This document shows positions 1 through 64,000 of a stretch of 64,000 nt of DNA, piece by piece. The stretch is from positions 124,001 through 188,000 of the forward strand of contig NZ_CP114777.1 of the NCBI RefSeq assembly GCF_027359355.1. The letters are read 5' to 3'. The position numbers and the translations under genes are program-made. This DNA is from Prochlorococcus marinus str. MIT 1214 (GTDB lineage: Bacteria; Cyanobacteriota; Cyanobacteriia; PCC-6307; Cyanobiaceae). How positions within the stretch are numbered: the stretch's first letter is position 1; every line of letters starts with the position of its first letter. The notes beneath the pieces are model-generated. The model saw nothing but the letters and a program-made list of their open reading frames with translations, was not told the DNA's origin and searched no databases.

Positions 1-39
1 TCTTTTCTACGTCAATTAAAAATCTAATCACTCCTAAGT

Positions 40-66
40 GAGCTCTCGTTAAGAGGGCTTTTTTTA
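40..66 (+). terminator. Rho-independent terminator
   Basis: A 7-bp stem (AGCTCTC at 41-47 with GAGGGCT at 53-59, one G-U pair) closes a GTTAA loop and is followed by seven T residues. It probably ends a plus-strand transcript entering from outside the window. Confidence 0.75.
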
Positions 67-119
67 TTGCCCAGTTCAAATCGTCCAAATCTAGTAGTCC
101 ATTTAATTAGTTATTAATC

Positions 120-944
120 ATGAATAAACAACAGCTCCTTGTGGATCTCAAGGAACTTGCTATTCCTCGTCATTCAAAATGGGATCCCCTTGGATTAATG
201 AGTGTTCGTATTTATGTCAAAGACCGCCTTTCCTTTTATGGAGATGTTGTCGAACATTCATTCAAAGAAGGATCAGAAGAAGGTGTTAATTACATTCTCA
301 AATTTCCAGGTCAAAATCCCAATGTTGATCCAATACTCATTGGTGCTCACTATGACGGACCAATTAAATCTCCCGGTGCTGATGACAATGCAAGTGGTTT
401 AGCTGCCTTATTTGCACTGGCTGAGTATTGGACAAATAACCCTCCTATAAGACCGATATGGTTGGTTGCCTTTGATCAGGAGGAATGGGGAATGCTTGGT
501 AGTAAAGCTCTATCCAAAGAGTTAAAAGCAGCTGGTCAAAAGCTGAAGCTAATGGTCAGTCTTGAGATGATTGCTTTTACCTCTAAGGAGCAAAATTATC
601 CATTACCTGCAATGAAAAAACTATTTGGAGAGATAGGTGATTTCATTGCACTAGTAGCCAACACAGGTTGTGCCTTAATGCTTCCTAAGTTGTCATCAAG
701 CATGGGAAAGTATGTCCCAACTAAAGTTCTTCCTGTCCCTTTAAAAGGAGATGTTCTCGCTGATGTACGTCTTAGTGATCACAGCCCTTTTTGGGATCAG
801 GGGTATAACGCAATGATGATTACTGATACTTCATTCCTTAGGAATCCTCACTATCACGAACCTACCGATACTGTTGAAACTCTTGATCTGGAGTTCTTCT
901 ATAAAGTGATTGAAGGACTACTTGAAAGTTTGTCGAGACTTTAA
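120..944 (+). CDS. M28-family zinc aminopeptidase-like protein
   Basis: This 274-residue protein has the M28 metal-binding pattern: His77 and Asp79 in GAHYDG, the Asp88-Asp89 pair in GADDNASG, Glu121-Glu122 in DQEEWGMLGS, and a late His in NPHYHEPTDT. Members bind two zinc ions and release N-terminal residues from peptides; the exact substrate cannot be told. There is no signal peptide, so a cytoplasmic role is likely. The ATG follows a terminator by about 50 bases and the gene appears monocistronic. It lies just before the accessory island. Confidence 0.85.
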   Translation: MNKQQLLVDLKELAIPRHSKWDPLGLMSVRIYVKDRLSFYGDVVEHSFKEGSEEGVNYILKFPGQNPNVDPILIGAHYDGPIKSPGADDNASGLAALFALAEYWTNNPPIRPIWLVAFDQEEWGMLGSKALSKELKAAGQKLKLMVSLEMIAFTSKEQNYPLPAMKKLFGEIGDFIALVANTGCALMLPKLSSSMGKYVPTKVLPVPLKGDVLADVRLSDHSPFWDQGYNAMMITDTSFLRNPHYHEPTDTVETLDLEFFYKVIEGLLESLSRL

Positions 945-1056
945 TTAATAGATTTTCGCTAATTAATAGGAGGGGGTGATTCCCTCAAGCAATCATCAGC
1001 TTGAGCAAGCACAAAAAACTCACTAGCATTTCCGAGATTCTTTTTGCTATGAATGA

Positions 1057-1389
1057 TTATTTGTTTTTTGAATCGTATAGATCCTGCCGAACCATGCAAA
1101 ATGCCATAAACCAACACACCAAAGATTTGGCTAGAATGTATGCCAATATATTTGTATCGCTAGGGTCACCACCAGAGCCACCAGCAAAAATAAATGCACC
1201 TATCGCTCCTAACCACATGAAGTTGGTGAGATACTTTGTCGCTAGGAGTGCACACAAAAAAACAATAGAATTAGGAAAAGTTAAATTTGGAAAGTAGTAG
1301 ACGAGCATTGTCATGATGGTCATGACTAAAGCTGCTCTCAGGACAATCTTTATTTTTGGAAGTTCTAATCTCATAAACTTATTATGCAT
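1057..1389 (-). CDS. Small integral membrane protein
   Basis: This 110-residue protein has about three hydrophobic segments (roughly residues 15-33, 38-68 and 80-98) with a basic N-terminus. I do not recognise a family. An overlapping plus-strand frame (1001-1297) is open, but its product is less protein-like, while the minus frame gives coherent membrane helices. The gene sits at the left edge of the accessory island and is convergent with the M28 peptidase gene. Confidence 0.6.
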   Translation of the reverse strand: MHNKFMRLELPKIKIVLRAALVMTIMTMLVYYFPNLTFPNSIVFLCALLATKYLTNFMWLGAIGAFIFAGGSGGDPSDTNILAYILAKSLVCWFMAFCMVRQDLYDSKNK

Positions 1390-1483
1390 TAAACGTTTTA
1401 TATCCTTTTCTAGCTGAGCTAGTTCAATCAGGGATTAGATAAAAAAGACTGACTAACCCTTATCAATATTGTTTTTACTCAAG

Positions 1484-1500
1484 ATACGTACTATACGTAT
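1484..1500. promoter_or_regulatory. 17-bp perfect inverted repeat
   Basis: ATACGTA and TACGTAT flank a 3-base CTA centre. The symmetry suits a dimeric DNA-binding protein or a small cruciform. It lies upstream of the minus-strand membrane gene that starts at 1389, so it could be an operator for that gene. The regulator is unknown. Confidence 0.4.
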
Positions 1501-1528
1501 TTACTTCGTTAACTGATAAGTAGAAGGA

Positions 1529-1580
1529 TGTGTTTTAGATATGATCTACTTCGCTTCGCTCAGATCATAAGTAAAACATA
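1529..1580. other. Long imperfect hairpin in intergenic DNA
   Basis: TGTTTTA (1531-1537) and ATGATCT (1541-1547) pair with AGATCAT (1562-1568) and TAAAACA (1572-1578). A 3x3 internal loop separates the two 7-bp helices, and the apex is ACTTCGCTTCGCTC. The stretch 1390-1736 has no convincing gene. It holds this hairpin, the inverted repeat at 1484 and the direct repeats at 1631. Confidence 0.5.
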
Positions 1581-1630
1581 GATTTTTTGTCTTATTTAAA
1601 CGTCTAAATTTAACTTCACTTTCCCCTCTC

Positions 1631-1707
1631 CCTGTATACATGGCCTACCGCTGCCTCCCCCTGTATAGGTGGCCTACCGTTACTTTTCCTGTATAGATGG
1701 CCTATTG
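1631..1707. repeat. Three tandem 20-bp direct repeats, 28-29 bp period
   Basis: The copies lie at 1631-1650, 1660-1679 and 1688-1707 with consensus CCTGTATANRTGGCCTAYYG. The spacers are 8-9 bases and unrelated. The core TGGCCTACC resembles the GGTCCTACCA repeats before the integrase gene (6251-6273). Three copies with such short spacers do not make a CRISPR. A protein-binding array, such as recombinase arm sites or an operator, is the more likely reading. Confidence 0.7.
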
Positions 1708-1736
1708 GGTTAAATCTAATTAGAGACTAAGAATTC

Positions 1737-1889
1737 TTAGCTTTCTTCTTCAATAGGGTCCTTTAAAAAAACTTGCGAAGACGTAATAGGAATATCAAGG
1801 ACATCCCACACATCACAATCAACAGCCTGTTCTAAAACATGAATTGAGCTATCAGCATGAACAATTGTTTGAAAACCTGCAGGACCCAA
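1737..1889 (-). pseudogene. Possible 50-residue small protein or remnant
   Basis: Reading from a TTG at 1889, the minus strand encodes GPAGFQTIVHADS, then VLEQAVDCDVWDVLDIPITS and an acidic end (DPIEEES). The composition is protein-like and unlike random AT-rich translation. The frame stays open upstream for about 35 more codons with no ATG, overlapping the 3' end of the next gene. It may be a short gene with a weak start or the 3' remnant of a lost gene. I do not recognise the family. Confidence 0.35.
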
Positions 1890-1918
1890 TAGACGGAATA
1901 GACGTTTTACTTCTATAA

Positions 1919-2614
1919 CTAATTCCCACCTAGATACCCACCATATGCACCGGATGACGGATAAGAGGTGGAAGCGCTCCCGGCAATTCCTTGAATATTA
2001 GAGGTAGGTAGTTTATAAGTACTTGTTGGACGACTTGGAGAAGAGTTGTTAGAAGTCGGAAGTGAGGGCATGGAATATTGATTAATTACAGTCCTGCTAC
2101 CTCCTCCACTCCTACCAGTGTTGGAAAGTGGATATTGAAAGTATGTAATAGTACCTGATTTAGTTTTTTCAACTATGCCATCCATTTGTGGACAGAACTC
2201 ATCAAGTACTTTTTTTGCTACTCGAGAATATTCTTTTTTATGGACTTTTACATCTATCCAACCCCTTCGATCCCCCTTCCAGTTAACGGTGTAATCCTCA
2301 CAATCGGCATCAACACTCCATTCCATTCTCTGGACTAAGTCATAGATTCGATAATTTAAATAACGGCCATATTCACCTCTAATCTCTTTAGCGACAACAG
2401 CATCAGGATGTACCAAAACATCAGGATGAAAAAATCCCGCCAATCCTCTCGTTCCTTCAGAAGATTTATTAGTTTTACCAATCCTTAGCTCAATACAACC
2501 TTTGTAATCCTTAACGTCTTTACAAGCCTGATGGGCTTTTTTAGAGATTGAATTTTCCGCTAAAGCAGGTGAAGAAAGCGCAAGTATTAACGGTGCAAGA
2601 AGTAAACGGCGCAT
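1919..2614 (-). CDS. Secreted protein of unknown function
   Basis: I chose the internal ATG at 2614 because it yields a clean signal peptide (MRRLLLAPLILALSSPALA, cleavage after ALA); a longer frame reaches 2662. The mature part of about 210 residues begins with a Cys-containing segment (ACKDVKDYKGC), has a basic/aromatic middle, and ends in a low-complexity tail rich in Ser, Pro, Thr and Gly. The product is probably periplasmic or surface exposed. It is divergent from the metallopeptidase at 2686, with about 70 bases of shared promoter. The family is not recognised. Confidence 0.7.
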   Translation of the reverse strand: MRRLLLAPLILALSSPALAENSISKKAHQACKDVKDYKGCIELRIGKTNKSSEGTRGLAGFFHPDVLVHPDAVVAKEIRGEYGRYLNYRIYDLVQRMEWSVDADCEDYTVNWKGDRRGWIDVKVHKKEYSRVAKKVLDEFCPQMDGIVEKTKSGTITYFQYPLSNTGRSGGGSRTVINQYSMPSLPTSNNSSPSRPTSTYKLPTSNIQGIAGSASTSYPSSGAYGGYLGGN

Positions 2615-2685
2615 AAGATAAGTCTGTCGAAGTCGCAGGGCTTGATAGTCCTCACTAAACATTACTAAGAATCTAAATAAACGAA

Positions 2686-3531
2686 ATGAATAGATGGATT
2701 AAGAAAGGAATTGGATTGGCTTTAGTTACTTTTACAGGTGTAATAGGGACTGTCTATTTAAGGAATGCTCAGTTCATAATGCCCAGTGAATACAAAGAGA
2801 TAAAGAGCCTTGTTAATGAATTAGCTGAACATAATGACTTAGGCGATAGAGAGATTACCTTTACTGTCGTTCCAGGTAGTTGGGTTGGTTGGTTCGCTGA
2901 GAATTTAAAACTTTGCAAAGAAGATTCTTGTGGCTTTTATGATGAATTGAATCCTTATAAAAAGTTCAAAGGAGACAAAGCCTATGAGATTAATGAAGCG
3001 ATTAGGCAAGCCTATCTATTTGATGCTGTTCAAGGGAGAAGTCATAGCCATGGAACAATCACTTTAAATCGATCTTCTTTTAGAATTTTTAATTCAAGGC
3101 GAGAATATTTAGGTTGTCTAATTGCTCATGAACTTGTTCACTTCCTTGAAGATCATGTCTTTGAAGATGACAAGTATGTCAGCGAAAACAAGAAAGGATT
3201 AAGTGAAGCCAAGATTGAAGAATTAGAAAATAAACGTAGCCGTGCTTCTGAAATCGAAGCTCATAACAATGCGTCCTTAATGATGAACAATGCTGGCTAT
3301 CCAATCGATTCTTGCTTAGAAGAGTTGAAATTCACTGCAAGACTTTCTGGGCATGGTGCAAACACAGAGCTAGGAGATAGTCATCCAGGTTATGAGGAGT
3401 GGATATCAGAGTTGGAGGATTTTATAGCCAGTCAAAAAGATACTCCGATTGTGAACACATCCAAGACTGCTATTCGTTGGAGATATGATCGTGATTTAAA
3501 TGTGTTGACTTTAATTCCAACTGAACCCTAG
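2686..3531 (+). CDS. Membrane-anchored M48-like zinc metallopeptidase
   Basis: The N-terminus has one hydrophobic anchor (about residues 8-26). The zinc motif HELVH is at residues 148-152. A downstream SEIEAHNNAS...NNAGYP segment (about 188-206) matches the M48 pattern E-A-D-x-x-A...AGY, supplying the third Glu ligand with His in place of the usual Asp. Members cleave proteins in or near membranes, as in HtpX-type quality control, but this copy is not close enough to HtpX to name. Its stop lies 3 bases from the end of the convergent ACP-like gene. Confidence 0.65.
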   Translation: MNRWIKKGIGLALVTFTGVIGTVYLRNAQFIMPSEYKEIKSLVNELAEHNDLGDREITFTVVPGSWVGWFAENLKLCKEDSCGFYDELNPYKKFKGDKAYEINEAIRQAYLFDAVQGRSHSHGTITLNRSSFRIFNSRREYLGCLIAHELVHFLEDHVFEDDKYVSENKKGLSEAKIEELENKRSRASEIEAHNNASLMMNNAGYPIDSCLEELKFTARLSGHGANTELGDSHPGYEEWISELEDFIASQKDTPIVNTSKTAIRWRYDRDLNVLTLIPTEP

Positions 3532-3534
3532 ACG

Positions 3535-4845
3535 TCACAAATTTAATGACTTTGCTTTTGACGATTTATACTCATCTTCACTAATTAATCCTTGGTCGTA
3601 CAAATCTTTTAATTCCTCTAATCTTTCCTTAAGTGTTTGATTCTTATTTTTAGGACCCTCTATTTTTATTTTATTGAAATTTAATATGTTTTTAAATGAG
3701 ATCTTTTTAATAGAAAATAAGAAATAATAGTCAATCCAAAATATTGCTACTGCAAAAATTGAATAGCAGACAACAGACACAAGAATTACATTGTATAAAT
3801 TATAATTTAACAAATTAGATTTCACGAAATCTCTAAGAATGAAAATACCTGCTATTGAGAAATAATTAATAAAAGAATTAAATTCATATGACTCCTCATC
3901 AGCATTATCTGAAAGACAATTCTTTGGATAGCTCAATGTTTGATCATTGATTTCATACCTTTGTCTATAAGTAACAAAGTAGACAGCTAATCCACATATA
4001 CCTTGGAGTATCAACCTTATAATATGGTCTTGACGAAATCCTGGTGGATAAATTAATAAATTAGCGGTAAATATTGTTGCTACAGGTATTAAGGCCAAAG
4101 CTAATGATCGTTGCCTAATTGCGAATACTAATGATGTAAATGGTGATAATGCACCGCAAAGAATAGCGATAAGCCAAGGCTTGCATGTTTGACGTCGCTT
4201 TAGTGATAAATCAGTGGATCCAGATTCTTTCATGTATTCTTCTTTTTGCTCAAGCTTAGAAAGCAAGTCTTTCCCTTGCTTCTTTTTGACCCTTTGTTCT
4301 TCGATATATTTAACTGCATCTTCTACGGTGACAATGTCTACTTCAGACTCTTTTGGTATTTTCATGTCAAACACTTCTTCTAAATCCGTTAGTAGCTCTG
4401 CGAAGTCAAGGCCATCCGCCCCAAGATCATTTTGAAAAGTGGATTCTGGTTTCACATCGTTAATATCAACTTCTAGTCGTTTTGAGACAATACATCTAAC
4501 TTCTTCCATGATTTGTTCAGGCATCACCTTCGCCTTTTCCGACGACTGAAGTTTTTTATTTTCCTCAATTAGTTTTTTCTCCTTCTCGATTTTCTTTCTC
4601 TTTTCATTTTTGATTCTTAACTTCTCTTCTTCTTCAGCTTCTTGTTTTATTGCTTTATTCCTTGCACTTTTCTCAGCTCTCAGCTTCGCAGCGTTTTTTC
4701 TTTCATCTCTCTCTTTCCTTTCCTTCTCTTCCCTTCTTTCCTTATCACCTCTTTGAGAAAAATGTTCTGGTAATTCACCAGGATCAGTCCACCATTTATT
4801 ATCCCTCCAATCACCATATTCTTTTTTATTTTTATCTTTGGTCAT
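3535..4845 (-). CDS. Coiled-coil membrane protein with degenerate ACP domain and SHOCT-like tail
   Basis: Four parts are visible in 436 residues. (1) A highly charged Lys/Glu/Arg coiled coil at about 32-105. (2) An acyl-carrier-protein fold at about 108-185, very close to bacterial ACP (NDLGAD, LEEVFDMKIP, TVEDAVKYIEEQ). (3) Several membrane segments at about 223-375. (4) A C-terminal SHOCT-like helix pair at about 403-436 (LKDLYDQGLISEDEYKSSK). The phosphopantetheine serine of the DSL motif is Gly145 here (DGL), so the domain cannot be loaded in the usual way. It may act as a protein-docking module. The overall architecture is new to me. Confidence 0.75.
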   Translation of the reverse strand: MTKDKNKKEYGDWRDNKWWTDPGELPEHFSQRGDKERREEKERKERDERKNAAKLRAEKSARNKAIKQEAEEEEKLRIKNEKRKKIEKEKKLIEENKKLQSSEKAKVMPEQIMEEVRCIVSKRLEVDINDVKPESTFQNDLGADGLDFAELLTDLEEVFDMKIPKESEVDIVTVEDAVKYIEEQRVKKKQGKDLLSKLEQKEEYMKESGSTDLSLKRRQTCKPWLIAILCGALSPFTSLVFAIRQRSLALALIPVATIFTANLLIYPPGFRQDHIIRLILQGICGLAVYFVTYRQRYEINDQTLSYPKNCLSDNADEESYEFNSFINYFSIAGIFILRDFVKSNLLNYNLYNVILVSVVCYSIFAVAIFWIDYYFLFSIKKISFKNILNFNKIKIEGPKNKNQTLKERLEELKDLYDQGLISEDEYKSSKAKSLNL

Positions 4846-4979
4846 GTTTATCGGTTCTTATTATCTTTATTGATTGCAGTTATCGAACACATTGTGATTG
4901 GAATAATTTTAGCTGACACTAGATTGTCTAGTTTTATCAAAAATCCTATTTCAATAAAGTTTTTAAGGATGATTTTATT

Positions 4980-6248
4980 TTATTTCAGTAACTCCATCGC
5001 TTCTCTTAATTCTTTTGTTGAGGGACGTGTGTACAGACTTACGACTTCACTCATTCCTTCAATCTTGTGACGAGTAATCTCGAAAATAATAAATGGTGTA
5101 ACTCCAGAAAGAGTGAGCTTGGTAACTGCATATCTTCTTAAATCATGACTACGAAGCTTGTATTTGTTGGGGTAGTCAGATACCCAATGAGCTCCCCATG
5201 AATCATTTGTGGCCTTGTATCTGAGAGGCCAAATTGGATCATCAGATTGGTTTATTTCCATATCTTTAATTGCTTCAAAAAGTGCAGAGCTCATAGGCAA
5301 GCTCCTCTCATCTTTAGTCCCTGTCTTGAATTTTCTAATCTGTGTTTCTTTCCTTTGCCCTCCTCTAAGTTTTCCGTAAGTCACAATCTTTTCCCATTGT
5401 TTGAAGTGGATCACCTTCTCTTTTAAATCAATATCGCAATGCCTTAATCCAGCAGCTTCTCCTTGCCTACAACCTGTGTATCTCTGAATTAAAAATTGAA
5501 AGTCCTTGTTCTTTCGATTCGAAGTTGTTTTGGATGCCTTTTTTGTTGCTGCATTGAAGATATCCTTTTCAGGTAGTGGCTTTTTCTCTGCATCAGGCAA
5601 TCGCTTTTTTAGTCCTGCCCAAATATTGGCTTGAATTAAATCATTATCAATTGCCCAATTCCAGAAACCGTTAAAACATCCAATTGCATTTTTAACTGAT
5701 GAAGGTTGCTTGCCTTCATGGAGCATGAACTCCTTGTATTCGATGGCTTTTCTTTTGGTTAAATCTGCTAAGTAATCAGTTTTAGCCCATTCAGCTAAAG
5801 ACTTAAGTCTTGACCTCCAATTGATGATGGTTGATTTACTGACGCCTTCTACTGCAATTCTTCTATTCACCCATTGTTGCCAGGTGCTTTTACCATCTAA
5901 TGACAGCCACAATGCTGCTGTTGCTTGATCTGTTGGATTTCCATGTTTATCCAGTTCAAGTGGATAGGAGCTTTTGATATTTTCTTTCTCTTCTGCAGGC
6001 AATTTGCCAAGAGATTCGTCCCTGTATGCAGTTTCTATTTTCTCAACGAGAGTGAGTGTGTTTAGAGCAGCCCCAAACTCACGTTGAATCTCGGATTCAA
6101 CTTTAGAACGTATTGCTATTGCTGCTTTATGAGTGTTGCCTAGCTTTCTGACAACTTCACTTTTGCTGTACTGAGAACGCAGGGATCTTGGAACTGCAAC
6201 ACCTAAATAATATCCAGTTCTACCTGTCCTTTGAAAAACTCTCGACAA
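4980..6248 (-). CDS. Tyrosine recombinase (integrase)
   Basis: This is a 422-residue site-specific recombinase. Residues 1-65 form an N-terminal domain of the type I know as DUF6538. A SAM-like core-binding domain spans about 120-215. The catalytic domain shows Arg261 (TGCRQGE), His368 and Arg371 (HDLRR), His394 (TRHK) and the nucleophile Tyr406 (SLYTR), so it looks active. Translation starts at TTG because a stop lies three codons upstream and no ATG is near; tandem repeats sit directly before it. It probably mobilised part of the surrounding island. No tRNA target is visible nearby, and its N-terminus recurs on sulfite reductase at 47-49 kb. Confidence 0.9.
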   Translation of the reverse strand: MSRVFQRTGRTGYYLGVAVPRSLRSQYSKSEVVRKLGNTHKAAIAIRSKVESEIQREFGAALNTLTLVEKIETAYRDESLGKLPAEEKENIKSSYPLELDKHGNPTDQATAALWLSLDGKSTWQQWVNRRIAVEGVSKSTIINWRSRLKSLAEWAKTDYLADLTKRKAIEYKEFMLHEGKQPSSVKNAIGCFNGFWNWAIDNDLIQANIWAGLKKRLPDAEKKPLPEKDIFNAATKKASKTTSNRKNKDFQFLIQRYTGCRQGEAAGLRHCDIDLKEKVIHFKQWEKIVTYGKLRGGQRKETQIRKFKTGTKDERSLPMSSALFEAIKDMEINQSDDPIWPLRYKATNDSWGAHWVSDYPNKYKLRSHDLRRYAVTKLTLSGVTPFIIFEITRHKIEGMSEVVSLYTRPSTKELREAMELLK

Positions 6249-6250
6249 AA

Positions 6251-6273
6251 GGTCCTACCAAATGGTCCTACCA
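6251..6273 (-). promoter_or_regulatory. Tandem 10-bp repeats before the integrase start
   Basis: Two perfect copies of GGTCCTACCA (6251-6260 and 6264-6273) with a 13-bp period end 2 bases before the TTG start codon. Read on the gene's strand they give TGGTAGGACC twice, and the AGGA may double as a ribosome binding site. The same arrangement precedes sulfite reductase. The position suggests autoregulation by the integrase, an attachment core, or translational control. Confidence 0.6.
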
Positions 6274-6488
6274 GTACAGCTTGAAATCTAAGTTATGTCA
6301 ATGATATAACTGATTATTTCTTCTTGTGGTTAGTTCAGGTCGATGCTTCTTGGGCCTTACGGCAAAGCGGTACTTACTCTTTAAATTTATGAATTAAATC
6401 ATATGTTAGTTGTGAATATATAAATGATTTAATCCTGATTTCTATGAGGAATCTATTTTTAAGTTTTGGAGAAAATAAACTAATTATT

Positions 6489-6863
6489 TTAAGATGTTAG
6501 CCCTCTAGATTTTCGGACCTTTCGCAGGAGTTCGTGATCTTCTCTTGCTCTTTTATCAAGTATTGCTATGTCTCTTCTAGCTTTTTGATCAACTTTTTGA
6601 ATATCTTCTCTTGCTTTTTGGTCGAGCAGTGCAACATCTTTTCTTGCTCTTTGATCGAGATTCTCAAGGTCTGCTCTAGCTCTTTGATCAGCATTCTCTA
6701 AATCAATTTTGGCTCTTTCTAACATGCTCGTCATTGAGTCGACCATCATTGATAAAGCTGCGGGAACTTGCTTTTCTGAAGTTGAAAAAGGGGACTTTTC
6801 ATTAAGGCTAATACCCGTGTCCGCTTGATTCGAAGCCATGGTTTTCATTAAATAGGCTCGCAT
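6489..6863 (-). CDS. Hendecad-repeat helical protein
   Basis: Residues 51-116 of 124 are six uninterrupted 11-residue repeats with pattern A-[RK]-x-D-[LIV]-x-x-x-D-[QK]-[RK], for example ARADLENLDQR and ARKDVALLDQK. This predicts one long amphipathic, highly charged helix, probably a right-handed coiled coil, of the kind seen in some membrane- or surface-associating proteins. The first 50 residues are polar and Met-rich. There is no signal peptide. ATG codons at residues 1, 6 and 9 are all possible starts. The function is unknown. Confidence 0.75.
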   Translation of the reverse strand: MRAYLMKTMASNQADTGISLNEKSPFSTSEKQVPAALSMMVDSMTSMLERAKIDLENADQRARADLENLDQRARKDVALLDQKAREDIQKVDQKARRDIAILDKRAREDHELLRKVRKSRGLTS

Positions 6864-7151
6864 TAATGTAGAAGCCTTTTTTATCTTCTTATTATCTCTT
6901 TTTATTAGCCCAAAAAATCAAAATCTTCTGAAGGAAAACGAGATGTAATAGAAAGCTGATCATATTGTTAGAAAAGCTCATGTTCCTTCTCCTAAACTCT
7001 TTTCGGTCTTTGTATTAAAGCTAGATTTTTAGAGGAATTGAAAAAGTGAATAAAAAACAAAATTAAGATGAATCTTTGATTGGTAAAATATTTATATACA
7101 TTTAATTAAATCTGAGTAATCTCTTTGATTTTTTTATTTATATTGATGGCT

Positions 7152-7367
7152 TTAACCTTTCGGATAAAGCTTTGCTATTCTTTTCTCTTGACTCTCTTTA
7201 TCTATTTTCTTTCTTTTTTTATCCGTGTATGAATCGTCATTTTCATTAAGCCTAAAAAAGACAAAATAGAACATAACACCAGTGAATATTAATCCTATAA
7301 ATAGTACCCAAAATCCAATAAAACCTGTAGGAGATAAATAGTCAATATCTAAAGAACTAAAGTTCAT
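7152..7367 (-). CDS. Small single-pass membrane protein
   Basis: This 71-residue product has one strong hydrophobic segment (about residues 14-39, GFIGFWVLFIGLIFTGVMFY). A short polar N-terminus precedes it, and a very basic C-terminal tail (DKKRKKIDKESQEKR) probably faces the cytoplasm. No family is recognised. The composition and ATG start make it a likely real gene. Confidence 0.65.
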   Translation of the reverse strand: MNFSSLDIDYLSPTGFIGFWVLFIGLIFTGVMFYFVFFRLNENDDSYTDKKRKKIDKESQEKRIAKLYPKG

Positions 7368-7554
7368 TTCTATAATATAAAGAATCTATACAGATACACT
7401 ATCTATAATAAAAAGAAAATGAAGAAATGCTTTTGTTTTTAAAAACTTAAAGCTGCGGCTTTCAACGAAGCAGTTTATTAGTGATCAATGAGGATTTTTA
7501 CGCATTAACACGTAATAAAAATCAATTAAAATTAAATTCAATATTTTTTTTGAG

Positions 7555-7689
7555 ATGGAAGAAACCCATAACTATGCTATGAACCTTGTCGTTCCTTTGA
7601 TGGGTATAGCCCCGCTGTTAATGCTTTTTATATTGAAAGGAGAGAAAAAGTCAAAAACAAGTAAAAATTGGACTAGGACTACTAATTAG
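7555..7689 (+). CDS. 44-residue membrane microprotein
   Basis: An ATG frame ending in TAG encodes a short polar start (MEETHNYAMN), one hydrophobic helix (LVVPLMGIAPLLMLFIL) and a basic tail (KGEKKSKTSKNW). The layout suits a single-pass small membrane protein. No family is recognised. It is supported by composition and a clean start in an otherwise stop-rich stretch. Confidence 0.5.
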   Translation: MEETHNYAMNLVVPLMGIAPLLMLFILKGEKKSKTSKNWTRTTN

Positions 7690-8032
7690 CGGTATCAAAT
7701 ATATAAGTTTAAATTTTTGATTTAAATTCGTATTATAAACAAAGCACTTAATTGTAAATAGTCAATAATATATTTAAATTTTTTATTTGATTTATTATAT
7801 TTTTAAAATTAATTTTTTTAAGATTAGTTTTAATAGTTTGAAAAATTGAAATAACTATTCAAGCTATATTTTTATCGATTTATCTATTCAGGAATTAAAT
7901 AGTACACATAAACTTCTTACTTGATAATCAATCCAAATTATAAAACTAGGTTTGTACGGTTTTCACACGCACTTTACTTATCTTTTCGCTATATTGTTAT
8001 TCCTTTTTAATTGTTTAAATAAGGTTTTAACT

Positions 8033-8146
8033 ATGATCAAACATAAAAGTCAGCAATTTGCCAAATTTTTTATAAAAGATGTAAAGGTAAAATTACCTAA
8101 ATACAAAAGTAAAGAATCTGCCCTTGATGAATCGAATCTATCATAA
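8033..8146 (+). CDS. Small basic protein, 37 residues, uncertain
   Basis: The ATG at 8033 begins a lysine-rich peptide (MIKHKSQQFAKFFIKDVKVK) with an acidic end (KESALDESNLS). The frame is open upstream to a TTG at 7952, which would add a hydrophobic segment (LFAILLFLFNCL); that longer form of 64 residues is possible. No function can be assigned. Confidence 0.35.
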   Translation: MIKHKSQQFAKFFIKDVKVKLPKYKSKESALDESNLS

Positions 8147-8605
8147 AAAATTAACCTAGTTTAGTAATGATGTAGATATTTCATTAAAAACAAATCTTAA
8201 ATTAGTAATTAATACTAAAGTCTCTTATCTTTAACTTGTAAAGTAAATAGGAATTCATTAGTATTAAAAAAATAATTAAATATTAGTTCTTTGTAATTTA
8301 GTTATACCTTTGCTTCCTATAAGAAATAAAGTTATCCAGAAGTCAAGTTGATTGGAAATAATAATTTTAATTTGAGTTCCATTAGAGAATTATCTTCTAT
8401 TGATATGACTATAGTTCTCACCCAACTTGCTAATAATGAATTAAGGGAATCTTTATTAACATGTTAGTCAAATGAAAAATATTAAGATATATTATTTATC
8501 TAAATGACCGTTTATGAGTGCATTTACCTAAAAAAGTTTTGTTAATTTATCAAAAAAATACATTCATTTAATAGTATGTTAAATTTCTAATAATTTTATA
8601 AAAAT
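8147..8605. other. AT-rich gap with one marginal ORF
   Basis: I see no clear gene. The best open frame runs from a TTG at 8348 to 8467 on the plus strand (39 residues, ending RELSSIDMTIVLTQLANNEL and so on), with an amphipathic helical look. The start codon and length leave it unproven. No hairpin or repeat stands out. Confidence 0.4.
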
Positions 8606-8761
8606 ATGAAAACAGCACAAGATAGATATTTTGAATGTTTAGAAGTTTGCATTGAAGATGAGCAAGGAAAGTCATGCCGTCAGGTCTGTGCACCTATTTT
8701 AAATGATGATCCTTTTGACCATCCCACAGTTCCAATAATTAATAATAATAATAATAATTAA
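8606..8761 (+). CDS. Twin CX3C cysteine microprotein
   Basis: This 51-residue product starts at ATG. It contains CLEVC, eight residues, then CRQVC, giving the pattern CX3C-X8-CX3C, followed by an acidic stretch (NDDPFDHP) and six terminal Asn from an AAT repeat. Twin CX3C helices normally form a disulfide-stapled or metal-binding helical hairpin. There is no signal peptide. No family is recognised. Confidence 0.6.
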   Translation: MKTAQDRYFECLEVCIEDEQGKSCRQVCAPILNDDPFDHPTVPIINNNNNN

Positions 8762-8936
8762 TTATTCAGTTTTAATGCATTAAATTTTTATTATAATTAT
8801 CTATAACATCGATTTAAATAAAAAATAAATTAAATAATCAATATATATTTTTTAAGACTTTAATGGTCACTTTGGTGATTGGAAGTTTTGTTTTTGCATT
8901 TGGTTAGCTAAAGTATATAAAATTTATAAGTAAATC

Positions 8937-9095
8937 ATGGATACACCTATCACCCATGTAAATTTATTGAACGCGATGCTCGCGCTGTATGTGATTGGTT
9001 ATCAAATATCTATATGTTCTGATTGGAGTTGGATTCCTATGAACAAGGAAGATTATCAACTTCCTTATCAGGATAGGTGGAGCCGAATTAACTAG
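8937..9095 (+). CDS. Small protein of 52 residues
   Basis: The ATG frame encodes a moderately hydrophobic N-terminal half (VNLLNAMLALYVIGYQISIC). A Trp- and Tyr-rich polar half follows (SDWSWIPMNKEDYQLPYQDR). It may associate with membranes. Its composition is unlike the surrounding AT-rich noncoding DNA, so I consider it a real small gene of unknown function. Confidence 0.5.
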   Translation: MDTPITHVNLLNAMLALYVIGYQISICSDWSWIPMNKEDYQLPYQDRWSRIN

Positions 9096-9300
9096 TACAA
9101 AAATAAAAAGAAATTAACCTCTAATTTAACCATTTATTATATGTATATTAAAACGACTTGATTTATAAATTTTACCTATTAATTTATTTTGATTTTTGAT
9201 ATTGAATGTAATTATTGTGAGATCTTGTAAATAATTTATTTAACTAATTATTTACTTTTTTATATTATTTAAATAAAATATTGAGTATTAAATTGAAAGA

Positions 9301-9477
9301 TTATATATTTTGAACTACATGAAATAAACCAAATGAATACCCCCCAATGAGTATCCATCCAAGAATTGCTGAAATTATTGTTGATCTTCTATTATGCCTT
9401 CGTATTGCATTCTCTATCATTTCATTTACATCATCTCTATTGATTAGATTTGAAGATTTTGGATTGGTTGAAGTCAT
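9301..9477 (-). CDS. Small C-terminally anchored membrane protein
   Basis: This 58-residue product starts at ATG (MTSTNPKSSNLINRDDVNEM). An Arg-rich helix follows (NAIRRHNRRST), then one transmembrane segment (IISAILGWILIGGYSFGLF). The basic stretch before the helix predicts a cytoplasmic N-terminus. The type is familiar from picocyanobacterial genomes, but no function is known to me. Confidence 0.6.
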   Translation of the reverse strand: MTSTNPKSSNLINRDDVNEMIENAIRRHNRRSTIISAILGWILIGGYSFGLFHVVQNI

Positions 9478-9687
9478 GTGTTTTTAGAGAATTTGATGTT
9501 TGAGATTCGACGATGAACCTCTATCTGAAAAATCCAAGTTAAAACTGAATTTACTTTAAAAAGCAGTGACTGCCTTATCTATCTGAGTCCCTTTGTCGGG
9601 GAGAATAGATATAAAGCAACAAAAAAACAGAATAATATGTAAATATTTGTTAAAACTATAGTAGATTTTTTCGGAAGTTGTGTAGGT

Positions 9688-9709
9688 AAAATCACTTTAA
9701 AGTGATTTT
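9688..9709. other. 22-bp perfect palindrome
   Basis: AAAATCACTTT is followed directly by AAAGTGATTTT, and one more T. It could be an operator or a loop-poor terminator hairpin for either strand. It overlaps the possible GTG start of the small ORF at 9702. Confidence 0.5.
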
Positions 9710-9842
9710 TAGTGCGGTTATATTCCTTTTGGCTGCGATTTGGGAAGTTATAAGAATCTCATTTTTTTCTCAATTAGTCTTGTTTTTTTGGCTTTTTCCA
9801 TTATTAATCGGACTAAAACTCATGTCTTATACTTTATTTTAA
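9702..9842 (+). CDS. Possible 46-residue hydrophobic protein
   Basis: A GTG frame encodes an almost wholly hydrophobic peptide (AVIFLLAAIWEVIRI, then a Phe/Leu/Trp-rich half), predicting one or two membrane helices. AT-rich DNA easily yields such frames by chance, and the start lies inside a palindrome, so this is tentative. The rest of 9478-10073 holds only a TGAATTT-CA-AAATTCA inverted repeat at 9914-9929. Confidence 0.3.
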   Translation: MIFSAVIFLLAAIWEVIRISFFSQLVLFFWLFPLLIGLKLMSYTLF

Positions 9843-10073
9843 TAATGTTCCTGTGTTTTTGCGCCAAATGATGCTTTCCAATATTACTTTTTTGCTTCAA
9901 ATATTATTTGACATGAATTTCAAAATTCACATAAAATTTTGATAGTCAAGCACCTATCGAAATTGATCGCTTGAAAATATGATACACATCGAATCTTTTT
10001 TTTTTCAGTTTTTTATGACAAAAATTAGTCAAATTAGTTCAGAGATTAAATAGGAATTAGATTCAATTGTTGA

Positions 10074-10529
10074 TTATAAATTATTTTCGTTATTGTCTTT
10101 TTCATTCTTTTCTAAAAGCTTTCTAGTAAGAAAAGAATATGAAGCTTGATGTTTTTCCTTCCATTCTTTATGTTCTTTTATCTGTTTTTTTAACTTTTCC
10201 AAACTTTCTTTTTCTTCTGGATAAACTCTCTCTAAATATTCAGGGTTTAGATTTATATTACCTTCAAATTCATAAACCATTTCTTCGAATGATTCGCATA
10301 TCCCAAGTATATCTGCCATGAAATCCTCAAACTCATCTATCTCTATTTCTTGAAGGACTTTTCTTAATTTACTTTGACTAGATTCTTCTGGTTCCCATTC
10401 TTTTTTTAACACATGAAGAAGATTGAGTTGGCCAATCCTATCTAGAAGATCCCACTTACAGGCATCATCAGCTGAGTAAAAATAGGAGCCATCCCCAGAT
10501 TGATAAAATTTTGCTCTTTCTTTATCCAT
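10074..10529 (-). CDS. Acidic helical protein of unknown function
   Basis: This 151-residue product has an ordered-looking N-terminal half containing YFYSADDACKWDLLDRIG. A long charged helix follows, with many Glu and Lys (about residues 100-150), and the end is Asn-rich. There is no signal or membrane segment. No family is recognised. Confidence 0.65.
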   Translation of the reverse strand: MDKERAKFYQSGDGSYFYSADDACKWDLLDRIGQLNLLHVLKKEWEPEESSQSKLRKVLQEIEIDEFEDFMADILGICESFEEMVYEFEGNINLNPEYLERVYPEEKESLEKLKKQIKEHKEWKEKHQASYSFLTRKLLEKNEKDNNENNL

Positions 10530-10760
10530 TTATATTATGGAATGAATATTATTGTTTATATTAGGTTTACAGTAGTAAAACATTTGATTCATTTTTGGGT
10601 ATAAATAATTTGAATTTTTTAAATGTATTGATTCTGTTTGTTTATATTAATTCAGGATAGCATTTCTGCAGTAGTATTCCTCTTCTTTTGATTGTTTTTA
10701 GATTTACTATTTATTTAATCAAAATATTAATTTTAACTTCTGAGTTGTTAATTATGATAG

Positions 10761-11162
10761 TTAATCAAAGAAATCTAATGGAAAGGGTCCAATTGTTTTT
10801 GAATACACTGAATTATCACAATACTGACAACTTATTAATATACCCTCTCCCAGGCCAAATTCAATCCTGGCGTGGATCTCTCCAGTTTTTTGATTCGCCT
10901 TTAAGAATATTGGACCTTCTGAATTTGGTAACGTAATGCATTTCATCTTATTGTATTCAAACGTTTCTTCTATTCTTCTAACGGCATTGATTCCTCTTTT
11001 TAATGATGGAGACATAACTCCTATAGTTATCCAATCTGATTTACTAATAAGATGACTAACTTCATTTAAGAGTATTTTTGACTGATTTTTGTTTAGTTTA
11101 GGAGCAGATCTTAATCTATCAAGGTCTTCTAATTTGCAGATATCAATATCTTTTTTAGACAT
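10761..11162 (-). CDS. DUF1824 family protein
   Basis: This 133-residue protein carries features I associate with the cyanobacterial DUF1824 family: SPSLKRGINAVRRIEE near residue 52, then GPIFLKANQKTGEIHARIE and GLGEGILISCQ, ending in GPFPLDFF. The family's function is unknown. Length and order match, so the gene looks intact. It is flanked by intergenic AT-rich DNA on both sides. Confidence 0.75.
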   Translation of the reverse strand: MSKKDIDICKLEDLDRLRSAPKLNKNQSKILLNEVSHLISKSDWITIGVMSPSLKRGINAVRRIEETFEYNKMKCITLPNSEGPIFLKANQKTGEIHARIEFGLGEGILISCQYCDNSVYSKTIGPFPLDFFD

Positions 11163-11390
11163 TTAAGTTTTAATTTTTAACTATATTAACAGTTAAAGCT
11201 GTTTATCTCTAATAGTTATTTAAATTTATCTTAACTATCCATTATATCGTATACTCTTTTTTTAATGCCTGCCAAATAAATTACAATAATATATTTAGAA
11301 GAATACTATCTATCAACTATCTTACTTATACTTAGTCGGATATTTATATTCGATATTTCAATTTTATAAATAGCTTGATTTTTGTCACTA

Positions 11391-11582
11391 TCAATTAAGA
11401 TTGTTAGATTCTTTTATTCTCCTGGATTCATGCAGTTGTTCTAATTCGTTATAGACCTCGCGTAATTTCTCTTGTATATGATCTAAATTCTCTAAGGCCC
11501 TAAGAGAATTCATCGCTTTTATAAGGTTTTCTTTCGCTTCTATCAAACCTCTACATTGAGTACTCCCAGCTTCAGATGACAT
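11391..11582 (-). CDS. Small helical protein
   Basis: This 63-residue, mostly helical product contains LREVYNELEQLHES near the end. That resembles the LKEVYNSLDALHQ segment of the protein at 19649 and LRSVYEQLSTLLE of the one at 16389, so it may be a divergent third member of that small family. The function is unknown. Confidence 0.5.
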   Translation of the reverse strand: MSSEAGSTQCRGLIEAKENLIKAMNSLRALENLDHIQEKLREVYNELEQLHESRRIKESNNLN

Positions 11583-11752
11583 CTTTTTTGAGTTGTTTGT
11601 ATGAAATTATTATATCTATTCTTTAAAAGATTAATTTTCTTTCGATTTTTTTAATTTACTATTTTAATTATTTCTTTAACTTCACTTTAGCTTCTTAGGC
11701 TTGACGAAGCCAGCTTTTTTATTTAAAAACAAAATTAAGACTTTGTATTTTG

Positions 11753-12025
11753 ATGAAAAAAGTAGAAAATTTAGAGGGACCTCCTATTGGTTGGCTAATA
11801 GATCCTCATCATAAATGGGTAATTCATTTTGACTTTAAAAAGGTATCTAATGAACAGATCCCTACAGATTTCACAATTGATATGTGGGGAGTTGTTCCAA
11901 ACGGTAAACCTATGAAATTTAAGAGCAGAAGAAAGGCTACTGAACAAGACTCAATAAAGACCTGGAATCAATTGATAGCTTCCAATTGGATTCGATTTGA
12001 TGCTGAAAAGGAAAAGACAGCTTGA
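11753..12025 (+). CDS. DUF1651 family protein
   Basis: I use the ATG at 11753 rather than the TTG before it. The 90-residue product has the pattern of DUF1651, a family typical of Prochlorococcus and marine Synechococcus: GWLIDPHHKWVIHFD, a central turn with PNGKPMKFKSRRKA, and WNQLIASNWIR near the end. The function is unknown. Members often occur in variable regions of these genomes, which fits this island. Confidence 0.8.
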   Translation: MKKVENLEGPPIGWLIDPHHKWVIHFDFKKVSNEQIPTDFTIDMWGVVPNGKPMKFKSRRKATEQDSIKTWNQLIASNWIRFDAEKEKTA

Positions 12026-12098
12026 TAAGCTTTTTATTTAATGTGCATTACTCTTTTTAATTAGTTATCCTAGATTTGTCTATTTTGTACTTAATAAA

Positions 12099-12368
12099 TT
12101 GCTAATTACTTTCCATAAACTTCTAAAGTTATGCCTTATATTTTCAGCTGTAATTACTAGTTGGACTTCAATTGTATTGTTGACTAATACTTCATTTAAT
12201 CTAGAGATAAAGAATTTAATAACAAAAATGTACTTAAATCAAAAGAATTTTATTTTTAATGTAAAGGATTTATCTATTTTATTGTTAGAAGACGCTAATC
12301 AGCGTTTTATTGAAAACAATCAAGACATAAACTCTTATAACAATGCTAAGAGCAGGATAATAAAGTAG
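12099..12368 (+). CDS. Small membrane-anchored protein, uncertain
   Basis: A TTG frame encodes 89 residues with one N-terminal hydrophobic segment (LLKLCLIFSAVITSWTSIVLL) and a polar Asn-rich remainder. No family is recognised. The weak start and AT-rich codons make it tentative, but it fits the many small membrane proteins of the island. Confidence 0.4.
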   Translation: MLITFHKLLKLCLIFSAVITSWTSIVLLTNTSFNLEIKNLITKMYLNQKNFIFNVKDLSILLLEDANQRFIENNQDINSYNNAKSRIIK

Positions 12369-12450
12369 ATACTTAAGATTATATTTATAAACATAGGTGT
12401 AATATTAGTAATTTTATCCCTATGTATGATTAATCGAAATTTTCCAACCA

Positions 12451-12915
12451 TTGTCAAAAAAAATAATCTACCTCGCTTCTCCATATGGCTTCTCTCAACA
12501 TTGGAAATTTAAACTATTACCAGATTTCATTGGCAAACTTGAGTTTATGGGAGCAACTGTCTGGGAACCTTTTTCACGGAATAGTAATATTGACCTAGCC
12601 ACCTCTGGCTGGGCGAATAAAGTTGCTTCTTCAAACTTTAACGATTTAAGGCGAGCTGACGCTCTATTTGCAATAGTTAACGGAACTCCTCCAGATGAGG
12701 GAGTTATGGTTGAGCTTGGAGTTGCTATTGCTTTAGGAAAACCTACTTTTTTATTTAGAGACGACTTTCGTAAATGTTCAGATTCTGATGAATACCCCCT
12801 TAATTTAATGATCTTTTTGGGGATTCCTTTGGATTTATGGAAGGATTATTATTATACTTCTCTAGATGAAATTGATTGTAAAACGAAAGCGCTTTATAAA
12901 TGGATAAGGAATTAA
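12451..12915 (+). CDS. Nucleoside 2-deoxyribosyltransferase-like protein
   Basis: This 154-residue protein opens with IIYLASPYGFS, the Rossmann-like strand of the family. It carries FNDLRRADALFAIVNG at about 63-78 and DEGVMVELGVAIALGKP at about 82-98, where Glu88 would be the catalytic nucleophile. Such enzymes move 2-deoxyribose between bases or hydrolyse nucleoside or nucleotide bonds. The start is TTG. It stands alone in the island and could be salvage or defence-type cargo. Confidence 0.8.
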   Translation: MSKKIIYLASPYGFSQHWKFKLLPDFIGKLEFMGATVWEPFSRNSNIDLATSGWANKVASSNFNDLRRADALFAIVNGTPPDEGVMVELGVAIALGKPTFLFRDDFRKCSDSDEYPLNLMIFLGIPLDLWKDYYYTSLDEIDCKTKALYKWIRN

Positions 12916-13028
12916 ATTTAATATATATATCATTCAGATTAACTTCTTTCACTATGCTACTTTAAATAAATCTTTTTTAGAATTTTTACATTATGAAATT
13001 CACTGTTCCTATTTTTTAGTATAAGTAT

Positions 13029-13883
13029 ATGACGAATACTTTATTTAACTTGAACAACATAAGGATAGAAATATCTTTTAAATCATTCGATGAACTTCGC
13101 AAAACCCTATATTTTTACGACAGAAATAATCTTAATAAAATTAATATACCTTGTAAAAATAGTCTAAAAAAAGATTTTCTATTAAAGTCAATTGAAATTT
13201 CAAAAAAAGAGTTTCCAAATATAGATATTATTCCTCATTTTAGTATCCTTCACGAATTTAAAAGAAGTTGTCTTAATACTCAGGACTCTCTTATAAAATT
13301 TCTTCAGACTGTAAAATCTTGTGGCTGTAATCAAGTCCTTCTTGTGTCTGGTTCTCAAAAAAGATCTACATTAGATAGCCTTTCAGCTCTATCTTTTCTT
13401 AGTGATAATCCTTTGTTATTTACTCAAGGTATTTCTTTTGGTGTAGCATTTAATCCTTATTTACCTACTTATTTGTTTGATGAAGAGATTATAAGATTAG
13501 AAAAGAAACTTCGATCAGGTCTAGTCAGTTCTATCTGGATTCAATTCGGTACGGATTATAAACTTCTCAAAAGTAGGATTGAAATACTATTGAATTTGAT
13601 GTCCTTGGCAATGAAAAATAATTCTAAAATATCAAATATTATACTATTCGGTAGTATTTTAATTCCTTCTAGGCAGTTTTTAGCTAGATTCAAATATAGG
13701 CCATGGAAAGGTGTTTATTGCTCTAGTGAATTCCTAGAATCAGTAGACTCGGCTAATGAACTTATTTTAAAAATATTAAGAACATATAATGAGTATAATA
13801 TTTGTCCGTTAATTGAAACCTCAATTTCCACAGCAGATCATTTAAGGAAGTTAAAAGGACATTTAAATTATAAATATAATTAA
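13029..13883 (+). CDS. Methylenetetrahydrofolate reductase-like TIM-barrel protein
   Basis: This 284-residue protein resembles the flavin-binding barrel of MTHFR-like enzymes: an N-terminal IEISF strand, IIPHFSI (compare PH[IL]), CNQVLLVSG at about 98-107, SFGVAFNPY at about 136-144, IWIQFGTD, IILFGSILIPS, and LIETSIS near the end. It is shorter and more divergent than housekeeping MetF. A folate or one-carbon role is inferred from fold only. It is very AT-rich and Lys/Asn/Ile-rich, like the rest of the island. Confidence 0.6.
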   Translation: MTNTLFNLNNIRIEISFKSFDELRKTLYFYDRNNLNKINIPCKNSLKKDFLLKSIEISKKEFPNIDIIPHFSILHEFKRSCLNTQDSLIKFLQTVKSCGCNQVLLVSGSQKRSTLDSLSALSFLSDNPLLFTQGISFGVAFNPYLPTYLFDEEIIRLEKKLRSGLVSSIWIQFGTDYKLLKSRIEILLNLMSLAMKNNSKISNIILFGSILIPSRQFLARFKYRPWKGVYCSSEFLESVDSANELILKILRTYNEYNICPLIETSISTADHLRKLKGHLNYKYN

Positions 13884-14398
13884 TTTTTGTATTTTGAAAT
13901 TTTCAACAGTTTATATTTAGTACTTTATATTAATTATATTACTATAATTTATTAAATTGTAAGAGGTTGATTTAAAGAACTAAATTCTTAGAATAAATTT
14001 CCTAAATGAGTTTTTAATATATCTTTTTCATCAGCTACTCATGAAACTTAATTAGTGTTTAAAAGGGATTCATTTCCCTTCTTTTAATGATTAAAATTGG
14101 CATGCTTTTGCCAGAAGATTGATTTAGTTTAAATCTGTTGTTCTATTTTCTCTTTGTCCTGCTTCCTCTTCGGTATCTAGATAATCTTCCCCCCAAGTAA
14201 TATATGCTCATTTGGCTTTTTTATTTAGTCGGTACGCAAATGAGTATTTTTTTATTGAAAGAGCATAATATTTTCAATTTTTATTTTAGTTTTACACTAA
14301 AAGTACTTTTTTGATGTTTTGTATTTGGTTGGGGTGCATGGATTCTTCGCACTCTACGGAAAATTCCATTAATTTAGAAAATATGGTTTGTAACAAAA
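13884..14398. other. AT-rich intergenic gap
   Basis: I see no supportable gene. The minus strand between about 14140 and 14220 has a short open frame (WGEDYLDTEEEAGQREN) without a start codon. A frame from an ATG at about 14339 overlaps the next gene and looks spurious. The only structured element is the terminator-like hairpin at 14063. Confidence 0.5.
14063..14085 (+). terminator. Terminator-like hairpin
   Basis: AAGGGA (14063-14068) pairs with TCCCTT (14075-14080) over a 6-base loop, followed by CTTTT. It lies 180 bases after the MTHFR-like gene and could end that transcript or a small RNA. Confidence 0.45.
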
Positions 14399-14602
14399 AT
14401 GTTCTCATCAAGAAAAAAAACACCAAAAAACATCGTTCTTCAATCAAATTCTTTTGCTGAGGATACCTTTTTGCTTAGAAGAGGATCAGAATCCACTAGG
14501 TACAAAGTTGTTGCAGTGATGATGTTTATTGCTGGGTTTGGATTACTAACTTTAGGTACTTGGGTACTAAATGATTTTAATTTTCTTACTTTCACCAATT
14601 AA
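14399..14602 (+). CDS. Small membrane protein
   Basis: This 67-residue product has a polar, basic N-terminal half (KKTPKNIVLQSNSFAEDTFLLRRGSESTRYK) and one transmembrane helix at about 36-58 (VVAVMMFIAGFGLLTLGTWVL). It starts with ATG. The charge distribution predicts a cytoplasmic N-terminus. The function is unknown. Confidence 0.6.
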   Translation: MFSSRKKTPKNIVLQSNSFAEDTFLLRRGSESTRYKVVAVMMFIAGFGLLTLGTWVLNDFNFLTFTN

Positions 14603-14736
14603 TCAATTATTTTGTATGTGAAAAGTTAGTATTAATCCACAATTCGTCAAATGTAATTGATATTTTATTTATTTTTTAGCTATCAATAGTATTCTTCGTC
14701 TTTTGTACCCTAAAGTTTATTCGTAGCTTTGTTTTA

Positions 14737-15072
14737 ATGTCTAATTCTTGGGACGAGTACCTCTCATATTATTCAGACTGGGATGATTCTCATTGTTTTA
14801 ATGTAAGACTGGAATTAAAATTCGAGGAGGAAATAAAGAGACTAGGTTATGTCGAATACATTAATTCAGATGATATGTTCCTACTAGATAATAATTTTTC
14901 AAGTGAAACTCTTCCAAAAAGTAAAACTTACATAAAAAGTAAAAACGAGATATCACTATCTTTTGAGGTTCCTTATGATTGGTCTATAGATACAGATTGG
15001 GAGGATAAAGCATTAATCCTTCTTGGAATATCTGATGAGTGGGTCATAGACTCATCTGTTGTGGACAATTGA
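14737..15072 (+). CDS. Acidic protein of unknown function
   Basis: This 111-residue product is rich in Asp, Glu, Ser and aromatic residues (DEYLSYYSDWDDSHCF at the start, PYDWSIDTDWEDKALILLG near the end). There is no signal or membrane segment. No family is recognised, but the composition is clearly protein-like. Confidence 0.6.
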   Translation: MSNSWDEYLSYYSDWDDSHCFNVRLELKFEEEIKRLGYVEYINSDDMFLLDNNFSSETLPKSKTYIKSKNEISLSFEVPYDWSIDTDWEDKALILLGISDEWVIDSSVVDN

Positions 15073-15121
15073 TTGATAATCAATCTTATATTTTGATTTT
15101 AATTTAAAATATTCATCGTAT

Positions 15122-15388
15122 TTAAGAGTAGAAAATAAGAGCAAGGCCTTTTTGAGTTAGATGAAATTCTTTTTCTTCTCGACTTAAATCCATTGATAAT
15201 TCATGACCTTCTTTAATCGCTTGTTGATAAGGAGGTTTTGAGGGGGAAGCCCCTTTGTAAATTGCTGCAATACCTAAGGGAGTTGCGTTCCATGTGAAAT
15301 TAGCTGTTTCTCCAATTGGAGGCTGGTTTAATGCTTCTTCAAGTAATTTAAATGAATTTGATTGTGGGCGAGTTGTGGTTGAGGTCAT
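15122..15388 (-). CDS. Small conserved-looking protein of unknown function
   Basis: This 88-residue product begins with a Thr/Ser-rich leader (TSTTTRPQSNS). It continues with a compact domain containing LNQPPIGETANFTWN, PLGIAAIYKGAS and FHLTQKGLALIFYS. There is no membrane segment. I do not recognise a family. Confidence 0.65.
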   Translation of the reverse strand: MTSTTTRPQSNSFKLLEEALNQPPIGETANFTWNATPLGIAAIYKGASPSKPPYQQAIKEGHELSMDLSREEKEFHLTQKGLALIFYS

Positions 15389-15490
15389 TTTTATATTTAT
15401 GATTTCTTATAAAAAGAAGTTGTTTAGTGTTCCTTAGAAGAATTTCTATACTTTCTAGTACATTGAATTGTTTTATGCGTAGTTTTTGTG

Positions 15491-15520
15491 GATCTCTGCA
15501 TTCTTGAGAATTCAGAGATC
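15491..15520 (-). terminator. Strong hairpin after the RHH-like gene
   Basis: GATCTCTGCATTCT (15491-15504) pairs with AGAATTCAGAGATC (15507-15520), 13 of 14 pairs, with a two-base TG gap at the apex. It lies just downstream of the minus-strand gene at 15558. It lacks a good T-run on either strand, so termination is likely but unproven. Confidence 0.5.
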
Positions 15521-15557
15521 TTTATATATCTGAAAGGGAAGTTGGAAAATAATTTTA

Positions 15558-15953
15558 TTATTGATCTTTTCTCATTTTTTGAAACTGAACAAATTGTTTA
15601 AACTGCTCAAATAACTCTTCATCATGCTTACCTCTATATTGGGATAAATCATCATTTGAATTATGCCTATGATTTTTTGTATTGTATGATATCCCTTTAT
15701 CTGAGATCAATTCATCAATATCATTGAAGTTTAAGGATGAATTATACACATTATTTGCCTTTACATGAAGGTTCTTTCTAATTGAATTATTGGAATACTG
15801 ATTATCAAATCCATCTCTAGCTTCCAATGCTTCTTCAACTAATAGCCCAACCACCTTTGATTGACTTAGATTCTCTTTTTTTGCAATTTGAGTTATTTTC
15901 TCTTGAGCATTAATTGAGGGAAGATAGCCAATCCTTTTTTTTATGGAGGGCAT
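15558..15953 (-). CDS. Ribbon-helix-helix-like DNA-binding protein
   Basis: The first 45 residues of 131 fit a ribbon-helix-helix or Arc/CopG-type domain: a basic strand (KKRIGYLP), a helix (EKITQIAKKENLS) and a second helix (QSKVVGLLVEEALEAR). The rest is Asn/Ser-rich and probably disordered, with a short charged C-terminal helix. It would bind DNA as a dimer and may regulate island genes. No partner toxin is visible next to it, so a toxin-antitoxin role is not supported. Confidence 0.55.
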   Translation of the reverse strand: MPSIKKRIGYLPSINAQEKITQIAKKENLSQSKVVGLLVEEALEARDGFDNQYSNNSIRKNLHVKANNVYNSSLNFNDIDELISDKGISYNTKNHRHNSNDDLSQYRGKHDEELFEQFKQFVQFQKMRKDQ

Positions 15954-16038
15954 ACATACCTATTTGTCTAAAGATATAATTTACTTTAACTTTTGATTGT
16001 ATTACAAAAATTTTATTTATTTCTTGACGAAGAATATT

Positions 16039-16215
16039 TTAGAAAATCCAATCATCTAACATTATTTTAGCTTTCTCTAATTGATTATTAGCTTTGAGCT
16101 CATTGATTTTCTTTAGTGCTGAATATGCCATTTCCCCTTTTTTCCAAAAACGAATGTGATTTGTAGGACTTAGAAGATTAGATGAACTTCCAGAATTTTT
16201 ACGTTTTTTAGACAT
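16039..16215 (-). CDS. Small basic protein, 58 residues
   Basis: The ATG at 16215 starts a Lys/Ser-rich leader (SKKRKNSGSSSN). A helical domain follows (HIRFWKKGEMAYSALKKINE), ending in LEKAKIMLDDWIF. The helix arrangement suggests a small helical-hairpin protein. The function is unknown. Confidence 0.5.
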   Translation of the reverse strand: MSKKRKNSGSSSNLLSPTNHIRFWKKGEMAYSALKKINELKANNQLEKAKIMLDDWIF

Positions 16216-16388
16216 TAGTTTCTTACAAAGAGCTATTTCTTAATTTGAATTAAATGCTTATTTCTAAATTAAGAATAGTCTATAGAGACGCGATTTTATT
16301 AAAAATTAAAAATATAGTAAAATAAATCCTTTACAGATTTGGTGTTAATAATGGATGAACTTTATAGCCTAGTTTTATCGATGACTTT

Positions 16389-16604
16389 TTAGATTTTTTT
16401 GTCTTCGGTAAATTCTGGTTTCTCTTTCTTTTTTCTCCTACCGTCTGAAAGTTCAAGCAAGGTTGAAAGTTGTTCATATACTGACCTTAGTGATGATAAT
16501 TCTGGAAGTAAACCATCGTTTCTAAGATCTTCATCCATATACCTAAGCTCTTGTCTTACGTATGAGAGAATAGATTTTGCTTCATCTCTTTTTGGGCCAG
16601 CCAT
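16389..16604 (-). CDS. Small helical protein, paralogue of the one at 19649
   Basis: This 71-residue product shares a clear pattern with the protein at 19649-19852: KR[DE]E, Y[VI]RQELR, GLLPELS.L..VY..L, and a basic KKK.KPEF end. It is probably two amphipathic helices. The family looks picocyanobacterial; its function is unknown to me. It sits near the right edge of the island. Confidence 0.7.
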   Translation of the reverse strand: MAGPKRDEAKSILSYVRQELRYMDEDLRNDGLLPELSSLRSVYEQLSTLLELSDGRRKKKEKPEFTEDKKI

Positions 16605-16832
16605 ATTTTTCTATTATTTTTGAGAACATACAATAAAAAAGAACAGAATTAAGATTTCAACTGCGTATCAAGACAATGCGATATGAGAAAAATCTTTTTT
16701 CAATAATTTTATTTTAATCATAATTTTCTTTGATTATTTTAAATTAGCTCTGACTTAATAAATAAAAGTAATAAATAAATAATATATATTTTACTTTTAT
16801 TAAAATATATATTATAAGAAGTTTTTTATTTG

Positions 16833-18044
16833 ATGATTTCAGATCTTGTGATTGTTGGTGGTGGAGCCTCTGGTTTTATGGGAGCAATCACTGCTATTAA
16901 AAGTGGGCTTAGGTCTGTTCTAATACTAGAAGGCAGCTCAAAAGTACTAGAAAAAGTAAGAATCAGTGGTGGGGGTAGATGTAATTTAACTAATTCATGT
17001 TGGGATATCTCTGATTTGGTAAATAATTATCCTAGAGGAGAAAAACAGCTAATAGGCTTGTTTAATAGATTTTCAACAAGTGAAGCTTTTGATTGGTTTC
17101 AGAAGAAAGGACTTAGTCTTAAAGTAGAGAATGATGGTCGAGTATTTCCTTCATCTGATTCTTCCTCAGATGTTATAAAATGCTTGACAGATGTTGCAAA
17201 AAAATCTGGTGTAAAGGTATTCACTAATTCTCATGTCAAGCAAATAAACATAAACAAGGAGGGCTTTAAATTATTAGTCAAAGGCAGTAAAGAATACGCA
17301 GCAAAGAATATTTTGATTTGTACTGGTGGACACCCTAGCGGACGTAAACTAGCTAAAAGTCTTGGACATTCAATTATTCAACCTGTCCCATCTCTTTTTT
17401 CATTAGCGTCCTCTGAAAACTCATTAAAAACATGTTCAGGTATAACTTTAGATGTTCAGGTTAAGCTTAAGGTTGAAAAAAAATTTTATGCTGAAAAAGG
17501 TTCTATATTAATAACACATAAAGGCTTTAGTGGCCCTGTGATATTGCGCCTCTCAGCATTTACTGCCAGAGTTCTTCACGCCAATAAATATACTGCTGAA
17601 TTAAGAATAAATTGGCTATGTATGAGTGAAAGTGAAGCCAGATCAAAACTTAATTTATATAAATTAGAAAATGGTAAAAAGTTAGTATTAAATAGCAAAC
17701 CTTTTAATAATTTACCTCGACGTTTATGGAAAGCTCTTCTGAATAGTTTGAATATCGATAGTAAACTAAAATGGGCAGATATATCTAAAAAACATAACGA
17801 GTCTTTAATAAAATGTTTAACAATGAAAAGTTATTTAATAAATAGTAGAGGTCCTTTTGGAGAAGAATTTGTGACTGCTGGTGGAGTTTCTCTTAAAGAA
17901 ATTAATTTTAAAACCATGGAAAGTAAGATATGTAAGGGTTTATTCTTTGCAGGAGAGATATTAGATATTGATGGTATTACTGGTGGATTTAACTTTCAAC
18001 ATTGTTGGACTAGTGGCTGGGTTGCAGGAAATTCAATGGTTTGA
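16833..18044 (+). CDS. FAD-dependent oxidoreductase, HI0933/BaiN-like
   Basis: This protein of about 403 residues has the family hallmarks: the dinucleotide-binding GGGASGFMGAI at the N-terminus, RISGGGRCNLTN at about residue 46, the second FAD segment ILICTGGHPSGRKLA, and a C-terminal DIDGITGGFNFQHCWTSGWVAGNS. The substrate is not known for most members. I use the ATG at 16833, one codon after a TTG. It appears monocistronic and marks the return to core-type genes. Confidence 0.85.
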   Translation: MISDLVIVGGGASGFMGAITAIKSGLRSVLILEGSSKVLEKVRISGGGRCNLTNSCWDISDLVNNYPRGEKQLIGLFNRFSTSEAFDWFQKKGLSLKVENDGRVFPSSDSSSDVIKCLTDVAKKSGVKVFTNSHVKQININKEGFKLLVKGSKEYAAKNILICTGGHPSGRKLAKSLGHSIIQPVPSLFSLASSENSLKTCSGITLDVQVKLKVEKKFYAEKGSILITHKGFSGPVILRLSAFTARVLHANKYTAELRINWLCMSESEARSKLNLYKLENGKKLVLNSKPFNNLPRRLWKALLNSLNIDSKLKWADISKKHNESLIKCLTMKSYLINSRGPFGEEFVTAGGVSLKEINFKTMESKICKGLFFAGEILDIDGITGGFNFQHCWTSGWVAGNSMV

Positions 18045-18126
18045 AATAGTACTTGCTAGAAGTAATCATTTCTAGATTTGATAATTTTAATAACCTAAAT
18101 ATTACAGATGTAAATTATTTATATTT

Positions 18127-18210
18127 CTAGCCAAGTGAAGCAATTAGAGCTGGTATCGCAACTGCAATTAGACCAACAGCCGCTGTAGCAGTAAGTAATG
18201 ATGTGCTCAC
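18127..18210 (-). CDS. 27-residue membrane mini-protein
   Basis: A GTG frame encodes a single hydrophobic helix (STSLLTATAAVGLIAVAIPA and a short end). Such mini-proteins are typical of photosystem and cytochrome b6f subunits in cyanobacteria, but I cannot match it to a named Psb, Psa or Pet protein. There is no good ribosome binding site, so it is tentative. Confidence 0.45.
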   Translation of the reverse strand: MSTSLLTATAAVGLIAVAIPALIASLG

Positions 18211-18272
18211 GTTCTAGCAGAAATTATCTTTATCATACAGAAATGTTTTTATTATTTTTGTGAGGATTAATA

Positions 18273-18413
18273 CTATTTAAAGTAACTTATATACTTTCCT
18301 TTTTTAGTCTGAGAAGATAACAATTTTTGAATGATACTTATGCCTATCCATTGAAGACCTAAATATCCTTGGGGACCTCTTCTTCTGGTTACCAAGACGC
18401 CCCCATCCGACAA
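18273..18413 (-). CDS. Small protein of 46 residues, TTG start
   Basis: The frame from TTG at 18413 encodes SDGGVLVTRRRGPQGYLGLQ, then WIGISIIQKLL and a basic tail. The Gly/Arg-rich opening followed by an amphipathic helix does not look random. No family is recognised. The start codon is weak, hence moderate confidence. Confidence 0.45.
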   Translation of the reverse strand: MSDGGVLVTRRRGPQGYLGLQWIGISIIQKLLSSQTKKGKYISYFK

Positions 18414-18503
18414 GCATTAGAACTCATCAGAAATAATAACCTTTTTGTTTCCACGCTTTGCGTCATTCCCTTTCTAAAGTTCGTTGAATTGTAATAGGTT
18501 AAA

Positions 18504-19058
18504 TTGCTTAATTCGATCTTCTATAAAACAGTATTTAAGGACTTTGCATTTCTTGTCTTAAGATTATTTACTGGATCGCTTCTGATCCATCATGGATTCG
18601 AAAAGTTAAATGACATAAATAATTTCGCCGATGCTTTTGTCCGTCCTCTTCACCTCCCCTTCCCTGTAGCACTCTCTTATCTTGCCGCTGGGTCTGAGAT
18701 AGGAGGTAGTTGGCTATTGATACTTGGTCTCGGCACCAGATTGGGAGCCTCTGCCATACTTGGTACTATGAGTGTTGCCATTTATCATGCAATAGTAACT
18801 TCAGGATTTAATATCTACTTATTAGAATTATTAGCTCTTTATTTTGCATCAGCCTTATCAATAATTTTGCTAGGTCCTGGAAAATTCTCGTCTGATTATA
18901 TTATTAAAGAAATCTTCAAAACTACTCCAGAACTCACTCTTTCCATTTTTAGCAAGCAACTGCCAGCAAAATCATCATCTTCAAACTTAAAATTAACAAA
19001 ATCTATCAATCAAAAGAAAACATTTAATTTTCCCTTCTCTAGCTTTTTATCTTCATGA
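18504..19058 (+). CDS. DoxX family membrane protein
   Basis: This 184-residue protein has four hydrophobic segments (about residues 12-33, 55-75, 80-98 and 103-125) and the DoxX pattern LRLFTGSLLIHHGFEKL near the N-terminus. DoxX-like proteins are small membrane proteins with uncertain redox or quinone-related roles. The C-terminal 45 residues are polar and basic. It starts with TTG, since no ATG precedes the conserved region. Confidence 0.8.
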   Translation: MLNSIFYKTVFKDFAFLVLRLFTGSLLIHHGFEKLNDINNFADAFVRPLHLPFPVALSYLAAGSEIGGSWLLILGLGTRLGASAILGTMSVAIYHAIVTSGFNIYLLELLALYFASALSIILLGPGKFSSDYIIKEIFKTTPELTLSIFSKQLPAKSSSSNLKLTKSINQKKTFNFPFSSFLSS

Positions 19059-19076
19059 TTTAGATAAGGTTAATTC

Positions 19077-19364
19077 TTAATTGCTTTTTTTCTTCATTGA
19101 TAAGTAGAACCACATCCAAGTTGGTAAAGTAATAAAAAAACCAATTAATACAATATAACTTTTAGTAGTCTCCCAGACTGCTTCATCACAATTAACCTTG
19201 ATTTTATTTGATTGATTTACTTTGCTGCTTAGATTCCTGCAAATATTTAATCCATGAATGCTAAGGGTTCCGTATGTTATTGCTGTTGGGACAGTAGCGA
19301 GGAATATAGCCAGTATCAAATTGCCCAGCCTCAAGTTGAGGTCTTGTCTTTTTTGTTGATCCAT
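19077..19364 (-). CDS. Two-helix membrane protein
   Basis: This 95-residue product has two transmembrane segments (about residues 13-35 and 68-88). Between them is a loop with two Cys (ICRNLSS and VNCDEAVW) that may form a disulfide on the outer side. It ends in KKKSN. It is convergent with the DoxX gene. No family is recognised. Confidence 0.6.
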   Translation of the reverse strand: MDQQKRQDLNLRLGNLILAIFLATVPTAITYGTLSIHGLNICRNLSSKVNQSNKIKVNCDEAVWETTKSYIVLIGFFITLPTWMWFYLSMKKKSN

Positions 19365-19648
19365 ATATATATTTTATCCATATCTAAGAAATAGCAAAAT
19401 ATATTTTTATTTTTTTACAAAGCAGTAAGCTTTTTTAGATATGATCTTGAGTTTTTTGCTTTTCATTTCTTTAAGGTCAACATCCCACTATTTTTCTTGT
19501 AATTAATAGATTTATATATCTTTGGGAATTAATTTGCTTAAAAGTTTGCTAATAACTTGTGGGTTTATAAACTTTGTACATTTGTAGATGCTTAATATAC
19601 TAATCTTACGCTAAAGTTATTCTCTAGTAGCAATTAATCTATTTTATA

Positions 19649-19852
19649 ATGTCCACAAGTAAGAGAGAAGAAGTTAGTTCGCATTTGCGTTATATCAGGC
19701 AAGAACTTCGAGACTTGGATCAAATGCTTGGCCAATACGGCTTATTACCTGAATTGTCTGAGCTGAAAGAGGTCTATAATTCTCTAGATGCACTTCATCA
19801 ATTACTTTCCGGTAAAGTTAAAAAGAAACCGAAGCCAGAGTTTGATGATTGA
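19649..19852 (+). CDS. Small helical protein, paralogue of the one at 16389
   Basis: This 67-residue product shares KRE, YIRQELR, GLLPELSELKEVY and the KKKPKPEF end with the protein at 16389-16604. It starts with ATG. It is probably a soluble helical hairpin. Two copies within 3.5 kb in opposite orientation suggest duplication or a family that spreads with variable regions. Confidence 0.7.
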   Translation: MSTSKREEVSSHLRYIRQELRDLDQMLGQYGLLPELSELKEVYNSLDALHQLLSGKVKKKPKPEFDD

Positions 19853-20212
19853 TAGCATTAATTACTATAAAGAAAAGAATTTATAAAGCATAGTATGATT
19901 TTATTTGATTCTAATTTTTCGATTGAAAAGAATTTATTAGGACTATTAAAATAAAATTAATTAAAAGTATGCGGTGAAGAAATAATCGAACTAATGTTTG
20001 AAGAAAATTAAAAAACCAATATAAGCAAAGGTAAAAGTAATAACAATTTCAAATTAAATTTATGATGATTGACTGAAAAGTCAAATCGAGGCTTATTTCC
20101 TTAATAAATTTTGGGTGAAAGGATGGATTGAAAAAAATATGTTATGAATTTATGTAATTACTTTACTCTTCGTCTGTGCCCTTTGAATACTTAATAGTTG
20201 CTTTCTTCTTGA
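19853..20212. other. Intergenic gap with a small hairpin
   Basis: No gene is supported. A hairpin TTGACT-GAAA-AGTCAA lies at 20069-20084. The minus strand just beyond the end of the transporter gene has a short basic open tail in another frame, which I consider chance. Confidence 0.5.
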
Positions 20213-21289
20213 TTACATTTTTGGTGCAAAATAATTCTTTTCTAATATGTCATGAATAAGTATTTCTTTTACAAATACTTGAATTACTACCGCCATTGGA
20301 ATTGCTAACAACAAACCAATTGGTCCAAAAAGAAAAGTGAATATAAATTGGGCAGTAATTGTTAAGCCTGGCAGCAGTTTGACTTGCTTTTGCATTATTG
20401 AGGGAGTTATTACATAGCTTTCGATATTTTGAATTACTACATATAAACCAAGCACAGCAACTGATTTCCATGGAGCATCTAGTAATGCAACTGAAAGAGG
20501 GAAAATAGTACTTATTGTTGGGCCCACATTAGGGATAATATTTAAAACCCCTGCTATTAGAGCATTGGCAATTACCAATTTTATTCCTAATAAATATAGT
20601 CCTATAGAAGCAAGAATTGCTACACATATTGAACTTAGTAGGACTCCAGTCATCCAACTGCTTAGGGCGTTACCACATTTCAATAAAATAGTTCTTGCGC
20701 GCCTTCTGTAAAATGATGGGACTAATAATATTGAAACTTCTCTATAAGCGTTAGGCTGTAAAGTTATCATTAAACCAACAGAGATTATAAAAATAAATTG
20801 AAGAATACCTACCCCAACATTGCTTACTAAGCTGATTAACTTTGTAATGCTATCTGTAATACCGCTAGCAAGTGCCGTACCGTCTGGAATAATACTAAGC
20901 TTATTTGATAATATTGATCTATCGGCCAAGCTAGGAATATTATCTTTATATATAATCTCTGCAAAATTGAAAAATGTATTTATTGATAGATCCCATAGTT
21001 TGCTGGCTGCTGATGGTATTTGATTGATTAGCTCTTGGAACTCACTGGTAAATTGTGGTATTATTATTACAAAAGAAATACTTGAGATTAAAATTATAGT
21101 TATTATTGCTATTGCTAATGATGCCCACCTGGGGATGTGAAGAAAATCTCTGATTTTCCCAGTAATTGTGCAAAGAGCCATAGCTATAATTATCGATCCA
21201 AAAAATAGTATAATTATTTCTTTTAAACCCCATAGAATTACTATAGAAATAATTAAAGCTGTTATGGAGATGAAGTTAGATAGTTTCAA
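20213..21289 (-). CDS. AI-2E family (PerM-like) membrane transporter
   Basis: This 358-residue protein has about seven to eight hydrophobic segments. It carries the typical C-terminal block of the AI-2E/PerM family (NIIPNVGPTISTIFPLSVAL, QNIESYVITPSIM, PGLTITAQFIFTFLFGPIGL). The substrate is unknown; the family name does not imply quorum signalling here. It follows psb28 on the same strand with 9 bases between, so the two are probably cotranscribed. Confidence 0.85.
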   Translation of the reverse strand: MKLSNFISITALIISIVILWGLKEIIILFFGSIIIAMALCTITGKIRDFLHIPRWASLAIAIITIILISSISFVIIIPQFTSEFQELINQIPSAASKLWDLSINTFFNFAEIIYKDNIPSLADRSILSNKLSIIPDGTALASGITDSITKLISLVSNVGVGILQFIFIISVGLMITLQPNAYREVSILLVPSFYRRRARTILLKCGNALSSWMTGVLLSSICVAILASIGLYLLGIKLVIANALIAGVLNIIPNVGPTISTIFPLSVALLDAPWKSVAVLGLYVVIQNIESYVITPSIMQKQVKLLPGLTITAQFIFTFLFGPIGLLLAIPMAVVIQVFVKEILIHDILEKNYFAPKM

Positions 21290-21298
21290 TTTAAATAA

Positions 21299-21640
21299 TT
21301 AATTATTAGTAAGAGATTTTGCATACCTTGAAGCAAAACGCATAAATCTTTCAAATTCTTTATCTGAATTCCAACTATAAATCGACTTTACTTCCTTAAC
21401 ATGATCTTCTGAAAGAATTAAATCTATTTTTCTTGTCGAAAGTTCACCTTCTGAGTCTATTAGATACATTTTCTGTATAGATTTATAATTTTCTAGGGTG
21501 ATTGTTTTTGGATTATAAAATTTATATACTGCTGTACCTCGAATGCCATCAGTATTTCTAAATAAACGAATTTTAGGATGATCTTTCTCGTCTTCCCCTC
21601 TGATAAATTGAATTGCTACATCCTTATTGATTTCAGTCAT
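21299..21640 (-). CDS. psb28: Photosystem II assembly factor Psb28
   Basis: This 113-residue protein matches Psb28 throughout: AIQFIRGEDE near the start, RLFRNTDGIRGTAVYKF at about 26-42, then MYLIDSEGELSTR and a C-terminal FERFMRFASRYAKS. Psb28 binds assembly intermediates containing CP47 on the cytoplasmic face of thylakoids and is not part of the finished photosystem. It lies between mnmH and the AI-2E-type gene on one strand. Confidence 0.92.
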   Translation of the reverse strand: MTEINKDVAIQFIRGEDEKDHPKIRLFRNTDGIRGTAVYKFYNPKTITLENYKSIQKMYLIDSEGELSTRKIDLILSEDHVKEVKSIYSWNSDKEFERFMRFASRYAKSLTNN

Positions 21641-21681
21641 CTCTTATTTAAATTTGATAATAGACATATTCTTATATAAAA

Positions 21682-22734
21682 CTATAAGGGATTAAGGTTC
21701 TCATTTAAGATTTTTTTTAAAGATGATTTTAGGTCTAGACCACTAAGATTAATTGAATTTATTTTCTCTGTTTTTTTAAGTTCGTATTCGTAGCATTTGT
21801 CATAATAATCGAGCATAGCTTCACAGGCTTTTGACCATTCTTTTTTCTCAATAGCATCTATCGCCTCTTTTGTTCTTTGTGGTCCTAATCTTTTGCTTAT
21901 TCTTTTCACTGCATTTTTTAATTCATTTTGTGAATTTTGACTATAGAGATTGACTAGATTCTCTATGCGCTCATTCTTACTCTTAATTATTTCTAGAATT
22001 GGAGCTTTTTTCATTTTTGTATACAAACTATTTGGAATGCGACATTTTCCTAAATTAGAACTTTCAGCTTCTAGCCATATCTCAATAGCGTTATTTTTGT
22101 GAAAATCACAAAGAAATTCTGCGAGAATATTTTCAAATTGTTGACTTGTCGGTTGCTTCTCCATTCCTAATGAACCAAAACTACTCCCTCTGTGATTGGC
22201 AATACCCTCTAAATCAATAACATATATATTTTCTTTATTGATATGATTTAGCAGATCAGTTTTTCTTGTACCTGTTTTGCCTCCGATAAGTCTTATTGGT
22301 AAATCAGCTTCAAATTGATTTAATACCCAATTTCTATAGCTTTTATAGCCACCTTTTAATAAATAAGTCTTAATACCGATTGTTCGTGCTAGCCAGGCAA
22401 AAGCAGCAGATCTCATGCCGCCTCTCCAGCAATATATTCGTAATGAATTATTTACCTCTTCTTTTTGGCTAGTGGTATGAAGGATTGTTTCTATAAGCTT
22501 TGAACTGTTTTTAAGACTGATTTTTAAACCATTAAATATGGCTTTTAAGCGGCTTTCTTTTTTATAACTTTTACCTATTAGCTCTCTTTCAATATCAGAA
22601 AATAAAGGAATATTTATGGCACCTGGCCAATGACCTTTGAAAAATTCGCTCGGACTTCTTACATCAACAATTGGACTGTTTAAATCCCGAAAGTCCGTTA
22701 CGCCATAGCTTGAATTGGTAGGTTTCTCTGACAT
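21682..22734 (-). CDS. mnmH: tRNA 2-selenouridine synthase
   Basis: This enzyme converts 2-thiouridine to 2-selenouridine at the tRNA wobble position through a geranylated intermediate. Residues 10-140 are a rhodanese domain with catalytic Cys102 (YCWRGGMRSAAFAWLAR). A P-loop domain follows. Its Walker A reads GGKTGTRKT at 151-159, so the usual last Gly before Lys is Arg157, which could weaken nucleotide binding. Length (350 residues) is normal. It is divergent from the GUN4-domain gene. Confidence 0.88.
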   Translation of the reverse strand: MSEKPTNSSYGVTDFRDLNSPIVDVRSPSEFFKGHWPGAINIPLFSDIERELIGKSYKKESRLKAIFNGLKISLKNSSKLIETILHTTSQKEEVNNSLRIYCWRGGMRSAAFAWLARTIGIKTYLLKGGYKSYRNWVLNQFEADLPIRLIGGKTGTRKTDLLNHINKENIYVIDLEGIANHRGSSFGSLGMEKQPTSQQFENILAEFLCDFHKNNAIEIWLEAESSNLGKCRIPNSLYTKMKKAPILEIIKSKNERIENLVNLYSQNSQNELKNAVKRISKRLGPQRTKEAIDAIEKKEWSKACEAMLDYYDKCYEYELKKTEKINSINLSGLDLKSSLKKILNENLNPL

Positions 22735-22773
22735 AGTATTAGTGCTTAGGTCATTTTAGGCCGGCAGTTAATC

Positions 22774-23490
22774 ATGACTGAAGAAAAAACACATCCAAAT
22801 AAAGAGAGCATAGAGGAGTTTTTGGAGTCCTTTAAGATGGCTTCAGAAAGAAAACGGCATGGGTTGCTTAATGGTTTAGAAGATCGGGTTGATGAGCTTC
22901 TTGGCCTTGGGGCAAGATTAATGACTGGCTTTGACCCTGGCGTTTATGAATGGCCTCCTGGGTTCATTTTGCAACTCATTCATAAAACTGATCAAAATTT
23001 CATAAAAAATAATCTCGATTGCGATGATCTTTCTTGGTTCAATGCACCATCTGATGTTGGTTTTGATTATTCACCTCTTCAGAGATATTTATTGAATGAA
23101 TGCTACGAGGATGCTGACCGCTTTACTAGCTCTAAACTTAGAGAGCTTGCCGGCGAAAAGGCAGTAAAAAGAGGATATGTTTATTTCTCTGAAGTTGAAT
23201 CAATACCTTCCATTGATTTGTCTACTTTGGATAAGCTCTGGGTTGTTTATTCAAGAGGGAAATTTGGATTTACTGTTCAAGCGAAAATATTAGATTCTCT
23301 AGGGGGAAGGTATGACAAACTTTGGCCACGAATAGGTTGGAAAAATGATGGGATATGGACTAGATATCCGAAAGCATTTAATTGGTCAATTGATGCACCA
23401 AATGGTCATATGCCGTTGGTTAATCAATTAAGGGGTGTTCGATTGATGGATGCCTTATTGAACCATCAAGGAATTAAAGCTAAAACCTAA
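22774..23490 (+). CDS. gun4: GUN4-domain protein
   Basis: The C-terminal 150 residues form a GUN4 domain (YSPLQRYLLNECYEDADRFT, VESIPSIDLSTLDKLWVVYS, GKFGFTVQAKIL, WPRIGWKNDGIWTRYPKAFNWS, and GHMPLVNQLRG). GUN4 binds protoporphyrin IX and Mg-protoporphyrin and stimulates magnesium chelatase. The first 75 residues are a helical extension, as in other cyanobacterial GUN4 proteins. The start ATG lies 40 bases from the divergent mnmH start. Confidence 0.9.
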   Translation: MTEEKTHPNKESIEEFLESFKMASERKRHGLLNGLEDRVDELLGLGARLMTGFDPGVYEWPPGFILQLIHKTDQNFIKNNLDCDDLSWFNAPSDVGFDYSPLQRYLLNECYEDADRFTSSKLRELAGEKAVKRGYVYFSEVESIPSIDLSTLDKLWVVYSRGKFGFTVQAKILDSLGGRYDKLWPRIGWKNDGIWTRYPKAFNWSIDAPNGHMPLVNQLRGVRLMDALLNHQGIKAKT

Positions 23491-23618
23491 CCATTTAATT
23501 ATTAATGCTTAATTTTTCTCTTAAAATAGTATTTATGACTTAAGTTAAAAATAAGCTTTAACTTCCAGGCTGATTATTTCATCAGATGATTAATTTACAA
23601 AGAATGTTTTAATTAATT

Positions 23619-24011
23619 GTGGAGCCTTCTAAAAATTGGGCTGTATTTATTCATCCCTCTACTTTAAAACTAGCATCATTTGTTGAAACTCTTTTAGAGC
23701 CTGTAATTTGTAAAGAAACTGCAAACAAAATTAAATTAGGATTGCATGAGGCTCTTGTTAATGCAGTTGTACATGGAAACTTATCTAATCCTAATAAAGT
23801 AATTCGAGTTAGAAGAATTCTTACGCCCAACTGGTTTATTTGGCAAATTCAAGATGAAGGATTAGGCATAGTTAAAAATAGACGGATAAGTTCTCTCCCT
23901 TTGAAAATTGATACTAAAAGTGGAAGAGGAATTTATTTAATACATAAGTGTTTTGATGATGTTAGATGGAGTAGGAAAGGTAATAGACTTCAGCTATCAC
24001 TAAAGAAGTAA
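23619..24011 (+). CDS. RsbW-type anti-sigma factor or histidine-kinase-like ATPase
   Basis: This 130-residue single-domain GHKL ATPase shows the N box (LHEALVNAVVHGN, about 40-52), the G1 box (DEGLGI) and the G2 box (SGRGIYLI). Lone domains of this type act as serine kinases or anti-sigma factors in partner-switching systems. No anti-sigma antagonist is adjacent, so the target is unknown. It starts with GTG; upstream sequence has no alternative. Confidence 0.8.
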   Translation: MEPSKNWAVFIHPSTLKLASFVETLLEPVICKETANKIKLGLHEALVNAVVHGNLSNPNKVIRVRRILTPNWFIWQIQDEGLGIVKNRRISSLPLKIDTKSGRGIYLIHKCFDDVRWSRKGNRLQLSLKK

Positions 24012-24015
24012 GTAT

Positions 24016-24273
24016 TTAATGACTTTTACATCCTGTGTCTTTAATTTCCTCTTTTATCCATAATATTGCTTGATTAAGTAATTCTTCTATTTCTTCTTCA
24101 TCTCCATTATTAATTAATTGTGAAATTGCAGAAATAATTAATTCAGCGCTTCTTCTTTGTTTGTTTCCTCTGAATTTATGCCAGTTGTAATTATCAAGAC
24201 TGATTTCATTATGGAGTTCTTTTGTAAGAAATCGAACTTTTTCTGGCCAAATGTATTTATTTTTTTTTATCAT
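24016..24273 (-). CDS. Small conserved-looking cyanobacterial protein
   Basis: This 85-residue helical product carries ISLDNYNWHKFRGNKQRRSA followed by ELIISAISQLINNGDEEEIE and LLNQAILWIKEEI. The pattern looks like a cyanobacterial domain of unknown function, but I cannot name it with confidence. It ends 5 bases from the convergent ATPase gene. Confidence 0.7.
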   Translation of the reverse strand: MIKKNKYIWPEKVRFLTKELHNEISLDNYNWHKFRGNKQRRSAELIISAISQLINNGDEEEIEELLNQAILWIKEEIKDTGCKSH

Positions 24274-24320
24274 AATAAGATATTAAATGTGATTTTCTTG
24301 TGGTAATTTTTTCAATAAAA

Positions 24321-25382
24321 TCAAACTGGCTTGTTTGCTTTCCATACTTTAGTCATGAAGTGGGATTCAGAAGTAATTGAGGAAAAGCCACTTTCTTCTA
24401 ATCTTAGGTTTATGTTATCAACTATGTAATCTCTATAATAAGGTTCGTGGAATATTTTGTGAAAGTTTTCCATTATTGGAGTGAATTTTGGAGAATCTTC
24501 TATCTGAATTGAATCGGCAAGAACAAGAGTTCCACCAGGTTCTAACAATCTAAAGCATTCGCTTAAAACATTCTGGCGTGCATCTCTAGGAAGTTCGTGA
24601 AAAAGAAAAACACAAGTTAAAGCTTGAAAAGTTTCTGATGCATAGGGCATTTTTTCTGCATTTCCTTTGGTTAGCTGAACAAGTTCACCACTTCTGGAGC
24701 TGAGATATTTACTTGCTTGCTTTAGGTATGAACCTGACAAATCAAGCCCATAAAGTTCCACTTGTGGTAACGCACTTTGTATTTGCTGAAGTGTTCTCCC
24801 AGTTCCAGTTGCGATATCTAAAACTTTGACTTTCTTTGAATCTTTAGATAAATATTTTTTTAGACCTCTTTTTAAAGGGGATAAGACCCTTCTTCTCATG
24901 GAATCAGCCGTTCCATTAAAAAGAATCTCAACTTGTAAGTCATAAATTTCAGCAGAATGATCACTTAGGTAACCGTCTGTTTGGTGATGGAAATTTTGTA
25001 AATAATAATCAGGATAATCTGCCTCGTTTACATTCCTGGGGATTTCTCTGGTTTTATTTTTCTTTCGTCTCTGCCACGTTTGTGGCATATCTAGCCAAAC
25101 CAAGGGGTATTTCTTTGCCCATTCCAGCCATGGAGCTTCGAATAGTTGAGATTTAGGGTAAATGCCATCCTCTGCTTCTTTCCAATCGATAGTTTCTAGA
25201 TTTTCCATTGATCTTCTAACTTCTTTTATCAGATCTTGATTGATTGGAAATTTGCCTGGAGCTGCCTCAGGCGCAAAAACTTCCATTAACTTTGTACTTA
25301 ACTCTTTATGAGCTAACCCAGCAAGTGTTTTTCCTTGTTGAAGAGTGTGATATGCAATTTTTTTAAGGCTTGGCGCTGCCAT
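24321..25382 (-). CDS. SAM-dependent methyltransferase
   Basis: The C-terminal 190 residues of 353 form a class I methyltransferase: motif I VLDIATGTGRTLQQI at about 195-209, the acidic end LYGLDLSGSYL, then FLFHELPRDARQNVL and LLEPGGTLVLADS. The N-terminal 150 residues (WLEWAKKYPLVWLDMPQTW, NVNEADYPDYYLQNFHHQTD) are particular to a cyanobacterial subgroup. The substrate is unknown; a lipid, quinone or pigment is possible. It is probably separate from glnA because a strong terminator lies between. Confidence 0.82.
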   Translation of the reverse strand: MAAPSLKKIAYHTLQQGKTLAGLAHKELSTKLMEVFAPEAAPGKFPINQDLIKEVRRSMENLETIDWKEAEDGIYPKSQLFEAPWLEWAKKYPLVWLDMPQTWQRRKKNKTREIPRNVNEADYPDYYLQNFHHQTDGYLSDHSAEIYDLQVEILFNGTADSMRRRVLSPLKRGLKKYLSKDSKKVKVLDIATGTGRTLQQIQSALPQVELYGLDLSGSYLKQASKYLSSRSGELVQLTKGNAEKMPYASETFQALTCVFLFHELPRDARQNVLSECFRLLEPGGTLVLADSIQIEDSPKFTPIMENFHKIFHEPYYRDYIVDNINLRLEESGFSSITSESHFMTKVWKANKPV

Positions 25383-25446
25383 GAACCATTTATTAATTAC
25401 CTTACTATCTAACAGATTTGATTGATTAGTGACGAGTTAACAAAAA

Positions 25447-25488
25447 AAGATTAAGGTCTATGCATATTTGTGCATAGACCTTAATCTT
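25447..25488 (-). terminator. Strong terminator of glnA
   Basis: An 18-bp perfect stem (25447-25464 with 25471-25488) closes a 6-base loop. On the minus strand it is followed by TTTTTTTG, giving a textbook intrinsic terminator just past the glnA stop. Confidence 0.85.
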
Positions 25489-25525
25489 GAATTCAAAAAA
25501 TTAATAAATATATTTAGATTTATAT

Positions 25526-26947
25526 TTAGGCGTCATAGTACATAGTGAATTCATGAGGATGAGGTCTTTGTCTTAGCTGTTGCACTTCTTCGTATTTAAG
25601 TTCAACCCAGTTATTAATGAAGTCGTCGGTAAATACTCCTCCTTCCGTTAAATATTTATTGTCATTTTTTAATGCCTCTAATGCATCGTTTAATGAGGAG
25701 GGAACAGTGTCTATTTTTGATAGTTCCTCAGAAGGAAGCTCAAAAAGATCGACATCAACGCCATCTCCAGGATCAATTTGATTTTTGATTCCATCAATAC
25801 CAGCCATCATCATTGCTGAAAAAGCAATATAAGGATTAGCCAATGCATCACCAGAACGAAATTCAAGTCTCTTTGCTTTAGGACTTGGTCCAGTTAAAGG
25901 AATTCTTACTGCAGCTGATCTATTTCCTTGAGAATAAACTAAATTTACCGGTGCTTCGAATCCCGGAACCAACCTTTTGTAACTGTTGGTGGTTGGGTTT
26001 GTAAACGCAAGGAAGGAAGGTGCATGCTTAAGGATTCCCCCGATATACCATTTAGCTGTTTGAGACAGATTCGCATATGTGCCTTCTCCATAAAATAATG
26101 GCTGGCCACCTTTCCATAAGCTTTGGTGAACATGCATTCCTGTTCCATTGTCATTGAAGACTGGTTTAGGCATAAAAGTTGCAGTTTTCCCATATTTTTT
26201 GGCTACATTCCTAACTATGTATTTGTAAATCATCACATTGTCAGCTGCATTTATTAGGGGCGCAAATTTCATCCCTAATTCATGTTGGCCAGCTCCTGCA
26301 ACTTCATGGTGATGTTTCTCTATTGGTATTCCTAATTCACCCATCAGTAGAAGCATCTCAGACCTCATGTCTTGAGCAGTGTCGTTAGGGGATACTGGGA
26401 AATAACCTTCTTTTAATTGAATTTTGTAACCAAGGTTTCCGCCTTCCTCTACTCTTCCTGTGTTCCAAGGGGCTTCTATGGTGTCGACGCTGTAAAAACT
26501 TCCCCCCTCTCCTGAGTTATATCGGACATCATCGAAAATAAAGAATTCTGGTTCAGGGCCAAAGAATGCTGAATCTGCAACACTCGTGCTTCCTAAATAA
26601 TCCAAGGCTTTTTGTGCTAATGCTCTTGGACATCTTGCGTATGGCTCTCCGCTTCTTGGCTCCTGAATTGAACAAATCAAACTAAGAGTTTTGTGATGGT
26701 AAAAAGGGTCTATCCAGCTTGTTGATGGATCTGGAACCATCGCCATATCGGATTCGTTTATGGCTTTCCAACCGCGAATGGAAGAGCCATCAAAAGCAAG
26801 CCCTTCTGAGAAAGAGCTTTCTTCAATCAGATCTGAAGCTACAGTTAAATGCTGCCACTTGCCATGTAGATCAGCGAATTTTAGGTCTATTAGCTCAATG
26901 CCCTCATCCTTAATTTGACGAAGAACATCTTGAGAGGTCTTGCTCAT
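25526..26947 (-). CDS. glnA: Glutamine synthetase type I
   Basis: This 473-residue protein condenses glutamate, ammonia and ATP to glutamine. Motifs include DGSSIRGW (about 53-60), [12 protein letters not shown] (128-139), [12 protein letters not shown] (212-223), [10 protein letters not shown] (267-276) and [18 protein letters not shown] (363-380). The loop adenylylated in enterobacteria reads DLFELP, so the tyrosine is Phe402 and that control is ruled out. An NtcA-like site precedes the gene and a strong terminator follows. Confidence 0.95.
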
Positions 26948-27011
26948 GATGAATTTGATTTGCGACAGAGATACTTAATTATGAACGTAATAAGCGTTTG
27001 CATCTCTTTTT

Positions 27012-27025
27012 GTATCGACAAGCAC
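27012..27025 (-). promoter_or_regulatory. NtcA-like site of the glnA promoter
   Basis: On the glnA strand the sequence reads GTG-N8-TAC (GTGCTTGTCGATAC), one base off the NtcA consensus GTA-N8-TAC. Exactly 22 bases later lies TACGTT, fitting the TAN3T -10 box of NtcA-activated promoters. Activation under nitrogen limitation is inferred. Confidence 0.65.
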
Positions 27026-27173
27026 TTTTTTTAGACTTTTAACAGAAAATTTTCTTTGTTTTCTGTTTTTTTTCGGGAAATCTAACTAATTCCTATTGCA
27101 ATCCCTAAAAAAAATACCCCGACTTTGCCTATTGCCTTTTAGGCTCGGTAGATATATAAAACGATCTGTTTTC

Positions 27174-28334
27174 TTGGCCACTCAAATTCTTCCTTCTGTT
27201 GATAATCAACATCGTAAAGATTTTGGTCCAACTGTTTCACCTGAAAGGTTATTGCTTGGGCCAGGCCCATCAAACGCAGATCCTGCTGTGTTGAAAGCAC
27301 TCTCTCAACCTCCAATTGGTCACTTGGATCCATTTTATGTGGACTTGATGAGTGAGGTTCAAGAGTTGCTCAGATATGCATGGCAAACTAGCAATCGACT
27401 AACACTTCCAATGAGTGGGACAGGAAGTGCAGCAATGGAGGCAACGTTAGCAAATGTTGTTGAACCAGAAGATACAGTTTTAGTTGCTATCAAAGGATAT
27501 TTTGGACATCGACTCGCTGATATGGCAGGAAGATATAAAGCAAATGTTGAAACTATTCAGAAAGATTGGGGGAATGCATTCTCTCTAGAAGAAATAGAAG
27601 ATGCGCTGAAGGAACATAAACCAGCTGTATTAGCAATTGTTCATGCAGAAACCTCAACAGGTGTATGCCAACCTATGGATGGAATAGGTGATTTGTGTAG
27701 AAAATATAATTGTTTACTACTTGTCGACACAGTGACTTCTTTAGGAGGTGTTCCTCTTTATTTGGATGAGTGGAAGATTGATTTAGCTTATAGCTGTAGT
27801 CAAAAAGGATTAAGTTGCCCGCCTGGATTAGGCCCTTTTTCAATGAATGAGAGAGCTGAAAATAAAATGTCAAATAGAAAAGATAAGGTACCGAACTGGT
27901 ATCTAGATGTTTCTTTATTAAATAAATATTGGGGTAGTGATCGGGTATATCATCATACTGCTCCTGTAAATATGAATTTTGGCATTAGAGAAGCCCTCAG
28001 ATTGTTAGCAGAAGAAGGATTAGAAGTTTCATGGGATAGACATAAAAAAAATGCGGAATCACTTTGGAATTCATTAGAAAATATTGGTTTGGAATTACAC
28101 GTTAAAGAAGAATTACGCTTGCCAACGCTAACAACGGTAAAGATACCAGAAGGTTTTGACGGTAAGGCATTTACTAAACATTTACTAAATAATTTTGGTG
28201 TTGAGATTGGAGGTGGACTTGGTGATTTGGCAGGAAAAGTATGGAGAATTGGTTTAATGGGTTATAACTCAACCTCTACAAATGTAGATAAGATAATAAA
28301 TATTTTTGAAACTGAATTACCTAAGTTTAGATAA
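27174..28334 (+). CDS. Class V aminotransferase, serine-pyruvate/alanine-glyoxylate type
   Basis: The protein has the family features: RLLLGPGPSNADPAVLKAL near the start, MSGTGSAAMEATLANVV, HAETSTGVCQPM, and the PLP lysine in YSCSQKGLSCPPG. It transfers amino groups to glyoxylate or pyruvate, which suits photorespiratory glycolate metabolism. I start at the TTG at 27174, about 20 codons before the conserved block; the frame is open to another TTG at 27096. Its end overlaps the convergent tadA by 18 bases. Confidence 0.85.
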   Translation: MATQILPSVDNQHRKDFGPTVSPERLLLGPGPSNADPAVLKALSQPPIGHLDPFYVDLMSEVQELLRYAWQTSNRLTLPMSGTGSAAMEATLANVVEPEDTVLVAIKGYFGHRLADMAGRYKANVETIQKDWGNAFSLEEIEDALKEHKPAVLAIVHAETSTGVCQPMDGIGDLCRKYNCLLLVDTVTSLGGVPLYLDEWKIDLAYSCSQKGLSCPPGLGPFSMNERAENKMSNRKDKVPNWYLDVSLLNKYWGSDRVYHHTAPVNMNFGIREALRLLAEEGLEVSWDRHKKNAESLWNSLENIGLELHVKEELRLPTLTTVKIPEGFDGKAFTKHLLNNFGVEIGGGLGDLAGKVWRIGLMGYNSTSTNVDKIINIFETELPKFR

Positions 28335-28856
28335 TAAACTTTGTCTAGATAAAACTCTTTTATCTTTGAACCAATCTAATATTATCTTTCTAGATTCTTC
28401 TTCCATTATTCCTCTTTCAATTATCATATTATGATGGGCACTTTTATGCTCTGCGAGATTGATCGTTCCACCTAATGCACCTCTTTTTGGGTCTTCAGAT
28501 CCATAGATAATCTTCCCCATCCTTGCTTGTATTAAAGCGCCTGCACACATTGGACATGGCTCCAGATTTACAATCAATGTACAGTCATTAAATCTCCAAT
28601 CATTGTTTATCCAAGAAGCTTGTCGCAGAGCTACCAACTCAGCATGACCTAAAGGATCTTTCATTGCTTCCCTTCTATTCCCCCCATAACCAATACATCT
28701 GCCCCTTTTGTCGAGAATGACTGAAGCAATAGGGACTTCCCCTCTCTCCCCTACAAGCTTTGCTTTAGATAACAATCTTGTCATCCACTTTATTTTTTCT
28801 TCCTGACTCAGTGAGATTGGTTTTGACAATTTTTTAGATGTTTGGAGAATTATCAA
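28317..28856 (-). CDS. tadA: tRNA adenosine(34) deaminase
   Basis: TadA deaminates A34 to inosine in tRNA-Arg(ACG). The zinc and catalytic residues are in GHAELVALRQA and PCPMCAGALIQARMGKIIYG. The length of 179 residues is normal with a 25-residue N-terminal leader. The gene is convergent with and overlaps the aminotransferase gene by 18 bases. Confidence 0.88.
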   Translation of the reverse strand: MIILQTSKKLSKPISLSQEEKIKWMTRLLSKAKLVGERGEVPIASVILDKRGRCIGYGGNRREAMKDPLGHAELVALRQASWINNDWRFNDCTLIVNLEPCPMCAGALIQARMGKIIYGSEDPKRGALGGTINLAEHKSAHHNMIIERGIMEEESRKIILDWFKDKRVLSRQSLLSKLR

Positions 28857-28940
28857 ATAAAATGTTTATCTAGAGATTAATCATTTTTTTTTTTGGTTTG
28901 AACTGGATCATCAAATACTACAAATAGAGACTTATTTTCT

Positions 28941-30311
28941 TTGGACCCTTTTGCATCACCACACAATTTAGATAGAGAACTTCATTCTTTTCTTGCTGAA
29001 GCCTCAAGTAATCTTTGTTATTGGTTTGCTGAATCAGGCAGTCAAGCTCCTATGCCTGATTCATTTGATTTACCTGAGGCCTTTCCCAATAAAAAAGGTG
29101 TATCAAATAAAGTTTTATTAAATGATCTTCAATCATTAATGAATGGTTCTTATCGACCATCTCATCCAAGAGCTCTTGCTCATTTAGATCCTCCTCCTTT
29201 GTCTGCATCAATTGTAGGAGAGCTTATTTGTGCAGGTTTAAATAATAATCTTTTGGCTGAAGAATTATCACCCAGCTTGACATCCCTGGAAAGAAAACTG
29301 TGTAAATGGTTTTGTCAGAAATTAGGTCTTGGTGATTTGTCTGGAGGGGTAGCTGCTAGCGGGGGAAGTTTAAGTAATTTAATGGCATTAGTAATGGCAA
29401 GAAATATTGCTGGTCTAGAAAATGATACCAGTGCAGTATTTTTTGCAAGTGAAGATTGTCATGTCTCATTTTCAAAATCTCTAAGGATTATGGGACTTAA
29501 CAAAGAATCTTTGCAACAAGTTCCGACTGATGAAAAAGGTAAATTGGATATTTCTTACTTGTCTTCAAATTTAAAAAAAATAAAATCTCAGGGGAAGAAA
29601 TGTTTCGCTGTCGTAGCTACAGCAGGAACAACTGTAAGAGGGGCTATTGATCCACTCTTTGAAATCGCTCAATTTTGCAAAAAAGAGAAAATTTGGCTTC
29701 ATGTTGATGGCGCAATTGGTGGAATTTATGGCCTATCAGCAAAAACTTCAGAAATGGTTAAAGACTTAGCTTCTGCAGACTCTATTACTGTTAATCCACA
29801 GAAATTATTGGGTATCGCAAAAACTTCTTCTTTATTACTGGTAGCTAATAAAAACCATCTTTCTTCCACCTTCTCAACAGGACTACCTTATGCCGAATCA
29901 ATAAAAGGAAATGATTTTCATGGGGGAGAACTTGGAATTCAAGGTACTAGATCCGCCGAGGCATTAAAATTGTGGATTGGTTTAAGACAATTAGGTGAAG
30001 AAGGTATAGAAAAAATACTTTTGGATTCTATTAAAAGAAGATGTTATTTTGAATCAAAAATTGATTCATCAAGATTTAAAATAATATCAGGACCTCTTCA
30101 TCTTTTAGCTTTAACACCGATCAATTATACTTCTTCTCAAGGCTCAGATTGGTCTATGAAAATGAGAAACACTTTATTAGTCAATAAGTTTATGCTATCA
30201 AGACCATTGTATGAGGATAGATTTTATTTAAAAGCTGTTATGGGTAACCCTAATACTAAATTTGAGGATTTAAAACTTTTAGCTAATCTTATTAATCAGT
30301 CAATTAATTGA
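28941..30311 (+). CDS. Group II PLP-dependent amino acid decarboxylase
   Basis: This 456-residue protein shows the group II decarboxylase layout: RALAHLDPPPL at about 74-84, GGVAASGGSLSNLMALVMAR at about 133-152, HVDGAIGG and the PLP lysine in SITVNPQKLLG. The family includes aromatic-amino-acid, glutamate and 2,4-diaminobutyrate decarboxylases, and substrate cannot be fixed by eye. The lysine context NPQK differs from the common D-x-H-K, a trait of cyanobacterial members. It starts with TTG. Confidence 0.82.
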   Translation: MDPFASPHNLDRELHSFLAEASSNLCYWFAESGSQAPMPDSFDLPEAFPNKKGVSNKVLLNDLQSLMNGSYRPSHPRALAHLDPPPLSASIVGELICAGLNNNLLAEELSPSLTSLERKLCKWFCQKLGLGDLSGGVAASGGSLSNLMALVMARNIAGLENDTSAVFFASEDCHVSFSKSLRIMGLNKESLQQVPTDEKGKLDISYLSSNLKKIKSQGKKCFAVVATAGTTVRGAIDPLFEIAQFCKKEKIWLHVDGAIGGIYGLSAKTSEMVKDLASADSITVNPQKLLGIAKTSSLLLVANKNHLSSTFSTGLPYAESIKGNDFHGGELGIQGTRSAEALKLWIGLRQLGEEGIEKILLDSIKRRCYFESKIDSSRFKIISGPLHLLALTPINYTSSQGSDWSMKMRNTLLVNKFMLSRPLYEDRFYLKAVMGNPNTKFEDLKLLANLINQSIN

Positions 30312-30318
30312 TTAAAAA

Positions 30319-30483
30319 ATGAGTAAGGAATTTTTTAATAAAAAAAATATATTGGCTTTCATAACAGCTTCAATATCAATTTTGATTGGCTTAATTTATT
30401 TGGCATTGGTTTTTATTTTAGATTTTAGAGGTCCGATGATCCCTCCATCCCCGGAGGCCTTGATCTCGGCGGTAGTTTTTTAA
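30319..30483 (+). CDS. Small single-pass membrane protein
   Basis: This 54-residue product starts with ATG 7 bases after the decarboxylase stop. It has a basic leader (SKEFFNKKN), one transmembrane helix (ILAFITASISILIGLIYLAL) and a Pro-rich end (GPMIPPSPEALIS). Its last 59 bases overlap the 3' end of the convergent GTPase gene. It is probably cotranscribed with the decarboxylase gene. Confidence 0.6.
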   Translation: MSKEFFNKKNILAFITASISILIGLIYLALVFILDFRGPMIPPSPEALISAVVF

Positions 30484-31978
30484 ATTTTTTTTCAACTAAA
30501 GGATCAATAACCCTCTCATAAGCCCTTCGAATAAAACTTTTGAAATACTCTTCTCTTTTATTTAAGTTGTAATGATATTCAACAACTTCTTGGATTCCAC
30601 CATCTCCCCAATTTTGGTCTTGTTGGAAATAAGTTATGAAACTTGCTCCTGCAATCCTAGTAAGCCAGGATACACTGACAGCTTGAATTACTTTGCTAAC
30701 AACTAATGTTGGAAGTGACAGACTTAATGTTGAGCTTATTAGAGAAACTCCACCTTGAACTAAACCCATAGTTGCAAGTGTTTTCCCTACCGAAATTGCT
30801 AAATTCTTTGCTCTATCTTTAGTAATTTCAACACCATAGATTTTTGCTATTTCAATAACCATTTGTGCATTCACAGCCGCCGCAGCGATCATATCGATCA
30901 CAGGTAATGGAGTTAATAATAATGCTCCGCTACTGAGCCAACCATACTTATCAACACATTTTTTGGCTGATTGACTTCTTTGCTTAACTAACAATTTTTT
31001 ACCTTCTTTACCAAGATTACTGCATTGAATCAATATATTATCTGCAATTAGCTCTTCACCTTCTTCATGTAGAATATTTGCTAATCTTCTAATTAAACTA
31101 CCGATTTCAGGGTCTGGTTGAAAAGGCTTTTTTCCAGGGATTGCAATTGTTTGAGGGGATGCAGAGGTACAAATAATATCTTTTGGCTCGATAAAATCAC
31201 TACATCTAGAATTTAGAATTTCGATTAATCTTTTTTCTTCATTTTCTCCTCTTAAATCTATTTTATTAAGAACAAGTAAAAGTCTTTTGCCAGATTTAGA
31301 TAAACTCCTGATTATTCTTGTTTCTTCAGAACGTAAATCTCCTTCTATTACTACTAACATTAAATCAGCTTTGCGTGCTTCTATTAACGCACTCTTTTCC
31401 CTTTCTCTACCTCCTTTTCCCGCTTCTAATATTCCAGGTGTATCAATAATTCTTATTCCTCTTGGAAGGCCTTTAAGTTTAAGCCGGAAGGTTTCTTTTT
31501 GTCTTGTTGACCCCATTTCAGGACTAACTTTACCTACTATTCTTTTTAAAAGAGCTCTTATTAGTGATGTTTTACCACTAGAGCCAATTCCAAAAACTAC
31601 TAAAATAATATCCCCTCTATCTAACTCTAACGAAACTCTTTCCTTTTCATCCTTTAGGGCCTTGGCCGTGACTTTATCATTAATTAATCTGATTAACAGA
31701 TCAATACTTTTTAATGATTTACCTGCAGCTTGCTTTTTGGTTAGTAATGATAAATCTATTAATTTCTTCTCACTTTTAATTTTAAATATTGATTGTAGAA
31801 TGTTTTGTAACCAGTCTATTTTCTTTGAATAACTTAAGCCGCCTATTAATAACACTGTAATTAATACGACAGGTATATTTATTAATCTAATGATTGCTCC
31901 AATTAAGCCTACAAATATCAAGCCAATAAAAATTATTAATATATAAAATATTATTTTTTTTGAAGTATAAATTTTCAT
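30425..31978 (-). CDS. Membrane GTPase with DUF697-type C-terminus
   Basis: The N-terminus has two hydrophobic segments (about residues 9-30 and 34-48). A TRAFAC GTPase domain at about 125-290 has Walker A GSSGKTSL, DTPGI and NKID. The C-terminal region (TPLPVIDMIAAAAVNAQMV, YGVEITKDRAKNLAISVGK) resembles DUF697. Such proteins act at membranes with unknown function. It is the last gene of a minus-strand run with lspA and bioY. Confidence 0.8.
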   Translation of the reverse strand: MKIYTSKKIIFYILIIFIGLIFVGLIGAIIRLINIPVVLITVLLIGGLSYSKKIDWLQNILQSIFKIKSEKKLIDLSLLTKKQAAGKSLKSIDLLIRLINDKVTAKALKDEKERVSLELDRGDIILVVFGIGSSGKTSLIRALLKRIVGKVSPEMGSTRQKETFRLKLKGLPRGIRIIDTPGILEAGKGGREREKSALIEARKADLMLVVIEGDLRSEETRIIRSLSKSGKRLLLVLNKIDLRGENEEKRLIEILNSRCSDFIEPKDIICTSASPQTIAIPGKKPFQPDPEIGSLIRRLANILHEEGEELIADNILIQCSNLGKEGKKLLVKQRSQSAKKCVDKYGWLSSGALLLTPLPVIDMIAAAAVNAQMVIEIAKIYGVEITKDRAKNLAISVGKTLATMGLVQGGVSLISSTLSLSLPTLVVSKVIQAVSVSWLTRIAGASFITYFQQDQNWGDGGIQEVVEYHYNLNKREEYFKSFIRRAYERVIDPLVEKKFKKLPPRSRPPGMEGSSDL

Positions 31979-31996
31979 ATAATAATCACCACTTAT

Positions 31997-32461
31997 TTAA
32001 TGTTTTATTCTTGATTTGTCTTTGGTTAAATCAATTATAAAACATATTATAGCAATGTTTATTGATACATCGGCTAAATTGAAAATAGGAAAATTAATAG
32101 GAACTAGTTCTAAAAAATCAAGAACATAGCCTTTTAATAATCTGTCAATTCCATTACCTACAGTTCCGCCTAAAAGATATGCAAGTCCAATTGAATTCCA
32201 ATAGGATTTTGGCGGGGACTTTAAAATAATACTAATTAATAATAATGTGGCTAAAATACTTGTAATAGTAAGAAGGTTTGTTGCGTTACTAAAAAGACTA
32301 AATGCAGCCCCTTTGTTTTTTACTAGACTGAAATTTAATAAATTAGGAATAATATTTTTTGATCTTTCAAAGCCTAATGTAGTTAATACTAAGAATTTAC
32401 TAACTTGATCTAATAAAATAATAAAAATAGAGTAAGATATGATTTTCATTTTTTTACTCAT
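31997..32461 (-). CDS. lspA: Lipoprotein signal peptidase II
   Basis: LspA removes signal peptides from prolipoproteins in the inner membrane. Four hydrophobic segments are visible, and the catalytic aspartates lie in GNGIDRLLKGYVLDF and FNLADVSIN. I start at the ATG at 32461 (SKKMKIIS), 8 bases after the bioY stop; the frame is open further upstream. It lies between bioY and the GTPase gene. Confidence 0.88.
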   Translation of the reverse strand: MSKKMKIISYSIFIILLDQVSKFLVLTTLGFERSKNIIPNLLNFSLVKNKGAAFSLFSNATNLLTITSILATLLLISIILKSPPKSYWNSIGLAYLLGGTVGNGIDRLLKGYVLDFLELVPINFPIFNLADVSINIAIICFIIDLTKDKSRIKH

Positions 32462-32469
32462 AGATTTAA

Positions 32470-33042
32470 TCATTTCAGTATTAATATACGTTTTAATAAT
32501 AATGATAATAGACTTATTGATATGCATAGTAATAATTGAGTGGGAAAAGGTATAAAAGTATTTATCAAAATAAGATCAAATAAAGAAACAAACCAATTCC
32601 CAAGTATTTTACCTAGAATTAGATAAATAATTCCTATAATATGCATTATGCATAATGATATGGCCGTATAAAATGAATAATTTATTAAATTAGATTTTGA
32701 AGTATTTTTAGCTAAAAAACCACATGTCCACGCAGCAGGAATAAATCCTAACAAGTAACCAAATTCATGAGTTAAGATATAACCTACACTTCCTCCGCCA
32801 TGAAAAACAGGTAAATAGAATAGACCTATAATCAAATACGAAATTGCAGAAATTGTTCCTATTTTGGGTCCACAAAGCAATGAAGTCAAAAGAAGACCCT
32901 GGATTTGCCAGTTACCATGAAGTGGGATATTTGAGAGAGAAAGGTCTTCTTGAGGAAAAATTATTGATGATGGTATCATTGCGCATATTATGATTAACAT
33001 TACGCCTGTTATTGCTTTTGCTCCATTACTAAAATTGTGCAA
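32470..33042 (-). CDS. bioY: BioY biotin transporter substrate-binding subunit
   Basis: This 190-residue protein has about six transmembrane helices and the BioY signature around IPLHGNWQIQGLLLTSLLCG and LPVFHGGGSVGYILTHEFGY. BioY captures biotin in ECF-type transporters. The energising ATPase and T subunits are not nearby, so they must lie elsewhere or BioY works alone. It heads the bioY-lspA-GTPase run. Confidence 0.85.
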   Translation of the reverse strand: MHNFSNGAKAITGVMLIIICAMIPSSIIFPQEDLSLSNIPLHGNWQIQGLLLTSLLCGPKIGTISAISYLIIGLFYLPVFHGGGSVGYILTHEFGYLLGFIPAAWTCGFLAKNTSKSNLINYSFYTAISLCIMHIIGIIYLILGKILGNWFVSLFDLILINTFIPFPTQLLLCISISLLSLLLKRILILK

Positions 33043-33126
33043 TGAATTTAATTATTATATCTTATACATTATTATTTACAAATTGATTGATATGTCAATA
33101 AGATCAATTAAACCTATTTAGTAATA

Positions 33127-33348
33127 ATGAAATTTTCAGTTGGAGAAAAAGTATCCTTGCAAGTTCCTTTGCCATATTTGAAGACAGCAGATTCTATATC
33201 AATGTTGAGGCCACCAGACCTAGTCTCCCTAGATGAGGTTGGCATAATTATGGGAATAAGACCAAATGATTTATTAGAAGTGAAATTTAGAAGGGGCAAT
33301 TTCTTGATTCCTTTAGAAAGACTGAAAATTTTGGGTGAAGACAACTGA
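33127..33348 (+). CDS. sipA: SipA-like regulator (DUF3148)
   Basis: This 73-residue SH3-like protein has the family core: GEKVSLQVPLPYLKTAD, MLRPPDLVSLDEVG and VKFRRGNFLIPLERL. In Synechococcus the homologue binds and stimulates the histidine kinase NblS, which controls stress and photosynthesis genes. The gene is short and complete, divergent from bioY and convergent with the M16 pair. Confidence 0.88.
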   Translation: MKFSVGEKVSLQVPLPYLKTADSISMLRPPDLVSLDEVGIIMGIRPNDLLEVKFRRGNFLIPLERLKILGEDN

Positions 33349-33367
33349 TAATTGAGTTTAGGCTTGA

Positions 33368-34612
33368 TTAGGTTTCCCATTCTTTAATTATTTTCCGAAT
33401 AACTTCTTTGTTACTGCAAACGCTTAATAATGGGTTCTTTAAATATTTATTAGCAGCATCCTTGATTTCTTTACTTGTTATACTTTCGATTCTTAGAAGA
33501 ATTTCTTTATCGTGATCCTTTGTTAGACCAATTCCTAATAGATGAGCTTTATGCTCAGCTCTTTGACTAATACTCTGCAAGGAATGTGCCATTTGGCCAC
33601 GAAATTTTATCTTTACAAGGTCCAATTCTTCAGGTGAGATTTCACTATTAATAAATTTTCCCCAACACTCTTTTAGTAGTTGAAGAGTAAGAATTGCTTT
33701 CTCTTCAGTTGTAGATGCGTGCATAATAAATGGTGTTTTATGCTCTCTGATAGGGTGATAAACTCCTGCTTCATAAACTACTCCATACTTTTCTCTGAGA
33801 ATCTTAAATAATAAACTTGACATTCCATAACCTAAGTAACATGATAATAATCTAAGCAAAATATCAGATTTATTATCATATCTAACTGTTGATTTACCTA
33901 ATAGCAGAATGACTTGTTTCGTATTTAATGATCTTGTAAAAATACTTGTTTTTGCTTCTGTTTCGAGTTCATTTTTATGTTTTTTAAGTGTTTTATTTTT
34001 AGCATTAAATTTTTTACTTATATCCTTAAATGCAATTGAATTTTCTATATAACTTTCTACATTAATTGGAAAACTTCCTGAAATTACTAAGTTCTTTTTT
34101 CTATAAATCAATGAGCCTGCAAATGGCAATATATCTTCTTTATTGATTTTATTTATGGCATCTATTGATCCCAGTGGATCATGTCCGTATGGTCCATCAC
34201 CATATACCATCTTTCTCCATCCATCAAAAGCCAGTTGATATGTACTCTCTTTTTGTCTTTTAATGGATTTTATCGTTAGATCTTTTTCTAATTCAATTTG
34301 ATCTATTTGAAGTAGAGGTTTTGTAATCATCCAACCAATTAAAGGAAGAAGTTTATAAGCATCACTTTCGATACATTTAAGACTTATTAGAAGACCATCT
34401 TCGAAAGTATCACAGTTCAAATTTGCTCCAGAACTTTCTACGATTTCGGCAATTTGTCTATTATTGTATGGCCCACAACCTCTAAGCATTGTTGAGCTTA
34501 AAAGTTGATGGATGCCTTTTTTATCTTTTGGATCATTTCTACTCCCTTCTTCTATCCATAGCTTTGCGGACATTATATTTTTGCTATTAAGTTTGTCTAG
34601 AACTATGTTCAT
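33368..34612 (-). CDS. M16 peptidase-like subunit lacking the zinc motif
   Basis: This 414-residue protein has the M16 (mitochondrial processing peptidase-like) fold, but the HxxEH site is degenerate: residues 35-39 read HQLLS. It is therefore probably the non-catalytic partner of the enzyme encoded 2 bases upstream, as in other M16B heterodimers. The remaining conserved blocks are GANLNCDTFEDGLLI, YGDGPYGHDPLG and FKILREKYGVVYEAGVY. Confidence 0.85.
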   Translation of the reverse strand: MNIVLDKLNSKNIMSAKLWIEEGSRNDPKDKKGIHQLLSSTMLRGCGPYNNRQIAEIVESSGANLNCDTFEDGLLISLKCIESDAYKLLPLIGWMITKPLLQIDQIELEKDLTIKSIKRQKESTYQLAFDGWRKMVYGDGPYGHDPLGSIDAINKINKEDILPFAGSLIYRKKNLVISGSFPINVESYIENSIAFKDISKKFNAKNKTLKKHKNELETEAKTSIFTRSLNTKQVILLLGKSTVRYDNKSDILLRLLSCYLGYGMSSLLFKILREKYGVVYEAGVYHPIREHKTPFIMHASTTEEKAILTLQLLKECWGKFINSEISPEELDLVKIKFRGQMAHSLQSISQRAEHKAHLLGIGLTKDHDKEILLRIESITSKEIKDAANKYLKNPLLSVCSNKEVIRKIIKEWET

Positions 34613-34614
34613 AT

Positions 34615-35847
34615 TTACTTCTCAGGTTCAGCAATTAATGTAAATGCATTTTCTGGATTAAATAATGGAAAAATCAATTTTTTTAAGCGTGAAGTCGTCC
34701 AATATGAAATTTCATCTATCGATTTAAATATTTCTTGGTGTCGCCCCCATAAAGCCTGATTCCCTAATGTTGAGGCGATTTGAGTACTTAACTCTAGACC
34801 AAAATAAATATTATTTATAACTAATTTTTTCGAACGCTCCAAATCTTTATTAGTAACTAAATCTCTAGCTAAATCTTTAAGAATCTTATTAATCTCAATT
34901 TCGGCAATGTTAAGATTTTCCTGTGAACAACTTACATCTAAAAGAATTAACCCACCCTCTTCAAGTATTTGTAAATCTATATCTATTGATTCAATAATAC
35001 GTTTCTCTTCTCTTAATTCCTTAACAATAAGGCTACTTTTACCTTCGCATAACATTGTGGAAACTATTTCTGCTCCTAAAATTAAGAGCTGCTCTTTTGC
35101 AGGTGGAAGTTTCCAGGCTTTCAATATTCTTCCACCTTCAAGCCTTGGTACAGTTTCTTTTTTATAACCTTTATTAAAAGTAGTTCTATTACTCATATCT
35201 ATCTCTTTTGAGATTGGGTTTAATTCCTTAAGTTTACTATTGTTAATTATTGAAAAAATTTCTTTGGGCAAGTCTCCTACTATACATAGTGTACAGTTCT
35301 TTCCTACATAATGATTTTTGTGGAATAGTTTCATTTGTTTAGGATTTATACTTTTTACAGTTTTTTCACTACCAAGTATTGGTTTTGAATATCTATGAGG
35401 TTTTAAACATTCCTTTAACAATTTCATATAAATAATTTCATCTGGTTGCTCAATATTTTGTGCGATTTCCTCTAAAACTACTTCTTTCTCAATTTCAAAG
35501 GCATCTTGTTCAATTTTAGGAAATAATAATAACTCTAATATCAATTTTAGTCCTTCTTCTATTTTTTCTGGGGGTACAAGAACGTGATAGTGAACATCGT
35601 CCAACCCAGTTGCAGCATTACTACTTCCACCAAGAGATTCAATTTTTAAATCGAATTCACCTTCTTTAAGGTTCTTACTACCTTTAAATATCATATGTTC
35701 TAAGAAATGCGCCATTCCTTCTTCATCTTTCATTTCATAAAGACTTCCTCCTTTGCACCAAAAGTCAATACAAGTCAAAGTTGATTGTTCTATATCAGCT
35801 ACAACACATGTAGCACCATTAGGTAATGACCAATGATTTACTTTCAT
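34615..35847 (-). CDS. M16 zinc peptidase, catalytic subunit
   Basis: This protein carries the inverted zinc motif HFLEH near residues 47-51 (GMAHFLEHMIFKG). A downstream Glu lies in VVLEEIAQNIEQPDE. It probably degrades peptides, as processing peptidases or PqqL/YmxG-type enzymes do. I use the ATG at 35847, two codons after a TTG. Translation is probably coupled to the inactive partner gene 2 bases downstream. Confidence 0.88.
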   Translation of the reverse strand: MKVNHWSLPNGATCVVADIEQSTLTCIDFWCKGGSLYEMKDEEGMAHFLEHMIFKGSKNLKEGEFDLKIESLGGSSNAATGLDDVHYHVLVPPEKIEEGLKLILELLLFPKIEQDAFEIEKEVVLEEIAQNIEQPDEIIYMKLLKECLKPHRYSKPILGSEKTVKSINPKQMKLFHKNHYVGKNCTLCIVGDLPKEIFSIINNSKLKELNPISKEIDMSNRTTFNKGYKKETVPRLEGGRILKAWKLPPAKEQLLILGAEIVSTMLCEGKSSLIVKELREEKRIIESIDIDLQILEEGGLILLDVSCSQENLNIAEIEINKILKDLARDLVTNKDLERSKKLVINNIYFGLELSTQIASTLGNQALWGRHQEIFKSIDEISYWTTSRLKKLIFPLFNPENAFTLIAEPEK

Positions 35848-35853
35848 GCTCAA

Positions 35854-36215
35854 TAGCTTAAAGCATATTAAATCTTTATGCTATATTATTTTATGCTAAT
35901 AAGGTTAAGAACTTTAAAACAATTTTATTTTAAAGTTCTTAAATTATAAGAGATTAATTATATATATACTAATTTTATATCTATATTTTTTTAATATTCA
36001 AACTATCTTTATTTAATTTCTTTTTTATTAGTATCTTATTCTTTTTTTAATTTAACCTTTGCTCTCTTTGTGCTTATTCATTTGTCTTTAAATAAAAAAA
36101 AATTCTTATTATGTTCTTTTGCGCTGTAATAATCATATAATATTGTATAAGCATAGTTATAAATAAACAGTTCCTATGAATCTTAGTCAAACCCATTTAG
36201 CTTGAGTTCTTAATT
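35854..36215. other. Divergent intergenic region
   Basis: This 362-base stretch separates the minus-strand M16 genes from pcyA. It is strongly AT-rich, contains a perfect 15-bp hairpin at 35905-35942, and has no convincing gene. Promoters for both sides must lie here. Confidence 0.6.
35905..35942. other. Perfect 15-bp hairpin between divergent genes
   Basis: The left arm 35905-35919 pairs fully with 35928-35942 around the loop CAATTTTA. The A-run and T-run at the stem base and top resemble a bidirectional terminator. That is odd because both neighbouring genes point away, so it may end a small RNA or be an operator. Confidence 0.55.
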
Positions 36216-36941
36216 TTGGAGTCAGTCTTTTGCACTCAAAGTAAATTGAATCCTCATTTGCTTGAGGCTTTCGAACTTTTCAAGAATAGAATTAATTCGT
36301 TGACTGATGTAGAACCTCTATACATTGACCCTAAGTTAAGCAGGATTTATAGCAACATTAATAAAGAGGAATTATTTATTATCAACGAGTTTTATCAAGC
36401 AAAAGGATTTAGGAAAATTCATTTGGAAGTTGCAAAGCTTGGCAAATCATTACAAATACTTCATTGTGTCTTTTTCCCTGACCCTTGCTATGAACTTCCC
36501 ATATTTGGTGCTGACTTGGTAGTTAGTTCAAATAACATCTCCGCGGCCATTGTTGATTTGTCACCAGTTGGGAAACATTTGCCTGATGCCCTGATTTCTC
36601 AAATGAGATCGATAAAATTCCCTAAATTCAATGAAACTAGGAGGCTTCCTGAATGGGGCTTTATTTTTTCTCCGTATGTTTGCTTTATTCGTCCAGTTGA
36701 TTTCCTCGAAGAAAAATTATTTTTAGAACTCATCGATCAGTATTTGTCACTACTATTCTCCTTATTAGTTAGTGTAAGCGAAGACGAAATTGATTCGTTG
36801 GATACAATGGAGAGACTTAATTATCAAAAACGATATTGTCTAAATCAAAAACGTAATGATAAAACCAGAGGGATTTTATCAAAATTTTTTGATTCTTCTT
36901 GGGCAGATGAATACATAAACAAAATCCTTTTTGAATGTTAG
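36216..36941 (+). CDS. pcyA: Phycocyanobilin:ferredoxin oxidoreductase
   Basis: PcyA reduces biliverdin IX-alpha to phycocyanobilin with electrons from ferredoxin. The family core is present: FPDPCYELPIFGADLVVS at about 88-105 with the conserved Glu, and SAAIVDLSPVG with the catalytic Asp. The length of 241 residues is normal. It starts with TTG. Prochlorococcus lacks phycobilisomes, so the bilin probably serves signalling or residual phycoerythrin. Its end overlaps the start of the devB-like gene. Confidence 0.92.
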   Translation: MESVFCTQSKLNPHLLEAFELFKNRINSLTDVEPLYIDPKLSRIYSNINKEELFIINEFYQAKGFRKIHLEVAKLGKSLQILHCVFFPDPCYELPIFGADLVVSSNNISAAIVDLSPVGKHLPDALISQMRSIKFPKFNETRRLPEWGFIFSPYVCFIRPVDFLEEKLFLELIDQYLSLLFSLLVSVSEDEIDSLDTMERLNYQKRYCLNQKRNDKTRGILSKFFDSSWADEYINKILFEC

Positions 36942-37849
36942 TTATGTTAAAAATTTCATCTTTAAAATTTTTATTTCCCATAGCTATCACACCTTTGTGC
37001 GTGATCTTAATTAGTGGATGTAATAATAAAAATTTAGAAGTAAATCAAACTCTCAAGGATATTGAAGTTGATAGAATTGAAGGTGTAGCAGCTTTGGGTC
37101 AATTAAATCCTCTTGGCGAAGTCAGGAAATTAGCAGCTCCAACTAGTGGAAAGGGTGGTACACCAAGATTATCTAAATTATTAATTCGAGAAGGTGAATC
37201 TATTATTAAAGACCAAATCTTAGCTGTTTTTGATAATCGTCCAAAACTTAAAGCTAATCTGAAATCTGCGGAAGCTAATTTAAATATATTAATGAGTGAA
37301 ATCAGTATAAAAAAAAGGGAAATTAATAGGTATCAAACTCTTTTTGATAAAGGAGCAGTGGCTGAAATTGTTTTAGACAAGATGAAAGACGATTTGTTTA
37401 TTTCTGAAACAAGGGTTTCAAAGCTTAAATCTTCTATCGATGCAATTAAAGTTGATTTAGAACAAACACAATTAAAAAGTCCAATTGATGGGATTGTTCT
37501 GCAAATCTTAGTTCGTGAAGGAGAGAGACCAAATTCGTCTGGTGTAATTAATGTTGGCGCTAACCAATCAATGGAAGCGCTTATTGAAGTGTATGAATCC
37601 GATATAGATAGAGTTCAAATGGGGCAAACTGTTGATTTAATTAGTGAAAATGGAGGATTTAATGGCTCTTTAAGTGGTCAAGTGAGTTTGATCAGCCCAC
37701 AAGTCAGGCAAAGAAGAGTGCTTTCAACCGATCCAACTGGCGATGCTGATTCAAGGGTTGTTGAGGTTAGAGTCAAACTTGACAATTCCTCAGCTCAGAA
37801 GGTTTCTCACTTAACTGGAATGAAAGTTATTGCTCGTTTTCAGCCTTAG
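36935..37849 (+). CDS. devB: DevB-like membrane fusion protein of an ABC exporter
   Basis: This is a 304-residue HlyD-type adaptor. It has an N-terminal hydrophobic segment ending in a lipobox-like LISGC, a biotinyl-lipoyl half motif (KLLIREGESIIKDQILAVFDN), a helical hairpin at about 100-170, and DGIVLQILVREGE. It links the DevCA transporter to an outer-membrane channel. The ATG overlaps the pcyA stop by 7 bases; a second ATG is at 36944. Confidence 0.82.
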   Translation: MLVMLKISSLKFLFPIAITPLCVILISGCNNKNLEVNQTLKDIEVDRIEGVAALGQLNPLGEVRKLAAPTSGKGGTPRLSKLLIREGESIIKDQILAVFDNRPKLKANLKSAEANLNILMSEISIKKREINRYQTLFDKGAVAEIVLDKMKDDLFISETRVSKLKSSIDAIKVDLEQTQLKSPIDGIVLQILVREGERPNSSGVINVGANQSMEALIEVYESDIDRVQMGQTVDLISENGGFNGSLSGQVSLISPQVRQRRVLSTDPTGDADSRVVEVRVKLDNSSAQKVSHLTGMKVIARFQP

Positions 37850-39024
37850 TGGAATTAAATAATTTTATAAAAAAAAGGAAAATACCTCTTGCTTGGCTTT
37901 TGCTGACAAGACAACCCTTAAGAATATTGGTGGCTATTGCAGGTATTGCATTCGCTGGAATATTGATGTTTATGCAATTAGGTTTCAGAGACGGTTTGTT
38001 TGACGCAAGTGTTACTGTTCATAAGTTATTTGATGCCGATTTGGTATTAATTAGTCCTCGCTCAAAAAGTTCAATAAGTATGAGTGGGTTTCCTCGAAGA
38101 AGATTAATTCAAGCAATGGCACATAAGGATGTGATTGGAACAACGGCAGTTAATTGGAATTTTCTGCTTTGGCGAAACCCTGAAAATTTATCAACAAGAT
38201 CTATTCTTGCTTTAGGCTTTGAGCCAAGTAAGCCATTGTTGATTGATTCTGATTTTGAGATAAAGGCTAAAACTTTACAAAACAAAGGGAGGGTTTTATT
38301 TGATGATCTTTCCAGAGATGAATTTGGACCTATATCTTCATGGTTTAAATCAGGTCGTTTAGTTGAAACTGAAGTCGCAGGTAGAAGAGTTAGAGTTTCT
38401 GGAATAGTTAGTTTAGGTCCCTCCTTTGGCGCAGATGGGAATTTAATAACTAGCCGTGAGACATACCTAGAATTATCTCCGGGTAATCCAAAAGGAAGTA
38501 TTGAAATTGGTTTAGTAAGGCTAGAGAAGGGATCTGATATTGAAAAAGTTGTTCGCTCTTTGAATATAAGTTTGCCTAGTGACGTTAAGGTAATGTCTTT
38601 AAAATCATTTATAGATTTTGAAAAGAATTATTGGAAAAGTAGTACATCGATTGGATTTATTTTTACATTGGGAGCTGCAATGGGATTTATTGTTGGTTGT
38701 GTAATTGTTTATCAAATTCTCTATAGTGATGTCAGTGATCATTTGCCTGAATATGCAACTTTAATGGCTATGGGATATAACTTAAGAAGCCTATTAGGAG
38801 TTGTAGCTAGAGAAGGATTCATTTTATCAATAATGGGATATATTCCTGCTTATGTGTCAGGACAAGCTTTGTATGCTTTGGTTAGAACATCAACTAAATT
38901 ACCTGTTGCAATGAGTTTTAGTAGAGCTTCGACTATATTTTTCTTGATACTTTTTATGTGTATGGGATCAGCATTAGCAGCTATGAAAAAATTGGCAGAT
39001 GCTGATCCTGCTGAGATATTTTGA
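37849..39024 (+). CDS. devC: DevC-like ABC exporter permease
   Basis: This 391-residue permease has an N-terminal membrane helix (AWLLLTRQPLRILVAIAGIA), a large periplasmic domain at about 45-250 and three C-terminal helices, as in MacB/DevC proteins. The GTG start shares one base with the devB stop, indicating coupling. With devB and devA it should export glycolipids or peptides; in heterocystous relatives the system exports envelope glycolipid, which cannot be its role here. Confidence 0.85.
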   Translation: MELNNFIKKRKIPLAWLLLTRQPLRILVAIAGIAFAGILMFMQLGFRDGLFDASVTVHKLFDADLVLISPRSKSSISMSGFPRRRLIQAMAHKDVIGTTAVNWNFLLWRNPENLSTRSILALGFEPSKPLLIDSDFEIKAKTLQNKGRVLFDDLSRDEFGPISSWFKSGRLVETEVAGRRVRVSGIVSLGPSFGADGNLITSRETYLELSPGNPKGSIEIGLVRLEKGSDIEKVVRSLNISLPSDVKVMSLKSFIDFEKNYWKSSTSIGFIFTLGAAMGFIVGCVIVYQILYSDVSDHLPEYATLMAMGYNLRSLLGVVAREGFILSIMGYIPAYVSGQALYALVRTSTKLPVAMSFSRASTIFFLILFMCMGSALAAMKKLADADPAEIF

Positions 39025-39059
39025 TGAATAAATCGGATGTTTTTAAATTATAAAAATTT

Positions 39060-39752
39060 ATGAAAACTATAAACAATAATACTTTAAATATTGCTTCTTT
39101 GAATCATTGGTATGGGCATGGAGAAATGAGAAGGCATGTTCTACAGTCTGTTTCAATGGAAATTTCTCCTGGCGAGGTTGTTTTATTGACGGGACCATCC
39201 GGCTGTGGAAAAACTACTCTTTTAACTTTGATTGGAGCTCTTCGTAAAGTTCAAGAAGGTGACCTAAAAGTTTTTGGTAAACAACTTTTTGGAGCCAGCA
39301 GAAAAACCAGACAGAATCTGAGAAAGAATATTGGAATGATTTTCCAGGGGCATAATCTTTTGAGATGTCTTACAGCGGAACAAAATGTCCAAATGGGTGC
39401 GGACCTTTTAAATGGATTTTCATACAAGGCTAGAAGGGCTCAGTCTAGAGAATGGCTTAGAGCCGTTGGATTAGAAGATCACTTATCTAAGTTGCCGCAT
39501 GATTTATCAGGTGGGCAAAAACAGCGAGTTGCCATTGCCAGAGCTCTTGCCGCTAGACCAAAATTACTATTAGCGGATGAACCAACATCTGCATTAGATA
39601 GTTCAACTGGTAGAGAAATTGTTGATTTGTTAAAAAAACTTGCTTTAAAACAATCTTGTTCTGTGTTGATGGTTACTCATGATCCGAGGATATTGGATGT
39701 GGCAGATCGTCTCTTGCGAATGGAAGATGGTCAAATATTGCCCTCTGTTTAG
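39060..39752 (+). CDS. devA: DevA-like ABC exporter ATPase
   Basis: This 230-residue ATPase has Walker A GPSGCGKTTLL (about 45-55), Q loop, signature LSGGQKQRVAIARALA, Walker B LLLADEPTSALD and the switch His in VTHDPR. It powers the DevBC complex. It follows devC by 35 bases. Confidence 0.9.
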   Translation: MKTINNNTLNIASLNHWYGHGEMRRHVLQSVSMEISPGEVVLLTGPSGCGKTTLLTLIGALRKVQEGDLKVFGKQLFGASRKTRQNLRKNIGMIFQGHNLLRCLTAEQNVQMGADLLNGFSYKARRAQSREWLRAVGLEDHLSKLPHDLSGGQKQRVAIARALAARPKLLLADEPTSALDSSTGREIVDLLKKLALKQSCSVLMVTHDPRILDVADRLLRMEDGQILPSV

Positions 39753-39788
39753 TAAATTAGTTAGATATAAAATTCGAAGGAACTTGGC

Positions 39789-39944
39789 ATGTCCAAAAGA
39801 CGAAATCTTAAGAAAGAGAAGCAAGAGAGAAACCGTGCTTATGCCAGAAAATTTAAGAAACGTAAGCTTCGTAATGATGGTAGAGGAGAAGGAGCGGGTA
39901 ATGGTGTTACAGGAACCGCAAATAATGGTGGAGCAGCTGATTAA
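39789..39944 (+). CDS. Small basic protein, 51 residues
   Basis: The ATG at 39789 starts SKRRNLKKEKQERNRAYARK, a very basic segment continuing FKKRKLRND and ending in a Gly/Asn/Ala tail. It resembles nucleic-acid-binding tails. It lies in the gap after devA in a frame that a longer chance frame overlaps. I think this is the real coding frame, as the basic block and Gly-rich tail are coherent. Confidence 0.65.
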   Translation: MSKRRNLKKEKQERNRAYARKFKKRKLRNDGRGEGAGNGVTGTANNGGAAD

Positions 39945-40033
39945 TAAATCTATATTCAGCTTGAAAAATATTTTTTTTAATCCTTTTATTTAAAGTGTTT
40001 GAAGGAAAAAATGATTTTATTTTTTAATTTAGG

Positions 40034-40966
40034 ATGTTAATTAGCGTTGTTATACCCACTTACAACAGACTTCCGATACTAAAAAAGTGTCTATATGCAT
40101 TAGAAAATCAAATTATGAATTTTGAAATTCATAATTTTGAAATAGTAATAGTCGACGACGGATCAACAGATGGGACAGTTGATTGGCTAAGAAATAATAT
40201 TGAAAATTATCCTCATTTAAGACTTTTTGAACAACCCCATGGCGGGCCCGCTTTAGGCAGAAATCTTGGAGTAGAAAAGTCAAAAGGTGACTTAATTGTT
40301 TTTATAGATAGTGATTTAGTTGTTGATAGATATTTTCTAAGGAACCATATTGATTCCTTGTTAAGAGCCTGGAAAAAACTTGGCAACAGAAAATGTTTTA
40401 CCTATGGATCTGTCATAAATACTTCTAATTTTAATAATCCAAATTCTGAACCTTTTAAAATTCAAGACTTGTCATGGGCGTACTTCGCTACTGGTAATGT
40501 TGCTATTGATAAAAACGTTTTAGAAATATCAGGACTTTTTGACACCTCTTTTCGGCTATATGGTTGGGAAGATTTGGAATTAGGAGAAAGACTAAGAAAT
40601 ATGGGAGTTAAACTTATCAAATGTCCAAGAGCTATCGGATATCATTGGCATCCTGCTTTGGCTCTTGATCAAATACCTCAGTTGATTCGAATTGAAAAAG
40701 AGAGAGCAAAGATGGGATTAGTCTTTTATCGTAAGCACCCAAGTTTGAGAGTGAAATTTATAATTCAATACACTTGTTTTCATCGTTGCCTTTGGGAATT
40801 GCTAACTTTTGGCGGACTTATCAATACGAAGACACTAAGACCTTTTTTGGCTTTTCTAATTAAGAATGGTCAATCTGGTTTGGCTATGGAATTGTTAAGA
40901 CTTCCTCTCAATTTGATTGGAGTGAGACAAATTTTCAGAGAAGCATCATCAATTGGACTCCGATGA
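40034..40966 (+). CDS. Family 2 glycosyltransferase
   Basis: This 310-residue GT-A enzyme has SVVIPTYNRLPILKKCL at the start, the nucleotide-binding IVIVDDGSTDGT at about 35-46, IDSDLVVD (the DxD region) at about 94-101, and GWEDLELGERLR, the ED motif of processive-like families. It transfers a sugar from a nucleotide donor, probably for surface polysaccharide or glycolipid. The ATG start lies about 90 bases after the small basic gene. Confidence 0.85.
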   Translation: MLISVVIPTYNRLPILKKCLYALENQIMNFEIHNFEIVIVDDGSTDGTVDWLRNNIENYPHLRLFEQPHGGPALGRNLGVEKSKGDLIVFIDSDLVVDRYFLRNHIDSLLRAWKKLGNRKCFTYGSVINTSNFNNPNSEPFKIQDLSWAYFATGNVAIDKNVLEISGLFDTSFRLYGWEDLELGERLRNMGVKLIKCPRAIGYHWHPALALDQIPQLIRIEKERAKMGLVFYRKHPSLRVKFIIQYTCFHRCLWELLTFGGLINTKTLRPFLAFLIKNGQSGLAMELLRLPLNLIGVRQIFREASSIGLR

Positions 40967-41030
40967 GCCGCGGTTTGTTAGATTAGTAATGCAATATCAA
41001 AACGCACACCTGACTGTTTCGGGTGATAAA

Positions 41031-41058
41031 TAAATAATGATTGTTTAATCATTATTTA
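41031..41058 (+). promoter_or_regulatory. Perfect 12-bp hairpin in the rpsB leader
   Basis: TAAATAATGATT pairs exactly with AATCATTATTTA over a GTTT loop, 46 bases before the rpsB ATG. It could end the upstream transcript or serve S2 autoregulation; the lack of a T-run favours a leader element. Confidence 0.55.
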
Positions 41059-41103
41059 AGTTATCCCTGTTGGGTGGTGGCGAACCCGGAACCCACAAAA
41101 AAC

Positions 41104-41796
41104 ATGGCTGTAGTTTCTCTCTCTGAGATGATGGAAGCTGGTGCTCACTTTGGGCATCAGACAAGAAGATGGAATCCCAAGATGTCCCGTTACATCTATT
41201 CTGCTCGTAATGGGGTTCATATTATTGATTTAGTTAAAACGGCTGTTTGTATGAACAGCGCCTATAAGTGGACAAGAGGAGCTGCAAGGAGCGGTAAAAG
41301 ATTCCTTTTTGTAGGGACTAAAAAACAAGCTTCCGAAGTGGTTGCTCAAGAAGCTATTAGGTGCGGAGCCGCTTACGTCAATCAAAGATGGTTAGGAGGT
41401 ATGCTTACAAATTGGACAACAATGAAAGCCAGAATTGATAGGCTAAAAGATCTTGAAAGAATGGAATCGAGTGGTGCTATTGCAATGCGCCCTAAAAAGG
41501 AAGGAGCCGTATTACGTAGAGAATTAGAACGATTGCAAAAATACCTAGGTGGCCTTAAAGGAATGAGACGACTTCCTGATGTCGTCGTTTTAGTTGATCA
41601 AAGGCGAGAAACAAACGCTGTTTTAGAGGCTAGAAAACTTGATATCCCATTGGTCTCAATGCTTGATACTAATTGTGATCCAGATCTTTGCGAGATTCCA
41701 ATACCTTGTAATGATGATGCTGTGCGATCTGTTCAACTCGTTTTGGGGAGATTAGCAGATGCTATCAATGAAGGGAGGCATGGCCCTAATGAGTAG
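41104..41796 (+). CDS. rpsB: Ribosomal protein S2
   Basis: S2 is a 30S subunit protein. The sequence is typical: [17 protein letters not shown] at the start, [38 protein letters not shown] and DTNCDPDLC, the last near the S1-docking region. I use the ATG at 41104 ([12 protein letters not shown]), as the longer open frame adds a nonhomologous leader. It is followed by tsf 58 bases on, the standard operon. Confidence 0.96.
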
Positions 41797-41854
41797 TTAG
41801 CAAATTTATCTATTAAATTCTTACTTACCTTTTTCTCACTACCCCAAAATAAAA

Positions 41855-42511
41855 ATGTCGGAAATAACAGCTAAACTCGTTAAAGAACTGCGAGATAAGA
41901 CATCAGCAGGAATGATGGATTGTAAAAAAGCCCTTATCGAAAATAAGGGAGATATGGATAAGTCTATTGAGTGGTTAAGACAAAAAGGCATTGCTAGCGC
42001 GGAAAAGAAATCAGGTAGAGTCGCCGCTGAAGGTGCTGTAGGTAGTTACATTCATACAGGTTCTCGTGTAGGTGTTCTTTTGGAATTGAATTGCGAGACT
42101 GATTTTGTTGCTAGGGGTGATTTATTCCAAGGCCTCTTGAGAGACTTATCCATGCAAGTTGCCGCTTGTCCAGGTGTTGAATATGTAAGTGTTGATCAAA
42201 TTCCAGAATCAATTGCCAACAAGGAGAAAGAAATAGAAATGGGAAGAGATGACCTCTCTGGTAAGCCTGATCAAATAAAAGCTAAAATCGTTGAAGGAAG
42301 GATAGGAAAGAGATTGAAAGAAATGGCTCTATTAGAACAGCCATTTATAAAAGATAGTTCAATAAATGTTGAAGAGTTGGTAAAACAAGTTGCTGGAAAA
42401 ATCGGAGAAAATATAAGAGTTCGTAGATTCACAAGATATATACTGGGAGAGGGTATTGAGGTTCAAGGAGCTGACTTTGCAGAAGAGGTTGCATCTATGA
42501 CCTCAGGTTGA
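41855..42511 (+). CDS. tsf: Elongation factor Ts
   Basis: EF-Ts exchanges GDP on EF-Tu. The hallmark [16 protein letters not shown] is at about 12-27 and [14 protein letters not shown] at about 76-89. At 218 residues it is the short cyanobacterial form. It follows rpsB and overlaps the next gene by 4 bases. Confidence 0.96.
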
Positions 42512-43713
42512 TCTTGTCTAAAAAAAAGCATTTATTTGATTCTAATTTTGATCCTTTAGATCAAATAAGTTTACTTAAAGAAAAATGTAATAATATATCC
42601 CCTCTCTTATATAGGGTTAATTCTTTTTATCTTGAGGAATTAAGAAACTTCCTGCCTCAAACTATAAAAACCACATTATTTTCTCTTATTACTGATAGGC
42701 TAGGAGACGATTTTGGGTTTTCAACATTCAGCTCAAGAAAGAAATTTCAATTGAAAATTGATAAATTGGTTTCAGATAATATGTCACTAATAACAATTGA
42801 ACATTTAAATGAATTGGCTAAGGAAATTGATGAAGAAAATATTCGTCATTTAAATAATGCTAAAGATCAAATGTCAAATGCACTAAATATGAAAAATGAT
42901 TCTGAGAATTTAGAATCATTGACTGGAACTAATTCTATTAACATTAGTTCAATTCCACCATTAGAGAACTTATCAATTACTGAAGGATGGAATGGAGAGT
43001 TAAAATCTCCATATTCAATAGATTGTAAAGAACCTTATTTAAATACTCAAGTATCAGAAAGTGACTATTTAATTAATAATTCAAATAATGAATATTATTC
43101 ATTAAAAGATGATACTAATAATTCAGATACTTTTAATTTGAGAAGTAAAGATATTGAAATTTTACAGTCAATATTTGCATTGACTGATGAATCTAATTTA
43201 AGTCAAATAGATTCAGAAATAGAAGATTCAGCTTATGAGCCTAACGCTACTGAAGATGTGAAAAATAATCGTTTTTTACCACAATCACCAATTGGATTAT
43301 ATGAGTGGATGATTTCTATAGATACAGCTTTGGTTCGAAGATTGCGCGACCTTTCACATTCTATTAATACTGAGCTTTTAAAATCTGGATTAGTTAATAC
43401 ACTTGTCCCAATTAATATTTTGGATGCCGCTTTGTCAGGGCAACTAATTTCTTCTAAATCTATATCCAATATTCTTACTTTTAAGTTGCCAATAAATAAT
43501 TCATTAGCTTCTGGAGGATTAGACATAGATTGCTTGCTAATTACTCCTTCGGATATGGAATTTGATAATCCGAGACTTAGAAAAAATAGAACTAATATCA
43601 AACATTATCAAAATGTACTCTTAGGTATGATTAAACAACAACGTTACTGGCAAGCTCGCTCCATAGCAGAAGAGGTTAATAAAGAATGGTGGAAGGATAC
43701 AACCAAAATATAA
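42508..43713 (+). CDS. Protein of unknown function between tsf and recG
   Basis: This 401-residue protein has an N-terminal helical domain (about 1-110), a Ser/Asn/Asp-rich low-complexity middle (about 115-255) and a conserved-looking C-terminal domain (about 265-390: [20 protein letters not shown], then [15 protein letters not shown]). TTG starts at 42508 and 42514 are both possible, the first overlapping the tsf stop. It overlaps recG by 28 bases, so all are probably cotranscribed. The function is unknown. Confidence 0.8.
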
Positions 43714-46214
43714 GCAGTACTGATTCAAAATCTATTCCTGATGGAAAATCGAGTGAACTAGTATCTTGGATTCGATCTTTACAACAAGCTTTAACAGTTG
43801 AAGTCGACCATGGATTTATTAATATTCAAGGAAGAAACAACAAATTTTCTTTTTTTATAAGTGGCTATTTATTAGGCTGCCCTTCCACAAGTATTAACCA
43901 AAGAGATTTTTCTAAATTAAAGAAATTAGCTTCAGATTATGAAAAATATTCATCTATGTCTACAAATGATAGACGAAGAATAATAGTTCAGACCAGACAG
44001 ATTCTTCATAGCTTATATAAATATCAAGAAGGTGTGGAGAAAATAGAGTCAAAAAAATTAAGGATAAACTCATCAACCTATCAGAGAAGTTCATCAACAG
44101 ATTCATTAAGTTTAGGAGGCTCTATTTCATCTATTAAAGGTGTTGGACCAAAACTAGCTGAAAGATTGTCTTCGTTAGGTCTTATCTTAATTCGTGATCT
44201 CATAAATTATTTTCCTCGTGATTATGTTGATTACACCTCATTGAAAACTATAGATAAAAGTCAAGCAGGTCAGAATGTCACTATCGTTGCAAAAGTTAGA
44301 CGATGCAGTTCGTTTAAAAGTCCTAAAAACCCAAATCTTTCAATTCTTGAGTTGTTTATAAAAGATAATACAGGAGGTATGAAAATTACTAGATTTTTTG
44401 CAGGTCGTCGTAATAGTAGTATTGCATATGTAAAATCTCAACAAAGTTTGTACACAGTTGGTGCGACTGTGGCGGTAAGCGGGCTAGTTAAGGAAAGTAG
44501 ATATGGCAAATCATTAAATGACCCTTTAATAGAAATTATAGATAGTCCTAATAGTTATTTGAAATCAAAATCTATTGGTCAGATATTTCCTGTTTATTCT
44601 CTAACTGAGGGAATTACTGCTGATAAATTCAGAGATCTAGTACAATCGATTCTTTATTTGACATCTGAAATAAAGGAGCCACTCCCTAACCCTACATTAA
44701 AAAGACTAGACCTACCTACGAAGAAAGAAGCTTTTTTTCATATTCATAATCCTGAAAATTCTGAGACTTTAACTAAAGCAAAAAGAAGAATTGTTTTCGA
44801 AGAGTTTTTATTGTTGCAGCTCAGTCTTCTATTAAGACGTGAACGTCATAAGAAATGTAATTCTCCTCAATTATGTATTGAGCTAAGTAAGAATAGCCTA
44901 GTTAGGAGATTTTTGAGAATTCTTCCTTTCACCCTCACAGATGCTCAAAAAAGGGTTTTGAAGGAAATTGAATCAGATATAGTCAAATCCGAACCAATGT
45001 CTCGGCTCTTACAAGGCGATGTTGGGAGTGGAAAAACCGTTATCGCTATTTCAGCCCTCCTCACTGCAGTTCAATCAGGATGGCAGGCTGCTTTAATGGC
45101 ACCAACTGAGGTGCTTGCTTCACAACACTATCAAACATTAAGTAAATGGATTCCTCAACTTGAATTAAACGTTGATCTTTTAACAGGTTCTACCCCTAAG
45201 TCTCGGCGTAAAGAAATTCTTACTGATTTAGTAAATGGATCTACTAAAATTCTTGTAGGAACTCATGCATTATTTGAGGACCCAGTTGTCTTTGAACGAC
45301 TTGGTCTTGTAGTTGTCGATGAGCAACATCGCTTTGGCGTTAAGCAGAGAAACAAACTTTTGAATAAAGGCTTGCAACCTCATTTGCTAACCATGACTGC
45401 TACACCCATTCCTAGGACATTGGCACTTACTCTCCATGGTGATCTCGATGTAAGTCAATTAGATGAACTTCCCCCTGGTCGAACTCCTATTAATACTCAG
45501 CTGATATCACCTAAAGATAAAAAGTACGCATATGATTTAATAAGGAGTGAAATCAATAAAGGACATCAAATTTATGTTGTTCTACCTTTAATTGAAGAAT
45601 CCGAAAAACTTGAACTAAGCTCAGCTGTTGACGTACATCATCAATTGTCTACTGATGTTTTTTCAGATTTTACTGTTGAATTACTTCATGGAAAAATGAA
45701 AGGTGTAGAAAAGCAAGAGGTCATTCGTAATTTTCTTAACAAAAAGAGTGACATATTAGTTTCTACTACGGTTATAGAAGTAGGTGTTGATGTTCCAAAT
45801 GCCAGTGTAATGTTAATAGAAGATTCTGATCGTTTTGGACTTGCTCAATTGCATCAATTAAGAGGCCGTGTTGGGAGGGGGGCATCGAAGTCATACTGCC
45901 TGTTAAGCCATCAAAATAAAAATAAGTTGTCTCGACAAAGATTGGAAGTTTTGGTTAATTCCAATGACGGATTTGAAATTTCTGAAATTGACTTGCGTTT
46001 TCGTGGACCAGGACAAGTCTTAGGTACTAAACAATCAGGGTTGCCTGATTTCGCCCTGGCATCATTAGCTGATGATGCTGAAGTACTTGAACTTGCGCGG
46101 AATGAGGCTCGAAATATTTTAGATTCTGATCCTTTTCTTAAAAATAATTCTATGCTTCGTTCGCTAATAAAAGAACAGTGGGAAAAGCTGAAAATTGGTA
46201 ATAAATTAAATTAA
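43686..46214 (+). CDS. recG: ATP-dependent DNA helicase RecG
   Basis: RecG remodels stalled forks and branched DNA. The wedge OB domain lies at about 150-300, then the helicase motifs: Q-region, LLQGDVGSGKT (about 438-448), APTEVLA, DEQHRFG, TATPIPRTLALT, STTVIEVGVDVPNA and QLRGRVGRG. The first 120 residues are a cyanobacterial extension. The ATG lies inside the previous gene. Confidence 0.95.
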   Translation: MVEGYNQNISSTDSKSIPDGKSSELVSWIRSLQQALTVEVDHGFINIQGRNNKFSFFISGYLLGCPSTSINQRDFSKLKKLASDYEKYSSMSTNDRRRIIVQTRQILHSLYKYQEGVEKIESKKLRINSSTYQRSSSTDSLSLGGSISSIKGVGPKLAERLSSLGLILIRDLINYFPRDYVDYTSLKTIDKSQAGQNVTIVAKVRRCSSFKSPKNPNLSILELFIKDNTGGMKITRFFAGRRNSSIAYVKSQQSLYTVGATVAVSGLVKESRYGKSLNDPLIEIIDSPNSYLKSKSIGQIFPVYSLTEGITADKFRDLVQSILYLTSEIKEPLPNPTLKRLDLPTKKEAFFHIHNPENSETLTKAKRRIVFEEFLLLQLSLLLRRERHKKCNSPQLCIELSKNSLVRRFLRILPFTLTDAQKRVLKEIESDIVKSEPMSRLLQGDVGSGKTVIAISALLTAVQSGWQAALMAPTEVLASQHYQTLSKWIPQLELNVDLLTGSTPKSRRKEILTDLVNGSTKILVGTHALFEDPVVFERLGLVVVDEQHRFGVKQRNKLLNKGLQPHLLTMTATPIPRTLALTLHGDLDVSQLDELPPGRTPINTQLISPKDKKYAYDLIRSEINKGHQIYVVLPLIEESEKLELSSAVDVHHQLSTDVFSDFTVELLHGKMKGVEKQEVIRNFLNKKSDILVSTTVIEVGVDVPNASVMLIEDSDRFGLAQLHQLRGRVGRGASKSYCLLSHQNKNKLSRQRLEVLVNSNDGFEISEIDLRFRGPGQVLGTKQSGLPDFALASLADDAEVLELARNEARNILDSDPFLKNNSMLRSLIKEQWEKLKIGNKLN

Positions 46215-46313
46215 CTTTGTGAAAAGTTTTCACTATTGAACTCATTGCTTTTTTTGGTAAACTTAATCAAATAATTTTAAGCGATTAAAATTTAATACTT
46301 ATATTTTCTACAA

Positions 46314-47072
46314 ATGATAAAGATGAGACCTTGGAATAATATCAAAATAAATGAATGTAATGAGCCTTTAATTTCTATTCCAAAATCCATATCTCGTCTA
46401 ACACCTCATCCTTATATGTCGTTAGGCGCTCCATATTTAAGTGGTGCAGATCCATGGGTTTTACGTAAAAGTGTTTTAAAAAGATTGATACGTGCGCAAC
46501 AATACCTTTCCGAGATTAATCCCAAACTTCAGTTGGCTTTGTTTGATGCCTGGAGACCTATAGCTGTCCAAAAATTCATGTTTAATTACACTATTGAAGA
46601 AACTTGTATGTCAAAGGGGATTGATATTAATGATCTTTCTGTCAATGGAGGCGTCAATGATGTAATTGAGGAAGTTGGTCGTTTTTGGGCAAAACCATCT
46701 ACTGATCCTCTTACGCCGCCTCCGCACAGTACAGGCGCTGCGATTGATTTGACACTTGCTGACATGACTTGTAAACCATTGGATCTAGGTGGTGAAATAG
46801 ATTTTATTGGACCTGAATCTAGTCCTGACTTTTATAAGAAAGACTCTTTTGGAATGCCTAATTCAAAACTTCAGGTTTTTCAGGATAGAAGATATCTTTT
46901 GTTTTCAGTTATGGAACGTGCTGGATTTGTTCAACACCCAAACGAATGGTGGCATTTTAGCTATGGCGATCAGTTATGGTCTTGGTTAACTAAGAAAGGT
47001 AATGCTATTTATGGGTCTGCATTTGAGGTAAGTAAAGACATTACACATTCAGAGCCAAGTTTTATCACATGA
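46314..47072 (+). CDS. VanX-like D-Ala-D-Ala dipeptidase
   Basis: This 252-residue M15D peptidase has the zinc ligands His138 and Asp145 in PPHSTGAAIDLT, Glu211 and His214 in EWWH, and the transition-state Arg81 in DAWRP. Such enzymes hydrolyse D-Ala-D-Ala for peptidoglycan recycling rather than vancomycin resistance. No signal peptide is present. Its last 64 bases overlap the end of the convergent sir gene. Confidence 0.88.
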   Translation: MIKMRPWNNIKINECNEPLISIPKSISRLTPHPYMSLGAPYLSGADPWVLRKSVLKRLIRAQQYLSEINPKLQLALFDAWRPIAVQKFMFNYTIEETCMSKGIDINDLSVNGGVNDVIEEVGRFWAKPSTDPLTPPPHSTGAAIDLTLADMTCKPLDLGGEIDFIGPESSPDFYKKDSFGMPNSKLQVFQDRRYLLFSVMERAGFVQHPNEWWHFSYGDQLWSWLTKKGNAIYGSAFEVSKDITHSEPSFIT

Positions 47073-49153
47073 TCTCCAAGACTAGATGATGCTCCAGTAT
47101 CTTTCCAGCTAAGGAATAAAGGCTCTAATGTCTTCTCTAATTCATTGATAGGCATCTTTTGTAGATATGGAGTCGCCAATCTTTGTAAATTAGTGCTACC
47201 ACCAAGCCATAGTTGGTATTGATTTAGACCACTACCAACCAGAGCTAATTCTGCCATATATGGACGAGCACATCCGTTTGGACAACCTGTAACTCTTATC
47301 AAGATTGATTTGTTTATCTCTAGTTTTTTTAGTTGATTGTTTATTCGTTTCAAGAGCTTTGGTAAAAATCTTTCTGCTTCTGTCATCGCGAGTCCACACA
47401 ACGGTAGAGCTGGACAAGCCATTGCATGTCTAGTTATTGGCTCAGGGCTTTCTGGATTATTGAAACCAATATTAATCAGAGCATTGTTTACACTGGCTTT
47501 TTGATAATTACCAATGTTACACAAAAGTAAATCTTGGTTGGGAGTTAAACGAACGTCCAATGCGAATTTTTCAACTATATTTCTCAACTCTTTCTTTATC
47601 TCTCCGGTAAGCCTACCTGATAATAGTGGTAGCCCAACAAACCATAGTTTTTCAGATTGTTGATGCCAGCCTAAATAATCTTCAAGTATTGCATCCCCTT
47701 CGTTCCTTAAGGGGCCAATCTCTTTCGTAAAATATTTCGTTGTTAACTGTTTCTTAAACCAATCGACACCCATGTCATGCAAAACATATTTAAGTCTTGA
47801 GTGTCTTCGAGTTTTTCTATCTCCATAATCTCTTTGAAGAGCGAGAATAGATTGAACAAGTTCTAATATATATTTTCCTTCTACAAAACCAATGGGATCT
47901 GCTAATCTCGCAAATGTCGTATCTAGGTTGTGTGTTCTACCCATTCCTCCTCCTACATAGACATTACATCCTTCTATTGCTCCTTTTGCATTTGCGAACG
48001 TCACTAGACCTATGTCATGAGTTAGAATATCAACAGAATTATCTCCTGGTACTGTAGTTGCACATTTGAATTTTCTTGGCAAGTAGGTTGCACCATATAA
48101 AGGTTCATTTTTGTCTCCACTAAATACTCCAGGATTGCGTTGAAGCTTTCTTATCTTTTTGACTTCAGAGGTTGGCTTGATAGCATATTTCATCTCGCCA
48201 TCAACCCATAAATCAATATAGGTTCTCTCAGCTTTTTGGGGCGATAAAGCATCGGCAATATCATGAGCTAATTTTCTTGCAGCAGGATAAGACCCTTTTT
48301 CATAGGGGGCTGCTGGAGCCATAACATTCCTGTTGACATCTCCACAAGCAGCTAGTGTCGATCCCATTGACTTAACAATTGTTCCTATAACTTCTTTAAT
48401 ATTTCCTTTTTTTATTCCATGCATTTGGAAGCATTGACGAGTGGTCGCTCTAAGGGTTTTATTCCCTAGTCGATCAGATAGATCATCTAATGCAATAAAT
48501 AGGGGCCCTGGGACCAAACCAGCTGGATTTCTTAGCCGCAGCATCATTTGCCAATCTTTACCTGTGCCACCTCTTTTTCGATGTTCCCTATCATCTTGTT
48601 GGTAACTACCATGGAATTTTAAAAGTTGTACGGCGTCGTTTGTAAAGTGATCACTGTCGTTTAATAATTCACTTTGCAGGGGTTCATTTAAGTAATTACT
48701 ATCAGCTTTAAATTGTTCAAATTTCGCTCTAGGGGAATTATTCGCTATGCAAGGCGAAGGAACACTCTTTTCTATTTCTTCAACATTTGTACATCCATGT
48801 TCCTCGAAATTCATCAGAGCTTCGATAGCTGCATTGCTGAATCCAGCATCTTTTAAGTCTTTTTCTATGTTTTTTGGAGATTCTTTTGAATTATTATTTT
48901 TAATAGCCTCGAGTCTTATCCCCTTAGGTAAGGATTTGTTGATCTGTTTGGCCTCTTCTTCTCTGAGCTTTTCATCGAATTTTTGTTGAATAGATACTTC
49001 AGCTGAGCTCATGTTCTCTTCTGCTTCTTCTTTAGTGTTACCTATTTTTTTTACGACATCACATGTCCCAAAAGCATCTCTTAGTTTACCCCTTGGTACA
49101 GCAACCCTCAGGTAAAACCCCGATCTCCCTGGTATTTGTATAATCTTAGGCAA
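47009..49153 (-). CDS. sir: Ferredoxin-sulfite reductase with integrase-derived N-terminus
   Basis: Residues from about 143 are a full assimilatory sulfite reductase that reduces sulfite to sulfide with ferredoxin. The siroheme/4Fe-4S cysteines are in ACPALPLCGLA and VTGCPNGCARP. Residues 1-65 (GRSGFYLRVAVPRG, DVVKKIGNT) match the N-terminal domain of the integrase at 4980-6248, followed by a linker of about 75 residues. The longest frame starts at TTG, with a stop three codons upstream. An internal ATG at 49012 (residue 48) would remove most of the domain. The total of 714 residues is over 100 longer than usual Sir. Confidence 0.9.
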   Translation of the reverse strand: MPKIIQIPGRSGFYLRVAVPRGKLRDAFGTCDVVKKIGNTKEEAEENMSSAEVSIQQKFDEKLREEEAKQINKSLPKGIRLEAIKNNNSKESPKNIEKDLKDAGFSNAAIEALMNFEEHGCTNVEEIEKSVPSPCIANNSPRAKFEQFKADSNYLNEPLQSELLNDSDHFTNDAVQLLKFHGSYQQDDREHRKRGGTGKDWQMMLRLRNPAGLVPGPLFIALDDLSDRLGNKTLRATTRQCFQMHGIKKGNIKEVIGTIVKSMGSTLAACGDVNRNVMAPAAPYEKGSYPAARKLAHDIADALSPQKAERTYIDLWVDGEMKYAIKPTSEVKKIRKLQRNPGVFSGDKNEPLYGATYLPRKFKCATTVPGDNSVDILTHDIGLVTFANAKGAIEGCNVYVGGGMGRTHNLDTTFARLADPIGFVEGKYILELVQSILALQRDYGDRKTRRHSRLKYVLHDMGVDWFKKQLTTKYFTKEIGPLRNEGDAILEDYLGWHQQSEKLWFVGLPLLSGRLTGEIKKELRNIVEKFALDVRLTPNQDLLLCNIGNYQKASVNNALINIGFNNPESPEPITRHAMACPALPLCGLAMTEAERFLPKLLKRINNQLKKLEINKSILIRVTGCPNGCARPYMAELALVGSGLNQYQLWLGGSTNLQRLATPYLQKMPINELEKTLEPLFLSWKDTGASSSLGDHVIKLGSECVMSLLTSNADP

Positions 49154-49154
49154 T

Positions 49155-49176
49155 GGTACCTACAGCGGTACCTACA
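49155..49176 (-). promoter_or_regulatory. Tandem 10-bp repeats before the sir start
   Basis: Two perfect copies of GGTACCTACA (49155-49164 and 49167-49176) with a 12-bp period end one base before the TTG start. They parallel GGTCCTACCA x2 at the integrase start. On the gene strand each reads TGTAGGTACC, so AGG may also act as a ribosome binding site. Confidence 0.6.
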
Positions 49177-49333
49177 CTGTATCATTTTTCTTGTTGGTTA
49201 GTGCCTAATTGTTCAAATTAGACTATGAGTGAACAAAGAGCAATTCATTGAAAATTAAATTTTTTCTAGGACACAGAATGTAGAAGTAATTCAAATTTAG
49301 TTCTAACCTTGTTGAAAGCATAAGGAATTTTTT

Positions 49334-51496
49334 TTGTCTACTTACCTTTTAGAAATCGGCACTGAGGAATTGCCTGCTGATTTGGCTGAATCAGTTATTT
49401 CCCAGCTTGAGTTAAATGTAAATAACGATTTGAATTCGGCTCAAATAAAATTTAGTGAAATAAGAGTTACAACTACACCTAGAAGAATTGCATTAACGAT
49501 TGAAGGGATTGCTCCATTTTCTGAAGATAATATTTCAGAACGAAAAGGTCCTTCTGTTTCTCAAGCTTTTCATGATGGAAAACCTACAAAAGCAGCAATT
49601 GGCTTTGCTAAAAGATATGACATTTTACCTGAAAAATTAGAGGTTCGAGAAACGCAAAAGGGGGCATTCGTTTTCGCTAAATTAATTGAGAAAGGCAAGC
49701 CCGTTGGGAGTTTGTTGGCTGACTATTTACCTGGATGGATCAGCAAAATTCAAGGAAGAAGGTTTATGAGATGGGGGAAAGGTGATTTTCGCTTTTCGAG
49801 ACCTATCCGTTGGATTGTTTCTTTGATTGATTCTGAAGTTTTACTTTTTAGATTTTTTGGGTGCGATCCAGAAATTCAAATTGGTAATATCTCAAGACCA
49901 CATAGGTTGCATGGCTCAACATTAGAAATAAAGAATGCGAAAACTTATTTTGATCAATTAGAGGATGTCGGAGTAATAGTTGACAGGAATAAGCGCCTTT
50001 CAAATATCAATGATTTAGTTCTTAATCACGCAAGAACTAAAAACGTTAAGCCTGATCTGACTGCCTCCCTTTTGAATGAGCTAACCGATTTGGTTGAGTC
50101 TCCTTTACTTGTGACGGGGAGTTTTGATGAATCTTTCCTTGATTTACCCCCTGAGGTTTTGTCCACAGTAATGATGGTTCATCAAAGGTACATACCATTG
50201 TACAAAGTAAATGTTGAGTTTGATCCATTATCACTTGACTCAAGAAATATTCTACTTCCTGGCTTTTTGTGTATTAGTAATGGATTATCTTCAGCAAAAG
50301 AAAATATTATTGTAGGTAATGAAAAAGTTTTAAAGGCAAGGTTTTCTGATGCTTCATTTTTTATAAAGTCAGATTTATTAACCAATAGCTCTTTACGTAT
50401 TCAACAATTAAAAGATGTAACTTTTGCTGAAGGATTAGGCTCTTTATATGAACGTGTAAATCGGATTAAATGGCTTGTTGAACTTGTGACTTCAAAACTT
50501 CAATTTGATCAAGGGGATATTGAAAAATGCTTGAAAGTTGCACATTTTTCTAAACATGACTTAGTTAGCAATATGGTTGATGAATTTCCAGAGTTGCAAG
50601 GAATTATTGGATCTAAATACTTACTTCATGAGGGTGAATCCAGAGAAGTATGCCTTGGCGTTTTGGAACATTACAAACCGAAGGGGACGGCAGACTCTCT
50701 CCCATCAAATAATCTTGGGAATGCGGTTTCATTAGCTGAACGCCTTGAATTGCTTTTTAGTATTTATGTTAAGGGCGAAAGACCTACCGGTTCATCTGAT
50801 CCATATGCCTTGAGAAGAGCTGCGAATGGAATATTGATGATTTTATGGACTAAAGATTGGCAATTAAATATCAATGAAATACTAGATAATTCACTAGCTT
50901 ATTGGCAGCAACTTTTCCCTTCTCTTCCTTTTAATATAATTAGTCTTTCGTGCGAGTTAAAGGAATTCTTTCGTCAAAGAATTATTAGTTTATTAGAAGA
51001 GAAAGAAGTGGATTTTGATATTATTCAGGCAATTGCAGGAGATACAATTTCTACATCGAAATTATTAGATGATCCAACAGACATAAATTTTCGTACTTCT
51101 TTATTAATGGATATGAGGAAAAATAATACACTTAATTCATTGCAAGCAGTAGTGACTCGAGCCTCTAAGTTGGCAACCAAAAGTTCTATCCCGGAAGATG
51201 TAATAGATCCTTCAGTTTTTGTAGACAAATCTCTATTTGAGAAGGATTGTGAAATCGAAATGTTTAATGTTTTGGAGAAATTAAAACCTCTAGCTATAAA
51301 TGGTGATCGTGTTAAATATAAATTGTTGGCTGATGGTCTAGTCTCAAGCGCTGTAACTCTAGCTAACTTTTTTGATGGAGAAGGAAGTGTAATGGTTATG
51401 ACGGATGATATTAATATAAGAAATAACAGACTAAGTTTACTGACAATTCTTAGAAATCAGTCCTTGAAGCTTGCCGATTTTAGCAAGCTTAGTTAA
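49334..51496 (+). CDS. glyS: Glycyl-tRNA synthetase beta subunit
   Basis: This 720-residue subunit of the alpha2-beta2 enzyme shows YLLEIGTEELPAD at the start, TPRRIA, RKGPSV, MRWG...FSRPIRWIV, DLPPEVLSTVMMVHQRY and ERPTGSSDPYALRRAANG. It charges tRNA-Gly together with the alpha subunit encoded elsewhere. The start is TTG, eight codons before the conserved GTEELP. It is divergent from sir. Confidence 0.95.
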   Translation: MSTYLLEIGTEELPADLAESVISQLELNVNNDLNSAQIKFSEIRVTTTPRRIALTIEGIAPFSEDNISERKGPSVSQAFHDGKPTKAAIGFAKRYDILPEKLEVRETQKGAFVFAKLIEKGKPVGSLLADYLPGWISKIQGRRFMRWGKGDFRFSRPIRWIVSLIDSEVLLFRFFGCDPEIQIGNISRPHRLHGSTLEIKNAKTYFDQLEDVGVIVDRNKRLSNINDLVLNHARTKNVKPDLTASLLNELTDLVESPLLVTGSFDESFLDLPPEVLSTVMMVHQRYIPLYKVNVEFDPLSLDSRNILLPGFLCISNGLSSAKENIIVGNEKVLKARFSDASFFIKSDLLTNSSLRIQQLKDVTFAEGLGSLYERVNRIKWLVELVTSKLQFDQGDIEKCLKVAHFSKHDLVSNMVDEFPELQGIIGSKYLLHEGESREVCLGVLEHYKPKGTADSLPSNNLGNAVSLAERLELLFSIYVKGERPTGSSDPYALRRAANGILMILWTKDWQLNINEILDNSLAYWQQLFPSLPFNIISLSCELKEFFRQRIISLLEEKEVDFDIIQAIAGDTISTSKLLDDPTDINFRTSLLMDMRKNNTLNSLQAVVTRASKLATKSSIPEDVIDPSVFVDKSLFEKDCEIEMFNVLEKLKPLAINGDRVKYKLLADGLVSSAVTLANFFDGEGSVMVMTDDINIRNNRLSLLTILRNQSLKLADFSKLS

Positions 51497-51516
51497 TTAA
51501 TTTAGTTAATTTGGTA

Positions 51517-52851
51517 TTATTTTTTACTGGTTTTTATACCACCTTTAATTGAACTTACGGCTAACATTTTATTAACTTCTTTGTCATCTCTTACTGCACT
51601 TGGAACTGGCTTGTATGTGCTTGGTGCTAGTGCCTTCCCTCTTAAAACAGAACCAATTGTTAGAAGGGTAAGTTTTAATTGTTGAAGCGGCTTCATCGCA
51701 ACCACAGTTTTATAGAGATAGCTATCAAATGTAAGTCTTTGTACATCCATGTCACCACACATCTCTACAAATGCTTCTCTTGCTCCATCACTGGTATAGA
51801 AAATTCTTTGGAGAATATCTAAAACTGTATATGTGGTTCCGTACTTTTTATCCCATTTTTTTAAATACTTTTTGAGATCATTCTCTGTGGGTATTATTTT
51901 CCCATTTTGACTTGATTCGACAATTTGCTCTGCACACATCCTTCCACTTTTGGCAGCAAAATAAATTCCTTCTCCTGAACTTTTGGTTACATAACCAGCG
52001 GCATCTCCAACCAGTGCCATTCTTCCAACAACTCTTCTTGGCCTGGGATGCTCAGGTATTGGATGGGCTTCTACTTTGATGACTTCTCCATTTACTAGTC
52101 TCTTCTTTGCTCTCTCTCTAACACCAATCTGGAGGCTTTTTATCAAACCACCATTTTGTTTCATTGTTCCTGTTCCCGCTGCGACATGGTCGTATTTGGG
52201 AAAGACCCAACCATAGAAATCAGGTGATACATCTGTTCCAACATACATTTCGGCTCTATCTTCGTAATACTTCATTTCCTCTTTTGGAAGTTTTATCCTT
52301 TCTTGAATTGCTACTGCATAGTTGTAATCACCAGCATCCATTGCTTTTGCAACTCTGCTAGTTGCACCATCTGCCCCAACAATTAAATCTACCTCAAGTT
52401 GCTTTCCTTTCTCTTCAGATTGGTCGTTAAGTATTTCGGTGTAATGAAGTTTATATGGACCTTGTTTGTTGGTACCAGTTTCTATTTTTGATACCAATCC
52501 ATTTACTAATGTTGCGCCAAGTTCTGCGGCGCGATTTCTCATGAATGAATCCATAACTTCACGCCTCAACATTCCTATATATTCTTTGTCGCTTCCTGGA
52601 TAAATATCATCCAAAATAATATCTACTTCTCTATTTGAAGGAGATATCATTTTCATGTTCCTGACTTTCCTATCAATAATTGATTCAGGAAGATCAAATT
52701 CAGAAACCATACACAATGGAATAGCTCCTCCGCATGGTTTTGCATTATCAAGCTTTCTTTCGAAAATCCAAGTTTTAATTCCTGCTTTAGCCAAAATTTC
52801 TGCAGCGCATGATCCACTTGGACCACCACCAATAACAGCAACTCTTAACAT
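51517..52851 (-). CDS. chlP: Geranylgeranyl reductase
   Basis: ChlP reduces geranylgeranyl to phytyl groups for chlorophyll and tocopherol. The FAD motif VIGGGPSGSCAAEILAKAG opens the protein. FERKLDNAKPCGGAIP, VGADGATSRVAK, YGWVFPKYDHVAAGTGT and LVGDAAGYVTKSSGEGIYFA are diagnostic. Length (444 residues) is normal. It fits an organism that makes divinyl chlorophylls. Confidence 0.94.
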   Translation of the reverse strand: MLRVAVIGGGPSGSCAAEILAKAGIKTWIFERKLDNAKPCGGAIPLCMVSEFDLPESIIDRKVRNMKMISPSNREVDIILDDIYPGSDKEYIGMLRREVMDSFMRNRAAELGATLVNGLVSKIETGTNKQGPYKLHYTEILNDQSEEKGKQLEVDLIVGADGATSRVAKAMDAGDYNYAVAIQERIKLPKEEMKYYEDRAEMYVGTDVSPDFYGWVFPKYDHVAAGTGTMKQNGGLIKSLQIGVRERAKKRLVNGEVIKVEAHPIPEHPRPRRVVGRMALVGDAAGYVTKSSGEGIYFAAKSGRMCAEQIVESSQNGKIIPTENDLKKYLKKWDKKYGTTYTVLDILQRIFYTSDGAREAFVEMCGDMDVQRLTFDSYLYKTVVAMKPLQQLKLTLLTIGSVLRGKALAPSTYKPVPSAVRDDKEVNKMLAVSSIKGGIKTSKK

Positions 52852-52988
52852 CTTTGGATGAAAAATTTAGTTCTCTATATATAAAACTTACATCCTTATC
52901 TCATAGAAAGTATAAAGATTGGAGATACTCGTTACTATCGAAACATCATTTTTGTGAATTCCAATTGTTTTGACCATAAGCAGACCGT

Positions 52989-53699
52989 ATGAATTACCAA
53001 GATGACATCCCGCTGGCGAAAAGGATTAGATCCATCAAAACCCTTACTACCAAGGCTTTTTTGCGTTTGGGACTTCTATTTGTTGGGCTTGGTATATCGT
53101 TAACGTTTTTAGCTAATAAATCATTATTACGCCAAACAAAATCTTTAGATAATTCGATTAACTCCACTGAGGAAAATCAAAATAAAAGTTTGTTGGGCCA
53201 TCTACCTTACCCTGAGGCTTCAAAAAATGAGTTAATTCTTTTCTCTCCAGGTATTTATGTTCATAAAGAAATTTATGAAAATTTTAAGGAAATGCAATTA
53301 ATGGCGGCCCAAAGAGGGATTTCTTTACAACTATTAAGTGGTTATAGATCAATTGATTTGCAAAGAGATATTTTTTATGAAAATAAATCTAATAGAAATC
53401 AAACTGCAGTTGAGCGTTCTATGGTTTCAGCTCCTCCTGGCTATTCTGAACACAGCACAGGATATGCAATCGATGTTGGTGATGGGAATTATCCAGATAC
53501 TCATTTTGAGGTTGAATTTGAACAAACGCCTGCTTTTAAATGGATGAAGAGGTTTGCCCCTAAATATCATTTCGTTCTTTCTTTTCCACGAAATAACAAA
53601 CAAGGAGTAACTTATGAACCTTGGCATTGGAGATTCGAAGGAACTGTTAATGCTTTGAGGAAATTTGAACCTGCAAATAAAATTACAAAATTCAAATAA
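52989..53699 (+). CDS. VanY-like D-Ala-D-Ala carboxypeptidase
   Basis: This 236-residue M15B peptidase has an N-terminal membrane anchor (about 24-43), LLSGYRSIDLQRDIFYE, zinc ligands His155 and Asp162 in SEHSTGYAIDVGD, and EPWHWRFEG (Glu210, His213). It should trim the terminal D-Ala of peptidoglycan stem peptides in the periplasm. It is the second M15 enzyme in 7 kb. Confidence 0.88.
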   Translation: MNYQDDIPLAKRIRSIKTLTTKAFLRLGLLFVGLGISLTFLANKSLLRQTKSLDNSINSTEENQNKSLLGHLPYPEASKNELILFSPGIYVHKEIYENFKEMQLMAAQRGISLQLLSGYRSIDLQRDIFYENKSNRNQTAVERSMVSAPPGYSEHSTGYAIDVGDGNYPDTHFEVEFEQTPAFKWMKRFAPKYHFVLSFPRNNKQGVTYEPWHWRFEGTVNALRKFEPANKITKFK

Positions 53700-53831
53700 T
53701 TTTGACTTAGTTTTTTTTACTTGCAATTTTTTATTCGATATTTTAATTGGCATTTAAAACAGCTAAATGAAGTCATGGTGAGATATTCTTTAACTTTCTA
53801 TTTACCAAAGAAATTTTAATTTTTTAAAATT

Positions 53832-55634
53832 ATGGGTTTTGATATACAGGCCATTAGAAATATCGCAATAATTGCTCACGTTGACCATGGTAAGACAACT
53901 CTGGTTGATGCACTTTTAAATCAATCTGGGACTTTTCGAGATAACGAGGAAGTTCCGACTTGTGCAATGGATTCAAATGATTTGGAACGTGAAAGAGGTA
54001 TAACAATTCTTTCTAAAAACACAGCAGTAACATATAACGACACCCGTATAAACATTGTTGACACTCCAGGTCACGCTGATTTTGGAGGGGAAGTCGAGAG
54101 GGTATTGGGTATGGTAGATGGCTGTCTTCTTGTGGTTGACGCCAATGAGGGGCCAATGCCACAAACTCGATTCGTTCTAAAAAAAGCTTTAGAGCAGGGT
54201 TTAAGACCTATTGTGTTTGTGAATAAAATTGATCGTGCAAGGGTAGAACCTGAAACTGCGGTCGATAAAGTTTTAGATCTTTTTTTGGAATTAGGAGCTG
54301 ATGATGATCAATGTGATTTTCCTTATTTGTTTGGGAGTGGATTAGGTGGTTTTGCAAAGACTGATGTTAAAAGTGAAAGTGATAATATGAAACCTTTATT
54401 TGAAGCAATTATTAGGCAAGTTCCTCCTCCAGTGGGGGATCAGAATAAGCCTTTACAACTACAAGTCACTACTCTTGATTACTCAGATTTTTTAGGAACA
54501 ATAATTATTGGAAGAGTCCATAATGGTGTGATTAAAAATGGCCAAAGAACTTGTTTGATAAAAGAAAATGGGAGTTTGAAAAAAGGAAGGATTAATAAAC
54601 TATTAGGATTTAAGGGATTAAAAAGAATTGAAATAGATGAAGCAAATGCTGGAGATATAGTTGCCTTGGCTGGATTTGAAGATGTTTCTATTGGAGAAAC
54701 TGTAGCCTGTCCTGATGAACCGAAGCCTTTACCTCTAATAAAGGTAGATGAGCCAACATTGCAAATGACTTTTGTTGTAAATGATTCTCCATTTGCAGGA
54801 AAAGAAGGAAAATTTGTAACCAGTCGTCAGTTGAAGGATCGTTTAAACAAAGAACTTCTTACGAATGTTGCATTAAGAGTCGAGGCTACAGATTCACCTG
54901 ATCGTTTTTCTGTTAGTGGAAGAGGAGAGTTGCATCTAGGAATTCTCATAGAGACAATGCGAAGAGAGGGGTATGAATTTCAAGTTTCTCAACCACAAGT
55001 CATTTTTAGGACCATTGATGAAATTAAATGCGAACCGGTTGAGACCCTAGTCCTTGATGTACCTGAAGCTTCTATTGGCGCTTGTATTGAAAGCCTTGGG
55101 GTGAGAAAAGGTGAAATGCAAAATATGGAAACGGGTACTGATCATCGAACTCAACTTGAATTTGTTATTCCATCAAGAGGTTTAATTGGATTTAGAGGCG
55201 AATTTATTCGTGCAACAAGAGGTGAAGGGATTATGAGTCATTCGTTTTTTGAATACAGGCCATCAGTAGGTGATTTTGAACAAAGGAGAAATGGTGTCCT
55301 TATTTCATTTGAAGAAGGTGTAGCTACTTTCTATTCCTTAAAAAATGCAGAAGATCGTGGACAATTTTTTATTACTCCTGGAGCCAAAGTTTATAAGGGA
55401 ATGATTATTGGAGAGAATAATCGCCCACAAGATCTTGAATTAAATATTTGCAAGGCTAAACAACTTACTAACATGCGTTCAGCCGGTGCAGATGAGTTAG
55501 ATCAATTGCAATCCCCAATTGAAATGACATTAGAAAGAGCCCTTGAATACATTGGACCAGGGGAGATGTTGGAAGTTACTCCTGAATCTATAAGGCTTAG
55601 AAAAATTAATGCAAAGAAAAATATGAAAAAATAA
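53832..55634 (+). CDS. typA: Ribosome-associated GTPase TypA/BipA
   Basis: TypA is an EF-G-like GTPase that binds ribosomes in stress. G motifs are [38 protein letters not shown] and NKIDRARV. The family-specific [12 protein letters not shown] and [21 protein letters not shown] are in the C-terminal half. At 600 residues it is complete. Its stop overlaps the DUF309 start. Confidence 0.95.
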
Positions 55635-56014
55635 TGACTCGTATAGATAAACAAGACGATTTATTTATTAATGATTCTCGTTTTGAAATAGGAATGAATT
55701 TATTTAACTCTTGTCAGTGGTACAAATCTCATGATGTCTTTGAAGAAATATGGCACGAGACTGGAGGGCCTGAAAGGATGATTTTGCAGGGCATATTACA
55801 AGTAGCTGTTGCACAAGTTCATCTGGAAAATAGAAATCTAAACGGGGCGACGATACTTTATGGAGAAGCTTTGGGTAGATTAAAAAGATTTCATTTAGCT
55901 AATTATGGATTAGATATAGAAGGACTTTCTAATTGTGTTTCAAAGAGATTAGAATTTCTACAAATTGGAAAGGACCTCGCTGGTTGCAGCTTGCCCGTTC
56001 TCAGTTTCCTTTGA
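55634..56014 (+). CDS. DUF309 family protein
   Basis: This 126-residue helical protein has the DUF309 signature FNSCQWYKSHDVFEEIWHET, followed by MILQGILQVAVAQVHLENRN. The conserved His and Glu residues suggest metal or ligand binding, but the function is unknown. The ATG shares a base with the typA stop, so the two are cotranscribed. Confidence 0.85.
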   Translation: MTRIDKQDDLFINDSRFEIGMNLFNSCQWYKSHDVFEEIWHETGGPERMILQGILQVAVAQVHLENRNLNGATILYGEALGRLKRFHLANYGLDIEGLSNCVSKRLEFLQIGKDLAGCSLPVLSFL

Positions 56015-56149
56015 AGACTTTGTTAAGTCCCTTACAGTTTTGCTATTGAAAAAGCGTTGATTTCATTTTATTTTTCTTGTTATGCTTTTTTCTTTACTTC
56101 AAATTTTATGTATCCAAATTATATAGATCTACATTCTGCATAAATCAAA

Positions 56150-57706
56150 ATGGAATTTAAAAGAATCAATCAAATACAATTACCTGATAAGCATTTTTAT
56201 GAAATATTTTTACCTCTTTTATTTGTAATTATAGGTTTATTTGGTGCATTTAATCATGCTCTTTGGAGAGATGAGATGCAAGGTTGGCTGGTGGCTTTTC
56301 AAAGTGATAATTTAATAGATTTATGGAAGAATAACGCACCATCTGGACATCCTGTCCTCTGGTCATTATTAATTTATTTTTCAAAAAATATTACTGGTAC
56401 ACCCATAAGCATGCAACTCATGCATTGGTGTTTAGGCAGTTCTGCGATTTTAGTCTTTTGGAGATTTAGTCCTTTTAATTTAATTACTAAAGCTCTCTTT
56501 ACTTTTGGATATTTTCCTTTTTGGGAATATTTCTTTGTTTGTCGTCATTATGTTATTGCAGAATTAATAATATTTATCTTTTGTTCTATTTATCATTTAA
56601 AAGAGAAAACCTACATACCATTTTCTTTATGTATTGGCCTTTTAGCTAATACACAAGCTTTGTCTTGGTCATTAGCATTTGCTATAGGAATGACTCTTGT
56701 CTTTGATTGGTTCTTTAATCCAAATCAAAGAAAAATTTATAAAAGAAATAAAAATTGGATTATTGATTTGACTTCTAGTATTACTATTTCCTCTACATTA
56801 TTATTTTTTGGAGCTTTTAGTCTTCTTCAGGTAAGAGATTCAGTTAAGTTGCTTTCTTCCTTTATAGATATACGTCACTTTCTTAGAGTTATCGGACAAA
56901 TTTTTGGAGGATATACGCTTATTATTCCTAATTCAAGTAGATTTTTTGACTTGTTTTTATGTGCTTTAATCACTTTAATTTTGCTTGTCAGTACAATTAC
57001 ATTTATAAAATTTTATCGTCAAGCATTAATTTATTTTTATAGTGGTATTGTATTTCTATTTCTTTTTAATTACTTTTTATTTTTGGGAGATGGATCAAGA
57101 CATTATGGATATTATTTTTTATTGATTATCTCTTCATTGTGGTTGGCTCTATCTAATCAAGATAAGCAACTTATGTTTTCTAATCAGCAAAACTTATTCA
57201 CTAAAGGTAATTTATTATATTTTCCTACATTACTTACCATTTGTTTGACTGTTCATTTTGTTGTTGGGACTCATATGGTTATCAATGATTTTCGTGTACC
57301 GTATTCAAGTGGAAAGGAAACCGCTCACTATATACAGACTAAGGGATGGGAGGATCTTCCAATATTTGCGACTAGAGATGTTGAAGTAGTGACTGTATCT
57401 GGATACCTTGATCGAGAATTCTACTTTCCTGAATTGAAGGGGTTTGGAAGTTATGCTCAGTGGGCTAATCGTCAAATATTAGACAGAACTAAAACACTTG
57501 ATGAAGTCCAAATTTATTTAGATAAATTTCCCAAAGTAAATAAATTATTACTACTTTTAAGTAATCGCTCATCTATTAAGAATCTGGAACCAGGCGAATC
57601 TCTTTACCGTGAAAAATTTAAAGTAATTGCTGATTCAAAATTTGAGAACTCCTTTCATGATTCAGAGATGTTCTACATATATAGGGTTGAGAGAATTGTT
57701 GATTAA
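56150..57706 (+). CDS. GT-C-type membrane glycosyltransferase-like protein
   Basis: This 518-residue protein has about ten hydrophobic segments. An acidic motif in the first outer loop (HALWRDEMQGW, about residues 37-47) resembles the catalytic Asp-Glu of GT39/GT-C enzymes, which use lipid-linked sugars. The C-terminal 110 residues are soluble. The donor and acceptor are unknown. It appears to stand apart from the lptB operon, 75 bases downstream. Confidence 0.65.
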   Translation: MEFKRINQIQLPDKHFYEIFLPLLFVIIGLFGAFNHALWRDEMQGWLVAFQSDNLIDLWKNNAPSGHPVLWSLLIYFSKNITGTPISMQLMHWCLGSSAILVFWRFSPFNLITKALFTFGYFPFWEYFFVCRHYVIAELIIFIFCSIYHLKEKTYIPFSLCIGLLANTQALSWSLAFAIGMTLVFDWFFNPNQRKIYKRNKNWIIDLTSSITISSTLLFFGAFSLLQVRDSVKLLSSFIDIRHFLRVIGQIFGGYTLIIPNSSRFFDLFLCALITLILLVSTITFIKFYRQALIYFYSGIVFLFLFNYFLFLGDGSRHYGYYFLLIISSLWLALSNQDKQLMFSNQQNLFTKGNLLYFPTLLTICLTVHFVVGTHMVINDFRVPYSSGKETAHYIQTKGWEDLPIFATRDVEVVTVSGYLDREFYFPELKGFGSYAQWANRQILDRTKTLDEVQIYLDKFPKVNKLLLLLSNRSSIKNLEPGESLYREKFKVIADSKFENSFHDSEMFYIYRVERIVD

Positions 57707-57781
57707 CCTTATATATTAAAGGTATAGTTTAATCTCAGATAATCCTTATGTATAAGCTTCACCCTCATAGATTCTGTTGAA

Positions 57782-58507
57782 ATGACTCTACTTATCGAGA
57801 GTTTGGACTTAACCTTATCCAATAAAAATATTGTAAAAAACGTTAATTTAAATGTTAATCCTGGTGAGGTTGTAGGCCTTTTGGGGCCAAATGGCGCTGG
57901 TAAAACTAGTACTTTTAATATGATAGTGGGCTTGATTAAGCCAAACAAAGGCAATATCTACTTGGAGGGAAATAGCATAAAAAAATTTTCCATGACAAAA
58001 AGAGTTCAATTAGGAATAGGTTATTTACCTCAAGAACCAAGTATTTTTAGAAATCTTACTGTTCTTGAGAATTTGGATATTGCGCTTTCTCAAGCCAACT
58101 TATCAATTTCTTTGTTTAGGAAAAAACGCGAAGAATTGATTGAGGAATTTAATTTGGTTTCTTTCCTTGATCGTTTTGGCCATCAACTTTCCGGTGGAGA
58201 GAGACGAAGATGTGAAGTAGCTAGAGCTTTAGCGGTGGGACGCTTAGGACCGAAATTTTTACTTTTAGATGAGCCTTTTGCAGGAGTTGATCCTATCGCT
58301 ATTAATGATCTACAGAATTTAATTAGGAAATTAAAAAATAAGAATATAGGAATATTAATTACTGATCATAATGTTAGAGCAACATTGGCCATAACCGAAC
58401 GTTCTTATATTCTTAATCAAGGCGAAATCCTTGCAGATGGATCTTCAGATCAGCTAACAAAAAATGAAGTCGTTAAAGAGAGTTATCTTGGAAATTCATT
58501 CGATTAA
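57782..58507 (+). CDS. lptB: LPS export ABC transporter ATPase
   Basis: This 241-residue ATPase drives lipopolysaccharide transport. Walker A GPNGAGKTSTFNM, LSGGERRRCEVARALA, Walker B FLLLDEPFAGVDP and the family mark LPQEPSIFRNLTVLEN are present. The permease gene follows 6 bases on, as in a lpt operon. Confidence 0.93.
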   Translation: MTLLIESLDLTLSNKNIVKNVNLNVNPGEVVGLLGPNGAGKTSTFNMIVGLIKPNKGNIYLEGNSIKKFSMTKRVQLGIGYLPQEPSIFRNLTVLENLDIALSQANLSISLFRKKREELIEEFNLVSFLDRFGHQLSGGERRRCEVARALAVGRLGPKFLLLDEPFAGVDPIAINDLQNLIRKLKNKNIGILITDHNVRATLAITERSYILNQGEILADGSSDQLTKNEVVKESYLGNSFD

Positions 58508-58513
58508 TTAGCT

Positions 58514-59701
58514 ATGTTTAATAGTCTATTTTTATTATTTAGATTTCAAAATTTAGTAGAAAGGAAATGGAAAATAATTCCATTGTTAGATAGATGGATA
58601 CTTTTTGAATTATTGCCTCCTTTATTTTTTTCTATAGCCGCTTTTACAGTTGTTTCTATTTCAGTAGGAGTTATTTTTGATTTGATTAGGAAAATAGTTG
58701 AGATTGGGCTTCCTTTTTCTCTTGCTATTCAGATTCTATTACTAAAGCTCCCTAGTTTTATAGTTATTTCTTTTCCTATGGCAATGTTACTTTCAACTTT
58801 ATTAGCTTATGGAAGTCTTAATGATAATAGTGAAATTAAGGCATTAAAAAGTATTGGTATATCAATCTATAGAATTATTTTGCCTGGGTTAATCTTATCA
58901 ATATTTATGTCCTATATGACGTTTATCTTTAATAATAACATTGTTCCTATTACAAATAAAAATGCTGAAATCCTCTTAACTAATTCTTTAGGTAGATCTT
59001 TCGCAAATGAACAAGGAGAAGATATTATTTTTTCAAAGAAAGGAGAAATTATAGATCCATATTCAAGCTATAAAAAAAGAGGAGTTACTCATCTTTTCTA
59101 TGCCTGGAAATTTATTGATGGACAGATGTTAGATGTCACAGTAATTGATTTCTCAAAACTAGGCTTTACTCAAATGCTTAAGGCGAAAAAAGGAATTTGG
59201 AATAGCGATAAAAACAATTGGGAATTTTTTGAAGGAGATATTTTAACTCTTAGCCCAGATGGAAGTAATACAAGAACTAAATTCTTGAGTTTTCTATATC
59301 CATTAGGTACTGAACTTACGAATATTGCACAACTGCCAAAAGACGCAAATGATATGAATCTTGGTGAAGCAAATTCGGCTATGAAGTTATACCAAAATAG
59401 TGGCAATATTAAAGAAGCTAGAAGAATGAAGGTAAGAATTCAAGAAAAATTTACTTTACCAATCGCTTGTTTAGTTTTTGCTTTAATTGGTTGTAGCTTT
59501 GGGGTGATGCAAAAAAAAGGAGCAGGTAGAAGTCAAAGTTTCGGATTAAGTATTATTTTGATACTTATCTATTATATTTTGAGTTTTAGTTTTAGCTCTC
59601 TTGGAGTCAAAGGAATAATAAATCCTTTCTTTGCTGCCTGGTCTCCAGTTTTTTTGTCTATCTTAGGAGGAAGCTTTTTGTTAAAACAGGCAAGCAAATG
59701 A
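58514..59701 (+). CDS. LptF/LptG family permease (YjgP/YjgQ)
   Basis: This 395-residue protein has the LptF/G arrangement: three N-terminal helices beginning DRWILFELLPPLFFSI, a periplasmic beta domain at about 130-290, and three C-terminal helices (QEKFTLPIACLVFALIGCSFG, LSIILILIYYILSFSFSSLG). It pairs with LptB to extract LPS. Whether it is F or G cannot be told; cyanobacteria often carry one such gene here. Confidence 0.88.
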   Translation: MFNSLFLLFRFQNLVERKWKIIPLLDRWILFELLPPLFFSIAAFTVVSISVGVIFDLIRKIVEIGLPFSLAIQILLLKLPSFIVISFPMAMLLSTLLAYGSLNDNSEIKALKSIGISIYRIILPGLILSIFMSYMTFIFNNNIVPITNKNAEILLTNSLGRSFANEQGEDIIFSKKGEIIDPYSSYKKRGVTHLFYAWKFIDGQMLDVTVIDFSKLGFTQMLKAKKGIWNSDKNNWEFFEGDILTLSPDGSNTRTKFLSFLYPLGTELTNIAQLPKDANDMNLGEANSAMKLYQNSGNIKEARRMKVRIQEKFTLPIACLVFALIGCSFGVMQKKGAGRSQSFGLSIILILIYYILSFSFSSLGVKGIINPFFAAWSPVFLSILGGSFLLKQASK

Positions 59702-59738
59702 TCTGCTCTTTCTAAATAATCTCTAGTAGCTTTTATCA

Positions 59739-60686
59739 ATGGTTGATTTTCAGTTAAATAATTTTTCTTTTGATCCTGTTGTTTCTCTTGGGTTCGTAGC
59801 CTTTCTTTCCTTATTAATTGCTTTGCCTATTTCTTTCTGGTCAGTTGCTGGTAGCAGTGATTCCTCCAAAGCTAGATTTTTAGTAGCAATATCCAATCTT
59901 TTTCTAACTAGTCAATTGATCCTGAGATGGTGGCAATCGGGACATTTCCCAATCAGTAATCTCTATGAGTCACTTTGCTTTTTGACATGGGGTTGTACGT
60001 TGACTCAACTTTTTGTCGAAAGAGCATGGCGCTCTCCAATCGTTTCCGCAGTTGCGACGCCTATCTCATTGCTTTCAATTGGTTTTGCTAGTTTTGTATT
60101 ACCGGAGAATTTACAATCTTCTGCTCCTTTGGTTCCAGCACTTCGTTCTAGTTGGTTGGTAATGCATGTAAGTGTGATCATGTGTTCTTACGCTGCATTA
60201 CTAATAGGATCAATTTTGTCTTTTGGTGTCTTTCTTGTTGATGGAACAAAACAATTTAATATCCGTAATAGCTCCTTCGGATCTGGTTCGTTTAGGCAAA
60301 ATTCTGAGCTATATCTTGATGACAGAAATGATAGCTTAAATTCAATACAACCACTTGAATTTACAAATGCTGAGCAACTTGATTCTTTAAGTTATAGATC
60401 AATAACTGCTGGATTTTTATTGCTAACAGTTGGTCTTATTAGCGGTGCTGTTTGGGCTAATGAAGCTTGGGGTAGTTGGTGGAGTTGGGACCCTAAAGAA
60501 ACTTGGGCTTTAATATGTTGGTTGGTTTACGCGGCATATTTGCATACTAGGTTAACAAGAGGATGGCAAGGGAAAAAGCCTGCTATGCTAGCTATTGCAG
60601 GCTTTTTTGTCATTATTATTTGCTATATAGGTGTCAATCTTCTTGGGGTTGGTTTGCATAGTTATGGTTGGTTTTTCGATGCTTAG
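59739..60686 (+). CDS. ccsA: Cytochrome c biogenesis protein CcsA
   Basis: This membrane protein handles haem for c-type cytochromes on the lumen side (System II). The WWD haem motif is [22 protein letters not shown] at about 246-267, with conserved His around [11 protein letters not shown] and [15 protein letters not shown]. The length of 315 residues is typical. Databases also use the name CcsB for this subunit. Confidence 0.92.
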
Positions 60687-60704
60687 TTATTAAAATTAAG
60701 TTAA

Positions 60705-61457
60705 TTATTTTTCAATAATTTTCCCATTCTGTGCGTCATTGGCAACTTTTCTTAGTGCGTCACAACCTTCTTTAAGTGTTGGATAAGCAAACATACCACT
60801 TCCTGCTATGAAACAGTTTGCTCCTGCAGCGCAGCATTGAGATATTGACCAATCTGCTTTTATTCCTCCATCAACCTCTATATCTACGTTAAAGCCTCTT
60901 TCTAAAATTATTTTTCTTAATTGAGTGATTTTGTTGAGCATTGTGGGTATATAAGCTTGTCCGCCAAATCCAGGGTTAACTGTCATTACTAGTACGTGAT
61001 CAACCATGTCAAGTACATCCTTGACCATATCCATTGGAGTATGAGGATTAAGGGCTACGGAGGGAGACCCGCCTAGTTGACGAATCCTGCCGAGAATTCG
61101 ATGAAGGTGAACATTAGCTTCAGCATGAGCAATTACGACTCCTGGCTCTCCGTTCGCTCCCTTACTCGCTTCTACATATCCATCAAGCATGGTTTCGCAA
61201 TTGTATTGACTAACCATTAACTGAGTCTCAAATGGAACTTTGCAATACTTTCTGCATGCGGAAATCATTTCTGGGCCGAATGTGAGATTTGGAACAAAGT
61301 TCCCATCCATCACATCAAATTGAATTCTATCTACACCTGCTAATTCAAGGTCTTTTACGCACTGGCCCATATTTGCCCAGTCTGCTGGCAGGACTGATGG
61401 GATTATCTGAACTGGACGGTGCTCAGAAAAAATTGCTGACGAAATGGATTGGATCAT
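60705..61457 (-). CDS. rpe: Ribulose-phosphate 3-epimerase
   Basis: Rpe interconverts ribulose-5-P and xylulose-5-P in the Calvin and pentose phosphate cycles. The barrel shows IIPSVLPADWANMG, IQFDVMDGNFVPNLTFGP, HLMVS-type strand (ETQLMVS), VMTVNPGFGGQAYI, EVDGGI and CFIAGSGMF. The length is usual. It is divergent from glpX, the next Calvin-cycle gene. Confidence 0.95.
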   Translation of the reverse strand: MIQSISSAIFSEHRPVQIIPSVLPADWANMGQCVKDLELAGVDRIQFDVMDGNFVPNLTFGPEMISACRKYCKVPFETQLMVSQYNCETMLDGYVEASKGANGEPGVVIAHAEANVHLHRILGRIRQLGGSPSVALNPHTPMDMVKDVLDMVDHVLVMTVNPGFGGQAYIPTMLNKITQLRKIILERGFNVDIEVDGGIKADWSISQCCAAGANCFIAGSGMFAYPTLKEGCDALRKVANDAQNGKIIEK

Positions 61458-61656
61458 TGTTTTTGTCTTTTGGCAGAGATTCTATTAATTCATGGACACA
61501 AGTTCTAGTGTGACCATGCACTGATACAGTAATTATCGCTTATCAACAGATAATAAGTTTTTTGTGAGTACTTTTTTCTGAGCATTTTTCAATGCCCTCA
61601 ATTACTTACAATATTGTCTGCCTTAAGGCGTAAATTTCTTTACCTAGCTGCATAAA

Positions 61657-62661
61657 GTGGATCGTACTCTCGTCCAAGAAATTCTTGAAGTAGTTGAGCA
61701 AGCTGCAATTGCTTCAGCTCAATTGACTGGTTTGGGTCAAAAAGATGAGGCTGATGCCGCTGCCGTAGAGGCAATGCGAAAGAGAATGGGAACGATTCAG
61801 ATGCAAGGAAGGATCGTAATTGGAGAAGGAGAAAGAGATGAAGCTCCAATGCTTTATATCGGAGAAGAAGTTGGATCAGGCACAGGCCCAGGAGTTGACT
61901 TTGCTGTAGACCCCTGCGAAGGAACAAATTTATGTGCTAATAGCCAGCGTGGATCTATGGCCGTTCTTGCGGCCTCAGACAGGGGAGGTTTATTTAATGC
62001 TCCAGATTTTTATATGAATAAATTAGCTGCTCCACCAGCAGCTAAGGGCAAAGTTGATATCAGAAAAACACCTACAGAAAATATAAAAATATTGAGTGAT
62101 TGCCTTGGTATCGCAATAAGTGATTTAACTATTGTTGTGATGGATAGAGCTAGACATAAAAATTTAGTTTCCGAAATCAGATCTACAGGTGCCAGAATTC
62201 AGCCGATTTCAGATGGAGATGTTCAGGCCGCAATTGCATGTGGATTTGAGGGGACTGGTACGCATTGTTTGATGGGTATTGGCGCTGCTCCTGAGGGTGT
62301 TATTTCAGCCGCTGCTATGAGGGCACTTGGGGGACATTTTCAGGGACAACTTGTTTATGATCCTGCAATAGCTCAAACTTCAGAATGGGCTGACTATACA
62401 AAAGAGGGAAATATTAAAAGATTGAACGAAATGGGAATAACTGATATCGACAAGATCTATGAAGCAAATGAACTTGCTTCAGGAGAAAATGTTGTTTTTG
62501 CTGGTAGTGGAATAACTGATGGATTGCTTTTTGATGGTGTTAAATTTGAAAAAGATTGCACCAGGACTAGTAGTCTCGTTATTAGTACGCTTGATCAGAC
62601 AGCAAGATTTACTAATACTGTTCACATCAAAGATGGTGCTCAAAGCATCTCTTTGAAGTGA
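61657..62661 (+). CDS. glpX: Fructose-1,6/sedoheptulose-1,7-bisphosphatase class II
   Basis: This 334-residue GlpX-type enzyme hydrolyses both bisphosphates in the Calvin cycle. Metal-binding motifs are [20 protein letters not shown] (about 51-70) and VDPCEGTN (about 86-93), the Li-sensitive phosphatase motif variant. The start is GTG ([17 protein letters not shown]). It stands 30 bases before hemA on the same strand. Confidence 0.95.
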
Positions 62662-62691
62662 GATTTAAGTAAATAAAGTAAGGGGCTATAT

Positions 62692-64000
62692 ATGCATATT
62701 GCTGTCGTCGGTCTTAGCCATCGCACGGCCCCAGTCGAAGTGCGTGAAAAGCTAAGTATCCCAGAAGAACTCGTTGAAAAATCTTTTAATAATTTAAAAA
62801 AAATTGATCAAATACTTGAAGTTTCTATATTGAGTACATGTAACAGGCTTGAGATTTATAGCTTAGTTAAGGACCCGCAATTGGGAATAGAAGCAATTAA
62901 ATCTTTTCTTCTTGAATTTTCGGGCCTTGAGGATGAGATCCTTTCCCCACACTTATTTAACTTTGTCCAAGAGAAAGCTGTTTCTCATGTGATGAGAGTT
63001 TCTGCTGGTTTGGATAGTTTGGTTTTAGGTGAAGGACAGATCCTGTCACAAGTAAAAAAAATGGTCCGTCTTGGCCAAGACCATCAAAGTCTAGGTCCTA
63101 TTTTGAATAGATTATTAACTCAGGCAGTTAGTACTGGTAAACGCGTAAGAAGCGAGACAAATCTGGGAACTGGAGCAGTCTCTATAAGTTCTGCGGCTGT
63201 AGAACTAGCTCAATTAAAACTTGGTCAAGCGCACGGAAAAGATCAATTGATGACTTTAGAGACTGAAAAGGTCGCTGTTGTTGGCGCAGGTCGAATGAGT
63301 CGTTTGTTGCTACAGCATCTCCAATCAAAAGGATGTTCTTCACTGACTCTTTTAAATAGAACGAAAAAAAGGGCTGAGGATCTTTCTGCAGCGTTTCCCG
63401 ATATTCAAATTGATTGTCAATTAATAGATGAGCTTGATAGTTGTCTCTCACTCAGTACTCTTGTATTTACCAGTACAGCTGCTAATGAACCAATTATTGA
63501 TGCTGAAAAATTGATAAAAATAGATAGAAAACCTTTGTTAAGGCTTATTGATATTGGAGTTCCAAGAAATATTTCTTCTGATGCAAAATCAGTTTCTGGA
63601 ATTGAATCTCATGATGTTGATGACCTTCAAGAAGTCGTTTCACGAAATCAAGAGGCAAGACAAAAGCTCGCCCTAGAAGCTGAAGGATTGGTAGAGGAAG
63701 AATGTCGTATTTTTCTAGAATGGTGGGATAGTTTAGCGGCTGTTCCAACTATTAATTGTCTTAGATCTGGTTTGGAGGCCATCAGGAAAGAAGAACTTCA
63801 GAAGGCATTAAGCCGAATGGGACCTGATTTCTCTGCTAGAGAGCGAAAAGTTGTCGAGGCATTAAGCAAGGGTATTATTAACAAAATACTCCATACTCCA
63901 GTCACAAAATTGAGAGCACCTCAATCAAGAAATGATCGCAGAGCTGCTCTTGATGTGATTGAAAAACTTTTTAATCTTGATGTTTCTAGTGCTTTAAATA
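62692..64000 (+). CDS. hemA: Glutamyl-tRNA reductase, cut at window end
   Basis: The first 436 codons are present and no stop appears before the edge; the family usually ends near this length. HemA reduces glutamyl-tRNA to glutamate-1-semialdehyde, the committed step for tetrapyrroles. The catalytic Cys is in LSTCNRLEIY (about residues 46-55). The NADPH-binding VAVVGAGRMSRLL and IDIGVPRNISS follow. It starts with ATG after an AAGGGG-like ribosome site. Confidence 0.95.
   Translation, partial: MHIAVVGLSHRTAPVEVREKLSIPEELVEKSFNNLKKIDQILEVSILSTCNRLEIYSLVKDPQLGIEAIKSFLLEFSGLEDEILSPHLFNFVQEKAVSHVMRVSAGLDSLVLGEGQILSQVKKMVRLGQDHQSLGPILNRLLTQAVSTGKRVRSETNLGTGAVSISSAAVELAQLKLGQAHGKDQLMTLETEKVAVVGAGRMSRLLLQHLQSKGCSSLTLLNRTKKRAEDLSAAFPDIQIDCQLIDELDSCLSLSTLVFTSTAANEPIIDAEKLIKIDRKPLLRLIDIGVPRNISSDAKSVSGIESHDVDDLQEVVSRNQEARQKLALEAEGLVEEECRIFLEWWDSLAAVPTINCLRSGLEAIRKEELQKALSRMGPDFSARERKVVEALSKGIINKILHTPVTKLRAPQSRNDRRAALDVIEKLFNLDVSSALN

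Follow-up and report, generated by a model that had tools for sequence, protein, structure and literature searches.

An integrase-type N-terminal domain and a conserved tandem repeat pair at the sulfite reductase gene in one branch of Prochlorococcus

We analysed a window of 64,000 nucleotides from Prochlorococcus marinus str. MIT 1214 (NZ_CP114777.1, positions 124,001 to 188,000). Its minus strand encodes a sulfite reductase, Sir, whose first residues form a tyrosine integrase N-terminal domain, and the same domain opens an integrase encoded elsewhere in the window. Both genes are directly preceded by a pair of short tandem repeats, and glyS is the divergent neighbor of sir (Table 1). The 3′ end of sir overlaps that of a convergent M15-peptidase gene by 64 bp (47009-47072).

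Table 1 Features of the sir locus and of the related integrase locus, in window coordinates
Feature	Position	Strand	Basis or remark
Fused sir gene	47009..49153	minus	714 aa, TTG start
Native ferredoxin-type sulfite reductase, residues 134-714	47012..48754	minus	Curated models
Fast-evolving linker, residues 119-133, probable fusion junction	48755..48799	minus	dN/dS 0.53; junction inferred
Residues 66-118, possibly integrase-derived	48800..48958	minus	Moderate and weak evidence
Integrase N-terminal domain, apparently captured, residues 1-65	48959..49153	minus	Homology; dN/dS 0.062; predicted strand-strand-helix-strand-helix
Start codon TTG of sir	49151..49153	minus	TTG 27, GTG 2 among 29 genus sequences; TTG in G082
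Proximal putative arm-type repeat, TGTAGGTACC	49155..49164	minus	Repeat search, conservation; one base before the start codon
Distal putative arm-type repeat, TGTAGGTACC	49167..49176	minus	Repeat search, conservation
TACAGT, -10-like hexamer (TAnnnT)	49176..49181	minus	Shares its last T with the distal repeat, as that repeat's first base
glyS, divergent neighbor of sir	49334..51496	plus	Name assigned by eye
Tyrosine integrase sharing the Sir N-terminal domain	4980..6248	minus	Homology to the Sir N-terminus
Integrase tandem pair, TGGTAGGACC x2, period 13	6251..6273	minus	Just 5′ of the integrase TTG start
Integrase-side copy of the 58-bp attachment core	6327..6384	minus	Other copy lies outside the window, about 0.9 kb to its left, and overlaps a 6S RNA gene

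Architecture and translation start of the fused gene

The first-pass annotation had described sir as a complete sulfite reductase whose N-terminus resembles that of the integrase, and both parts of this description were borne out. In a two-sequence comparison, residues 1-63 of Sir aligned with residues 1-62 of the integrase with 27/63 identities (E 2e-13), and the motifs quoted for the pair (GRSGFYLRVAVPR, DVVKKIGNT and IQ..F) are present in the sequence. A profile-profile comparison with seven integrases gave E 4.7e-23 (one comparison), and against four integrase sets the values ran from 5e-23 to 1.5e-17, each from a single comparison; the Sir domain is thus homologous to the N-termini of this picocyanobacterial integrase group. 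Behind the extension, the curated model NF010029 scored 742.1 bits over residues 135-704 (cut-off 457) and TIGR02042 scored 724.9 bits, slightly below its cut-off of 731.5, a full-length similarity to Sir/CysI models that places the protein with the assimilatory sulfite reductases. The siroheme/4Fe-4S cysteine motifs of sulfite reductase are CX5C and CX3C, and CPALPLC and CPNGC were found by eye in the Sir translation. The catalytic domain PF00589, which the integrase possesses, gave no match in the fusion; Sir is therefore not a tyrosine recombinase.

Residues 1-78 were predicted with a pLDDT of 89.8 to form three strands and two helices. Like Sir, the structures of the P4-like and HPI integrase arm domains (3rmp and 3jtz) represent N-terminal integrase domains, and they matched the model at Z 3.4 and 3.1, values level with or below those of unrelated rows, many of them ribosomal; a shorter domain model gave Z 3.2 for 3rmp. 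A sequence search of solved structures returned nothing significant, the best hit being 4yxx_A, named dTor_6x35L, at E 0.053. Foldseek against PDB and BFVD found nothing below E 0.7, with a few BFVD phage integrases at E 1.9 and worse. In Pfam, DUF6538 (PF20172) scored 22.3 bits with the integrase, under its cut-off of 27, and did not match the Sir extension.

Among 29 sequences of the genus, dN/dS was 0.062 for residues 2-65 and 0.081 for the enzyme, compared as bare ratios. By this measure, purifying selection on the captured domain is no weaker than on the enzyme. The ratio was 0.144 for residues 66-100, 0.099 for residues 101-118, 0.53 for residues 119-133 and 0.058 for residues 134-143. 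A linker thus exists between domain and enzyme, as had been noted, but it is not the uniform charged stretch of about 75 residues that was described: residues 101-118 are constrained and partly predicted to be helical, and only about residues 119-133 are relaxed. Since this last stretch evolves fast, the fusion junction probably lies within it.

The only position within residues 1-199 at which at least 90% of the sequences have a possible start codon is residue 1, which is TTG in 27 and GTG in 2 of the 29 genus sequences and TTG in G082, a genome of another genus. Three codons 5′ of this start, the window's gene has an in-frame TAG, as do 21 others of the 30 distinct fused genes. Possible alternative starts occur upstream as an in-frame ATG, 11 codons 5′, in 5/30 fused genes and as an in-frame GTG or TTG in 2 others. 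Given the low dN/dS and the single conserved start, it is very probable that the domain is translated as part of Sir and has been retained. The selection and start-codon data thus lend support to the earlier reading that the 5′ end of an integrase gene was joined to the core sulfur gene sir.

Distribution and age of the fusion

The genus in question, which we take to be LLI, was represented by 41 genomes, 29 of which matched Sir from residues 1-3 to 713-714; this excludes an assembly join artefact, which had been named as a possible refutation. In G013 sir was split over two contigs, G032 contained a C-terminal fragment alone, and ten genomes (54-88% complete) gave no sir match. The integrase-type domain was present on Sir in 30/30 genus genomes in which the sir N-terminus was found. 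In the family, 111/121 genomes matched Sir (E <= 1e-100), and the extension occurred in five, four of the genus plus G082, the one genome outside the genus to carry the fusion; the remaining family matches had no extension. The named fused loci of a separate scan belonged to Prochlorococcus genomes. The domain as such was found in 67/400 family genomes, 30 of them genus genomes that have it through Sir, and in 8/388 genomes drawn from the class, all eight within the family. Outside Sir (E <= 0.01), it was found among the 41 genus genomes only in the genome of the window itself.

In a tree of 12 fused and 37 non-fused rows, the fused sir genes form one clade with support 99/98; the 12 were drawn from 51 fused rows (G082 twice), the 37 include two same-genome pairs, and the bootstrap had not settled. 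The chromosomal position is shared. A divergent, adjacent glyS was found in 38/38 non-fused rows (36 genomes), 124-195 bp from the conserved sir core, and in 72/72 fused rows (30 distinct genes), 600-641 bp from the core, an excess close to the length of the extension (429 bp). The fusion is thus, from these comparisons, real, old and conserved. Because fused genes occur across the whole genus and in one genome of another genus, and form a single clade, we do not regard the fusion as the scar of a local excision or deletion, the origin that had initially been suggested. Among the papers listed by literature searches, no title or abstract opening describes this fusion.

Tandem repeats at sir and at related integrases

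The first-pass annotation overlooked what appears to be a second captured part, the tandem repeat pair at the sir start. Directly 5′ of the start codon, all 30 distinct fused genes have two copies of TGT[A/T]GGTACC with a period of 12; the variable position is A in both copies in 27/30, T in one copy in two, and T in both in G082. Among the 29 genus sequences, each repeat has 9/10 invariant columns and 99.3% mean pairwise identity, and the 2-bp spacer between them has 72%. The -10-like stretch is 98.5% identical, two 40-bp blocks upstream of the repeats are 79% and 71% identical, and a 50-bp block lying farther toward glyS is 89% identical. No full sigma-70 consensus promoter was found at sir, and an Rfam search of the leader gave no match up to E 1.

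Even with three mismatches allowed, a single instance of the tandem pattern was found in the 1.93-Mb genome. Exact single copies number four, of which two belong to the sir pair and two fall within open reading frames, and on these exact copies we rejected a genome-wide regulon of the repeat; sites with one mismatch number 42, and the backward-pattern control of that search gave more matches (104 vs 46). The sir repeats have only the start-side pair, with no partner on a far side. We also searched the fused leader for a remnant of an old sir or integrase leader, in 15 alignments with leaders of non-fused sir genes and one with that of the integrase, and rejected it, as the best alignment was equalled by 17/500 shuffles. 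A TTCGCTACGGT-like motif was seen by eye 5′ of several unfused sir genes (L105, L092, L098 and others) and is absent from the fused leaders shown; it may possibly be the old sir promoter, since replaced.

Similar pairs accompany the domain at integrase genes. Tandem repeats (at least 9/10 identical, period 12-13) were found within 50 nt 5′ of the start at 15/30 integrase-domain loci, the other 15 lacking a strong start-side repeat; many of these "starts" are positions aligned with a start rather than start codons, and the 30 include related and truncated copies and so are not all independent. The corresponding counts in control windows were 0/60 upstream and 2/93 downstream of the integrase-domain loci, shuffles gave 0.5%, and non-fused sir genes gave 0/140 windows at 35 loci. 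L085, excluded from the count for its short upstream sequence, nevertheless has a 10/10 repeat. The repeat sequence varies widely between integrases. TAnnnT abuts the first repeat in 13/21 loci, four of which are sir, vs 43/357 shifted positions, which suggests that transcription may start inside the repeats.

The nature of these repeats was indicated by the elements to which the integrases belong. The element of the window's integrase, about 7.3 kb long, lies between two 58-bp copies of the attachment core (51/58 identical, counted from the alignment) and spans window positions 1-6384 plus about 0.95 kb to the left (L228). Allowing at most one mismatch, it has two repeats on the integrase side and, on the far side, four in tandem, one more, and one inverted. 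The G241 element has the identical layout with another repeat sequence, TGGTCCTGCA, and the G061 element has one copy per side. Like repeats thus flank the attachment core on both sides in the window's element and in that of G241. Because each element has a repeat sequence of its own, common to both of its ends, we read the repeats as arm-type sites.

Part of this integrase group looks to have 6S RNA as its attachment site, since the far core of the window's element overlaps the 6S RNA gene and integrase remnants of G241 and G061 lie near 6S RNA. Of the 13 sources scanned, these three loci alone gave 6S RNA; most of the others are short stretches. The integrase frames of G061 (L122) and G241 (L123) are shortened to 106 and 163 aa, and the start-side repeats are retained, one copy in G061 and two in G241. 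From these frames, both elements are decaying.

We asked which integrase is closest to the Sir domain. That of G139 is 49% identical to it over 59 residues and has repeats (TTGTAGGTAC/TTGTAGATAC) resembling those of sir, and the window's integrase is 43% identical; a genome search ranked G181 and G061 above G139. Identity slightly favors G139 as the donor, and the genome search favors G181 and G061. The window's own integrase is at most one candidate, since it has family relatives elsewhere that are equally close. The alignment of the G139 group to Sir reaches about residue 119, with a probability of 51% for the similarity after the domain alone, and an HMM of that region by itself did not rise clearly above reversed decoys. 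A closer donor in the genus of G139 was sought and rejected: 3/31 genomes matched, G139 included, and none was seen to be closer to Sir. Phage origin was likewise rejected, the integrases of the window and G139 having no match in 50,697 phage records (E 1e-5), and pattern scans of viral contigs yielded no confirmed case. Fusion of the domain to other enzymes was rejected too: the five odd, weak matches that were inspected by eye resemble recombinases or a fragment.

A proposed autoregulatory circuit and its alternatives

Since a repeat pair stands at the starts of both sir and the integrase gene, and the integrase repeat recurs at the far attachment site, we suggest that sir acquired both an arm-site operator and the domain presumed to bind it. 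In an ancestor shared by this Prochlorococcus genus and one relative, about 430 bp of the 5′ end of an integrase gene would have been inserted between glyS and sir and in the sir reading frame. The piece would have comprised the tandem arm-site pair, a non-ATG start codon, the arm-binding-type domain and perhaps the helices that follow it. As described in PMC2951348, tyrosine integrases bind arm-type sites through their N-terminal domains; the IntS integrase of the KplE1 prophage is negatively autoregulated, with arm-type sites overlapping its promoter, and several other integrases, whose recombination region overlaps the promoter, are negatively autoregulated as well. IntS and sir are alike in the placement of the sites, where the gene for the domain itself begins. 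By contrast, sir encodes a sulfur enzyme that lacks a recombinase domain, and its binding and repression are predicted from layout and conservation.

Every Sir molecule would carry the domain, and the two matching sites span the probable transcription start and extend to just before the start codon, so that a protein bound there would block transcription initiation. From the position of these sites and the precedent of IntS and the other integrases, we propose, with a probability of roughly 0.7, that Sir binds the repeats specifically and autoregulates its own gene, most likely by repression. Sir would occupy the pair and lower its own expression when abundant, and sir would thereby have retained the negative autoregulation of integrase genes. 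The odds seem even for a more far-reaching version, in which sir took over a mobile element's self-control circuit (operator, start codon and domain) in one step and so gained, in a streamlined genome, a dedicated repressor of its own gene, the binding of which might be tuned by sulfite, siroheme or redox state. The streamlined Prochlorococcus genome is poor in regulators.

It is unlikely that the repeats are kept only as promoter or leader of sir while the domain serves folding, stability or partner binding, with no interaction between the two. The overlap of the -10-like hexamer with the first repeat means that promoter use alone would impose some constraint, but there are two like copies with a free spacer, altered alike in G082, and the same pairing of domain and repeats recurs at integrases with quite different repeats, and on both sides of two elements.

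We consider it quite improbable that the domain tethers Sir to DNA generally, in nucleoid binding or compaction without specific regulation, the moonlighting role that had first been offered. The domain does derive from a type of DNA-binding protein, and plastid SiR (DCP68) is likewise a sulfite reductase connected with DNA, which it binds and compacts according to PMC4154389. However, the near-invariance of the sir repeats and the single occurrence of the tandem site in the genome fit one target better than many, and an arm-type pair placed where sir begins suggests site-specific control of the gene itself. Moreover, plastid SiR compacts DNA with, to our knowledge, neither an integrase domain nor a known specific site. 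The candidate capture of operator and domain, not general tethering, is thus what we regard as the main finding.

The chances are slim that the repeats serve a different protein of the element, for instance an excisionase (RDF). RDF sites can also be direct repeats about one helix turn apart, like those of Apl (PMC7498355). The repeats are kept in genus genomes that have no domain outside Sir, so this reading would need an RDF that persisted without its element. Hardly credible, finally, is an ordinary Sir with a downstream start whose extension is non-functional read-through or an assembly artefact: non-fused Sirs begin, by eye, just 10-30 residues before the conserved block and the start codon here is TTG, but dN/dS is low across the domain, no other start is conserved in residues 1-199, and the join recurs in many separately assembled genomes.

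As an autoregulating Sir, the fusion would resemble PutA, BirA and NadR, autoregulating metabolic enzymes with a DNA-binding domain, in combining enzyme and regulator in one chain that acts on its own gene or pathway. It would differ from them in that domain and operator both appear to derive from the integrase gene of a mobile element. This suggests a route to new host-gene regulation in which a mobile-element module of operator and binding domain is captured, instead of a regulator gene. The direct prediction, in a very abundant photosynthetic lineage, is that Sir binds the TGTAGGTACC pair at its own start. Since related genera retain an unfused sir at the same place, fused and unfused genes offer a natural experiment on enzyme autoregulation. 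For this integrase group, the analysis also points to the arm sites and to attachment at 6S RNA. Around the window's integrase, two other frames were noticed: upstream, a 124-aa ORF (6489-6863) with 33-bp repeats encoding 11-residue units of DQ(R/K)AR type, and, at 3535-4845, a 436-aa protein in which an acyl-carrier-protein-like stretch, DLGADGLDFAEL (by eye), lies between a charged N-terminus and hydrophobic segments.
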